This document shows, piece by piece, positions 1 through 41,938 of a stretch of 41,938 nt of DNA (positions are counted from its first letter, which is position 1; the number at the start of each line of letters is the position of its first letter). The notes under the pieces were generated by a model. That model ran no database searches and was not told where the DNA came from. It was given only the letters and a program-made list of their open reading frames with translations. This DNA comes from a virus. The stretch is taken from IMG/VR virus record IMGVR_UViG_3300039449_000043, positions 1-41,938 of that record. One strand, written 5' to 3'. A program made the translations under genes and the position numbers.

Positions 1-126
1 GCGCCGCACTTGCTGCTTCTCTTCACGACAGATCCGCCGGAACGTCTTGTGGTTCACCTGCCAGCCCTGCCGTTCGACCATCACCTGCAGCCGCCGGTAA
101 CCAAACCGGCGGCGCTCCTTGGCCAT
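1..126 (-). pseudogene. IS3-family transposase fragment (cut by window edge)
   Basis: Read on the minus strand from an ATG at 126, the 42 codons match the part of IS3-family OrfB just before the catalytic core: RRFGYRRLQVM followed by GWQVNHKTFRRICREE. This HTH_21-type segment precedes the rve integrase domain. The frame is open at the window edge, so the gene may continue outside. It lies head to head against a second, different IS3 fragment that starts at about 127, with no space between them, which indicates insertion of one element into another or a rearrangement. Identification is by motif reading only. Confidence 0.6.
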
Positions 127-136
127 CCGTCGCCTC

Positions 137-757
137 ATGCGGCTGATGGGCGTGATGCCGATCTATCAGAACCCCAACACCAGCAAAGCCACGAAAGGGC
201 ACAAGACCTAACCCTATCTGCTGCGCGGTTTGCGGGCGGATCGACCCAATCAGGTCTGGGCGGAAGATTTCACCTATCTTCCGATGCGGCGCGGGTGCCT
301 GTATTTGGTGGCGAACATGGACTGGCGCACCCGCAAGGTGCTGGCATTGCGTATCTCGAACACGCTTGAGACCGACTTTTGCGTTGAGGCGCTGAACGAG
401 GCCATCCACCGTTTGGGACCGCCCGAGATCATGAACACCGACCAGGGCAGCCAGTTCACCTCCTTTGCCTGGACGGATCGGTTGCGTCGATCCGGCGTGC
501 GCATCTCGATGGACGGCGAGGGGTGGTTCCTGGACAACATCTTTGTCTAACGGCTCTGGCGCAGCCTGAAGTACGAGTGCGTCTACTTGCACGCATGGGA
601 AACAGGATCAGAAACAAAGGTGGGCGTCGGCAAGTGGATCGAATTCTACAACCGCAAACACCCCCATTCTGCCCTTGGCAGCAAACCTCCAGCCGTGGTT
701 TATTGGCTGAGAAATGACGAAACCCAAAGTGATCAGAAGGAGCAGAGAGTAGCCTAA
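137..757 (+). pseudogene. IS3-family transposase (OrfB) with two in-frame stops
   Basis: One frame runs from RLMRLMGVMPIYQ to YWLRNDETQ and encodes the OrfB integrase core. The first Asp is in AEDFTYLPMRRG and the second in MNTDQGSQFTSF. The catalytic Glu expected in DNIFVERLWRSLKYE is exactly where the second premature stop falls (TAA 548-550). The first stop is TAA at 209-211. The N-terminal HTH part is missing. The gene is therefore dead. A TIR-like right end may lie near 760-796, but the partner end is not in the window. It lies upstream of hisD and has no visible role there. Confidence 0.8.
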
Positions 758-888
758 TCTGCGCGGAAACCTATCCAAACATTGGGGAGTAGCTCAGCGA
801 ACAGATAAACGGCTGCTGGTTCTGTCCTAGCGCTTGTCGCAGCGCCCATGGGACGTTATGTCGGCCATAACAGCCAGAGAGAACCGAT

Positions 889-2193
889 ATGCCCGTTTTT
901 CTAGACACTTCTGACGCAGATTTTGAAACCGCCTTTGTTAGGTTGCTGAATGCCAAGCGCGAAGACAGCCCGGATGTAGACGCCGCTGTGGCTGAGATCA
1001 TTGCTGATGTACGCGCCCGCGGCGATGCTGCAGTACTAGAGCTCACGGCGAAATTTGATCGCCTGGATCTAACAGCAGACCAGCTGGCCATCTCGGAAGC
1101 GGAAGTGGATGCCGCCATCGCCAGCGTGTCTCCGCAAGAACGTGCCGCGCTTGAACTGGCAGCGGATCGCATTCGCGCCTATCACGCCCAGCAAATGCCG
1201 ACAGACGCTCAGTGGGAAGATGCTTCAGGCGCTACATTGGGCTGGCGCTGGTCACCGGTTTCGGCGGCAGGGCTTTATGTTCCCGGCGGGCTTGCGTCCT
1301 ATCCGTCATCGGTGTTGATGAATGCAATTCCAGCGCAGGTGGCCGGGGTTGCGCGCCTGGCGATCACTGTGCCAGCACCAGATGGTGTGCTGAACCCACT
1401 GGTCCTGCTGGCCGCTCGGCTGTCCGGCGTCACCGAGATTTACCGAATTGGCGGCGCCCAGGCGATTGCGGCACTGGCCTATGGCACCCAAACTATCGCG
1501 CCTGTGGACAAAATCACCGGCCCGGGCAATGCCTTTGTTGCCGCCGCCAAAAGACGTGTGTTTGGCAAGGTTGGCATCGACATGATCGCCGGCCCCTCCG
1601 AGATTTTGGTCATCGCCGACAAAAACAATACCCCTGACTGGATCGCTCTGGATTTGTTGAGCCAGGCAGAACACGATGAAAGCGCGCAATCGCTGTTGAT
1701 CACCGATGACGCTGACTTTGGTCGCACCGTCGCTAAGGCAGTTGAGCATCGCCTAAAAACCCTGGACCGCCGCAAGATCGCAGGCGCTAGCTGGCAGGAT
1801 TTTGGCGCCGTGATCACTGTCCGTGATCTGGATGAAGCAGCTGCGCTTTCCAACCGGATTGCGCCTGAGCACCTGGAGCTTTGTGTTGCCGACCCGCAAG
1901 CGCTGAGCCTCAAAACCATCCACGCCGGGGCGATTTTCTTAGGCCAGTACACCCCCGAAGCCATTGGTGACTATGTTGGTGGTCCCAACCACGTCTTGCC
2001 AACAGCGCGCTCAGCACGGTTTTCTTCTGGGCTTTCGGTGATGGATTTTGTCAAACGCACGACACTTAGCCAGATGACACCGGCTGCTTTGCGCGCCATT
2101 GGTCCTGCGGCAGAAGTCTTGGCAAAGAGTGAAAGCTTGGAGGCTCATGGCCTTTCAGTAACCGCCCGGCTAGACGCCTTGAACACAGAATAA
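889..2193 (+). CDS. hisD: Histidinol dehydrogenase
   Basis: Cytosolic zinc enzyme for the last two steps of histidine biosynthesis: NAD-dependent oxidation of L-histidinol to L-histidine via histidinal. The 434-residue length is normal for the family. The signature IDMIAGPSEILVIAD is followed by LLSQAEHDESAQ, whose Gln and His are zinc ligands. APEHLEL holds the catalytic Glu-His pair, GDYVGGPNHVLPT a zinc-ligand Asp, and LEAHGLSVTAR the last zinc-ligand His. The start at 889 is preceded by a GAGA-type Shine-Dalgarno. A small inverted repeat (GTTATG/CATAAC, 855-871) lies just upstream. It is the only intact host gene here. No other his gene flanks it, and its downstream side is occupied by mobile-element remains. 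Confidence 0.97.
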   Translation: MPVFLDTSDADFETAFVRLLNAKREDSPDVDAAVAEIIADVRARGDAAVLELTAKFDRLDLTADQLAISEAEVDAAIASVSPQERAALELAADRIRAYHAQQMPTDAQWEDASGATLGWRWSPVSAAGLYVPGGLASYPSSVLMNAIPAQVAGVARLAITVPAPDGVLNPLVLLAARLSGVTEIYRIGGAQAIAALAYGTQTIAPVDKITGPGNAFVAAAKRRVFGKVGIDMIAGPSEILVIADKNNTPDWIALDLLSQAEHDESAQSLLITDDADFGRTVAKAVEHRLKTLDRRKIAGASWQDFGAVITVRDLDEAAALSNRIAPEHLELCVADPQALSLKTIHAGAIFLGQYTPEAIGDYVGGPNHVLPTARSARFSSGLSVMDFVKRTTLSQMTPAALRAIGPAAEVLAKSESLEAHGLSVTARLDALNTE

Positions 2194-2261
2194 GAGAAAC
2201 AAAAGCAGGGGGCGCTGCCCCCTCTGGGCCCAGGGTAACTTCATTGTGGGATATTCTGGGC

Positions 2262-2566
2262 CAAAATTTTCCCAGATGGGCGATTCGCCAGGTTCGTCTT
2301 CCAAGGTTGCCGTCAGGCGCTGATAAACACGCCCTGCCAAGCTGAGGATCTGTTTGAGGGGAAGCGCTCAGGTTTGGCCCGAAGGGCAGCCCAGCGGCGT
2401 TGGATGGCCGCATACTCGGTCGCAAAGCGTTCCTTTGCTTCCGCAGTTTCTCGTGTTCGCAAGGACTTCGGCACCTCAGTACGTCCGAAAGACGCCGTCA
2501 GGTCAGCGAGACGCGCACGCGGATGTAGTAGATTCCACTCTTTGGCTCTTTGACAGGACGGGGCAT
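2262..2566 (-). pseudogene. Tyrosine integrase, N-terminal relic with two frameshifts
   Basis: Starting from ATG 2566 on the minus strand, MPRPVKEPKSGIYYIRVRV is the start of a Rhodobacterales-type phage integrase. It then shifts frame to LADLTASFGRTEVPKSL, continuing through EAKERFATEYAAIQRRWAAL, and shifts back to ALPLKQILSLAGRVYQRL before fading at about 2262. Only the arm-binding/core-binding start (about 100 residues) remains, and no catalytic domain is present. It begins 79 nt beyond the tRNA-Thr 3' end and reads away from it, the usual place for an element's int. It is clearly different from the intact integrase at 6336-7382. Inference: relic of an older element that used the same tRNA gene. 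Confidence 0.75.
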
Positions 2567-2644
2567 AGTCAGGGTAACTGTGTCGGAGTCTGCAAGTGTA
2601 AGGCGCTGTTTTGGCGCAACTATCTGCATCTATTGAGATTTTCA

Positions 2645-2693
2645 TGGTGCTGCTGGAGAGAATCGAACTCTCGACCTCTCCCTTACCAAGGGA
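2645..2693 (-). tRNA. tRNA-Thr(GGU) 3' half: prophage attachment-site copy
   Basis: On the minus strand this reads anticodon arm (CCCTTGGTAAGGG, anticodon GGT), variable loop AGGTC, a T arm GAGAG-TTCGATT-CTCTC, the 3' acceptor strand CAGCAGC, and ACCA with an encoded CCA. The expected 5' acceptor strand (GCTGCTG) and D arm are absent upstream, so it is not a functional tRNA gene. A bare 3' half at an element boundary is what remains when a phage integrates into a tRNA gene and rebuilds the gene at its other end. It therefore marks the left end of the prophage. The complete tRNA-Thr should lie to the right of 41938. Confidence 0.85.
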
Positions 2694-2808
2694 AACGGCA
2701 GATCTGATAAGTTGTTTTAATTCAATTTCTTGACAGGGTGCCGTACAAGGTGTGTGCGGATTTTGTGAGGCGTTGATTTTCGCGCCCAAATCAGCAGGGA
2801 AATTTAGC

Positions 2809-2846
2809 AAGGCCCGCCGGTATATGTGCCGTGCGGGCCTTTTTTG
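2809..2846 (+). terminator. Rho-independent terminator
   Basis: Perfect 9-bp stem AAGGCCCGC (2809-2817) / GCGGGCCTT (2833-2841) with a 15-nt loop, running into six T residues. It points rightward. In the excised circular phage it would stop transcription arriving across attP from the right end of the late operon. Confidence 0.85.
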
Positions 2847-2887
2847 TGTTTCGGGGCGCAGGCCCCGCAAAAAGGGGAGGTGACAAG

Positions 2888-3181
2888 GTGCCTGATCAAG
2901 TGACTGCTGATGAGCAGATTTTGACAATCCTTGCCAAGCTGCAAGCCGCGCTTGTTGATGATGGTGTGAAACTGGAACCTGGGGAGGTCGCTGAGGTTCG
3001 CAAAATTCTGGACTATGGCGAAACGCTGGTTGAGCTGGCGCGGTATGAGGAAGCCAAGGGCATTGTGCGGGCGCGGTGGCGCAGCGTGATCCTGGCGCTT
3101 GGGGCTACGGTGTCTGCCTTGGCGTTGATCTGGGGCAAGCTTGAGGCTGCTTTGCGTGCCCTCCTGGGGGTTGCGCAATGA
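2888..3181 (+). CDS. Small C-terminally anchored membrane protein
   Basis: A 97-residue protein starting at GTG 2888, chosen because GGGGAGG lies 7 nt upstream. The N-terminal two thirds is charged and predicted helical (VTADEQILTILAKLQAALVD). Residues about 62-85 form one hydrophobic segment (VILALGATVSALALIW), and a short amphipathic tail follows. I do not recognise a family. A small one-helix protein next to the phage attachment site could be a holin-type or superinfection-exclusion protein, but the sequence does not decide this. Its stop overlaps the next ATG (ATGA), suggesting translational coupling. It lies between a strong terminator upstream and hicB, so any promoter must lie in 2847-2887 or transcription must read through. 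Confidence 0.6.
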   Translation: MPDQVTADEQILTILAKLQAALVDDGVKLEPGEVAEVRKILDYGETLVELARYEEAKGIVRARWRSVILALGATVSALALIWGKLEAALRALLGVAQ

Positions 3182-3429
3182 GGGGGCCGGTTCACCCCTG
3201 CCGCCGCAAAATGCGCAGGTTGGATTTCCTGAGCCTCGCGGTTCTGGTTCTTTGTGCGTCATTTTTTGTGGTTGGGGGTGTTGGCAGGCTGCGCACCCTG
3301 GACTGTTCTGCGGGTGCGGCTTGTCGCCCTGGTGCTGCCCCGGCGGCTGAGTGCTGCCGGGGTGATTGTTTAAGCGCTTTCGCGGGTTTGCTCGATTTCT
3401 TTACGAGCGGCCATTGCAAGAAACGCTGA
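3178..3429 (+). CDS. Small Cys-rich membrane protein, uncertain
   Basis: 83 residues from an ATG that overlaps the preceding stop as ATGA. One hydrophobic helix (DFLSLAVLVLCASFFVVGG, about residues 15-33) is followed by a Cys-rich tail (DCSAGAACRPG, AECCRGDC). The reading frame runs 60 nt into the 3' end of hicB on the other strand, and a 7-bp inverted repeat (CCCCGGC/GCCGGGG, about 3341-3365) lies inside it. The tail may therefore be non-coding extension of a shorter gene. The overlapping start and the membrane segment favour a real gene. No function can be assigned. Confidence 0.4.
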   Translation: MRGPVHPCRRKMRRLDFLSLAVLVLCASFFVVGGVGRLRTLDCSAGAACRPGAAPAAECCRGDCLSAFAGLLDFFTSGHCKKR

Positions 3430-3774
3430 TCGGGTTTTGTACCCTGAAAGCTTAGCTTGGGTGTCAATCGCATTGAGCAACCCTTTTTCAAAGCTTACGT
3501 TCACTCTCTCGACTTTCGACAAGTTTGGAATAAAGGGAACCGCCATAAGGTAGGCCCCCTCTGCAAGATCCTCTTTTGCCTCAAGTCTGATGGCTTCAAT
3601 GCCTCGTGCCTCTGTGATCTCGTGACTATCTGCAAAATAGTCGTCAAGCGCGGCAATCGCGTTTTGCAAGATGTCTGCTGGATCATCAGCGGCAGCAAAG
3701 CAGCCGGGCACATCGGGAAAGTGAACGCCAGTTGCGCTACCTTCCTCGTGATGCACTACGGCTATATAGTTCAT
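3370..3774 (-). CDS. hicB: HicB-family antitoxin
   Basis: Antitoxin that binds HicA and represses the operon. The 134 residues carry the family's two parts. The N-terminal partial RNase H-like fold starts YIAVVHHEEGSATGVHFPDV, with FPDVPGCFAAADDPADIL as the family hallmark. The C-terminal ribbon-helix-helix DNA-binding segment reads VERVNVSFEKGLLNAID and extends to about KTRSAFLAMAARKEI. A Shine-Dalgarno AGGATG precedes ATG 3774. It lies downstream of hicA on the same strand with a 105-nt gap that contains a strong hairpin. In a prophage, HicAB is normally a maintenance or anti-phage module. Which of the two applies here cannot be read from the sequence. Confidence 0.92.
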   Translation of the reverse strand: MNYIAVVHHEEGSATGVHFPDVPGCFAAADDPADILQNAIAALDDYFADSHEITEARGIEAIRLEAKEDLAEGAYLMAVPFIPNLSKVERVNVSFEKGLLNAIDTQAKLSGYKTRSAFLAMAARKEIEQTRESA

Positions 3775-3869
3775 GGGTCATCCTTTCTCTCCTATTGCCT
3801 CGCCCTGGTCTTGAGGATCGGGTTTGGCCTTGCTGTTGAGCGAACAGCTTATCTCTCTCCTTGGTGCCG

Positions 3870-3894
3870 GTGGGCTGGATTAAATCCAGCCCAC
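3870..3894 (-). promoter_or_regulatory. Perfect palindrome over the hicA stop codon
   Basis: Arms GTGGGCTGGATT and AATCCAGCCCAC around a single central base, including the last hicA codons and its stop. In the hicA mRNA this folds into a very stable hairpin with no U tract. It lies between the toxin and antitoxin cistrons and could set their ratio by attenuation or as an RNA-processing or stability element. The role is inference. Confidence 0.6.
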
Positions 3895-4065
3895 TTGCTT
3901 TGCTATGGCGCGGGCGGTGCCGGTTGGCAGATCCCGCTTGGGGTGTGGAACGATCACCGTTTGCTCACCTTTGCGCAGCTTCACGTGGGATCCTCTGTGG
4001 TGGATCTTGGTATAGCCTTGCTCGATCAGTTTCTTGATGATCTTCTTACTGTTTCGCTCGATCAT
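3880..4065 (-). CDS. hicA: HicA-family toxin (mRNA interferase)
   Basis: 61 residues from ATG 4065. An upstream in-frame start at 4083 lies inside the operator palindrome and is less likely. The dsRBD-like fold of HicA is recognisable: IERNSKKIIKKLIEQGY, then the catalytic loop HHRGSHVKLRKG with the active-site His at about residue 27, then VIVPHPKRDLPTGTARAIAK. HicA binds and cleaves mRNA in the cytoplasm and is neutralised by HicB encoded immediately downstream. Size and motif order are typical. No damage is seen, so the toxin should be active. Confidence 0.93.
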   Translation of the reverse strand: MIERNSKKIIKKLIEQGYTKIHHRGSHVKLRKGEQTVIVPHPKRDLPTGTARAIAKQVGWI

Positions 4066-4082
4066 GTGTATACTGATACACA
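4065..4082 (-). promoter_or_regulatory. hicAB operator palindrome
   Basis: Inverted repeat TGTGTAT-ACTG-ATACACA whose left arm includes the first base of the hicA start codon. It also contains a GTATAC sequence usable as a -10 element. HicB ribbon-helix-helix proteins bind such palindromes, so autorepression at this site is the simplest reading. Confidence 0.6.
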
Positions 4083-4430
4083 CAATGCGGAGTTAACGCA
4101 AGGATCGTGTGTAGTATTTTACACAAAATACCCGTCATTTTGGTGAACTATAGAACTTAGGCCCTGTTTCTAGCTAAGGCTCAGACTTTCAATAGCATTT
4201 TTTATTAGGCGCAGGTGGAATAGCACCAGGGCCGGGTTTGCCTTACGCTCGCGTGTTTAAGCACAGGCATCCGCTAACAGGAAGCGGCAGGAAGGGCGGA
4301 AAACCGACCTTCGCTGCAATCGGAACCAATGACTGCAATGCGGTGTTGTATCTTGTGGTCCGCGCAATGTTCTTGCCGCCAATAGCACTTCAGTGTCATC
4401 TGCCTTTTGATGAGTTCGAAAGGATGTGAA
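4083..4430. other. Intergenic region between hicA and the metalloprotein gene
   Basis: About 350 nt without a convincing gene. The first part must hold the leftward hicAB promoter. No clear sigma70 promoter for the rightward gene at 4431 stands out. The Shine-Dalgarno GAAAGGATG lies just before its ATG. Short open frames here lack ribosome sites and protein character. Composition is AT-richer than the phage core, as in the gene that follows. Confidence 0.5.
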
Positions 4431-5768
4431 ATGCCATTCATTGAAAGTTCCGTACATACTTTTACCCAGGCCCAGAAAGAACAGCGACAGTTGCAAACGG
4501 CCACTTTTCCCAACCAAATTTCTGCTGGTTCATTTACCCCCCATTCAACGATAGTAGAAGTGGGCTGTTTTCAAACGAAACGTGTTAGAGACGCCCTGGT
4601 AGCGGGAGATTTGATGCCCGTTAGACATGACCTTCAGGTCCTTTGCCATGAGATGACCCACTGGTTTGACTTCTTTGGAACTGTCTGGGGACGAGAGTAT
4701 ATTGGGTCAATTTGTCGTGCCTACCGTGCATTAGAGCGTCGCGTTGAGACAGAGTTTCCGAATATCATAAATCTCTTCGATAAAGATCGCCGAGTACTCT
4801 CCCCGTCATATTATCGCTTCTCCACCGCTCCCTCTGCCTCGCATAGTAATGCAAGGCCATGGACAATCGACTATGTCTCAGGTGCAGAAATTGATCCAGA
4901 CGGAAGTGTCCGCGAAGACAAGCCGATATTCATGGCGCGATATGGCGAAAATCCTTCGAGAAGGAACTTTGCTAGGCAACCGGTTTCTGTGGGGGCATTG
5001 CTAGAGGTACGGGCGATAGCGGCGGAGATCGGAACAGCCGTCGCCGCGATTAACTCACACCCCGAAGAGGGTCCTCGAATTGTAGAAATGCATCTTGCCA
5101 ATGGTGAGTTCAATGCTTTGGCTTACAATCACGACCTGATCGAATACAATACAGCTGCACACATTCTTTCAATACAATCGGGATCTAAGGAGTTATTTCT
5201 CAGCAGTCGTTTGGCCGCCGCATTGGCGTTTATCGCCTTAAACATGACCGAAGGTGACTTCAAAAAACTGAAGGAGCCAAAGAGTTTTCAAAAATTCGGA
5301 AAGCGAAACAAAGCATTCAAACAGAGGCAAGATCGTGGATATGCTTTTGTTTGTATGGTTTTCAACGGCGGGAAGTTTGACGGTGATGAGGTTGAGTATG
5401 TTGAACGTTGTGTCTCGGCCTCTAATCTCGGCTCAACCTCGGGCATTTTGAAACGAGCGGTAGAAGAGCTAAGTTCACCAATCTGGTTTTCAAACGGGAA
5501 CATTACTACGGATCATTTCTCTCGTGAATCTGCGGTGAGTAGGCATATTTTGGAAGCTCATTGTGAGTTGCCTCAATATGTCACCACGCTGACATCACTG
5601 ATGTCTGACTTACGGATGGTTTGTCCTCCATTTATGGACGCGGATGCAAACTTTGTTGAGCTAAATGAAGGTCGATTGGATGAATACCGGCCCGGCATGA
5701 TGCATGACGCCTCCCATGCCCTGCATGACTACACTCGCAATCTTTTGACAGGATGCAGGGGTGTTTAA
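4431..5768 (+). CDS. Predicted HEXXH zinc metalloprotein (moron)
   Basis: 445 residues from ATG 4431, chosen for AAAGGATG just upstream. The motif LCHEMTHWFDFFGTVWG (HEMTH at residues 73-77) is a canonical zinc-protease helix. ALLEVRAIAAE near residue 192 could supply the third Glu ligand as in gluzincins. No signal peptide or membrane segment is visible, so it should be cytosolic. I do not recognise a named family. The gene is visibly AT-richer than the structural genes, stands alone between divergently placed hicAB and the convergent 5837-6325 gene, and is not needed for a lambda-like phage. These are the marks of a lysogenic-conversion or defence gene. Substrate and activity are unknown. 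Confidence 0.75.
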   Translation: MPFIESSVHTFTQAQKEQRQLQTATFPNQISAGSFTPHSTIVEVGCFQTKRVRDALVAGDLMPVRHDLQVLCHEMTHWFDFFGTVWGREYIGSICRAYRALERRVETEFPNIINLFDKDRRVLSPSYYRFSTAPSASHSNARPWTIDYVSGAEIDPDGSVREDKPIFMARYGENPSRRNFARQPVSVGALLEVRAIAAEIGTAVAAINSHPEEGPRIVEMHLANGEFNALAYNHDLIEYNTAAHILSIQSGSKELFLSSRLAAALAFIALNMTEGDFKKLKEPKSFQKFGKRNKAFKQRQDRGYAFVCMVFNGGKFDGDEVEYVERCVSASNLGSTSGILKRAVEELSSPIWFSNGNITTDHFSRESAVSRHILEAHCELPQYVTTLTSLMSDLRMVCPPFMDADANFVELNEGRLDEYRPGMMHDASHALHDYTRNLLTGCRGV

Positions 5769-5836
5769 CTTTTGGTCTCGTCCCTAGGGGCGGACCTAAA
5801 AGCTTATTGCCTCCGAGGTCTCCTTTGGGCCGTTTC

Positions 5837-6325
5837 CTAGGCTGTTACACTGTGGCTGTCGTCGTCGTCAAAGGGTGAAAACTGCTCCTCGCTCTGCGGC
5901 TCGTATTCGTCAAGATTTGGTTTTGGCTTTGGGTATTCCGGTGCGTCTTCGCGCTTCATGCCTAGGGCGTGCCTGAGGTCTGTAAACAGGGCGTAGGCGT
6001 TTACCGGATTTGAGCATGTCCAGATGCCTGCGCGCAGGATTGCCCTGGCGCTCACGCGCAGGGTGCGCCCTTCTTCTACGGCGGCGCGAGTGGTGTTGAT
6101 GCTTGCGCCAAACATTGCCTTGATCCGGCTGTTGGCTGATTTCTCAACCATTTCCTTCGCCTTCTGCTCGCTCTCGTATGGGCCTAAGATCTGGGCTGCG
6201 CCGGGGAGTGAGCAAAGCCCGGCAAAGGTCTCTCCCCTTGGCCCTGGCGTCCAGTCTGGTGAGATTTGAGCGACTTTTATGCGCCCAATGTAAAACTCAC
6301 GGCCAATCCAAAGTGCTGCAATCAT
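5837..6325 (-). CDS. Hypothetical protein distal to integrase
   Basis: 162 residues. It starts MIAALWIGREFYIGRI, continues with a mixed alpha/beta core (SPDWTPGPRGETFAG, QILGPYESEQKAKEMVEKSA), and ends in an acidic disordered tail (FSPFDDDDSHSVTA). The gene follows the integrase on the same strand after a 10-nt gap, so it is probably the last cistron of the integration operon. No family is recognised. The segment GPYESEQKAKEMV resembles small phage proteins that describe a short beta strand plus helix, which is not enough to name a function. Confidence 0.7.
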   Translation of the reverse strand: MIAALWIGREFYIGRIKVAQISPDWTPGPRGETFAGLCSLPGAAQILGPYESEQKAKEMVEKSANSRIKAMFGASINTTRAAVEEGRTLRVSARAILRAGIWTCSNPVNAYALFTDLRHALGMKREDAPEYPKPKPNLDEYEPQSEEQFSPFDDDDSHSVTA

Positions 6326-6335
6326 TGTCTGTCCT

Positions 6336-7382
6336 TTACTTTAGGGCGCGCAGGCTTTGGGGGTGATGGTTTTGCCCTCTGCGATAGTCCCAGCCATGAT
6401 CAATAAGGCGCTCGGCAAGGTCTTCGGGGGCAATTTTCCTGTAGATGTTTGCGGTGTCGGCATCGGCCCATCCGCCAAGATCTAAAAGCTTTCCAAAGTC
6501 TTTGGTTTGTGAATAAAACCATGTTGCCCATGTGTGCCTGATGGTGTGCGGTGTGACCTTGCGGGGGCCGCTCTTTTCAAGCCCTGCGCGATCCCTGGCC
6601 TTGTTAAAAGCGGTTTTGATTTGCCCGCCTGTGTTCTCGCGCTCAGCATATGGATTTCCGCGCGAGGTCAGAAAGATTGGGCCGCAATCTGGCAAGCCCC
6701 CGGTGCACATCATTTGCAGGGCGCGCTCTGGATATTCCACCATACGTGGGTGCCCGTTCTTGGTGTCTATCAGGTATGCTTGCCGCGTGTTGTGGTGGAA
6801 GTTCACGGCTTGAATTGAAAGAGCTTCCTTTACCCTTGTGCCGGTGCCGATCATGCACCCTATGATTTTGCTAAGGTGTGGCGGCAGCTCTGCCGAAAAG
6901 CGTTCAAATTCTTCTGGTGTGAGCCAGCGCGTGACCTTTGTGTCAACCTTGCGCCGCCTCAGTTTCTTTGGGTCGCATAGCCCATCCTCTGCCGCCATAT
7001 TTAGGATGGCGGAAATTGGCCCGATAACCTGCCTGTTGATCGTGGCGGGCGCGGCTTTCGGAAAAAGCTTAGCGGTCAACGCATTGATTTCGGCGTTGTC
7101 GATCTGGCTCAGTTTCTTGCCTTGGAGCTGCAATAGCAGATCAGGTAGAAACCGCCCTTCTCCCCCGGCCATCAAGTAATTTATGGCAGCTTCTTCAAAC
7201 GTCGCGGTTGCTTTCTTTCCAAGGGCAGCGCGTTGCAAGATTTCCGCTTCGGTCCTGATGCGGATGGCTTCGGCGGCTTTGCGGTTGCTAGTCTTAGTGC
7301 TTTCTCTAACTGCGACCCCAGCAACGGTGCCGTGGATGTGCCAGTTGCCGCCGGGTTTCCTTTGGATACATTTGAGGGGCAT
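6336..7382 (-). CDS. int: Phage tyrosine integrase
   Basis: Site-specific recombinase that inserts and excises the prophage, presumably at the tRNA-Thr site. 348 residues. The N-terminal arm-binding part is MPLKCIQRKPGGNWHIHGTV, the core-binding domain covers about 60-140, and the catalytic domain follows. Visible catalytic residues are Arg183 (GTGTRVKEALSI), Lys208 (DTKNG), His279-x-x-Arg282 (TPHTIRHTW), Trp305 (GGWADADTANIY) and the nucleophile Tyr314. The start at 7382 has AAGGA 9 nt upstream and lies inside the preceding excisionase-like gene. It lies 3.6 kb from the left attachment site, with accessory genes in between. Confidence 0.95.
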   Translation of the reverse strand: MPLKCIQRKPGGNWHIHGTVAGVAVRESTKTSNRKAAEAIRIRTEAEILQRAALGKKATATFEEAAINYLMAGGEGRFLPDLLLQLQGKKLSQIDNAEINALTAKLFPKAAPATINRQVIGPISAILNMAAEDGLCDPKKLRRRKVDTKVTRWLTPEEFERFSAELPPHLSKIIGCMIGTGTRVKEALSIQAVNFHHNTRQAYLIDTKNGHPRMVEYPERALQMMCTGGLPDCGPIFLTSRGNPYAERENTGGQIKTAFNKARDRAGLEKSGPRKVTPHTIRHTWATWFYSQTKDFGKLLDLGGWADADTANIYRKIAPEDLAERLIDHGWDYRRGQNHHPQSLRALK

Positions 7383-7597
7383 GGGTAATGATCCTTGATG
7401 AATGCTGCCGCTAGATCTGCGGGGGTGTATAGGATGCGAAACTTTCCATAAGTTTCGGTCCAGGCTAAGCGGCCCTCACTTCTGGCTGTGGCTAATCCGC
7501 CTCGCCCGGTCGTGATGCCGTGTTCTGCGAGCCAGTCTATTGCCTGTTGTGTGTTGAGCCTTGTGTCTTCTGAAATCAGAATTTTAAGTTTGTTCAT
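7181..7597 (-). CDS. Excisionase-like HTH protein overlapping int
   Basis: 138 residues. The first 70 look like a MerR/HTH_17-type excisionase: LNTQQAIDWLAEHGITT, then the recognition-helix and wing region GLATARSEGRLAWTETYGKF and YTPADLAAAF. The last about 67 codons are read in a different frame through the first 202 nt of int and give a basic, low-complexity tail (SGPKRKSCNALPLERKQPRRLKK). The start at 7597 overlaps the stop of a 50-residue gene as ATGA. Role inferred: recombination directionality factor coupled to int translation. The tail could be functional or tolerated read-through coding. Confidence 0.65.
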   Translation of the reverse strand: MNKLKILISEDTRLNTQQAIDWLAEHGITTGRGGLATARSEGRLAWTETYGKFRILYTPADLAAAFIKDHYPCPSNVSKGNPAATGTSTAPLLGSQLEKALRLATAKPPKPSASGPKRKSCNALPLERKQPRRLKKLP

Positions 7598-7746
7598 TTT
7601 TTCTCACCTTCCCTCAAAATCATTGCTACCGTCACAATCAAAAAGAGAATCAGAAGGATTAACCCCAGCCCTGAACCGTCGATGATGAATGTGATTGGCC
7701 CCTCTTGTGGGGGCCAACGGTTTGAGGTGGCTTGCATCTTGTTCAT
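7594..7746 (-). CDS. 50-residue single-pass membrane peptide
   Basis: A short gene from ATG 7746: an N-terminal polar stretch (MNKMQATSNRWPPQEGPIT), one strongly hydrophobic helix (LGLILLILFLIVTVAMIL), and a charged REGEKK end. Its TGA shares bases with the ATG of the excisionase-like gene, which argues for true translation. It lies directly downstream of the operator-covered leftward promoter and is the first cistron of the integration operon. Small phage membrane peptides at this position can be exclusion or lysogeny-control proteins, but no family is recognised. Confidence 0.6.
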   Translation of the reverse strand: MNKMQATSNRWPPQEGPITFIIDGSGLGLILLILFLIVTVAMILREGEKK

Positions 7747-7789
7747 GGGTCTAAGCCCTCACCTTGTGGTGTTCATTCTTAGGGTTGAT

Positions 7790-7813
7790 TACACATTAAA
7801 AGGTGTGAGTCAA
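7790..7813 (-). promoter_or_regulatory. Leftward integration promoter with repressor operator
   Basis: On the minus strand a -35-like TTGACT (complement of 7808-7813) is followed by an operator-like palindrome at 7790-7807 (ACACaTTAaAAGGTGT, 14 of 18 positions equal to the perfect site at 8699-8716). A TAATCA -10 candidate is 16 nt from the -35. A further half-site-like CACCTTGTGGTG is at 7760-7771. It is placed to drive the membrane peptide, excisionase-like and int genes. Confidence 0.6.
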
Positions 7814-7936
7814 TTAAAAAAGGTTTGCAAAATACCCGTAGGTTTGGCTACTATCTGTTGTGCATGTAAGGGTTGACCGCCACAATATCGCGCCCTAAGG
7901 GTATGAAATACAGATAAAAGGTTTGGAGGAACAATT

Positions 7937-8155
7937 ATGTGTGGACCCGCTAAGCTCAGTTTTCGACACGAAATTTCGACCACTAAGGTCGCTGGGGATC
8001 TACCAGAAGGAGAATTTGGGGCTGCTGTTCCAGATTTGGGGGAGCTTCTGGCTTTTGGGGGTCTCGCGCCGCTGATGGCCGGAAAGGGTGAGGCTGATCT
8101 TGATCGGATGGCTGATCGCCTTGAGCTGTTTTGTGAGGCTCGTAAAAAGAAGTGA
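7937..8155 (+). CDS. Small hypothetical protein, immunity region
   Basis: 72 residues from ATG 7937 with an excellent Shine-Dalgarno (TTTGGAGGAACAATT) in front. Sequence: MCGPAKLSFRHEISTTKV, a Gly/Pro-containing middle, and a charged helix ending DLDRMADRLELFCEARKKK. No family is recognised. It is the only plus-strand gene between the leftward integration operon and the convergent repressor gene, and ends at a hairpin shared with the repressor's 3' side. It may be expressed in the lysogen, since it is not behind the clearest operator sites. That is inference. Confidence 0.65.
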   Translation: MCGPAKLSFRHEISTTKVAGDLPEGEFGAAVPDLGELLAFGGLAPLMAGKGEADLDRMADRLELFCEARKKK

Positions 8156-8178
8156 GGGCGACGCTTTAAGCGCCGCCC
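8156..8178. terminator. Convergent hairpin between 7937 gene and repressor
   Basis: Stem GGGCG-a-CGC / GCG-c-CGCCC with a 5-nt TTTAA loop and one mismatch, followed by AATTTGTTT on the plus strand. It lies between two converging genes, so it may serve both. Confidence 0.6.
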
Positions 8179-8228
8179 AATTTGTTTGGTTGTTCTTGTG
8201 TTCAGGGGGTTGGCGGAGGCGTTGACCC

Positions 8229-8564
8229 CTATTTTCTTTCCGACTCCATAAAGGCTGCTAGGTCGGCCTCGTCCAGGCGGTCTACAAGCTTGGCTAGTCG
8301 GATGCGTGCGGGTGATAGCTCTCGGTCTGAAACGATAAGTGAGAGCGGCATTCCAAGGACTTCGCAGGCTGAAATGATGTTCGCGAGATTGATCATAGTT
8401 TCGCCTCGGCAAAATTTCCCCAGGACGTTGGGGCTCATGCCTGCTGCCTCAGAAAGCCCGGTTTCGCTGTAACTGCTCAATGCAATCGCGATCCTCATAT
8501 TTATTCGCGCGTTTTCGATCTGTCTTGAAGCCTCTGGGCTTAGCTCGCGTTTTGTCTTGGCCAT
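8229..8564 (-). CDS. XRE-family phage repressor (CI-like)
   Basis: 111 residues. A helix-turn-helix fills residues about 22-75: ENARINMRIAIALSSYSETG, LSEAAGMSPNVLGKFCRGET as the turn and recognition helix, then INLANIISACEVLGMPLSLI. The C-terminal third (ARIRLAKLVDRLDEADLAAF) is a likely dimerisation helix. There is no S24 peptidase domain, so RecA-stimulated self-cleavage as in lambda CI is not expected. Induction would need another route. The gene is transcribed leftward, divergent from the early operon at 8755, and its upstream region is packed with copies of the AACACCTTA palindrome. It is therefore the best candidate for the protein that binds them. Confidence 0.85.
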   Translation of the reverse strand: MAKTKRELSPEASRQIENARINMRIAIALSSYSETGLSEAAGMSPNVLGKFCRGETMINLANIISACEVLGMPLSLIVSDRELSPARIRLAKLVDRLDEADLAAFMESERK

Positions 8565-8628
8565 TTGAAACCCTAATCAATGCAAAAAAATTCTATGTCG
8601 CCTGGGCGCGTTTTCGCCCCAAATACCT

Positions 8629-8644
8629 AACACTTAAAGGTGTG
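8629..8644. promoter_or_regulatory. Repressor operator, imperfect copy
   Basis: AACACTTAAAGGTGTG lies 65 nt upstream of the repressor start. It has the same half-sites as the perfect palindrome at 8697-8718 but two fewer central bases. A further half-site ATTAAGGTGTC lies near 8674-8684. The position fits autoregulation of the repressor gene. Confidence 0.55.
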
Positions 8645-8696
8645 TCTAACAACTGCAAGTATGGAAATCCCCCATTAAGGTGTCGAAAGTGGGTTG

Positions 8697-8721
8697 ATAA
8701 CACCTTATAAGGTGTTATTAA
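8697..8721 (+). promoter_or_regulatory. Early promoter with perfect 22-bp operator
   Basis: ATAACACCTTA at 8697-8707 is followed immediately by its exact complement (8708-8718). TTGATA (8694-8699) and TATTAA (8716-8721), 16 nt apart, can serve as -35 and -10 with the palindrome filling the spacer. TATAAG at 8706-8711 is an alternative -10. A further half-site TTAAGGTTTAC lies at 8727-8737. Repressor bound here would block the rightward early operon. Confidence 0.7.
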
Positions 8722-8754
8722 TTGATTTAAGGTTTACATGCGAAAGGCATTAGA

Positions 8755-9102
8755 ATGACTGAGCAAGAAAACTGCACATCAACGCCCCGGCCTGATGTGC
8801 TTCGTGACTGGCTGATTTGTGCGATGGTAGATTTGTCGCTGTCTGCAAAAACGATTTCTACAGCTACGGGTGGTGAGAATGCTGTTGGCCGGTTTCTGTC
8901 GTCGCCGGGGCGGGGAATTGGCTTGTCTCGTGCCTGTGATGTTGAGGCATATGTGCGGGGTTGCGCGGCTAAGGAGAATAAAAGCCTGCCTGAGATCTCA
9001 GGCGAGGCGGTTGCCAAATATGCCGCAATGCTTGAGCCAAAAGCGAGCGGCCTGCGTCAAATCCAGTTGAGTGAGATCTTGCGGTGCGGGGGGTGTGAGT
9101 GA
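8755..9102 (+). CDS. Cro-like/early HTH regulator (predicted)
   Basis: 115 residues, first gene of the early operon, directly behind the perfect operator, the place of cro in lambda. Residues about 25-65 read as an XRE-like helix-turn-helix: LSLSAKTISTATGGENAVGRF, then GIGLSRACDVEAYVRGCAAK. The C-terminal part (EISGEAVAKYAAMLEPKASG) is helical, and the Cys-Gly-rich end is CGGCE. No exact family is recognised. It may act as the antirepressor side of the immunity switch or as an early activator. The Shine-Dalgarno is GAAAGG. The stop overlaps the next ATG. Confidence 0.65.
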   Translation: MTEQENCTSTPRPDVLRDWLICAMVDLSLSAKTISTATGGENAVGRFLSSPGRGIGLSRACDVEAYVRGCAAKENKSLPEISGEAVAKYAAMLEPKASGLRQIQLSEILRCGGCE

Positions 9103-9371
9103 TGCCAGAGTGCACCCTTAATCTGAGCGCGCGCGATGCTCGCGATATTGAAAAGATTGGTCGTGAGGTTGCGGCGCAATTGGGCGTTGCCCCGGTTCCG
9201 CTAGAAGATATGGCGCTTGAGCTGCTTCGTGGGCACCTGGTCCTCATTCGAGATTGCCCTGCAATCCTACCGCCGCCGGAGCGTCTGCCAAAGCCGCGCG
9301 CGCCTCAAGCGGGTACGTTTTCTGGCCTTGGCGGCGTGACTTTGCGGGATGGCGTCAATGGCGGATCCTGA
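9102..9371 (+). CDS. Early-operon hypothetical protein
   Basis: 89 residues starting at ATG 9102, which shares a base with the previous stop (TGATG). The N-terminal half is helical (LSARDARDIEKIGREVAAQLGVAPVPLEDMALELLR). The C-terminal half is Pro/Gly-rich and probably unstructured (PPPERLPKPRAPQAG). It was probably translated by coupling with its neighbour. No family recognised. Context suggests an early regulatory or replication accessory role only in the weakest sense. Confidence 0.65.
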   Translation: MPECTLNLSARDARDIEKIGREVAAQLGVAPVPLEDMALELLRGHLVLIRDCPAILPPPERLPKPRAPQAGTFSGLGGVTLRDGVNGGS

Positions 9372-9618
9372 GGCAACTTTCATCAGCCCAATTGGTCGCC
9401 GCTTGATGTTGCGTGATCCGCGCCGCGATCCTCGTGCGCCGAATTGTCCAATATCGCTGCGCCGTATTTGTGGCACCTGCGCAGGCTTTCCGGCAGGTGC
9501 TTTGCTCCGCGCTCGTGGTCAGCACTGCGCCCTGCGCCACGTCACTGTTGATGGTGAAACAAGTGCTGCGGCCTGTTCAGATTGGACCCGCAAAAGCGCC
9601 CCTCAATCCCAAACCTAA
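9358..9618 (+). CDS. Cys-rich zinc-knuckle-like small protein
   Basis: 86 residues from ATG 9358, favoured over ATG 9349 because GGGA lies 9 nt upstream of it. It overlaps the previous gene by 14 nt. It has a basic N-terminus (RRLMLRDPRRDPRAPNC) and then cysteines in the order CPISLRRICGTCAGF, GQHCALRHVTV, AACSDWTRK, consistent with one zinc site near a Trp. Such small Cys-containing proteins are frequent in early operons of alphaproteobacterial phages. Their function is not known to me. Confidence 0.6.
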   Translation: MADPEATFISPIGRRLMLRDPRRDPRAPNCPISLRRICGTCAGFPAGALLRARGQHCALRHVTVDGETSAAACSDWTRKSAPQSQT

Positions 9619-9629
9619 GGAATTTTAAG

Positions 9630-9917
9630 ATGTCTGAAAATGATCGTGAAAATCGCACGGTGATTGTGCATGGCCCTGCCGGTTGCGGCAAAACTCACCA
9701 CTCCAAAGATCTCGCCCGTGCGCTTGGCTGTGGCGAAGTGATTGATGGGTGGGGTGATTTGGGGCGGTCTAATGGCTTTTTGCCGCCCGTCACCCCAGGT
9801 GCGTTGCACCTCACAAATGTCGATCTCTCTGGCCCTAAATACGGCCTCGCCCCTAGTGTCTTGGTGCTTTCCTTTGATGCTGCAATGTCTGCGGCGTTTT
9901 GCTTGGGAGCTGTGTAA
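9630..9917 (+). CDS. P-loop NTPase-like small protein
   Basis: 95 residues from ATG 9630 (AAGGAATTTTAAG upstream). A Walker A motif [12 protein letters not shown] is at residues about 14-25 with a preceding beta strand RTVIV. Then come [15 protein letters not shown] and a central strand ALHLTNVDL. The protein is too short for a full ASCE ATPase with Walker B and sensor motifs, so it may be a minimal nucleotide-binding protein or a kinase-like fragment. It sits directly before ssb, its stop overlapping the ssb start (TAATG). A DNA-metabolism role is likely but not shown. Confidence 0.6.
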
Positions 9918-10378
9918 TGGCAGGCTCGGTCAATAAAGTCATTTTGATTGGCAACCTGGGGCGCGATCCTGAGGTTAGAACCTTTCAGAACGGCGGTAAG
10001 GTTTGCAATTTGCGTATCGCCACCTCAGAGAATTGGAAGGATCGCAACACGGGTGAGCGCCGTGAGCGCACGGAATGGCACTCTGTCGCGATCTTCAATG
10101 AGGGCTTGGTGCGTGTCGCTGAGCAGTATTTGCGCAAGGGCTCTAAGGTCTACATTGAGGGTCAGTTGCAAACTCGTAAATGGCAAGATCAGAGCGGCAA
10201 TGATCGCTATTCAACAGAGGTGGTTTTGCAGGGCTTTGGGTCAACCTTGACCATGCTGGATGCCAAGCGTGATGGTGATGGCGGCAGCTCTGGTGGTGGC
10301 GGCTATGGCTCTGGTGGTGGTTCTGGCGGTGGCTCTGGTGGCAGCCACAACATTGATGATGATGAAATTCCGTTCTAG
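9917..10378 (+). CDS. ssb: Single-stranded DNA-binding protein
   Basis: 153 residues, full family length. The OB fold is clear: [17 protein letters not shown], then [43 protein letters not shown] and [14 protein letters not shown] Gly/Ser linker (residues about 118-143) leads to the acidic tip DDDEIPF that recruits partner replication proteins. It coats single-stranded DNA during phage replication. It is translationally coupled to the preceding P-loop gene (TAATG) and followed by a hairpin before the primase gene. Confidence 0.96.
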
Positions 10379-10391
10379 CGGAAACAAATAA

Positions 10392-10410
10392 CGGGCCAAA
10401 AATTGGCCCG
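10392..10410 (+). promoter_or_regulatory. Intercistronic hairpin after ssb
   Basis: Perfect 8-bp stem CGGGCCAA / TTGGCCCG with a 3-nt loop and no T tract. More likely an mRNA-stabilising or attenuating element than a full terminator, because the primase gene 37 nt further on has no other visible promoter. Confidence 0.5.
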
Positions 10411-10446
10411 CCCATTCCCCCTGAAATAACAAATTGAGGTGCCTGC

Positions 10447-11562
10447 ATGTCACGGGTGCATGATGATCCCCGCGTTGCTGATGCTCGCTTGCGCACTATG
10501 CGTGAGGTGCTTGAAAAGCTCCCCCCGCTTGAGGGGGTGAAGTTTGGCAAGCGTGAGGGCGTTGGGCCGTGCCCTAGCTGTGGCGGCGATGATCGGTTTT
10601 CGATCAATCTGAAAACTGGCGTTTACAATTGCCGCAGTTGTGGTGGTGGGGATCATATCAAGCTGGTTCAATTGGTCCTTGGTTGCAGTTTCATGGAAGC
10701 AATTGAGGTCTTGGAGGGGGAGCGCTCTGTTGAGCTGGATCCCGCTGAGCAAGAGCGCCGCCGGATCCAGCGCCAAAAGCAGCGGGCAAAAGATGAGGCC
10801 GATGAGGCGAGTTATCGAGCTTGGGCAATTCGCGATGCAATTAGCATTTGGCAAGCTGGTTTGGGGTTTCGCGGCACCCTGGCTGAGGAATATCTTTCGT
10901 TTCGCGTGCCGGGCTTTGAGCGCTTGCCGCAGGCTTTCAAGTGTTTCCGGTTCTTGCCGGATCTGCCCTATGTGAAGCGGATCAACAAAAAGAACCATAC
11001 CCTACACTCTGGGCCGGTTCTCATCGCTGCGGTACAGGCCCCAGACGGGAAAATGCGCGCCGTGCATCGTACTTGGATCGACCTCGACACCTCAAAGGGG
11101 AAGGCTCAGATCTTTGCGCCGGATGGCAAGCCGCTGCCTTCCAAAATGGTGAAGGGCTCAAAGCAGGGCGGTGCGATCCGCCTCACCGGGAATGCCTGCA
11201 CGTCTAATCTGTGTATGGGTGAAGGTATTGAAACCACGCTCACTGCCCTTGTTGCGGGTGCCCTGCTGGGGGCGACTTATTGGGCTGGTGTGGATCTTGG
11301 CAACATGTCTGGCATTCGCACCGGCGGGCGGTTCTCTGATGAGCCGGATATGGATGCGGGGCCTTCCTTTATTCCGCCGGTCAATGTGAGTGATTTCTGG
11401 TTGCTCAAGGATGGCGATAGTGAGCCGCGCAAAACGCAGGCGCAGATTAGAGCGTGTGCCAAGCGGGCTATGAGGGTCAATCCTGACCTGACCGCCCATA
11501 TTGTATCTGCGCAGCCGGGCAGCGACTTGAACGACATGATTAAAAGGCCGGATGATCAATGA
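10447..11562 (+). CDS. DNA primase, zinc ribbon plus Toprim
   Basis: 371 residues. The N-terminal zinc ribbon GPCPSCGGDDRFSIN...YNCRSCGGG has Cys42, 45, 62 and 65. A charged linker (about 95-125, rich in E/Q/K/R) follows. The C-terminal Toprim catalytic domain has the motif MGEGIETTLTAL (Glu259 region) and a metal-binding LLKDGDSEP (Asp322, Asp324). This is the P4-alpha/T7-type primase half used to lay down RNA primers. The helicase half is the next gene, whose ATG overlaps this stop (ATGA). Together the two genes form a split version of the alpha-type primase-helicase. Confidence 0.9.
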   Translation: MSRVHDDPRVADARLRTMREVLEKLPPLEGVKFGKREGVGPCPSCGGDDRFSINLKTGVYNCRSCGGGDHIKLVQLVLGCSFMEAIEVLEGERSVELDPAEQERRRIQRQKQRAKDEADEASYRAWAIRDAISIWQAGLGFRGTLAEEYLSFRVPGFERLPQAFKCFRFLPDLPYVKRINKKNHTLHSGPVLIAAVQAPDGKMRAVHRTWIDLDTSKGKAQIFAPDGKPLPSKMVKGSKQGGAIRLTGNACTSNLCMGEGIETTLTALVAGALLGATYWAGVDLGNMSGIRTGGRFSDEPDMDAGPSFIPPVNVSDFWLLKDGDSEPRKTQAQIRACAKRAMRVNPDLTAHIVSAQPGSDLNDMIKRPDDQ

Positions 11563-13343
11563 GCGACAAATATAGAGATGTGCGCGATGCCATTGATCAT
11601 GCTGAAACCTTTCGTCCTGATGGGTATGATCAGGATCCCCGCACCCCTCAGGATGAGGGGCAGTTTCCCCCTCCCTGTGATCCCGATGAGGCTCTTGCGA
11701 ATGAGTGCGCTCTGCACCCCCTGAATGACTTCGGGAACGGCAAGCGCTTCAAGGGCTATTATGGCAGCGAATGCTTGTTTGTGCCCCGCGTGAGCTGGTT
11801 TGTCTGGGAGGGGCGTCTCTGGGCTCAGGATGATGATCAGCTTGAGGTGCGCCGGTTCGCGCAAAAGGTCTCTGCAAAGATCGCCCGTGAAGCGCAATAT
11901 ATCCGCCTTGAGGAATGGGAAGAAATGCAGGTTGAGGCTGGTGATCAGGCTCGCGAGGAGGTGGCGGAAATCAAAGAAACTGCGGCATCAAAAAGAACTG
12001 ATGAGCAAAAGGCCCGGCTGCGCGATCTGCAAAAGGTTGTCGATCGGTCGGATGATCTAAAGAAAAAGCTGGCCTCACTTCGCCGGGGGCATCACTCACA
12101 TGCCAAGGCGGCGGGCAACACCTCGCCAATCAACAACATGATGCGTGAGGCTCAGGTTGACCTCTATCAGCCTTTAACCCGGCTCAATGAGGATCCCCTG
12201 ATGATCAATACTGAAACCTGCGTTTTGCGGTTTCGGGTTGAGCTGGATCCGCGCACGCAAAAGAAAAGAGTGATCCGCGATGTGCTGGAACACGCTCGCG
12301 ATCAATATCTTTCCAAGATGATGGCGGTTGAATTTGACCCTGATGCAAGGTGCCCTGATTTTGAAAAATTCCTCTGCTCTATCCTGCCGGATCCTGAATT
12401 GCGCGAGTTCTTGCAGCGCTGGTTTGGGTACTGTCTCAGTGGCCTCACAACTGAGCAAAAGCTTTGCTTTTTCTATGGTGAGGGCCGAAATGGTAAATCA
12501 ACCATTGTGGATCTGATCGCCAAGATGATGGCCGCATATGCCACAACGGTTCCTATTGAGAGCCTTGCCGGATCCGATCAGCGCAAGGGGTCTGATGCCA
12601 CGCCGGATCTTGTGCGCCTCCCTGGTGCACGCATGGTGCGAGCGGCTGAGCCTGAGCGCGGCCAAAAGCTCAAAGAGGGCTTTATCAAGGCCATTACTGG
12701 CGGTGAGGAAATCCTTGTGCGCCGGATGCAGCAAGAGTTTGTTGAGGTTACGCCTGAGTTCAAGCTGACGATTTCAGGCAACCACAAGCCGGAAATTAGG
12801 GGTACAGATAAAGGGATCTGGCGGCGGGTTCTGCTGGTACCTTTCCTGGTCTCAATTCCCGATGAGGATGTTGACGCCCTCTTGCCTCAAAAGCTTTGGG
12901 CTGAGCGCGTGGGCATTTTGAATTGGTTGCTTGAGGGGCTGGAAAAGTGGCTTGAGGGTGGCTTGATGATCCCGCAAGCGATCTTGGATGCAACTGAGGA
13001 ATACCGCGAGGAAAGCGATCCGATGTTGGTCTTTCTCAATACCTGCTGCGAAATTTCTGGTGATCCCAGCGTGTTCACGCGCTCGCGGGATCTGATTGAT
13101 GCGTATAACTGGTGGTATGCGGATGCGGGTAAGGGGGATCCCTGGACATCCAAAACCGTATCAAAGCATTTCAGCGACAAGTCAAAGTTCCACAAGACGC
13201 CCGATGGCAAAGGCTTCACGGCGGCAAAGGTCAGCGATACAGGCTATCGCGGGATCCGCCTGAGCCCTGAGTTTGTCCAGCTCCGTGAGGATGCGCAGGC
13301 GAATGCCAAATACTCTATGCGGGATGCTGATCCCGTGGTGTGA
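11559..13343 (+). CDS. SF3 replicative helicase (D5/P4-alpha type)
   Basis: 594 residues. The N-terminal part includes a Lys/Glu-rich coiled stretch at about 105-175 (EEVAEIKETAASKRTDEQKA). A D5-type domain follows, then the superfamily 3 ATPase: Walker A FYGEGRNGKST at 307-315, Walker B region ARMVRAAEPERG, and motif C with its Asn in FKLTISGNHKPEIRG, then DKGIWRRVLLVPF. The C-terminal domain (YRGIRLSPEF) is probably winged-helix and origin-binding. It unwinds DNA at the phage origin. The candidate origin at 16479-16790 may once have been close to its 3' end, before the cargo block at 13486-16385 was inserted. Confidence 0.92.
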   Translation: MSDKYRDVRDAIDHAETFRPDGYDQDPRTPQDEGQFPPPCDPDEALANECALHPLNDFGNGKRFKGYYGSECLFVPRVSWFVWEGRLWAQDDDQLEVRRFAQKVSAKIAREAQYIRLEEWEEMQVEAGDQAREEVAEIKETAASKRTDEQKARLRDLQKVVDRSDDLKKKLASLRRGHHSHAKAAGNTSPINNMMREAQVDLYQPLTRLNEDPLMINTETCVLRFRVELDPRTQKKRVIRDVLEHARDQYLSKMMAVEFDPDARCPDFEKFLCSILPDPELREFLQRWFGYCLSGLTTEQKLCFFYGEGRNGKSTIVDLIAKMMAAYATTVPIESLAGSDQRKGSDATPDLVRLPGARMVRAAEPERGQKLKEGFIKAITGGEEILVRRMQQEFVEVTPEFKLTISGNHKPEIRGTDKGIWRRVLLVPFLVSIPDEDVDALLPQKLWAERVGILNWLLEGLEKWLEGGLMIPQAILDATEEYREESDPMLVFLNTCCEISGDPSVFTRSRDLIDAYNWWYADAGKGDPWTSKTVSKHFSDKSKFHKTPDGKGFTAAKVSDTGYRGIRLSPEFVQLREDAQANAKYSMRDADPVV

Positions 13344-13485
13344 AGGTGGGTTATTCTTCAATCCAGTGGCATCGGGTGTGCGGGTATTGGTCAAGATTGG
13401 GCACTGTGAAGGTTTTGTCCTCAAAGCTTTTATCAACGAAATCATCGCGCTCTCGTGATTGAAGATTTGTATGGGGCCTATATAC

Positions 13486-15333
13486 TTAACTAGCCGAAGT
13501 TTTCCAGTTTTCATAAGCCCGCGGAACCATTGATATCTGGTCGTCTGGAACCCGCGCGCCATCTTGGTCTAGAATATACTCGCCATTCGGGTGCCTAAGA
13601 AAGACGGTGTTGCCGCGCTTGTCGATACCAGAAGTAACCGGGGCGCACATAAAGACCTCGCCGCTGGTATCAACAATGCCCTTTTCTGCATCCAAGTACT
13701 CTTGATGCGTGAATTTTTGAACAATCAAAACGCTCGGATTATTGACGCCCTTGTTGCGACCGAAGGTCTCTTTAGGAAGATCAATGGAGGCTACGACCTT
13801 TGAGCGCCTTAGCAGCCAGTCCCGTAAAAAAGCCAAGCCGGGGTTGTTCAAAATACCATCAGGAATTACGACCCCAAGAAAGCCCCCGGGCTTAAGGAAG
13901 TTGATCCCGGTTTCCATAAATAGTTGTTCCGCAGGCATCATCGTGCGTCTATTTTCAGCCCCCCATTCTGCAAGTTGATACTGGGATAGGACGTGAGCAT
14001 CATCAACTCTTACTTCATCACCGAACGGAGGGTTTGTAATCACTACATCCATAGAACCAAACGGCACGTTCTGTCGTGCTTTTTCAGGCCACTCACCCGG
14101 ACGCAACAAGGAGCTAGCACGATGAACGTTGGTAGAGCCATCGCCGTGCATAACGAGGTTCATTTGTGCGGTCCGCACGAGGAAAGGATTGATGTCTAAA
14201 CCGTACAAGCTTTGCCCGCATATTTGTTTGATGCGGTCTCTCACGCGCATCGTTGGATCTGTGTTTCCACGTTCCAATTCTTGCGCAACGAGCTTTTTTC
14301 GCAGGTTGTCGATCCAGGAAACAAGAAATCCACCCGTTCCGCAACAGCAATCAATCACCTTGACAGTGCTCAATTCGGTGTCCTTGAAATTGTTCATGAT
14401 TATTTGAACGGTCATATCGCAAACGTTTCTTGGGGTGAAATATTCCCCTCTATCGCCTCGTAAATTTGCACCAACAAGCGTTTCGTAAGCTTCGCCTTTT
14501 ACGTCTGTTGCGCTGTTCAGAATGGAAATGAATTGCAACTCTCCAACCACATACGCGGCAACCGATGGTTCCAGTTTAATTGTCTCATCTTCAAGGAAGA
14601 TAAATGGGTAAGCTACCTTTACGTGCTCAAATAGTGGCTTAAGTCGATCCTCGACTAATTTACGTTGACCACCGATCGACTTTTGTTCAGCGGGAGACAC
14701 AGAGAAATCCAACTCTATGCCACCTTCCTGCTCATCGTAGGTTTTGCAAAATATGAGCTTGAGCATTTCGTGAAATGCCTCGGCCTTTTGAAGACCGCCA
14801 TTCGCATGAATATAATTGTGACATCGCCTGAAAACTGAGGTCAACTCATGCACAATGCGAAGGTCCGTCCGGCGAGGGCGGCGGGGGGAATCATCTCCGG
14901 CTCTCGGTATGTCGGCTACCTGCTCAACTGAAGAGTCCTCATTTTTCTGGTATCCCCGCATCTCTTGGCCAACCCAAAGGCCAAATTTTGCTGGGCAGGC
15001 AGCTAAATAGCTAATGAGTTGGCCATCTCCGTCTTTTGCGTCTGATGGTTTAATATCGTCTCGTTTGACCTCTATGCAGATCGCAATGTTTTCCTGTTTA
15101 TGCTCTTGTCCTGACCGAAAAATGGTAAGGTCACACTTTTTTGTAGCCCTTCCCATCTTGATGCTAGTTTCTACACCGATATCTGACTTTGAGTAGCCGT
15201 AGTCATCAACCAAAGCTCTTGCCCATCGCTGGCGGACGTTCTCTTCAGGGGTATCCTTTCGCAAGGCGCCAGTAATGAAACACAATACCTTGCCCGGTGG
15301 AATTAAGGGTATAATTTTATTAACTTCAGCCAT
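13486..15333 (-). CDS. Fused PD-(D/E)XK nuclease and N6-adenine methyltransferase
   Basis: 615 residues from ATG 15333; ATG 15336 is the alternative. The N-terminal about 130 residues match the HSDR_N-type nuclease fold: ETSIK (Glu55), CDLTIF (Asp68), CIEVKRDD (Glu88, Lys90), then GQLISYLAACPAKFGLW. An HsdM-like helical part and methylase follow: YFTPRNVCDMTV, motif I VIDCCCGTGGFL (about 328-338) and motif IV VITNPPFGD. No helicase motifs exist. One chain with nuclease and methylase plus a separate specificity protein is the layout of BcgI-like (type IIB/IIG) enzymes. It lies on the opposite strand to the replication operon, starts inside the end of the specificity gene, and is AT-richer than its neighbours, so it is imported cargo. 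Confidence 0.85.
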   Translation of the reverse strand: MAEVNKIIPLIPPGKVLCFITGALRKDTPEENVRQRWARALVDDYGYSKSDIGVETSIKMGRATKKCDLTIFRSGQEHKQENIAICIEVKRDDIKPSDAKDGDGQLISYLAACPAKFGLWVGQEMRGYQKNEDSSVEQVADIPRAGDDSPRRPRRTDLRIVHELTSVFRRCHNYIHANGGLQKAEAFHEMLKLIFCKTYDEQEGGIELDFSVSPAEQKSIGGQRKLVEDRLKPLFEHVKVAYPFIFLEDETIKLEPSVAAYVVGELQFISILNSATDVKGEAYETLVGANLRGDRGEYFTPRNVCDMTVQIIMNNFKDTELSTVKVIDCCCGTGGFLVSWIDNLRKKLVAQELERGNTDPTMRVRDRIKQICGQSLYGLDINPFLVRTAQMNLVMHGDGSTNVHRASSLLRPGEWPEKARQNVPFGSMDVVITNPPFGDEVRVDDAHVLSQYQLAEWGAENRRTMMPAEQLFMETGINFLKPGGFLGVVIPDGILNNPGLAFLRDWLLRRSKVVASIDLPKETFGRNKGVNNPSVLIVQKFTHQEYLDAEKGIVDTSGEVFMCAPVTSGIDKRGNTVFLRHPNGEYILDQDGARVPDDQISMVPRAYENWKTSAS

Positions 15334-16156
15334 CATTAATAATCCCAGACAGGTCAAACAGTACATTGTTCATTTGCTTGACGCCATTACTTCGCATCTT
15401 GTCTGCTTTTGCCGCTGATTTTGAAATTTTCAACATCGCATCATAATCAAGCCGAGGAACCATGCAAGATGCTACTTGATCGCCAGTGACGTGATCAATT
15501 TGCCCACCGTGGGTGTGACTCAATATCTGTATTTGCGCAAAACTTGATGCAAGATAGGCGCGTAAGAACCCCTTTAATTCAGGCTTATGTGGCGTTATTC
15601 GGACTATATCATGGGTTCCAGCCCAGCCATCCAAGTCGGGAGGTACATCAAATACTCTGCCGATTGTGCCAGAGCATGTAACCAGGATCATTTCTTTTTT
15701 GACTATCAGGGGGGCCATCTTCACATTCGAGGCTCGCGAAAGATAGCGCTCTTGCGCCGGTACACCTAAAGCGAAATAACTCATCAGATCGGTAGCGTTC
15801 AAATACGGAATCCCATACTTTGAATCTTGCGCCCAAATCCGCGTGAACATGCTAGGAAGTGAAACATCGGCAAAGTCTGCAAGGGGCGCTAGGGGCACTC
15901 CTAATGCGCTTAGCTGAGCGGTATTCTCCATGACGGCGGGATCATAGTGCTCCGCGTCCATGCGCTTGCCAGACTGTGTAGCTATATCACTAACGGACAC
16001 GCCCCATCCTGAGGGGGTCGTCAGTTTTGAAATGAGGTCAGCATGATCGGGCATCGTTAGCTGTTCAGAACTTGTCTCATCAGCCTTTAGTACCGCGCCA
16101 ATCTGATCGTCAAAACTGGCGTTTACCGGATCAATCAAATTCTCGTTATTTGGCAT
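15326..16156 (-). CDS. Restriction-modification specificity (S) subunit
   Basis: 276 residues from ATG 16156 (GGGAG upstream). After a poorly conserved leader, KRMDAEHYDPAVMENTAQLS and VPLAPLADFADVSLPSMFTRIW start a target-recognition domain. It continues with GIPYLNATDLMSYF, ILVTCSGTIGRVF, GTHDIVRITP and LRAYLASSFAQIQILSHTHGGQIDHVTGDQV, all characteristic of HsdS-type subunits, then a helical end. Only one recognition domain is present, half of a classical HsdS but similar in size to BcgI-type B subunits. It would direct the fused nuclease-methylase encoded just downstream. The two genes overlap by 8 nt. Confidence 0.85.
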   Translation of the reverse strand: MPNNENLIDPVNASFDDQIGAVLKADETSSEQLTMPDHADLISKLTTPSGWGVSVSDIATQSGKRMDAEHYDPAVMENTAQLSALGVPLAPLADFADVSLPSMFTRIWAQDSKYGIPYLNATDLMSYFALGVPAQERYLSRASNVKMAPLIVKKEMILVTCSGTIGRVFDVPPDLDGWAGTHDIVRITPHKPELKGFLRAYLASSFAQIQILSHTHGGQIDHVTGDQVASCMVPRLDYDAMLKISKSAAKADKMRSNGVKQMNNVLFDLSGIINDG

Positions 16157-16385
16157 CTGCAATAGGCTCCCTGTAAGTCAAGCGCTTACCCTGCATCTTG
16201 TCGATTGTCCCGCCAATAAATGCCATTGTCCCAACTTTCGAAGTGTTGTGGCGATGTGAGAACACATCAACATAGCGGCGCAAGTGCTTTTCGCTCTGGC
16301 AGCGGTACGGGTTACATTGGATTGCGGCTGATCGCGTAAACTCAAGCGCCGCCTCAACTCGTGGCGGCGCTGTCTCCTGCCTTCC
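16146..16385 (-). pseudogene. Transposase C-terminal fragment (IS1595/ISXO2-like)
   Basis: An open frame without a proper start runs from a stop at 16386-16388 to TAA at 16146-16148. Its translation SEKHLRRYVDVFSHRHNTS, then GGTIDKMQGKRLTYREPI, resembles the C-terminus of IS1595-family transposases, where a (Y/F)xFRYNxR-type segment precedes a GKRLTY motif. The DDE core is absent. It lies directly upstream of the specificity gene and overlaps its first codons. A 9-bp perfect hairpin (AGCGCCGCC/GGCGGCGCT, 16345-16371) lies at the other end of the fragment. It suggests transposition delivered or trimmed the cargo block. Confidence 0.55.
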
Positions 16386-16478
16386 TCAATCCCCGCACCC
16401 CTCTTTTTCGGCTGCCCCCTCTCACCCCTAAGACCCCTATAGGTAGGTAGAGAGGAAAGGGGTTTCCAAAAACTTCGG

Positions 16479-16790
16479 GATCATAGGGACTTGAGCCCAT
16501 TTGCGCAGGACGCTGATCTTTCCAAGGGTGCGGGTTTTGTGATGTGAAAACAGCGCCTTGCGCCCATGTCGGGATCACAGGGACCGTAGGGACCAAACTT
16601 AGCGGGGCATCCCTTATGTGTGTGTATGTGCGGTTTTGCCTATTATATCTTCCTATGTGTGTACGGAAAATCAAATCCCTATGGTCCCTATGATCCCTAA
16701 GGGTTGTCAAAAATACAGCCTAATCAAACGTTTGCTGAAAATTCTTAGGCGGCGAGGTTGCTGCGGTCTGATCCCTGCATGGTCCCTAGG
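16479..16790. repeat. TAGGGA iterons: candidate replication origin
   Basis: Copies of a TAGGGA(C/T) unit: 16484-16489, 16578-16583 (as CAGGGA) and 16587-16592 in one orientation, then TCCCTA in the opposite orientation at 16676-16681, 16685-16690, 16694-16699 and 16783-16788, plus TCCCTG at 16772-16777. Three are spaced exactly 9 nt apart. The two groups face each other around an AT-richer centre (about 16600-16670) with TATGTGTGT repeats. There is no credible gene in 16386-16900. An iteron cluster near a P4-alpha-type primase/helicase pair suggests an origin. Confidence 0.55.
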
Positions 16791-16810
16791 GTGGTCTCTT
16801 GGCCCCTCAA

Positions 16811-16845
16811 TAAATTCTTTAAAGGTGTAATAAACCTTGTATATT
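16811..16845 (+). promoter_or_regulatory. Operator-like site before the putative late regulator
   Basis: TTTAAAGGTGTAATAAACCTT (split here as TTTAAAGGTGTAA and TAAACCTT) holds two half-sites of the operator family in outward orientation, followed by TATATT at 16840-16845 as a -10 candidate. It is 60-80 nt upstream of the gene at 16901. Weaker than the sites at 8697 and 17640. Confidence 0.4.
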
Positions 16846-16900
16846 GTGGCTGCATGATATGCGGATAGCTAGATTTTGTGGCGAGGCAGAGGAAATGAGC

Positions 16901-17599
16901 ATGAATAATGTTGCGGCAAGGCGTGTGGCAGAGCGGGTGAATGTGGCGCTGATCCTGGCGCGTGGTGCGCGCCGGGCGTTGATCGGGGTGAATGGTGGTG
17001 AGCGCTCACCGGCAGGGCCAGCCCGCAAGCCGGTTGAGTTCTGTGAGCCTAAGGGCACGGATCTTTCGCGCAATACTTTTGGCGGGACTGAGGAAACCTT
17101 TGCGCTGTTGGTACCGGGGATGCGGGCGACGCGGCAGCGGGTTCCTGCAATTCTGCGCCGCATGGCTGAGCGTGAGCCCCGTCGCCTCGCGGCTGAGGCT
17201 TACGCCTATGCAGTTGAGCAGTTGGGATCTGTGGCGGGCGCGTCTGCTGAGGGCGGTAAGGCCGATGGCGGCCCGGCGTCGAATGATGGCGGTGTGACAA
17301 CTCGGATCCGTCACGCTGCAACCGTCTCAACTGTTGAGGGGGCTTTGATGCGTGCGGGTGTTGCCCTGTCGGCTAATGCGCAGGGTGGGGGTTTTCGCAA
17401 GCCCATCACTGCCCGCGCCCTGATGGATGCGGTTTGCCTGGATGGTTCAGATATGAAGGCTGTTCTGCGGGATGCAGGCTGGTCGGGGCATCGTCGCGAC
17501 GTTGCTCAACTGAACCGCTTGGCGGATGTTTACCTTGAGCTGATGGCGCGGGTTCTGGGTCTGGTCTCGCCCAATGCGCCAACCCCCTGGATTGCGTGA
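16901..17599 (+). CDS. Putative late-gene regulator
   Basis: 232 residues from ATG 16901, chosen over ATGs at 16859 and 16895 because AGAGG is 8 nt upstream. The N-terminal half is basic and helical (VAARRVAERVNVALILARGARRAL). The middle is Gly/Ala-rich (GASAEGGKADGGPASNDGG). The C-terminal half has a possible HTH around AVLRDAGWSGHRRDVAQLNRL. I recognise no family. The position argues for a role: last gene before the late operon, with an operator-like site in front and a promoter-terminator pair immediately behind, where lambdoid phages keep the Q antiterminator. Function is inferred from context only. Confidence 0.6.
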   Translation: MNNVAARRVAERVNVALILARGARRALIGVNGGERSPAGPARKPVEFCEPKGTDLSRNTFGGTEETFALLVPGMRATRQRVPAILRRMAEREPRRLAAEAYAYAVEQLGSVAGASAEGGKADGGPASNDGGVTTRIRHAATVSTVEGALMRAGVALSANAQGGGFRKPITARALMDAVCLDGSDMKAVLRDAGWSGHRRDVAQLNRLADVYLELMARVLGLVSPNAPTPWIA

Positions 17600-17622
17600 C
17601 GTGGTACACTTATTCAAAAAGT

Positions 17623-17657
17623 TTGACAAAACGCGGAACCTCACCTTATAAGGTTTA
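17623..17657 (+). promoter_or_regulatory. Strong late promoter overlapped by operator
   Basis: TTGACA (17623-17628), 18-nt spacer, TATAAG (17647-17652). The -10 lies inside CTCACCTTATAAGGTTTA (17640-17657), which equals the perfect operator at 14 of 18 positions, and another half-site ATTAAAGGTGCG follows at 17665-17676. This is the best sigma70-type promoter in the window. The overlap predicts repression in the lysogen. Confidence 0.75.
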
Positions 17658-17686
17658 TATATTGATTAAAGGTGCGTCCAAGAGAC

Positions 17687-17726
17687 AACGCCCGCCCGGT
17701 CACAAGCCGCGCGGGCGTTTTCTTTT
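17687..17726 (+). terminator. Leader terminator just after the late promoter
   Basis: Perfect 9-bp stem AACGCCCGC (17687-17695) / GCGGGCGTT (17711-17719), 15-nt loop, then TTTCTTTT. It begins about 28 nt after the expected transcription start, so unmodified polymerase would make an RNA of about 65 nt. Late-gene expression would need read-through. Confidence 0.85.
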
Positions 17727-17928
17727 GGCGATCTGGTTTCAATCTAGGAGCTGGTCATGAAGTAACTGCAAGCGCTTGGCGCTCACGTTGGCATGAATAG
17801 TTTACTTTCCCCGCGATAAGGCGGGTTTTACGCCCCGCATCAAGGGGCTGGGTCGCGCGAAACCTTGGCACTTGTGCCGGGTGCGCGGCCACGAATTTCA
17901 AATTGGCGCGCACCGGAAAACTCACACG
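17727..17928 (+). other. Late-operon leader with further hairpins
   Basis: No credible gene. AGGAGCTGGTC precedes ATGAAGTAA, a two-codon frame. Two more short hairpins follow: CCCGC/GCGGG with TTTT after it (about 17809-17827), and GCCCC/GGGGC (about 17833-17850). They may be secondary pause or termination signals in the leader. Confidence 0.4.
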
Positions 17929-18576
17929 ATGCTTACAATGTCCGTAGACACGCGCGCCATAGAGCGGCGGCTGAATAGCCTTGCTACTTCGCAGCTCCCT
18001 TTTGCTGTCGCTCTCGGTATCAATGATGTGGCCGGTCAGATCCGTGACGCTGAGCAATCTGGATTAGAACGGGATCTTGATCGGCCTGCCCCGTTCACAA
18101 AGCGGGGGCTGACTGTCTCTCGTGCAACCAAGCGCAAGCCTGTTGGGGTTGTGGGGTTCAAGAGAGTTCAGGCCGAATATCTGGCATTGCAGGCCACGGG
18201 GGGCACGCGTCGCGCCAAGCGCCGCGCTGTTGTCGTTCCGGTCAACCAACGCCTCAACAAATATGGCAACATGCCTAAGGGTGCGCTCAAGCGTGCGCTG
18301 GCAAAGCCTGATGTCTTTTCGGGAACCGTCAAGGGCGTTGCTGGTGTGTGGCAGCGCCCCAAGCGCGGCAAGCGCAGAACAAAGCACGGGGCGCAGATGG
18401 GGCGCACTGGAACAGTAGGCAAGCGCAGGGAGCTCAAGCTCTTGGCGACTTATGAGGGTTCGGTGAAGTATTCGCCGCGCCTCAAGTTCGTGCCTCGCGC
18501 TCGAAAGCTCGCAACCCGTGAGATAGGCCCGGCCATCGCAAAGGGCCTGCGGCAAGCTGTTTCAACGGCTCGCTAG
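17929..18576 (+). CDS. Minor tail protein Z-like
   Basis: 215 residues from ATG 17929; ATG 17938 is possible. The layout resembles lambda gpZ: LPFAVALGINDVAGQIRDAEQ near the N-terminus, a very basic middle (GTRRAKRRAVVVPVNQRL, RPKRGKRRTKHG), and a conserved end PRLKFVPRARKLATREIGPAIAKGL. GpZ acts at the proximal tail end in making connection-competent tails. In lambda Z lies between FII and U. Here FII-like and U-like genes abut (25865) with no Z, and this gene stands before the terminase instead. That displacement supports the call but it remains tentative. Confidence 0.5.
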   Translation: MLTMSVDTRAIERRLNSLATSQLPFAVALGINDVAGQIRDAEQSGLERDLDRPAPFTKRGLTVSRATKRKPVGVVGFKRVQAEYLALQATGGTRRAKRRAVVVPVNQRLNKYGNMPKGALKRALAKPDVFSGTVKGVAGVWQRPKRGKRRTKHGAQMGRTGTVGKRRELKLLATYEGSVKYSPRLKFVPRARKLATREIGPAIAKGLRQAVSTAR

Positions 18577-18725
18577 ACCTTCGCATTAGGTTTGGGTCCT
18601 TCCTGGCCCCTCGGCGCATGCGGGTAATTCGCACCGCATGTGTTTGATGTGTTTTATTTTTTTCTGATCTACAGATTAGGGTTGATGTTGTTGTTGCACT
18701 TGACCCCTTGGAAGTGGGGTGCGGC
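18577..18725. other. Pre-terminase gap; possible cos/terminator region
   Basis: 149 nt without a gene. It contains a 7-bp dyad CATGCGG/CCGCATG (about 18617-18640) followed by a T-rich tract (TTTTATTTTTTT, about 18653-18664). In lambda-like phages the packaging site cos lies just before the small terminase gene, so this gap is the natural place for it. The dyad plus T tract could equally be a terminator. Nothing in the sequence decides between them. Confidence 0.4.
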
Positions 18726-19325
18726 ATGGCTGATGATATTGCTGCGGATGATGAGCCGCTTTTGAACCGCGCGCAGATTGCGCAGATTTTCAACGTCTCA
18801 GAGAACACAATCGACAAGTGGCGCTCAAAGGGGATGCCGGTTGAGGTTGAGGGCGGCAATGGCGTTGCCTATGGCTTCCTGTTTTCCGTTTGCAAGGCGT
18901 GGTTTGAAGAAACGCAGGCGCGCGCCGCTGCTGAAAAGCGCGCGGCTGATGATTTTGTTGCTCAACAGCGGATGAATTTTCTTGGGCTGGATAAGCAGGA
19001 CCAAAAAGCGGGTTTGAGCCCTGCGCAGATGCGCGAACTTGCTCAGGCTGAGTTGGTTTGGATGCAGGCCGCTGAGCGCCGGGGTGCCCTGGTGCAGGTT
19101 GATGAAATGATTGAGCTGCTGGATCTCGTGTTTACTGAGATCCGCGCCGGGCTTGATGGTTTGCCGGATTGGCTTGAGCGTGAGTTTGGCCTGAGTGGTG
19201 AGGATGTCGAGCGATCTGTTGTCTATAATGATGGGGTTTTAAGGTCGATCAAGGCCGCAATTGAGGCTGCGGCTTTGAGTGAGCGGCCTGAGGTTGTCGA
19301 TCCCCTTGATCGGGGATTGCTCTGA
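18726..19325 (+). CDS. Terminase small subunit
   Basis: 199 residues from ATG 18726 (GGAAGTGGGG upstream). The N-terminal winged HTH resembles lambda gpNu1: LLNRAQIAQIFNVSENTIDKW, then RSKGMPVEVEGGNGVAYGF. It binds the packaging site. The helical middle includes a self-association region (ARAAAEKRAADDF, LAQAELVWMQAAERRGALV) and the C-terminal segment contacts the large subunit. Its stop overlaps the start of the large subunit (TGATG), consistent with stoichiometric coupling. Confidence 0.88.
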   Translation: MADDIAADDEPLLNRAQIAQIFNVSENTIDKWRSKGMPVEVEGGNGVAYGFLFSVCKAWFEETQARAAAEKRAADDFVAQQRMNFLGLDKQDQKAGLSPAQMRELAQAELVWMQAAERRGALVQVDEMIELLDLVFTEIRAGLDGLPDWLEREFGLSGEDVERSVVYNDGVLRSIKAAIEAAALSERPEVVDPLDRGLL

Positions 19326-21421
19326 TGGTGACTTTGCCAAATCGGCGCTCAGGCGAGATCCCTGAGCTGCCGCCAATGCCGCCATATGCAAGCGCCTCAT
19401 CGGTGCTTGAGCAAGCCTTGCCATCGCTCAGCCCTGCAACCCGCATGGGGGTTGTTGATGCTGCTGAGGAATTTATGAAGGTCAACGCAAATGGGCGTTG
19501 GGCTGACTTTGATAGGGGTGTCACCCCCTACATGGTTGAGCCTGCAAATATGACGATCTCTCGCCGCTATCGCGAGGTGATCTTTGCGGGGCCTGCGCGG
19601 GCTGGCAAAACCGTCATGCTGATGTCAACGGTGAGCCATCTGGTGGTTTGTGATCCTGGCATTTGCCAAATCGTTCACATGACTGAGGCCACGGCTGAGG
19701 CGTGGGTTGATGAGGAACTAATGCCGATGATCGAAAACAGCCCTGAGCTTGCCAAGCGGCAAGGGCGGGGCCGGTCTGACCGCAATATCCTGAGCAAAAA
19801 GTTCATCGGCGGTGCCAAGATTTCAATTGGCCCGCCAACCAAGGCATTTCTGAGCGGCAAAACAACTCGCACCGTGCTTATCACGGATCTTGACCGGATG
19901 CCGCTCACCGTTGGTAAAGAGGGTTCGCCCTTTGCAATGGGGGCAAAGCGAACAGAAACTCTTGGTTCTCGCGGTATGACGGTTGCGGAGGCATCGCCGG
20001 GCCATGTGGTTACGGATCCTCAGCATAAGCCGCAAACGCCGCATGAGGCCCCGCCTGTCGCTGGTGGCATCTTGGATCTTTACAACGGTGGAACGCGCGG
20101 GCGTTGGTATTGGGATTGTCCCTGCTGTGGTGAAGCGTTTGAGCCTCGCTTTGATCGCCTGAGTTTTGACAAGTCGCTGAGCCCGGCAGATGCCGGTGAG
20201 GCGGCTGTGATGGTTTGTCCTAACAATGGTTGCGTGATTGAGCATAAGGAAAAGGTTGGCCTCAACCGGGCTGGGTACTGGTTGCATGAAACTGCAAGCG
20301 GTGGCCTTGCCCGAATTGAGAGCGGCGAGGTTCTAAAATCGGATCGCGTGAGTTATTGGCTCAACGGAGCTGCGGCGGCATTTGCCTCTTGGGCTCGTTT
20401 GGTGAGTAAGTATCTCACTGCGCTCAACACGTTCAACGCGGGTGGCGATGAAAACCCGTTGCAAGTCACAATCAATACGGATCAGGGCTTGCCCTATCTG
20501 CCTCGTGCGATGAGCGATGAGGGTGCATTGACGATTGATGATCTGCGGGCGCTCTGTAAGCCGCTTGCGCAAAAGGTCGTGCCCTCCTGGGGTCGGTTCC
20601 TGATTGCTTCGGTGGATGTTCAGGGCAACTATTTTGAGGTGCAGATCACGGCCTTTGGCGTGGATGGGCGGCGGGCAATCATTGATCGCTACCCGATTAA
20701 GGATGTGCCTGAGGCTGCGCCTGGCTCTGCTGATCGCTTGCTTGAGCCCCATACTTATATTGAGGATTGGGATGCGCTCTTGCCCATCATGTCGGATGTC
20801 TATCCGGTTGAGGGGCAGGGGTACGGGTTGCGCGTCATGGCGCTTGCTTGTGACTTTCACGGAAAGCCGGGCGTTTCGGACCGGGCAACAACATTTTGGC
20901 AGGCGCGGCGCAAGTTGGGCGAGGTATCAAAGTGGTTCTTTGTTCGTGGTCACGGTGGTTTCAAGGTTGAGGGGCGGCAGTGGTACAAAGCGCCAACCCG
21001 TGCCAGCGATGGCAAACAGGCCCGCGACATCAAGCTTCTGAATATCGCAACCGATAAGCACAAAGATACTACCTTTGCCGCCCTGGCTCGCCCCGATGGT
21101 GGGCCGGGCTCTCTGATCCTTGGCGATTGGATGTCTGATGATCAGCTCAAAGAGTTCACCGCTGAAAAGCGCGGTGACAAAGGTTGGCTGAAACGTCCCA
21201 ACATGCCCCGAAATGAAAGCATTGACTTGAGCGGATACGCGCAGGCCTTGGCTGATCACAAGGGCTTGCAGAAATTGGATCCTGCCAACCTTAAGCCTTG
21301 GGCTGTTGGGGGGCAGGAAAACCCTCACGCGGTTGATCTGGATCGGGGCGAGCCCCTGGAAAGTGAGCCCGCAGCCCCGCGCGAGCGTAAGCCTGCCCGG
21401 CGCATGTCCTATTTGGAGTAG
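19325..21421 (+). CDS. Terminase large subunit (lambda GpA family)
   Basis: 698 residues. Packaging motor and nuclease at the prohead portal. Walker A GPARAGKT is at residues 89-96, a Walker B-like VLITDLDRMPL follows at about 183-193, a zinc-like knot CPCCGEAF...CPNNGC lies at about 265-303, and the endonuclease half has the acidic motif LIASVDVQGNYFEVQ at about 421-435. Length and order fit the GpA family, which cuts at cos, so the phage should have cohesive ends. The disordered end is Pro/Glu/Arg-rich. It is followed after 5 nt by the W-like gene. Confidence 0.96.
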   Translation: MVTLPNRRSGEIPELPPMPPYASASSVLEQALPSLSPATRMGVVDAAEEFMKVNANGRWADFDRGVTPYMVEPANMTISRRYREVIFAGPARAGKTVMLMSTVSHLVVCDPGICQIVHMTEATAEAWVDEELMPMIENSPELAKRQGRGRSDRNILSKKFIGGAKISIGPPTKAFLSGKTTRTVLITDLDRMPLTVGKEGSPFAMGAKRTETLGSRGMTVAEASPGHVVTDPQHKPQTPHEAPPVAGGILDLYNGGTRGRWYWDCPCCGEAFEPRFDRLSFDKSLSPADAGEAAVMVCPNNGCVIEHKEKVGLNRAGYWLHETASGGLARIESGEVLKSDRVSYWLNGAAAAFASWARLVSKYLTALNTFNAGGDENPLQVTINTDQGLPYLPRAMSDEGALTIDDLRALCKPLAQKVVPSWGRFLIASVDVQGNYFEVQITAFGVDGRRAIIDRYPIKDVPEAAPGSADRLLEPHTYIEDWDALLPIMSDVYPVEGQGYGLRVMALACDFHGKPGVSDRATTFWQARRKLGEVSKWFFVRGHGGFKVEGRQWYKAPTRASDGKQARDIKLLNIATDKHKDTTFAALARPDGGPGSLILGDWMSDDQLKEFTAEKRGDKGWLKRPNMPRNESIDLSGYAQALADHKGLQKLDPANLKPWAVGGQENPHAVDLDRGEPLESEPAAPRERKPARRMSYLE

Positions 21422-21426
21422 TCGCA

Positions 21427-21639
21427 ATGGCAACATACACCCCGCAAGATCTCGCCAATATCAAGCAAATCATCAGCGGCGGGTTGAGCCAAGCGATGAT
21501 TGCTGGGGAAATGGTGCAGTATCGCCCATTGCCTGAGTTGCGGAAAATTCAACGCCTCATTGAAGCGGATCTAGCTGCAAGTGCAGGTGCAAGTGTCGCG
21601 TTTCCGGTTCGCTACCCTGAAACAGATCGCGGGGTGTGA
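21427..21639 (+). CDS. Head-tail joining protein W-like
   Basis: 70 residues, the same size as lambda gpW (68). TYTPQDLANIKQIISGGLSQ, AMIAGEMVQYRPLPELRKIQ and LIEADLAASAG give the helix-hairpin-helix layout of gpW. It sits at the W position between terminase A and portal B. GpW completes the head by closing the portal before FII and the tail join. Confidence 0.8.
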   Translation: MATYTPQDLANIKQIISGGLSQAMIAGEMVQYRPLPELRKIQRLIEADLAASAGASVAFPVRYPETDRGV

Positions 21640-21642
21640 TCC

Positions 21643-23088
21643 ATGATGCATTTTAGCAATGCCTCAATGCTGGATAAGGCGATCCTTGCGGTTGCCCCGA
21701 TGCGGGGTCTGACCCGCATTCAGGCAAAGGCAAAGGCCAATATCTTGATGAACTATGACGCGGGCGGCAGGGGTCGCCGCGTCAAAGGTATGAAAGCCCC
21801 GGCCACGGATGCAGATGCCTCATCGCTTGGATCGCGCCGCCTTCTGCGGCAGCGCTCTCGCGATCTGATCCGCAACGCGCCATTTGCAAAGCGCGCGCAA
21901 TCGGTGGTGACAAATAATGTTGTTGGGGCGGGTATTTCCCCAACAATCACGCCGGTTTCAAAACGGGGCTCAAAGGCGGCTATTGAGGCCGCTTCTGATG
22001 TAATTTTGCCCTTCCTGAAATCGACTGAGATTGACGCCCATCGGGCAATGAATTTTGCGACGATGCAGTGCGTTGTTTGCAATGGTCTGTTTGAGAGCGG
22101 TGAGGTTCTGGCGCTGCGGCGCACTCTCACGGATCCAGACCGGACTTTGCCCCTCGCGATTGAGATCCTTGAGATCGACCACCTGGATAGCACCGTGCAA
22201 GCGCACGATAAGAATGAGGTGATTGATGGGATCGAATATGATGCGGTCACAAATGTTGTGGTTGCTTATCACATTTTTGAGCGGCACCCCGGTTCGGCCT
22301 CGCGCAAGCGTACACTGAAAAGCACGCGTGTTCCTGCGGCGGATGTCCTGCATATTCGTCGTATTGATCGCCCTGGGCAGATGCGGGGCGTGCCGTGGCT
22401 CGCCCCTGTGATGCTCACGCTGAGCGAAATGCGTGACTACCAAGAGGCCCAAATCCTCAAGCAAAAGATCAGCGCGCTTTTGGCGGGTGTGGTTGAGGCA
22501 GGTGATGAGGGGGTGCCTGAGGGAGCGAGCGGCCTTGATGCTCTCGCGCCTGGGGCGTTTGTCTATACTGAGGCTGGGCAAAAGGTCCAGTTTACCAGCC
22601 CACCTAAAGTTGATGATTTTGGCGTTGTCATGCGCCTCGGCCTTTGGGCTGTGGCGATGGGGATTGGCATCACCGGGGAGAGCCTGAGCGGCGATCTGAG
22701 CAATGTGAACTTTTCATCCATGCGGGCCGGTCGGCTTGAAATGGATAAAAATATTGAAGCTTGGCAAGAGCAAATCCTGATCTCGCAATTCTGTGAAGGT
22801 GTTGGCCGCTGGTTGATGGATGCCTACCGCCTGAAAGTGAAAAAGCGGGTGGTGCCCCTTCAAGTGGGTTGGACCGCCCCGGCCCGCGCACTTGTCGATC
22901 CAACCAAGGAAATTCCGGCGATCATCAAAAAGATCTCAGCCGGGCTCAGCAGTTTGCAGCGTGAGCAACGCCGGATGGGTCTGGATCCTGAGACAATTAC
23001 CCGTGAGCGGCAAGAGGATGCTGCGCGGGATCCTGGCCCTGATGTTGCTGGGGAAACTCCAAAAACTGAACAAGGAAACAGCTCATGA
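21643..23088 (+). CDS. Portal protein (lambda GpB family)
   Basis: 481 residues (ATG 21643; ATG 21646 is equally possible). Dodecameric ring through which DNA enters and leaves the capsid. Family features are RRLLRQRSRDLIRNAPFAKR, VVTNNVVGAGISPTI, HLDSTVQAHDKNEVIDGIEYD, PAADVLHIRRIDRPGQMRGVPW, and LSGDLSNVNFSSMRAGRLEM in the pore/wing region. The C-terminal tail (TRERQEDAARDPGPDVAGETPK) is polar and may be processed as in lambda. It overlaps the protease-capsid gene by 4 nt (ATGA). Confidence 0.95.
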   Translation: MMHFSNASMLDKAILAVAPMRGLTRIQAKAKANILMNYDAGGRGRRVKGMKAPATDADASSLGSRRLLRQRSRDLIRNAPFAKRAQSVVTNNVVGAGISPTITPVSKRGSKAAIEAASDVILPFLKSTEIDAHRAMNFATMQCVVCNGLFESGEVLALRRTLTDPDRTLPLAIEILEIDHLDSTVQAHDKNEVIDGIEYDAVTNVVVAYHIFERHPGSASRKRTLKSTRVPAADVLHIRRIDRPGQMRGVPWLAPVMLTLSEMRDYQEAQILKQKISALLAGVVEAGDEGVPEGASGLDALAPGAFVYTEAGQKVQFTSPPKVDDFGVVMRLGLWAVAMGIGITGESLSGDLSNVNFSSMRAGRLEMDKNIEAWQEQILISQFCEGVGRWLMDAYRLKVKKRVVPLQVGWTAPARALVDPTKEIPAIIKKISAGLSSLQREQRRMGLDPETITRERQEDAARDPGPDVAGETPKTEQGNSS

Positions 23089-25121
23089 GCGATCTCAACA
23101 AGGCTGGGGAAATTCGGCTTTTCGGCACCGTGATCAAGGATCAATACATTTGGCCTGATGATACCGGGTATTTTTCATCGCAAATGGTGATTGATGCGCT
23201 GGCCCAAGAGCCGGGCGATGTTGTCTTGATTGTCAATTCTGATGGGGGGTCGCCTAGCGAGGGTGAGGCTATCCGCGCCGCCCTTGAGGCGCACCCTGGC
23301 AAGGTCACTGTAAAAGTGACGGGGAGCGCCCATTCTGCGGCCTCCCTGATGATTATGGCAGCGGATGAAATCGAGATGTCGGCGGGTTCGCTGATGCTCA
23401 TTCATGATCCGTCCACCTATGCGCAGGGCAACCCCGCTGACCTTGTGGCGGTTGCGGCTGAGCTGGATGTGATGGCCGGGGCTTACGCTGGGGTCTACGC
23501 GGCGCGCGCCGGTATCACCCCTGATGAGGCCCGCGAGATCATGCGGGCGGAAACGATGTTGACCGCCCCGGCAGCGGTTGAGGCGGGCTTTGCGGATGTT
23601 GTTTCTGCGCCGCCGGTCACGATGTCGGCCCCTCCTGAAGCAGATCACAAAGCGGCTCTTGCTGCTGTTCAATCTGCCATGACGCGCGCCCATGAGGCGC
23701 AGATGAAATTTGAGGCCGCTGATCTGGGCCTTGAGGATGGCGCAAGCCAAACCCCTGGCCCTGAGGCCAAAGAGGAAAAAGGAATTTCCATGTCTGTTAA
23801 ATCGAACACAGCCCCTGTTGTTGCTCCTGTCGCCGGTGCTGTTGTGCCTCCTGCTGTTTCGCCTTCGCCGGTCATGACCGCCGATGCTGCTGTTGCTGCT
23901 GATCGCGCCCGTGTGAAGGGGATCCGCGAGGCTGCGGCCCCCTTCATGTCCCATGTTGGGCAGGTCGAACTTGATCGGATGATTGATGATGGCACCTCGC
24001 TTGAGGATGCAAAGGCTGTCATCATGTCCGCTGCCGCCGCTGCTCAGCCTCGCACCTCGCGTGTTGAGATCCTGCGCGATGAGCGCGACACAAAGCGCAT
24101 CGGCATGACCGAGGCCGCTGTTGCGCAGATGCTTGAGCGTGATCCAACCGATGACCGCGCCAACGCATTCATGGAAATGGATTTCGTTGAAATGGCCGCT
24201 GATCTGACCGGCGCGCCTCGCCCGCGCTCTGTTGGGGCAAAGGCTGAGGTGCTGATGGCTGCGGGTCACTCGACATCTGATTTCCCCCTGATCCTGTCGA
24301 CTGCTTTCAATACCGTGATTGAAAGCGCCTATGATATGGTTGATCCAACTTTCGGCTCTTTCTCGCGGGAAATGAAGTTCAACGATTTCCGCGCCCATGA
24401 TATTGTGCGCCCTGACAATTTCCCGACCCTGAAAAAGATCGGTGAAAACGGCAAGATCGAATTTGGCTCGTTTGGCGAGGGTAAGGAAACCCTGGCGCTT
24501 GCATCCTATGCAACGGGCATTTCGGTTTCTCGGCAACTGATGGTCAATGACGCAATGGGGGCAATCGCTGAGGTTCTGTTGAACGCCTCGGCTATCGTGC
24601 CGGAATTTGAAGAAGAAACTTTCTGGGCCATGCTGTTGAGCAACCCAAAGCTGACCGATGGCAAAGCCCTGTTCCATTCGGATCACAAGAATATCGCTGC
24701 CGCTGGTGCAATCAATACCGAGACTGTTGGGGCGGGTCGTCTGGCGCTTCGTTCTCACAAAATGAAAGATGGCCGGACGGTGAAGCAAAACGCGCCCGCG
24801 ATCCTGGTTGTCGGGCCTCAGCGTGAAACTGAGGCTGAGCAGTTCCTTGCCCCCGTCCTGGCTGCGGAGCAGGTGCATGTGAACCCTGTGGCCCGCTCGC
24901 TTTCCTTGCAGGTGTCTGAGGAAATTGAGGATGGCAAATGGTTCTTGATGGTGGACCCCGCCAAGAAAACCCATTCGTTCAAGCATGGCTATCTTGATGG
25001 CTACCGCGCCCCGCGCGTCCGTGTTGATGATCCCTTTGGCTCTCAGGGCACGCGCATGACCATTGAGCATGACTTCGCCTGTGGTGGCGTTGGCTTCATG
25101 GGTGCCTATCGTCGCGGTTAA
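23085..25121 (+). CDS. ClpP-like prohead protease fused to major capsid protein
   Basis: 678 residues. Residues about 8-180 are an S14 (ClpP-like) protease: LIVNSDGGSPSEGEAI, catalytic Ser84 in VTGSAHSAASLMIM, His107 in MLIHDPS, and a likely Asp in AAELDVMAGAYAGVYAARAG. Residues about 185-330 are Ala/Pro-rich and helical and look like a delta/scaffold region. About 340-678 are an HK97-fold capsid protein (NDFRAHDIVRPDNFPTLKKI, SYATGISVSRQLMVNDAMG, ILVVGPQRETEAEQFLAPVL, FKHGYLDGYRAPRVRVDDP). The protease should release itself and trim the scaffold. An internal start at 23790 could supply extra capsid-scaffold chains. In lambda, C/Nu3 and E are separate. Confidence 0.93.
   Translation: MSDLNKAGEIRLFGTVIKDQYIWPDDTGYFSSQMVIDALAQEPGDVVLIVNSDGGSPSEGEAIRAALEAHPGKVTVKVTGSAHSAASLMIMAADEIEMSAGSLMLIHDPSTYAQGNPADLVAVAAELDVMAGAYAGVYAARAGITPDEAREIMRAETMLTAPAAVEAGFADVVSAPPVTMSAPPEADHKAALAAVQSAMTRAHEAQMKFEAADLGLEDGASQTPGPEAKEEKGISMSVKSNTAPVVAPVAGAVVPPAVSPSPVMTADAAVAADRARVKGIREAAAPFMSHVGQVELDRMIDDGTSLEDAKAVIMSAAAAAQPRTSRVEILRDERDTKRIGMTEAAVAQMLERDPTDDRANAFMEMDFVEMAADLTGAPRPRSVGAKAEVLMAAGHSTSDFPLILSTAFNTVIESAYDMVDPTFGSFSREMKFNDFRAHDIVRPDNFPTLKKIGENGKIEFGSFGEGKETLALASYATGISVSRQLMVNDAMGAIAEVLLNASAIVPEFEEETFWAMLLSNPKLTDGKALFHSDHKNIAAAGAINTETVGAGRLALRSHKMKDGRTVKQNAPAILVVGPQRETEAEQFLAPVLAAEQVHVNPVARSLSLQVSEEIEDGKWFLMVDPAKKTHSFKHGYLDGYRAPRVRVDDPFGSQGTRMTIEHDFACGGVGFMGAYRRG
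23771..23792 (+). promoter_or_regulatory. Internal ribosome site inside the protease-capsid gene
   Basis: AGAGGAAAAAGGAATTTCC precedes an in-frame ATG (codon 236). Initiation here would give a 443-residue scaffold-capsid chain without protease. It recalls the nested scaffold gene Nu3 inside lambda C. The first residues MSVKSNTAPVVAPV look like a fresh N-terminus. Confidence 0.55.
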
Positions 25122-25224
25122 TTCAGCCCTGATCTGACTGAAAATTTCTGAGGCTCCCTTGTCGGGGGTCTCTTTGCTTTTGAACACATTTTTTTCCACC
25201 TCAAGCCCTTGAAGGGGGTATGCA
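25122..25224 (+). terminator. Possible weak terminator after capsid gene
   Basis: A 103-nt gap with an imperfect hairpin (GAGGCTCCC / GGGGGTCTC around TTGTC, about 25151-25171) followed by a pyrimidine/T-rich run to TTTTTTTCC. It could reduce transcription between the abundant capsid protein and downstream genes. Not strong. Confidence 0.35.
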
Positions 25225-25545
25225 ATGAAAAACTATATCAATGACGGTACTTCGATCACCGTTCCTGCGCCGCGCGATGTCAGCTCTGGTGAGGGCGTCT
25301 TGGTGGGGGCGATGTTCGGCTTTGCTGCTACCAATGCCAAATCCGGTGAGCCTGTAACCATTGAGCGCAAGGGGCTTTTCCACGCGAATAAGCTGGGTGC
25401 GCAAGCCTGGGGCGATGGTGTGAAAGTCTATTGGAACAATACCTCGTTCCAATGCACGACTGTCGCGAGCGGCAACACCCACATCGGCTATGCCGCCCGG
25501 CCTGCCGCTGATCCCTCTGATACTGGCGCTGTCGCGCTGCTCTGA
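25225..25545 (+). CDS. Capsid cement/decoration protein (DUF2190-like)
   Basis: 106 residues: MKNYINDGTSITVPAPRDV, SSGEGVLVGAMFGFAATNAKSG, then WGDGVKVYWNNTSFQC and THIGYAARPAADPSDTGAVALL. This is the usual pattern of DUF2190 proteins, beta-rich cement proteins coded just after the capsid gene. The position corresponds to lambda D. It stabilises the expanded head. Shine-Dalgarno AAGGGGG. Stop and next ATG overlap (TGATG). Confidence 0.85.
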   Translation: MKNYINDGTSITVPAPRDVSSGEGVLVGAMFGFAATNAKSGEPVTIERKGLFHANKLGAQAWGDGVKVYWNNTSFQCTTVASGNTHIGYAARPAADPSDTGAVALL

Positions 25546-25868
25546 TGCAGGGACCGTTTCGGGGTGTCGCTGGTTCGCTTGCGCGGGCTTTTGGCGGCAC
25601 CGTTACCCTGCACCCTGGCACGCCTCAGGCCCGTGATGTGGTGGCGGTGTTTCGGAAAATTCCGCGCCGGGTAGAGGCGCACAATGGCCTTGAGATTGAA
25701 ACGCTGGTGCCGGTGCTGCGTGGTGCGCGGTCTGAGTTGGCTGATCTCAATGAGGGTGATCTTGTCGATCCTGGTGATGGCGAGATTTACAAATTTCTCT
25801 TTCAAGAGGAAAGCCAAAACCCCGCATCTGATGCGCTCGTGACTGCGCAGCTTGAGGTGATGCAATGA
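25545..25868 (+). CDS. Head-tail connector FII-like
   Basis: 107 residues. GTVTLHPGTPQARDVVAVFR, IETLVPVLRGARSELADL and EGDLVDPGDGEIYKFLFQ match the beta-rich head-completion proteins of the FII class that bind the portal/W complex and present the surface for tail docking. It overlaps the neighbours on both sides by a few bases. The lambda order FI-FII-Z-U is shortened here because the next gene is already U-like. Confidence 0.75.
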   Translation: MQGPFRGVAGSLARAFGGTVTLHPGTPQARDVVAVFRKIPRRVEAHNGLEIETLVPVLRGARSELADLNEGDLVDPGDGEIYKFLFQEESQNPASDALVTAQLEVMQ

Positions 25869-26323
25869 GCAATATCCTGATAGCCAAAGCGATCCGGCAT
25901 CGGTTCAAGGCCGCGCTCTCTGGTGCGGCGCTTGAGGTTGATGTGGGTTCTGGCCTTGTCGCGGTTTCGGTGCTGGATGTAGCGCCTGCCGGTTGGGTGG
26001 TTCCTGATGAGAAATTGCCTGCGCTCTATGTGTTCGCGTCCGCTGAGGGCCTTTCTCATGATGCCTTGGCTGAGGTTGAGCGGCGGCTTTTCTTGGACGT
26101 TGTTTTAATGGCGCGCGGCGCTGGCGATCCCATGGATCAGCTAGACGATATGCAGCTTCTTGTTGAGCAAACAATGATTGCTGCGGGCGGCTTTGGTCTC
26201 GCCCGCACTAATCGGCTGGTGTCGGTTGAAATCGCCCAAAATCAAGGGGCGGTTTTGATCGGCACAAGGCTGATGAAATTTGAGATCGCTTTTGGCGTAA
26301 CGCCTGACGATCCGTCTCTTTAA
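25865..26323 (+). CDS. Tail terminator U-like
   Basis: 152 residues. ILIAKAIRHRFKAALSG, PAGWVVPDEKLPALYVFAS and AEVERRLFLDVVLMARG follow the fold order of minor tail protein U, the hexamer that stops tail polymerisation and joins the head. DQLDDMQLLVEQTMIAA and ALIG..LMKFEIAFGV-like final strands complete it. ATGA overlap with the FII-like gene. Confidence 0.75.
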   Translation: MSNILIAKAIRHRFKAALSGAALEVDVGSGLVAVSVLDVAPAGWVVPDEKLPALYVFASAEGLSHDALAEVERRLFLDVVLMARGAGDPMDQLDDMQLLVEQTMIAAGGFGLARTNRLVSVEIAQNQGAVLIGTRLMKFEIAFGVTPDDPSL

Positions 26324-26347
26324 TCCCTGAAAATTGGAGGTCCGGCA

Positions 26348-26776
26348 ATGCCCGTGACAAGCGCTGCAATTGGCATGAAAGCAACTTTTTCCATTGGCGA
26401 TGGTGTCGATGGTGGGTCTGTAAACTACACCCCTGTTGGCGTGGAAGTGACCTCTATCACTTCGCCCGGCATTACGCGTGAGGCAATTGATGCAACGCAT
26501 CTGGAAAGCCCTGATGACCACCGCGAATACATTCCGGGCCTGCTGGATACTGATCCCGCGACTATCGCTTTCAATTACACGCCCTCGGCGGTGGATCCGC
26601 TTTATGCGGCCATGACTGCGGGTAAGGGTGATTTTCGCATTACCTTCCCGAATGGCGTGAAGCTGGATTTCTCCGGCATTCCGCAAAGCTGGAAACCGGG
26701 TGATCCTTCGACAACCACAATGGCCGGTGAGTTCACTGTGAAGCCATCGGGTAAGCCAACTCTCTCGGCGGCTTAG
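26348..26776 (+). CDS. Major tail tube protein
   Basis: 142 residues. SAAIGMKATFSIGDGVDGGS, VGVEVTSITSPGITREAIDA and THLESPDDHREYIPGLLD are typical of tail-tube subunits (lambda gpV class); the IDATHLESP type segment is the best marker. It ends GEFTVKPSGKPTLSAA without an Ig-like domain. It forms the non-contractile tube. It has its own Shine-Dalgarno TGGAGG. A 53-nt gap with a T-rich stretch separates it from the chaperone gene. Confidence 0.88.
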   Translation: MPVTSAAIGMKATFSIGDGVDGGSVNYTPVGVEVTSITSPGITREAIDATHLESPDDHREYIPGLLDTDPATIAFNYTPSAVDPLYAAMTAGKGDFRITFPNGVKLDFSGIPQSWKPGDPSTTTMAGEFTVKPSGKPTLSAA

Positions 26777-26829
26777 TCGTGAGCTGATCACACCTTTTTT
26801 CTTATTTTTAACCCCGAAAGGGTGCAGGC

Positions 26830-27222
26830 ATGACAAATGAAGTGCGTGGCCAAATTCCGGCCGTTTTCGATGGTGGGCGTATCAACCTTGTTCTTTCAAC
26901 TGGCGCGATGTGTTCGCTTGAGGCTGAGGAAAAGCGGCGGGCCTGGGCTGAGGTTCGCGAATTTGGCAAGCCGCCTGACTTGGTGAAGCCGCGCAAGTTG
27001 GCAAAGATCATTGAGGATCTTGGCGGCGAGCCGACTGAGATTTCGATGAGCGATGTTTGCATGGTCTTTTGGGCGATGATGCTGGAAGAAAGGCCCGACG
27101 CGACCTTGGCGGATGCGCAGCGGTTGATTGATGGTCTGCGCGGCAATCATGATCAGATCATGTCTGATGCAATTCTTGCCGCGTTCCCTGATCCCAAAGA
27201 GGGCGCTGAGCCGGGAAAGTAG
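26830..27222 (+). CDS. Tail assembly chaperone G-like
   Basis: 130 residues. LVLSTGAMCSLEAEEKRRAW, LAKIIEDLGGEPTEISMSDV and VFWAMMLEERPDATLADAQR resemble the alpha-helical G-type chaperones that coat the tape measure protein during tail assembly. The last sense codons and stop are CCG GGA AAG TAG, containing the slippery site G GGA AAG. A fraction of ribosomes should therefore slip -1 to make the longer GT form. It lies between the tail tube and tape measure genes, exactly as lambda G. Confidence 0.85.
   Translation: MTNEVRGQIPAVFDGGRINLVLSTGAMCSLEAEEKRRAWAEVREFGKPPDLVKPRKLAKIIEDLGGEPTEISMSDVCMVFWAMMLEERPDATLADAQRLIDGLRGNHDQIMSDAILAAFPDPKEGAEPGK
27213..27219 (+). promoter_or_regulatory. -1 programmed frameshift site GGGAAAG
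   Basis: GGGAAAG in the correct phase (G GGA AAG) directly before the TAG stop of the G-like gene. This is the same heptamer used in lambda G/GT. After slipping, reading continues in the open -1 frame from GTA at 27219 to the stop at 27573-27575. Confidence 0.9.
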
Positions 27223-27575
27223 ATGGCGGGCGGGCGGATTGGGATTGGCTGGAACTTCATCGGGTTTATGTCTCTTATGGCCTGGATCCCGATGGGTTTT
27301 GGAGGATTACCCCCCGCGAAATGGTTGCGCGCTTGGAAGGCGCGCGCCGCCGCCTGTCTTCGGAGCAAGATAACCGGGCCTGGATCGCTTGGCATGTCGC
27401 GGCGCTATCGCGAGCGAAACAATTGCCTGAGCTTTCCAGCTTACTTTCACAACAAAAAAAGCAGGGGCCGCAATCGGCTGAGGAATTAGAGATCACTGGT
27501 GATCAACTGTTTCTCGCTTGGGGTGGTGATCCTGCACAGCTCGCGCAAGTGCGTGAGCATAGGGGGCAAGCCTGA
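27219..27575 (+). CDS. T domain of the G-T fusion (made by -1 frameshift)
   Basis: 118 codons in the -1 frame with no early start codon. The first ATG (27321) lies within the conserved part, so this is not an independent gene. It reads VDGGRADWDWLELHRVYVSY, then DPDGFWRITPREMVARLEGA, RRRLSSEQDNRAWIAWHVAA and ELPELSSLL-type residues ending in EHRGQA. The DxFWRxTPREM pattern is typical of T-like tail chaperone domains. The fused product would be about 248 residues. The T part links the chaperone-coated tape measure to tube subunits. The competing frame starting at ATG 27223 lacks this pattern. Confidence 0.85.
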   Translation, partial: VDGGRADWDWLELHRVYVSYGLDPDGFWRITPREMVARLEGARRRLSSEQDNRAWIAWHVAALSRAKQLPELSSLLSQQKKQGPQSAEELEITGDQLFLAWGGDPAQLAQVREHRGQA

Positions 27576-29788
27576 TGTCTGGTCAAAATATCGGAAATCT
27601 CAAAGTAAACATCGGGGCTGAGACAAAGGGCTTAGCGCGCGGCATTGGCCGTGCGAAGGCGCTAATGGGTAGTCTTTCCCGTATTGCCAAGGTTTCCGGC
27701 GTTGCGGCGGGTGCCGCCTTTGCTGCGGCCTCGGCGGGCATGGTGGCAATGACACGGAATGGCCTTGAGGCCGTGGATGCACAGGCAAAAATGGCCCGCT
27801 CTGTTGATGGTTCTATTGATGGTCTGCGTGCCTTGCAAATTGCCGGTTCTGATGCCGGTGTTTCTGTCGGTGAAATGAATAGCGCTGTTCAGATGATGGG
27901 CAAGCGCCTCGCTGAGGCGGCGCGTGAGGGTTCTGGGCCTGCGGCGGATGCGCTCAAATCCCTTGGGTTGGATGCGCGCGCCCTCATGGAAATGGATGTT
28001 GACGCCCGGTTTGGTGCAATTGCAGATCGCATAAATGACATGGGCATGAGCGCACAGGATGCGGCTGGCCTGATGCGTGAGTTTGGTGTGCGGTCAAATG
28101 AGGTCTCATTGGCTCTCTTGCAGGGGTCTGGCGCTATCCGCTCGGCGCGTGATGAAGTTGAGAAATATGGGCTCAGCATGTCGGGGCCGATGGCTGCGGG
28201 TGTTGAGGCTGCGAATGATGCGCTGAGCCGTGTCGGGTTTATCTTTGAGGGGATGCGCAATCAGCTCGCGGTGGGTTTGGCACCTGTGCTGCAAGGGCTT
28301 GCTGCAAACTTTCAAGAGGCCAGTGCGGCGGGTGGGCCGTTGCAAAATGCCGTGGCAATGCTTGTTAGTTCATTTTCTGATTTGGCAACAACAATTCTTG
28401 ATCCGGCATTTGTTGAGGCTGCAACGCTCTTTGGGGTTACAATCGCCAATGCGGTTTCAGGTCTTGCGGGCTTTATGGTGACGCTGGCAAAAAACGCAGA
28501 AATTGCAGGCACGGCAATGATTGCCCTTGGTGCTGCGATGGCGTTTTTCAGTGGTCCTATTGGGCTTGCAATCGCTGCGGTGGCTGGTGGTGTATTCCTC
28601 TTGTCAACGCGGCTAGGCCAAAGCGCCACGGCGGCAGATGAGGCGGCGCAAGCTGAGGCGCGTTTATATGCGGCCCTTGATCTTGTTGATCGCACCAATG
28701 CCGATGCGGTTGCATCTGGTGGGGAGCTTATTGCAACACATATTGATCAGGCCCGCGCTGCTCTTGAGGCGGCAAAGGCTGAATATGCTTTGCAGAAAGC
28801 TGAGGCGCAGCGCCAGCTAAACGCTGCAAATTCAATGGCGGGCGCAATGCCTGAGGGATGGAATAGCGCGTCGGTCGATATGGCCGCTGAGGATTTGGCG
28901 AATGCCAATGAGTACGGTCTTGCGGAAATTGAAAAGGCTGAGGCGCTACTTGAGCGCCGCCAAAAACTGCTTGAGGGGTGGACGCGCAGCCAGTACCCGT
29001 CCCAAGGTAGCGGCACAAGTCCCGGTGGTAGCGGGTCTGGTTCTGTAACGCCTGACAGTTCGCCGGATGATCCTATGGGTGTTCAAAAACTCAATGAGGA
29101 TTTGGCCGCGCTAATCAGCACTATTGACCCGGCAACGGCGCGTGCGGAGCAACTCAAATCCGCTATGCAGCTTTTGACCAAAGCCAAGCAGGCGGGCATT
29201 ATCACCAGTGACGAATACATTGCCCGCACTAAGCAAATTCATGATGCCTTTGGCGAATTGCCGGGAAGTGCTGGCGCGGCGGCGGCTGGGATCGGGGCGC
29301 TTCACAAAGAGCTTGAGGAAAACCCGGCGGCTGAGATGGCGGATGAGGTTTCTGGTGCGGTTGGGAACCTCATCACGCGCATTGATAGTGGGCGCGATGC
29401 GCTGAAAAACTTTGCGCTTGAGTTGGTCAAGATCTTCGCGGTGCGTGGCATTTCAAAGCTCTTGGGCGGCAGCGATTGGCTTACCGGACCACTGATCGGG
29501 GCAAACGCTCTTGGCACCGATAATTGGCGCGGGGGGTTGTCATGGGTTGGTGAGAAGGGGCCTGAGCTGGTCAATTTGCCAATGGGGGCGCAGGTGATCC
29601 CAAACAACATGATTGGCGGCATGGGTGGCGGTGGAATGAGTTTCAGCTATGCGCCTAAGATCGACGCGCGCGGCGCATCGCTAGAAGCGGTGCAAGAGCT
29701 TGATCAACGGATGCGCGCCGATGCGGCGCAATTCAATTCCAAGGTTGAGCAGGCGGTGCTTAAAGCGCAATCGGGAAGGAAGCTGTAA
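27575..29788 (+). CDS. Tail tape measure protein
   Basis: 737 residues, setting tail length. The N-terminus (NLKVNIGAETKGLARGIGRA) is the usual TMP start. Long helical stretches follow, with a central hydrophobic region at about 280-345 (IALGAAMAFFSGPIGLAIAA, VAGGVFLLSTRLG) able to cross membranes during DNA injection. A Gly/Ser linker lies near 485-500. The C-terminal end carries the WVGEKGPELVNLPMGAQVIP motif common to TMPs. At about 0.15 nm per residue the tail would be about 110 nm; this is an estimate from family rule of thumb. Start overlaps the T-frame stop. Confidence 0.93.
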   Translation: MSGQNIGNLKVNIGAETKGLARGIGRAKALMGSLSRIAKVSGVAAGAAFAAASAGMVAMTRNGLEAVDAQAKMARSVDGSIDGLRALQIAGSDAGVSVGEMNSAVQMMGKRLAEAAREGSGPAADALKSLGLDARALMEMDVDARFGAIADRINDMGMSAQDAAGLMREFGVRSNEVSLALLQGSGAIRSARDEVEKYGLSMSGPMAAGVEAANDALSRVGFIFEGMRNQLAVGLAPVLQGLAANFQEASAAGGPLQNAVAMLVSSFSDLATTILDPAFVEAATLFGVTIANAVSGLAGFMVTLAKNAEIAGTAMIALGAAMAFFSGPIGLAIAAVAGGVFLLSTRLGQSATAADEAAQAEARLYAALDLVDRTNADAVASGGELIATHIDQARAALEAAKAEYALQKAEAQRQLNAANSMAGAMPEGWNSASVDMAAEDLANANEYGLAEIEKAEALLERRQKLLEGWTRSQYPSQGSGTSPGGSGSGSVTPDSSPDDPMGVQKLNEDLAALISTIDPATARAEQLKSAMQLLTKAKQAGIITSDEYIARTKQIHDAFGELPGSAGAAAAGIGALHKELEENPAAEMADEVSGAVGNLITRIDSGRDALKNFALELVKIFAVRGISKLLGGSDWLTGPLIGANALGTDNWRGGLSWVGEKGPELVNLPMGAQVIPNNMIGGMGGGGMSFSYAPKIDARGASLEAVQELDQRMRADAAQFNSKVEQAVLKAQSGRKL

Positions 29789-30417
29789 TGATCTATCCGC
29801 GCACTGATCTCTTTGATCTCTGCAAGGTCAGAGATACAACTTTTTGGCCGTTGCAGCGCCAAGAGCTGAGCCGCACGGCGGGCGGGAGGACGCAGGCAAA
29901 GGATTTGGGTTCTGCATTGTGGCGCGCGAGCTTTACAACTGCGCCCGCCCGGCTGGATGATGCGCAGGATGTAGAGGCGGCATTGATTTCGCTGAATGGT
30001 TCGGTTGGGTCATTCTTGGCTCATGATGTGCGCCGGCCATTTCCTAAAGCGCATCCCGGCGGTTTTTCGGGCACCTTGGCAATCTCACTGCTGTTCTCTG
30101 AAAATGCGTATTCGGTTCAGCTTAGCTCGCCTGGGGGTGGCCTTACGCTGAGCCCTGGCGACTATATCGGCTTTGAGTATGGCGCGGGTGGGAGCCGGGC
30201 GCTGCACATGATCCAAAGCCCGCCCCAAACTCTGTCGGCGGGTGTGCCTAAGAGTTTTGATGTTTTCCCTGCGATCCGCCCCGGCGCTGCCGTGGGTGCG
30301 GCGATTACAGTCAATCGGGCGTCTTGCGAAATGATCCTTGAGCCGGGCCATCAAGCTCCGGCTCTGCGCGATCTTGTGGCCTCAAGCTTGAGTTTTTCGG
30401 CCATCCAAATCCTTTGA
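29788..30417 (+). CDS. Distal tail protein (M/Dit-like position)
   Basis: 209 residues starting within the TMP stop. FDLCKVRDTTFWPLQRQELS, GGRTQAKDLGSALWRASFTT, SLNGSVGSFLAHDVRRPFPK and SPGDYIGFEYGAGGSRALHM show a beta-rich protein typical of the ring at the distal tail end. The place directly after the tape measure corresponds to lambda M or to Dit of other siphophages. No exact family assigned. Confidence 0.7.
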   Translation: MIYPRTDLFDLCKVRDTTFWPLQRQELSRTAGGRTQAKDLGSALWRASFTTAPARLDDAQDVEAALISLNGSVGSFLAHDVRRPFPKAHPGGFSGTLAISLLFSENAYSVQLSSPGGGLTLSPGDYIGFEYGAGGSRALHMIQSPPQTLSAGVPKSFDVFPAIRPGAAVGAAITVNRASCEMILEPGHQAPALRDLVASSLSFSAIQIL

Positions 30418-30443
30418 TCATTCTGAACCTTTGAGGTGAGAAA

Positions 30444-31085
30444 ATGCGGGTAATTCCTGTAAGCACTCAAGCTTTGCTTGAAGCAAAAACGCTTGTCACT
30501 CGTGATTTCATGCGGATTACGGGGCGGGTGCGTGAAACGGGTGAGCCAATCACAGAGGCATTTTGGTCTGATGTTGGAAACGTGAACGCGCAAGTGATGG
30601 ATGCGGATAGCGGTCTTGCTGTTGGATATGACTTTCAAGGGGTTGGATCCTTGATCGCGATTGATCCTATCCCGATGGTTTCCAATCTGACGGTGCAAGA
30701 GGTTGAGGTGAAATTCTCGCAACTTGATGATCGCATTAATGAGCTGCTGCGGGTCTATGACGTTAGGCAGGCTAAAGTTGAAATCTATCGTGGCGAGTTT
30801 GATCCTGAGACTATGCGAATGGTTGAGCCTGCGGGCTCTCGTTTTGTTGGTTTTGTCGATGGTGCCCCGGTTGAAACACCGGCTGAGGGGCAAGAGGGCA
30901 GTGTCTCTATCAAATGTGTTTCAAGCGCTCAGGAATTGACGCGGGGGAACCCCGATATGCGCAGCCATGAAAGCCAGCAGTCGCGCGATCCTGGGGATGA
31001 TTTTTACAGGGATGTCACATCCTGCGCAGATTTGGTGATTTTTTGGGGTAAGCGCGGCACTATCCGTGAGGATGCGGCGGCTTGA
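30444..31085 (+). CDS. Tail tip/hub protein (L-like position)
   Basis: 213 residues. DFMRITGRVRETGEPITEAF, VGSLIAIDPIPMVSNLTVQE, DDRINELLRVYDVRQAKVEI and the Trp/Gly-rich end VIFWGKRGTIRE are consistent with a baseplate hub component. The segment CVSSAQELTRGNPDMRSHES followed by DPGDDFYRDVTSC is common in tail-tip proteins that assemble under J; here no Cys-rich iron-sulfur cluster region like lambda L is evident. It overlaps the GNAT gene start by one base (TGATG). Confidence 0.65.
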   Translation: MRVIPVSTQALLEAKTLVTRDFMRITGRVRETGEPITEAFWSDVGNVNAQVMDADSGLAVGYDFQGVGSLIAIDPIPMVSNLTVQEVEVKFSQLDDRINELLRVYDVRQAKVEIYRGEFDPETMRMVEPAGSRFVGFVDGAPVETPAEGQEGSVSIKCVSSAQELTRGNPDMRSHESQQSRDPGDDFYRDVTSCADLVIFWGKRGTIREDAAA

Positions 31086-31531
31086 TGTCTCAAGCGATTG
31101 TGCGCCCGGCGCGCCCCGATGAGCGCTTTGAGATCCTGGCCCTTTGTCGGGACTTTCATGCGGCCTCTGGCATTCCTTTTGACTTCAATCCTGCGCACGC
31201 CTCTCGCGCAGCTCAGGACCACATAGAGGATCCTTGCAAGCTCTGCCTCGCCCTTGAGGTGGAGGGCGCTCTGCGGGGGGTTCTGGCGGCTTCTACGTCG
31301 ATCTCCCCGCTCGCCCCGGTTCGCATTGCTCATGAGCTGGTGTTTTGGGTTGACCCCTCGCATCGGGGCCGCTCATCGCGCCGCATGATTGATGTCTATG
31401 CAGAGTGGGCGCGGGCTGAGGGCTGTGCTGCTGTTGGGTTGTCTGGCCTCAATGATCGTCGCGTTTCGCGGTTCTTTGGCGCGGCTGGTTTCGCGCTTTC
31501 TGAAAACAGTTTTCTCAAAATATTGGGGTGA
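31085..31531 (+). CDS. GNAT acetyltransferase in the tail operon
   Basis: 148 residues, a complete GNAT fold: VRPARPDERFEILALCRDFH, a VEGALRGVLAASTSI middle strand, ELVFWVDPSHRGRSSRRMID as the acetyl-CoA loop (SHRGRSSRRM in the place of R/QxxGxG/A), and CAAVGLSGLNDRRVSRFFGA plus GFALSENSFLK at the end. It transfers acetyl groups from acetyl-CoA to an unknown substrate. In lambda this slot holds K and I, whose peptidase is not seen here. Phage GNATs may modify a tail protein, a host protein or DNA. Confidence 0.85.
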   Translation: MSQAIVRPARPDERFEILALCRDFHAASGIPFDFNPAHASRAAQDHIEDPCKLCLALEVEGALRGVLAASTSISPLAPVRIAHELVFWVDPSHRGRSSRRMIDVYAEWARAEGCAAVGLSGLNDRRVSRFFGAAGFALSENSFLKILG

Positions 31532-31535
31532 GCTC

Positions 31536-34500
31536 ATGGCACTCTTTACTGGCCTTGCGGCAGCTTTTGCAGCGATTTCAAGCTGGACGATCAGCCTTGG
31601 TGCGCTTGGGTCTTTTGCGATTGGCAATTTCCTGTTGCGGGCTGCTGTTCAGCTTGGGGTTTCCGCGCTTGCAAAGGCTTTTGCAAAATCGCCCGGTTCT
31701 TCGGCTGAGCCTTTCGCTATTCAGGGCAGTGTTCGCACTGGGGGCAGTGTCCCCCGTTCTTTCGTTGTCGGGCCTTCCCTCTCGGCGGGTTCTCTGGTCT
31801 GGCATTCTGAGTGGGGTTCTGTTGGGCATACCCCAAACGCATATTATACGCAGGTCATCGCCCTGAGTGATTTGCCGGTTGCGGGACTTCATCGCTGGTT
31901 TATTGAGGGGCGCGCCGTAAGTCTTGAGGATACGGGGGATGAGAAAGGTCTTGCTGCTGTTGAGTATCGTGAGGGCGGCAAGGATTATGCCTGGATCAAG
32001 TTTCATGATGGTACTCAGGAGGCCGCTGACACGTTTCTGACCGGCACCGTTAATAGTGGCGCTCCCCGTGATTATTCCCCCTCTCGCATCGGCAAGGGCA
32101 TCGCCTACGCGATTGTTACCTTTCGGCTCAACAATGAGATTTTCACGGGGTTTCCACGTTCTAAATTCGTACTGAATGGCGTTAAACTCTATGACATCTC
32201 CAAAGATGAAACTCAGGGTGGCGTTGGCGATCAGCGTTGGGAGGATCCTGCGACCTGGGGCGGTGACGGGGATGAATTGCCCGCTGTTCAAGCATACAAT
32301 TTGGCGCGAGGTTTCAGCTATGATGGGCAGTGGTTCTATGGCTTGCAGGGGCTTACTGCTGCCCGCTTGCCTGCTGCGCATTGGATCTCTCAAATTGCCA
32401 AGTGCCGCGCGCAGGTCGAGGGTGAGAATGGTCTTGAGCCGATTTACCGCTGTGCCGGTGAGATCACTGTAAACAGCGAGATCGGCAGTGCTTTTGAGGC
32501 TATCTTGACCGCCTGCGCTGGCCGCATGAGTGAGGTTGGTGGTGTCTTCAAGATTTATGTTGGTGCGCCAGATGCCCCTGTTGCGCATTTCACTGATGAG
32601 GACATTGTTAGTCTCGCTCCGCAGTCTTTTACTCCGTTCTTTGGGCTGAGCGATACGGTCAATGGTGTGATCGCATCTTACCCGTCTCCTGATGAGGGTT
32701 ATGTGATGCGCTCGACCCCTCCCCTCTACAATGCTGCCTTTGAGGCTGAGGATGGGGGGCGCAGGCTCATGACGGACGTTCAGCTTTCGTTTGTACCTTA
32801 CCCCGCTCAGGCGCAGCGTTTGTTGAGTGGTGAGCTTTCTGCCGCTCGCCGCGCGCGTCGCCACACGCACACATTGCCTGCAAAGTTTCGGCTGATTGAG
32901 CCCGGTGATACAGTGACCTGGGGGAGTGTTCGCAATGGATATTCCGCAAAGCAGTTTCGTGTTGATGGTGTAATTGACCTGCCAAACTGCGATCTGATTG
33001 TTGACATCACTGAGGTTGACCCCTCGGATCATGGCGGTTGGGATCATGGCGCTGATTTTGTGCCAGTTACGCCCTCCCCGCTGCTACCCGTGCGCCCAAC
33101 GGCGCAGGGGGTTGTGGGCTTTGATCCTCTCGCGGTGGACATCCAAGATATGGCGGGTGTCGCACGTCGCTGCGGGCTGTTGATGCAGTGGCATCCTGAC
33201 GTTGATGATGTTGCGGGGATCCTCTTTGAAATCCGTTTGAAGACAACGCAGGTTGTGGTTTCATCGCCGCAAACTCAACTGTTTGAGGCGGGCGATTTTC
33301 TCGTTGAGGCGGGTCTCCTTCCCGCAACTGAATATGAGGTGCGCGCCAAGTATATTCCGGCATCCCCGCGCCAAGTTTCTTGGACATCTTGGGTTTCGGT
33401 TACGACAAATGATGTGCGGTTTGGGCCGGGTGATTTCGGTCCTGGCGCAATTGAGTGGAGCGCTTTGGCCCTTGAGGTTCGCGATCAAGTTGACAGTGCC
33501 GGTGACGCCAATGTGTCAGCCCAGGCGGCAGAACTGGCCCGCCAGGCCTCAGAGGCGGCACAAGGCGGTGCTGTGGCGGCGCAGGGGCTTGCTGTGGATG
33601 CGAGCGCGGCAGCGATTGCCGCAACGGTTGCAACGCTTCCTTCGCGCCTGTCTGCACCAATTGAGGCTTGGACCTACCAATCCACTGCGGTCGGTGCGTT
33701 CCCGCGTCCTGCAATCTCGGCCCTGCGTCTGATCACCGGCGATGCCGATTTTGGGGCCTGCTATGAAAGCACGGCGGCTAATGCCAGCCTTGGTCCGGCG
33801 CAGGCACTGCCGTTTGACCCGTCGCGCGCCTTCCTGGTGCGTGTTCGGGTGAAAACCTTTGACGATGGTGCCTATGGTGGCTCCCGCGTGATGGTTGGGT
33901 TTAGCACCTATAATTCTGGCGGTATCGCGGTTCAGCAAGCAAATCAGCAGGTTGATCTTGCCTTTCCTCTATCTGTTGCCGATGGGGTTCAAGAATACTC
34001 TGTTCTGATCCATCCTGCTGGGCTTGGGGTGGCCGATCTCGGAACCTTTTCCGATTTTACGCATAGAGTGGTTCACGGCTCGGCGTCTGACGCCTCAGAC
34101 CTGATCACATTTCATGTGCGTCACAATGCCGGAAACTCGACAAATGGTAAGGTGCGGATCGGCCTAATTGAGGTGAAGGATGTAACGGACGTTCTGGCGG
34201 CCAATATCTCTGCCAGCGCGTCCTATGATGCTGAGCAAGCGGCGCTGTCATATCGCAATGACAGTGAGACTTTTGCCGGTGCAGCCAGTTCCGCAAAGAT
34301 CGCCTCTGAGGCGGCGCGGGATGCTGCGTCTGGTAGTGCGTCCTCTGCGGCTGGGTCTGCCTCTACAGCCACTAGCCGAGCGACTGATGCCGGGAACTAC
34401 GCCAATGCTGCAAATCAATCCAAATTGGAGGCCGCAGCCTCTCAGGACGGAGCGTTGCTGGATGCAATGCGATCTTTGCCTTCCACCTTTGAACAGGATG

Positions 34501-36368
34501 ATCGTTACTTTACCAGTTCTGCTGGTGGTGCACCGGGGGAGCACCCCTTGTCCGGTTGGAGTTTTAAGAACGTAACTGGAGAGGGGCGGGTTGCCTATCG
34601 CATTTTTGATGGGTCAGTAAAGTGGATCATGACTTCCGGTGTTATCAGTATAATTGCCGGACGCACATATCGTTTGACGGTTCGGGCAAGAAAAGTGACG
34701 TCTGCCGGAGCGCCAAACTTGCTCATGTTCTTCCGGGCAATGGATGATAGCTACGTCTATGTAGGGTTGCCTAAAAATACCACAGTTAACCTCACTAACA
34801 GTATGGCCGACTATGTGATCGAATACACCCCTTCCGTTGATGGGGGTTTTATGCGTGGTGGCCTCTATACCCGACCTGAAACTACCAGTGGTGAAATCCG
34901 TATCCAATCAATCCTGATTGAGGACGTGACAGAAGTAAATGCGGCAGAGGCACATAGTGTTGCCGCAGGGGTCTCGGAAACTGCTGCCGTAACCGCAGCA
35001 AGTGAGGCCCAGGATGCTGCGGCGGGTGCGGTCTTTGCGCGTGATGTAGCTGCTCGTGTCATGGGCGGGGGTGCGATTTCGGGTGACGAGAGCATTTTTC
35101 TGAACGGTGTCCAACAGGGAGGCGTGAATAAGTGGACGCACTCTAACGGTAACACTACGACGGTTGATGGCAGCAAACTATCTGGTGGTGCCTATGGCGG
35201 GTATTGGGAGTATTCCACAGGTGCAAGTCCAGCGGGTAAGCCGTTTCTGTATCGAAATATGACAAAATACGACGATATTCCTGACGCATCGAAGGCAAGA
35301 TACATCGAGGTCGAAATGGATCTGGAAATGGTTTCCGGCACCTGGGGCTCTGCGAGGATTGTTATTCAGTGGTATGGCGATGCGAATTATTCAGACACTG
35401 CATATATTGCTGATCAATTGGCATCGCAGAATGGCAAAATCCAGCAACTAAAATTGGTCTTTGAACGACCCGAAAACTTTAGCTCTGGGTCAGAACTAAA
35501 CGACATCCGGTTTGTCTACTATGGTAGTGATAACAGCGCTGATGATAATGACCACACGGCTAGAATTCACCGGGTCCAGTGTCGCACGGTTAGCAAGGCT
35601 GCTAATGCCTTGATCCAGCAAAAAGCTGTTGTTGACTTGCAGGGCAATGCTGAGGCTTCTCTGGTATTCCGTGCCAAGGCGGGAGGCGCAACGGGCGCGG
35701 TTGAAATCGTGGCGGCGTCTAATGCGGCTGGGGCTGCTGCTTCAAAAGTCTCACTGACCGGCGATGAAATCGGCTTTAATGGGCTGAGCGTTTTTGATGG
35801 TGCCTTGCAGTCTGGCAACTTTTCTTCAGGGGCTGCCGGGTGGCTGATTGATGAAAGCGGTAATGCTGAGTTCAACAATCTTGTAGTGCGGGATTGGGTG
35901 CAGGTTGGTGCTGTCTCTGATGGCGCGACGTTTGTTGATGATGTCGCTAGAACCAAAGGTAATGACACCTATGTTGGCAATGTCTCTCTTGGGGCTTTCG
36001 AGTTGGGGCAGTTCTGGCAGATCGCAGTAAGGTTTCGTTGCAGAACGAGAGGGAAACGCACCTACAGCACCGGGCCGAATAAGGATGGAGAGCCCACTTC
36101 CGCAACGGACTGGTATACAACGCGCGTCATTTTTCAGATGCGCGAAAAATCGGGCGGCGTCTGGGGGGCTTGGAAAAGCGAATATGATACTTTGTATACC
36201 CCTAGCAACACCACATGGCAGGACCATGAATATATTGCTTCAAAGCAGGGTGTTTTTGAGAATGTGCAGTTGCGCTTACGGGTCTATCTTAGTGCCGCCT
36301 CTGGCTGGGTTACATCCTACACAAACATTGACGATGTTTCGATTGTGGCGAGGGCCTTGGTAAGATGA
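31536..36368 (+). CDS. Tail tip host-specificity protein J-like
   Basis: 1610 residues from ATG 31536 (GGTGAGCTC upstream). The N-terminus is hydrophobic (about 1-50). The J-type core extends to about 530 (SVPRSFVVGPSLSAGSLVWH, then YTQVIALSDLPVAGLHRWFI). A fibronectin III-like domain lies near 535-625. Three beta-rich, carbohydrate-binding-like modules (about 708-885, 975-1128, 1182-1352) are separated by Ala-rich coiled linkers (e.g. AAELARQASEAAQGGAVAAQ). A DUF1983-like segment GWLIDESGNAEFNNLVVRDW and a terminal beta domain follow. The third-module DNA (about 34600-35600) is AT-richer, as expected if receptor-binding modules are exchanged. Confidence 0.9.
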   Translation: MALFTGLAAAFAAISSWTISLGALGSFAIGNFLLRAAVQLGVSALAKAFAKSPGSSAEPFAIQGSVRTGGSVPRSFVVGPSLSAGSLVWHSEWGSVGHTPNAYYTQVIALSDLPVAGLHRWFIEGRAVSLEDTGDEKGLAAVEYREGGKDYAWIKFHDGTQEAADTFLTGTVNSGAPRDYSPSRIGKGIAYAIVTFRLNNEIFTGFPRSKFVLNGVKLYDISKDETQGGVGDQRWEDPATWGGDGDELPAVQAYNLARGFSYDGQWFYGLQGLTAARLPAAHWISQIAKCRAQVEGENGLEPIYRCAGEITVNSEIGSAFEAILTACAGRMSEVGGVFKIYVGAPDAPVAHFTDEDIVSLAPQSFTPFFGLSDTVNGVIASYPSPDEGYVMRSTPPLYNAAFEAEDGGRRLMTDVQLSFVPYPAQAQRLLSGELSAARRARRHTHTLPAKFRLIEPGDTVTWGSVRNGYSAKQFRVDGVIDLPNCDLIVDITEVDPSDHGGWDHGADFVPVTPSPLLPVRPTAQGVVGFDPLAVDIQDMAGVARRCGLLMQWHPDVDDVAGILFEIRLKTTQVVVSSPQTQLFEAGDFLVEAGLLPATEYEVRAKYIPASPRQVSWTSWVSVTTNDVRFGPGDFGPGAIEWSALALEVRDQVDSAGDANVSAQAAELARQASEAAQGGAVAAQGLAVDASAAAIAATVATLPSRLSAPIEAWTYQSTAVGAFPRPAISALRLITGDADFGACYESTAANASLGPAQALPFDPSRAFLVRVRVKTFDDGAYGGSRVMVGFSTYNSGGIAVQQANQQVDLAFPLSVADGVQEYSVLIHPAGLGVADLGTFSDFTHRVVHGSASDASDLITFHVRHNAGNSTNGKVRIGLIEVKDVTDVLAANISASASYDAEQAALSYRNDSETFAGAASSAKIASEAARDAASGSASSAAGSASTATSRATDAGNYANAANQSKLEAAASQDGALLDAMRSLPSTFEQDDRYFTSSAGGAPGEHPLSGWSFKNVTGEGRVAYRIFDGSVKWIMTSGVISIIAGRTYRLTVRARKVTSAGAPNLLMFFRAMDDSYVYVGLPKNTTVNLTNSMADYVIEYTPSVDGGFMRGGLYTRPETTSGEIRIQSILIEDVTEVNAAEAHSVAAGVSETAAVTAASEAQDAAAGAVFARDVAARVMGGGAISGDESIFLNGVQQGGVNKWTHSNGNTTTVDGSKLSGGAYGGYWEYSTGASPAGKPFLYRNMTKYDDIPDASKARYIEVEMDLEMVSGTWGSARIVIQWYGDANYSDTAYIADQLASQNGKIQQLKLVFERPENFSSGSELNDIRFVYYGSDNSADDNDHTARIHRVQCRTVSKAANALIQQKAVVDLQGNAEASLVFRAKAGGATGAVEIVAASNAAGAAASKVSLTGDEIGFNGLSVFDGALQSGNFSSGAAGWLIDESGNAEFNNLVVRDWVQVGAVSDGATFVDDVARTKGNDTYVGNVSLGAFELGQFWQIAVRFRCRTRGKRTYSTGPNKDGEPTSATDWYTTRVIFQMREKSGGVWGAWKSEYDTLYTPSNTTWQDHEYIASKQGVFENVQLRLRVYLSAASGWVTSYTNIDDVSIVARALVR

Positions 36369-36760
36369 GCGCTATTCCATTTCTCAGGCTGGATGATACC
36401 GGCGTTTATGTTGAGGGTGGCGGCTACGCCTCTGTGTTGCCAGAGGGGGCATTTGCCCTGGCAGAGGGCATGAAACCGTCTCAATTTAATCAGCACTATG
36501 TAGTGAGCGGGACGTTTGTTCTGCGCCCTTCTTCCCCGGTGCCGGTTGAAATCCTCGGCGGCTGGCGGCTACCTGCCTGCCCGCCGGGAACGCAAGTGAT
36601 TATTCATGACCGGATTGGCAAAGAGACTTTGGCCGAGGTGGTTACGGATGGTTCTGCCGCCGATTTCGATTTCAGTCTCCCCGATGCTGGCAGCTATGAA
36701 ATCGAGGTGGCTTCACTTCTGCCGCATGTTCCAACCAAGACCATTCTTGAGGTGTCCTGA
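36365..36760 (+). CDS. Tail fibre-associated protein
   Basis: 131 residues, ATGA overlap with J. SAIPFLRLDDTGVYVEGGGY, PEGAFALAEGMKPSQFNQHY, GGWRLPACPPGTQVIIHDRI and LPDAGSYEIEVASLLPHVPT read as a small beta-sandwich protein, possibly an accessory of J or of the fibre. No family is recognised. The immediate overlap with J and with the following gene suggests co-assembly. Confidence 0.65.
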   Translation: MSAIPFLRLDDTGVYVEGGGYASVLPEGAFALAEGMKPSQFNQHYVVSGTFVLRPSSPVPVEILGGWRLPACPPGTQVIIHDRIGKETLAEVVTDGSAADFDFSLPDAGSYEIEVASLLPHVPTKTILEVS

Positions 36761-37182
36761 TGCTAACCGTTTCTAGATCGCAGGCAAGCAAGGGTGCGCC
36801 TTTGCGCGCGGCCAAATCTACCGCCTTGGCTGAGATCAATCGGCGCATCGGGTCGGTTAGGTTGGCATTCATCACGGATATTCCTGGGCAGCAGGCAATC
36901 TATGCTGCCAAGGAAGATGAGGCGCGGAACTATCTCGCGCTAAGTTCTGAGCCTGGGGATCTCTCTGGTTATCCGTTTCTTGAAAAAGAGGTTGGAATAA
37001 CCGCCCCAACGGCTGGGGCGCTTGCTGTTCTTTGGCTGGAAATGGCTGATCGTTGGCGGTCTGTTGGTGCTGAGCTTGAGCAGTTGCGATTGGGCGCTTC
37101 TGCAAGTGTCAATTCTGCGCAGAATGAACAGGATGTTGCCGCAATTCTAACTGAGCTTGAAACCTACCTGAGGGCAATCTGA
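36760..37182 (+). CDS. Tail fibre assembly-like helical protein
   Basis: 140 residues, starting within the preceding stop. LRAAKSTALAEINRRIGSVR, IPGQQAIYAAKEDEARNYLA, AGALAVLWLEMADRWRSVGA and AAILTELETYLRAI form helices resembling DUF4376/tail-fibre-assembly proteins, which contain a similar QQ(x)IYxxKxxEA segment. It probably chaperones the fibre or the preceding protein. Stop and next ATG overlap (TGATG). Confidence 0.7.
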   Translation: MLTVSRSQASKGAPLRAAKSTALAEINRRIGSVRLAFITDIPGQQAIYAAKEDEARNYLALSSEPGDLSGYPFLEKEVGITAPTAGALAVLWLEMADRWRSVGAELEQLRLGASASVNSAQNEQDVAAILTELETYLRAI

Positions 37183-37688
37183 TGTTGACATACCGGGCAA
37201 TTCCCTTGGGCCGGGCTGGCCGCTTCGTTCCGCCGATGCTGGAAATCATGGCTGAGGCTGACCCTGCTGCGGCTGAGCGTGTTGCTGCAACTGAGGCTGT
37301 TCTGAGTGGCTATCGTGATCGGGCCTTTGTGGTGCTTGCAATTGATGCTTGGCGGCTTGCTGGTGCTGCGGTTTGGACGTCCGCAGATAACCGCGTTTGG
37401 CCGCGTGCGCACAGTGTGGAACTTGAAGCCGCTTGTGGCGTCCCTGTTCCTCGGTGTGCGACACTGATTAATCTCTTTGTTCGCAAATCCTATCGCGGGC
37501 AACGTATCGGCGCAGAACTTGAGGGCCGGATGTTCGCGCAGATGGGTGAGCAGGGGCATTCTCACATGCTGAATTTTGCCTACGGAACGCCCGGCATTCG
37601 TTCCTTTTTGTTGGCCCGTCCTGGTGCGCGGGTTCTTGAGGGTTTGCCCGGCAAGGATGGGCATCCGGTGATTGTTGCGCCGGTCTAG
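37182..37688 (+). CDS. Second GNAT-like acetyltransferase
   Basis: 168 residues. LINLFVRKSYRGQRIGAELE is the GNAT acetyl-CoA loop (RGQRIG). EQGHSHMLNFAYGTPGIRSF and the LARPGARVLEGLPG end agree with the fold, and AEADPAAAERVAATEAV is a divergent N-terminal part. It is not a duplicate of the gene at 31085: the two differ in length and sequence. It is the last gene of the tail operon, before a terminator. The substrate is unknown. Having two acetyltransferases in the virion genes is unusual. Confidence 0.75.
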   Translation: MLTYRAIPLGRAGRFVPPMLEIMAEADPAAAERVAATEAVLSGYRDRAFVVLAIDAWRLAGAAVWTSADNRVWPRAHSVELEAACGVPVPRCATLINLFVRKSYRGQRIGAELEGRMFAQMGEQGHSHMLNFAYGTPGIRSFLLARPGARVLEGLPGKDGHPVIVAPV

Positions 37689-37779
37689 GTTTGGCCTGCC
37701 TGCATATCGTTCTGGTCGTGGCGGGATTGCCAAACTGAAAATCTAACTCTGTTGATGTGCGCCTTTGCGCATCTGTCTT

Positions 37780-37806
37780 GCCTGCCTTTTGGTGGGCTTT
37801 TTTTGT
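37780..37806 (+). terminator. Terminator between tail and lysis genes
   Basis: Stem GCCTGCC / GGTGGGC (37780-37786 / 37791-37797) with one non-canonical pair, followed by seven T residues (37798-37804). A second hairpin GATGTGCGC/GCGCATC lies just upstream. The lysis gene may rely on read-through. Confidence 0.75.
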
Positions 37807-37820
37807 GGGAAATGGAAATC

Positions 37821-38573
37821 ATGAAACTTGTGGAAAATTGGGGTTCTATCCTCTCTGGGGCTTGGTCTGTTCGCCTGATGATCGTCGCGGCTTTTTTCTC
37901 TGCTTTGCCTGTCTTCTTTGGCTTGGTTAGTGCTGATATGCTCGGTGTGGATCCTGTCTATTTTGCTGCGGCGGCTGCGGTAGCAAGCGCCCTGGCTGTG
38001 ATCGCTCGTATTGTCCAGCAGGTCGCCATTTCTGGCGCGGTGCGTCATTTTCGGCGTGATGAGAGCGGTGCGATGCGGGTGCGTAAACGCACCCTTGCCG
38101 GATCCTTTGCAGTTCTCGCAATCGCAGCCGCCCCCTTTGTGGCTCAATGGGAGGGGCTGCGCACGCAAGCCTATCAGGATGTCATTGGTGTTTGGACGGT
38201 ATGCTTTGGCGAAACTAAGGGGGTTTCGCCGGGTGATGTTTACACTGTGGCGGAATGTGAGGGGATGCTTGATGAGGAGTTGCAGCGGTACGCTGTGGCT
38301 CTTGGCAAGTGCCTCAAGGCTTCTTTGCCTGAGGGCGCGGCTGTCGCCTTCCTGAGCTGGTCTTACAACGTCGGAACCGGCGCGGCTTGCCGCTCAACTC
38401 TTGTGCGCAAGGCTAACGCTGGTGATCTGTTCGGGGCTTGTGATGAGCTGTTGCGCTGGAACCGTGCCGGGGGGCGTGTGGTGCGCGGCTTGGTCAACCG
38501 GCGCAAGTCTGAGCATGAGCTTTGCATTGGCTCTTTGGTCGCGGCGGGCCTGCCCCGTTCAGGCCGGGGGTGA
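37821..38573 (+). CDS. Holin-like domain fused to GH24 endolysin
   Basis: 250 residues from ATG 37821. MKLVENWGSILSGAWSVRLM is the typical start of a small alphaproteobacterial phage holin-like protein, with two membrane helices at about 19-36 and 47-63 (VYFAAAAAVASALAVIARIV). After FRRDESGA comes MRVRKRTLAGSFAVLAIAAA, itself like the signal-anchor start of a SAR endolysin (hydrophobic 92-108). Next is a lysozyme domain with the GH24 triad Glu111, Asp120 and Thr126 in WEGLRTQAYQDVIGVWT, and LSWSYNVGTGA. The frame has no break. An in-frame ATG at 38073 (Met85) would give the endolysin alone. Confidence 0.88.
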   Translation: MKLVENWGSILSGAWSVRLMIVAAFFSALPVFFGLVSADMLGVDPVYFAAAAAVASALAVIARIVQQVAISGAVRHFRRDESGAMRVRKRTLAGSFAVLAIAAAPFVAQWEGLRTQAYQDVIGVWTVCFGETKGVSPGDVYTVAECEGMLDEELQRYAVALGKCLKASLPEGAAVAFLSWSYNVGTGAACRSTLVRKANAGDLFGACDELLRWNRAGGRVVRGLVNRRKSEHELCIGSLVAAGLPRSGRG

Positions 38574-38581
38574 CAGTCTAA

Positions 38582-38848
38582 ATGGTGGCCTTTCTGCGTG
38601 TCCTGAGCGCCCGCCCTGCCTTGCGGCGGGCGTTTCTGATTGTGGTGGCTGGTCTCGCCCTTTGGGGTTCGGTGTCGGCCTTCATTTCAAGTGAGCGAGC
38701 TGATGCGGCGGATGATTTGCGCCGCGATCTGGATGCTCAAAAAATCCAAGAGGTGAAAGATGCAATCAAGCGTTCTGCGCCGGGGCCTCGCCCTGGCCGC
38801 TCTGAGTTTCTTGACTGCCTGCGCCGGGCCGGACCGGGCTGTCTTTGA
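38582..38848 (+). CDS. Inner-membrane spanin (Rz-like)
   Basis: 88 residues. A membrane helix near residues 17-37 (AFLIVVAGLALWGSVSAF) is followed by a charged helical periplasmic part (SERADAADDLRRDLDAQKIQ, EVKDAIKRS). The C-terminal 29 residues share DNA with the outer-membrane spanin gene, which starts at 38760 in another frame. The protein is shorter than lambda Rz. It should bridge inner and outer membranes with its partner in the last step of lysis. Confidence 0.75.
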   Translation: MVAFLRVLSARPALRRAFLIVVAGLALWGSVSAFISSERADAADDLRRDLDAQKIQEVKDAIKRSAPGPRPGRSEFLDCLRRAGPGCL

Positions 38849-39014
38849 TGCGGCGGCGGTGCCTTTGCCGCCCCGCTATACGGCAGATTTCAAGCGAGGG
38901 CTTGCGGCTGAACTTGATGCCGCCCCGCGCTCAGATTTGATTGTGCAGGCGCTTACGGATGCCTCGCAATTTTATGGCCGCATTCGGCGGTTAAAGGGTG
39001 GAAAATCAGAATGA
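38760..39014 (+). CDS. Outer-membrane spanin lipoprotein (Rz1-like)
   Basis: 84 residues. The signal peptide RRGLALAALSFL ends in the lipobox LTAC (cleavage before Cys21), then AGPDRAVFDAAAVPLPPRYT, a Pro-containing linker, and a helical end with QALTDASQFYGRIRRLKGG. GAGGTGAAAG precedes the ATG. It overlaps the inner spanin by 89 nt in another frame, the usual overlapped Rz/Rz1 architecture. The stop overlaps the A1-like gene start (ATGA). Confidence 0.8.
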   Translation: MQSSVLRRGLALAALSFLTACAGPDRAVFDAAAVPLPPRYTADFKRGLAAELDAAPRSDLIVQALTDASQFYGRIRRLKGGKSE

Positions 39015-40693
39015 AAAGTCAACGTAAAACCGGGGCGCGAGATCCGGCCCGTGCGCAGCGCATCAAAGACGCCCTTGAGGCGGCGTTGAGGGCTGGTTTT
39101 GACCCCTTTGGGGATCCGCGCGGCGGCAAGGGTTCTTGCGTGCCTGAGGCGGCGCGCAAGCTCACGCAAAAGGGCTATGAGACAACTGAGCGCATGGTGC
39201 GTGGGTTCCTCAAGACGCAGGGCGATGCTGAGGCTCGTGGTGATGATCATTTCATGCCTGATTGGGATCTGTTCGCGCGCCCTGGTGCGCCTGCTGCTGC
39301 GATCCGTAGGGGGGAGGTGCGGCGCTGGATTTTGACAAGCGCGCAGGATGATACGGACGTGCATTTGCGCTTTTGGTCAAACCTGCAAGCCTATGGCCGC
39401 CATGTCGGCGCAGAGGTTGTGGTTGGTGGCTTCACCTATAATCATGGGCTTTTTACAGATCACCAAACCCGCACGGCTCAATTTGCCCGCGAGGTCTTGC
39501 CGCATCTGCGATTTGATCCAATGGATTGCGGGCCGGTGTTGTTCTGCGCTGAAATGAATACCCTGCCAACGGCGGTGCGCCCGCTGAGTGGCCTGACAAC
39601 TTACGCCCAGGGGCGCACGGCGGTTTTTCCGCACGCAAAACTTGCCTTTGAAAGTGTGCCTGCCATGCCGGGGAAGTTCGTGCCATCGGTCATGACAACG
39701 GGCGCTTGTACCGTGCCAAACTATGTGAAGAAAAAGGCGGGGCTCAAGGCTGAGTTTCACCACGTTTTAGGGGCCACTATCGTTGAGGCTCGTGAGGATG
39801 GGAGTGCATGGGTTCGCCAGATCTCGGCAACCAATGATGGGGCGTTTCAAGATCTTGATGCTGTCGTGCGCTCTGGTCGCATCAGTGTTGGGAACCGCGT
39901 CAAGGCGGTGACGTTTGGTGATATTCATATCCCTAGCCTCGCTGATGATGTTTTTGATGCGCTTTGGGGCGACCATGCAGATAGCTTGATGAGTGTTCTG
40001 CGCCCTGAATATCAATTTATTCATGACCTGATGTCGTTTGAAATGGCCTCGCGCCATGTGGATGGCGATCCTATTCACCGTGCGCGTATGGATGCTGCCG
40101 GGCATTCTGGCATTCGCTGGCAGGTTCGCGAGGGGGCAAAATTCCTGCGCGCAATCGGGCGGGATACTTGCCGCACGGTGATGATCGAAAGCAACCATGA
40201 TGATCGCTTGATGCAATGGGCGCGGCGTGATGCTGATCGCATGGATACCGGCAACGCTGAATATTGGCATGAGTGCAATCTTGCCCTCTTGCGGTCAATC
40301 CGTGAGGGCGCTGAGGGCTTCAATCTGTGCCGTTGGGCTCTCAAGCAAGAGGATGTGCGCCAGCTTGAGGGGATTGATTTTGTTCCTATGGGTGGTTCTT
40401 TCGTGATCTGCCAAGATAGCGGCGGCATTGAATGCGGGATGCACGGCCATCAGGGTCCCAACGGGTCGCGGGGCACGGCGGTTGGTCTCGCCAAGATGGG
40501 CACGCGGCTCACGATTGCAGACAAGCATTCGCCTCAGATCCTTGATGGTGTCTATATCGCCGGGATGTCTGGGGATCTTGATCAGGGGTACAATAACAGC
40601 CCGTCAAGCTGGCAGCGCTCGCATGTTGTCACTTATGCCAATGGCAAGCGCACCTTGATCACGCAAACGCCTTGCGCGCGGTGGCGGGCATGA
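39011..40693 (+). CDS. Phage T5 A1-like metallophosphoesterase
   Basis: 560 residues. The C-terminal two thirds carry calcineurin-like phosphoesterase residues: VTFGDIHIPSL (Asp304, His306), IESNHDDRLMQW (Asn395, His396, Asp397), and CGMHGHQGPNGSRGT (His478, His480). The N-terminal part has a possible HTH (GSCVPEAARKLTQKGYETTE) and a region FWSNLQAYGRHVGAEVVVGG. Overall it resembles the T5 A1 pre-early protein, needed for host DNA degradation and shut-off. It should be a Mn-type DNase or phosphodiesterase. Here it lies at the end of the lysis segment. The resemblance was read from motifs, not computed. Confidence 0.75.
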   Translation: MKSQRKTGARDPARAQRIKDALEAALRAGFDPFGDPRGGKGSCVPEAARKLTQKGYETTERMVRGFLKTQGDAEARGDDHFMPDWDLFARPGAPAAAIRRGEVRRWILTSAQDDTDVHLRFWSNLQAYGRHVGAEVVVGGFTYNHGLFTDHQTRTAQFAREVLPHLRFDPMDCGPVLFCAEMNTLPTAVRPLSGLTTYAQGRTAVFPHAKLAFESVPAMPGKFVPSVMTTGACTVPNYVKKKAGLKAEFHHVLGATIVEAREDGSAWVRQISATNDGAFQDLDAVVRSGRISVGNRVKAVTFGDIHIPSLADDVFDALWGDHADSLMSVLRPEYQFIHDLMSFEMASRHVDGDPIHRARMDAAGHSGIRWQVREGAKFLRAIGRDTCRTVMIESNHDDRLMQWARRDADRMDTGNAEYWHECNLALLRSIREGAEGFNLCRWALKQEDVRQLEGIDFVPMGGSFVICQDSGGIECGMHGHQGPNGSRGTAVGLAKMGTRLTIADKHSPQILDGVYIAGMSGDLDQGYNNSPSSWQRSHVVTYANGKRTLITQTPCARWRA

Positions 40694-41304
40694 TGTCCGC
40701 GATTTTCGCCGGGGCGCTCGCAAACTGGCTTGCGGGCGTTCTCTCGTGGGTCACGGCGCGTCTGTTGCGGCTTATTGGGCGCGCCCCGGCCTCAGTGCAG
40801 CGCCCGCCCTCGCCCTGGCTCGCGGGCTCAACACACCGATGGCATACAAATCCGGCTTTCTGCGCGTCTGGGGATCGTGTTGATGGGCATTCTTGCCGGG
40901 TCGCAATCCTCATCATGCAATTCATGCCCGATGCCACGGCTGAGCTTTTACGCGCGGCCATCGTGCATGACTTGGGTGAGAATGCGGTTGGTGATCTCGC
41001 CTCGCCGGTCAAGCGGAAAAACCCGGATCTTTATGCCGCCGTTGATGGGCTTGAGGGTGATGCTTTGCGCGCAATGGGTTTTGACATCCCTGCGCACGTC
41101 TTGGGCGCGCGTGATAGGGCGGTTTTGCACCTCTGCGATGGTCTTGACGCCTATCTTTGGGCGGTGACGCATCGCCCTGACTATGTGCGCGCCCGCGCCG
41201 ATTGGCGCGCCATGTTTGCCCGGCTGCAATCCCGCGCCGATGCACTTGGGCTGCGCTGGAAATTCGATGAAATTGTTGAGGGGGTTTGTGATGGCAAATT
41301 CTAA
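40690..41304 (+). CDS. HD-domain nucleotidase (YfbR-like)
   Basis: 204 residues from ATG 40690, overlapping the A1-like stop. A hydrophobic N-terminus (FAGALANWLAGVLSWVTARL, residues 6-25) may anchor the protein. The HD domain follows: HRWHTNPAF, then VDGHSCRVAILI (His67), AAIVHDLGENAVGD (His93-Asp94) and LHLCDGLDAYLWA (Asp150). The RWHxxP start and H...HD...D set match YfbR/5'-deoxynucleotidase-type HD enzymes that dephosphorylate dNMPs. Adjacent to an A1-like gene it recalls T5, in which A1 works with a deoxyribonucleotidase (Dmp). Confidence 0.8.
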   Translation: MMSAIFAGALANWLAGVLSWVTARLLRLIGRAPASVQRPPSPWLAGSTHRWHTNPAFCASGDRVDGHSCRVAILIMQFMPDATAELLRAAIVHDLGENAVGDLASPVKRKNPDLYAAVDGLEGDALRAMGFDIPAHVLGARDRAVLHLCDGLDAYLWAVTHRPDYVRARADWRAMFARLQSRADALGLRWKFDEIVEGVCDGKF

Positions 41305-41938
41305 GTGCAAGCGCTGCAAGGGTTTTGGCGTGCATGATTGGGCTCACCTTGGACTTGATGAGTGTGAGGTTTGCAGTGGGTCGGGCATATCGCCTTTTAT
41401 GGTCGATCTTTGTGGCTCTGTGCGCCTTTTGGTGATCGGGGATGGGCGGCACGGCAAGGATAGCGTTGGTGAGATCTTGCGCGATCAATATGGGATGCGC
41501 AGTGTATCTAGCTCAGAATTTGCCGCACAAAAGGCGGTGTTTCCGTTGGTGTCTGATCTCTATCCTGATTGGCGTGCTGCCTATGAGGATCGGCACGCGC
41601 ACCGCGATCTCTGGTTTCACGCGATCAGGGCTTACAATTTGCGCCCTGGCAGGATGCTCGCTGAGCAAATTCTTGAGGCGAATGACATCTATACCGGGAT
41701 GCGCTCGCGTGCTGAGTTTGAAAGGTCGCGCAGCCTCTTTGATCTGGTGGTTTGGGTTGATGCCTCTGGGCGGTTGCCGCCTGAGCCGCGCGCTTCAATG
41801 GAATTGACCGCTGATGATGCGGGTTGGGTGATTGATAACAATGGCCCTCAGCACGCCTTGCCGGGTGAGGTTGGTAAGTTGATCACTCGCATAACAGATG
41901 ATTGGGTGTTGTCGGATGCTTTCGCGCGCCACGGTTGA
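41291..41938 (+). CDS. dNMP kinase with DnaJ-type zinc motif
   Basis: 215 residues from ATG 41291, overlapping the HD gene by 14 nt. The N-terminus has two CxxCxGxG motifs, CKRCKGFG (6-13) and CEVCSGSG (25-32), a half DnaJ-type zinc centre. The kinase begins with LLVIGDGRHGKDSVGEIL (P-loop 50-57, Lys56), where Asp follows Lys as in T4-type deoxynucleoside monophosphate kinases, and continues with SSSEFAAQK, YEDRHAHRDLWFHAIRAYN, MRSRAEFERSR and LFDLVVWVDASG. It should recycle dNMPs to dNDPs for phage DNA. Its stop is the last base of the window. Confidence 0.85.
   Translation: MANSKCKRCKGFGVHDWAHLGLDECEVCSGSGISPFMVDLCGSVRLLVIGDGRHGKDSVGEILRDQYGMRSVSSSEFAAQKAVFPLVSDLYPDWRAAYEDRHAHRDLWFHAIRAYNLRPGRMLAEQILEANDIYTGMRSRAEFERSRSLFDLVVWVDASGRLPPEPRASMELTADDAGWVIDNNGPQHALPGEVGKLITRITDDWVLSDAFARHG

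Follow-up and report, generated by a model that had tools for sequence, protein, structure and literature searches.

Three overlapping genes at the late end of a Rhodobacterales prophage are predicted to encode a T5 A1-like metallophosphoesterase, an HD-domain 5'-deoxynucleotidase-like protein and a divergent dNMP-kinase-like protein. We propose, at a probability of about 0.5, that this cassette is a unit for late breakdown of host DNA and nucleotide recycling by a temperate siphophage. The parts of the cassette are already known; it is the arrangement that is new. Our analyses also show, as a new observation, that across distant phages a dNMP kinase gene lies directly downstream of A1 above chance; a literature search, incomplete and made without preprints, returned no account of A1 and a dNMP kinase as a unit.

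The prophage and its late end

The window, that is the whole stretch of DNA analysed, corresponds to one virus record (41,938 bases) and contains an integrated prophage, with host DNA at its left end. The landmarks outside the cassette are:

889-2193: histidinol dehydrogenase (host DNA, left end)
2645-2693: attL core, 49 bp
6336-7382, minus strand: tyrosine integrase
8229-8564, minus strand: probable repressor (weak match)
37752-38573, plus strand: endolysin (phage lysozyme) with a holin-like stretch at its N-terminus
38760-39014, plus strand: Rz1-like lipoprotein gene

Other prophage markers are an SSB, primases, terminase, portal, tape measure, a tail-fibre-type protein and lysozyme. The Rz1-like gene gave no match in a family search and was named from its coordinates and a lipobox-like start. 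The 49-bp core is identical or nearly identical to part of the tRNA-Thr(GGT) of related prophages, a gene found 188-191 bp past the kinase stop in the related prophage L003, in Leisingera daeponensis (L022) and in Pseudophaeobacter leonis (L029). This match sets attL at 2645-2693 and makes the kinase gene the last phage gene before attR, which is accordingly placed just past the end of the record, beyond that gene. The P. leonis contig also has the histidinol dehydrogenase region, with 80% DNA identity to the window, suggesting that the host of the window is a relative within the Roseobacter group. We take the carrier to be a temperate Rhodobacterales siphophage, integrated as a prophage of a marine bacterium. 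The integrase and attL bear out the temperate background given in the original prediction, and the epithet lambda-like holds loosely (integrase, repressor, terminase, portal and tape measure, lysozyme) and in no closer sense.

The cassette follows the lysis genes beside attR, which agrees with the late end of the map given in the original prediction:

39011-40693, plus strand: T5 A1-like protein, 560 aa, with a three-helix N-terminus and a calcineurin-like metallophosphoesterase
40690-41304, plus strand: YfbR-like HD-domain 5'-deoxynucleotidase-like protein, 204 aa from the ATG
41291-41938, plus strand: dNMP-kinase-like P-loop protein, 215 aa, with N-terminal CxxC pairs (zinc-ribbon-like)

These three ORFs are intact and overlap head to tail: 4 bases are shared by A1 and the preceding Rz1-like gene and another 4 by A1 and the start of the HD gene, the HD gene in turn contains the start of the kinase gene, and the kinase ORF ends on the last base of the contig (41938). 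For the HD gene an alternative TTG start at 40672, giving a longer ORF, is also listed. Across relatives all dN/dS values are well below 1 (0.02-0.09 for A1, 0.16-0.43 for the HD gene and 0.11-0.24 for the kinase), indicating that all three genes are maintained by purifying selection, and the overlapping trio first noticed in the sequence is thus real. A promoter and terminator scan of the cassette gave no usable signal with a consensus that may not fit an alphaproteobacterial host. The overlap with the lysis genes, the lack of a promoter-like site in that scan and the position of the cassette end beside attR suggest that the three genes are co-expressed, probably late.

The A1-like protein

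The 560-aa protein matched PHROG 1745 ('DNA transfer protein', E=6.9e-153) and was 36% identical to T5 A1 over 482 columns (BLAST, E=7e-91), which confirms the predicted homology; a Pfam search was silent, and phmmer and profile searches against PDB sequences returned nothing useful. An initial AlphaFold run with 13 sequences gave a low-quality model (pLDDT 65), and we used instead a model built from 78 homologues, which was confident (mean pLDDT 89.6, pTM 0.80) and in which the N-terminal three-helix region looks HTH-like. Foldseek searches against viral models ranked A1 homologues at the top, followed by calcineurin-like phosphoesterases (E to 8e-8), while the best coherent PDB matches, which were weak (E 0.02-0.05), were the Mre11-like exonuclease subunit DP1 of DNA polymerase D and the phosphodiesterase SapH. 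The phosphoesterase fold expected for this protein is therefore supported by the model. The motifs of the site are:

39917-39928, plus strand: motif I, GDIH (D304 and H306 invariant in 78/78 homologues)
40025-40027, plus strand: bridging aspartate D339 (invariant in 78/78)
40190-40204, plus strand: SNHDD (N395 and H396 invariant in 78/78)
40436-40450, plus strand: GMHGH (H478 invariant in 78/78)
40517-40528, plus strand: last motif, ADKH (D504, H506; H506 invariant in 78/78)

Position 504 holds the usual His of GHxH in 59 of the 78 homologues and Asp in the other 19, the lineage of the window included. The two-metal phosphoesterase site of A1 thus appears to be complete, the only change being a conservative one (H to D at 504), and homology, fold and metal ligands together suggest that A1 may act as a DNase.

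The kinase-like and HD-domain proteins

The motifs that we located in the two smaller proteins are:

41438-41461, plus strand: P-loop of the kinase, GDGRHGKD
40966-40971, plus strand: HD protein, H93-D94 of the HD motif (also in E. coli YfbR)

The kinase was assigned to the dNMP kinase family PHROG 139 (1.9e-6) and shares 47% identity with a phage KASIA protein annotated as a dNMP kinase. No Pfam model was above its cut-off for the window protein, and the DNMK model (PF21448) gave no match; its relatives matched DNMK at 0.0076-0.027. In Schitoviridae roseophages the kinase domain forms the N-terminus of a 472-aa protein with a C-terminal thymidylate synthase, ThyX (E=1.2e-50), and this fused kinase domain matched DNMK at 2.2e-5, with 24.6 bits against a cut-off of 27.1. 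An hhalign comparison with the DNMK proteins that adjoin A1 elsewhere gave a probability of 92.8 (E=4e-7). Taken together, P-loop, PHROG family and alignment identify a divergent dNMP-kinase-like protein, as had been predicted, and to judge by the ThyX fusion its substrate would be a deoxynucleoside monophosphate, perhaps dTMP.

The HD protein passed the cut-off of the Pfam YfbR-like family (PF12917; 29.0 versus 25.9 bits). H67, H93-D94, E97 and D102 are invariant between it and the 5'-deoxynucleotidase YfbR of E. coli, and a GD..PVK motif is common to both, at an overall identity of only about 23%; the predicted 5'-nucleotidase-like identity is upheld by these residues. Its best PDB match is the dATPase DatZ, a solved relative as close as YfbR. 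Because of this match a 2-aminoadenine (DatZ/PurZ) system was considered and set aside, as no PurZ-like or DNA polymerase protein was found in the subset of window ORFs scanned. A dNMP is the likelier substrate. The HD gene had also been equated with the deoxyribonucleotidase of T5, and this does not hold: T5 Dmp gave no BLAST match to it, carries the HAD-type motif DLDGT (DxDGT) and has no YfbR match. For the HD gene 'T5-style' is thus an analogy, the likeness being in the kind of activity only.

Gene neighbourhood in related and distant phages

We defined the lineage as the 13 prophages or contigs, two of them near-identical, with an A1 at least about 60% identical. The kinase slot is filled in 12/13, by the window-type kinase after A1 in 11 and by a canonical DNMK in Rhodovulum marinum. 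The HD gene is present in five (the window, Pseudosulfitobacter pseudonitzschiae, L003, L005 and P. leonis), its slot being taken in the others by a DUF7220-type membrane protein or an SSB, or left empty. A1 does not always stand without the two other genes, as they are found together within this lineage; each of the three also occurs alone. The near-constant kinase and the optional HD gene favour salvage as the core of the cassette and lend no support to the decision between salvage and waste that had been envisaged. Between the window and P. leonis the HD gene is locally more alike than much of its flanks (93% versus 75-88%), which suggests exchange. A search across the family of P. pseudonitzschiae found A1 in 2/395 genomes, a low prevalence.

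In other phages DNMK led the Pfam families found just downstream of A1 (6 of 125 ORFs); in a distal control of equal sample, taken 4.5-8 kb away, it was absent among the 25 of 52 families listed, with at most one hidden match. DNMK was found in 16 of 50 A1-bearing contigs, and in five of these 16 it lay directly downstream on the same strand, versus 0.83 expected under random placement with the strand kept (P about 0.0003, an approximate value because related contigs are not fully independent). As many phages group their nucleotide and replication genes together, the association of A1 with the kinase may be partly generic. YfbR-like matches occurred in 14 of the same 50 contigs, five of them above the cut-off. 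Integrases were above the cut-off in 18 of the 50, some of which may include host DNA; with the A1 homologues carried by the Rhodobacter phages RcCronus, RcSaxon and RcRhea, this shows carriage of A1 by temperate phages to be common, and not the novelty that had been claimed.

Proposed role and alternative explanations

We propose that A1, as a two-metal phosphoesterase, would start or perform the breakdown of the host chromosomal DNA, and that the dNMP-kinase-like protein would channel the dNMPs so released back into the dNTP pool during synthesis of the last phage genomes. The optional HD protein may dephosphorylate a subset of the dNMPs, either to clean up unwanted nucleotides or to trim the pool. 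In this proposal we infer the DNase activity, the identities of the substrates, the late timing, the purpose of recycling and the sparing of phage DNA. Late DNase activity without specificity would put the phage's own DNA at risk, and sparing it would be the main problem if A1 acts in this way; should the late-deployment reading be true, expression with the lysis operon would replace a pre-early takeover.

Could A1 serve mainly to bind the host RNA polymerase, or to aid DNA transfer or packaging, and break down little DNA itself? Both RNA polymerase binding and a need for the protein in second-step DNA transfer have been reported for T5 A1, nuclease activity of A1 had, as of 2021, never been reported, and the authors of the KASIA paper doubted a DNase role for their A1 homologue and favoured the RNA polymerase role (PMC8541194). 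In some alphaproteobacterial phages the gene also lies among head and tail genes. However, the metal ligands are invariant in 78 homologues bar one (His or Asp), which implies catalysis, A1 is repeatedly paired with dNMP kinases, and, unlike in T5, no counterpart of A2 or of two-step transfer was seen in the window. We consider this explanation unlikely, though it is the best of the alternatives.

A catalytic A1 could instead be a phosphodiesterase directed against the cyclic-nucleotide alarms of CBASS or type III CRISPR, its neighbours tidying nucleotides. This activity on cyclic nucleotide signals has been predicted for the T5 A1 orthologues (PMC7824862), the fold is compatible with it, and SapH, one of the PDB matches, is a phosphodiesterase. 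Nevertheless, T5 A1 is reported to be essential for host DNA degradation (PMC13250531), and the HTH-like N-terminus and neighbours from DNA metabolism (dNMP kinase, SSB) suit DNA better, so that we give this role little credence.

Similarly improbable in our estimate is that the genes are a group of morons next to attR, with a role in lysogen physiology or against superinfecting phages. Accessory genes are commonly found between the lysis genes and attR, what fills the middle slot varies, and the HD gene shows signs of local exchange; but A1 is strongly conserved in the lineage, it overlaps the Rz1-like gene by those 4 bases with no separate promoter-like site in a scan that may miss alphaproteobacterial promoters, and a PADLOC search of the three cassette proteins gave no defence-system match. 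That A1 and unrelated nucleotide genes accumulated by chance at the end of a late operon is very improbable: the HD gene is in only 5/13 lineage members and each gene is also found alone, but the kinase is in 12/13, two kinase families occupy one slot, and the adjacency of A1 and kinase exceeds chance in distant phages.

Turning back to breakdown and recycling as our preferred reading, a wider version would see A1 and the dNMP kinase as a mobile module for recycling the host genome, conserved in tailed phages and deployed late by temperate alphaproteobacterial phages. We put this forward tentatively, with the odds against it. The biochemistry by which T5 A1 destroys the host chromosome has been unsettled for decades, and a testable reading is offered by the fold, the invariance of the metal ligands and the repeated occurrence of a kinase partner: a phosphoesterase supplies its products to a salvage kinase. 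Prophages of this type, small and temperate, reside in the Roseobacter-group bacteria P. pseudonitzschiae, L. daeponensis and P. leonis and, if inducible, would be easier test systems than T5.

Comparison with known systems

How does the cassette compare with the systems already described? Gp48, a mycobacteriophage metallophosphoesterase, degraded DNA in vitro and, in vivo, that of the host (PMC12287305), which speaks for the proposed role; by this description it resembles the proposed A1 as a phage enzyme that breaks host genomic DNA, although it belongs to another phage and is expressed early. Cronusvirus (the Rhodobacter phages RcCronus, RcSaxon and RcRhea) comprises siphophages predicted to be temperate that, as in the window, carry an A1-like gene, which in RcCronus lies after the tail genes. 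As RcCronus is annotated with both a 'T5 A1-like' gene and a dNMP phosphatase, the pairing of A1 with a dNMP-handling gene on a temperate phage is not undescribed, as had been thought. These phages differ from ours in having an SSB after A1, the phosphatase in the replication module, no adjoining kinase and a predicted plasmid prophage. The virulent Shewanella phage KASIA has A1 and the related kinase about 5 kb apart on the same strand, but in a replication module with ribonucleotide reductase and with no HD neighbour listed in that stretch.

In T5 (Demerecviridae), whose A1 shares its catalytic motifs with the window protein, A1 is required together with A2 for second-step transfer, and Dmp helps to break down host-derived nucleotides (PMC13250531). 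The 5'-deoxyribonucleotidase gene (Dmp) lies near A1 on the same strand. T5 differs in being virulent, in the pre-early position of A1 and Dmp, against an A1 after the lysis genes and beside attR in the window, in the HAD type of Dmp and in that no dNMP kinase gene adjoins A1 in the T5 stretch read. The pre-early position within the first-step-transfer DNA is a feature of T5 and not of the wider A1 family.

The cassette and its neighbours

A gene coding for a single-stranded DNA-binding protein (SSB) lies 3΄ of the gene for the T5 A1-like metallophosphoesterase (A1) in four comparison contigs (L006, L008, L013 and L016, the last being phage RcCronus), either adjacent to it or after one small membrane-protein gene, and SSB is a second DNA-metabolism neighbour of A1 that recurs. 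In the related prophages L019, L020 and L013 the cassette adjoins tRNA-Ser(GCT), not tRNA-Thr; therefore, it keeps its right-end place though the integration site differs.

Variation in the cassette proteins

In the last metallophosphoesterase motif of A1, residue 504 (window 40520-40522) is Asp in place of His, as it is in 19 of the 78 aligned homologues, which belong to several branches. The HD protein of Pseudophaeobacter leonis (L029:419-1030) has Ala for the conserved Glu that follows the HD motif (HDLGA), and because of this substitution its activity may be lowered. The kinase bears N-terminal CxxC pairs in the window (41291-41400), in L003, in Leisingera daeponensis (L022) and, with fewer Cys, in P. 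leonis; the kinases of the other members of the lineage are without them. In a roseophage contig (L133:2474-3892), a single protein joins a window-type kinase domain to a ThyX thymidylate synthase.

Other genes in the window

13486-16162, minus strand: gene for a fused HsdR-N/N6-adenine methyltransferase, with a MAD5/type I specificity-like gene
3457-4146, plus strand: ORF between attL and the integrase gene
4407-5768, plus strand: second ORF in that interval

The fused methyltransferase matches the MADS defence methyltransferase MAD2 (NCBIfam) at 7e-144, under the model's cut-off, and could put a mark on phage DNA. Family searches (Pfam, PHROGs, PADLOC, NCBIfam) gave no significant match for either ORF. 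In the host flank, an rve transposase fragment (window 230-550) adjoins the histidinol dehydrogenase gene.
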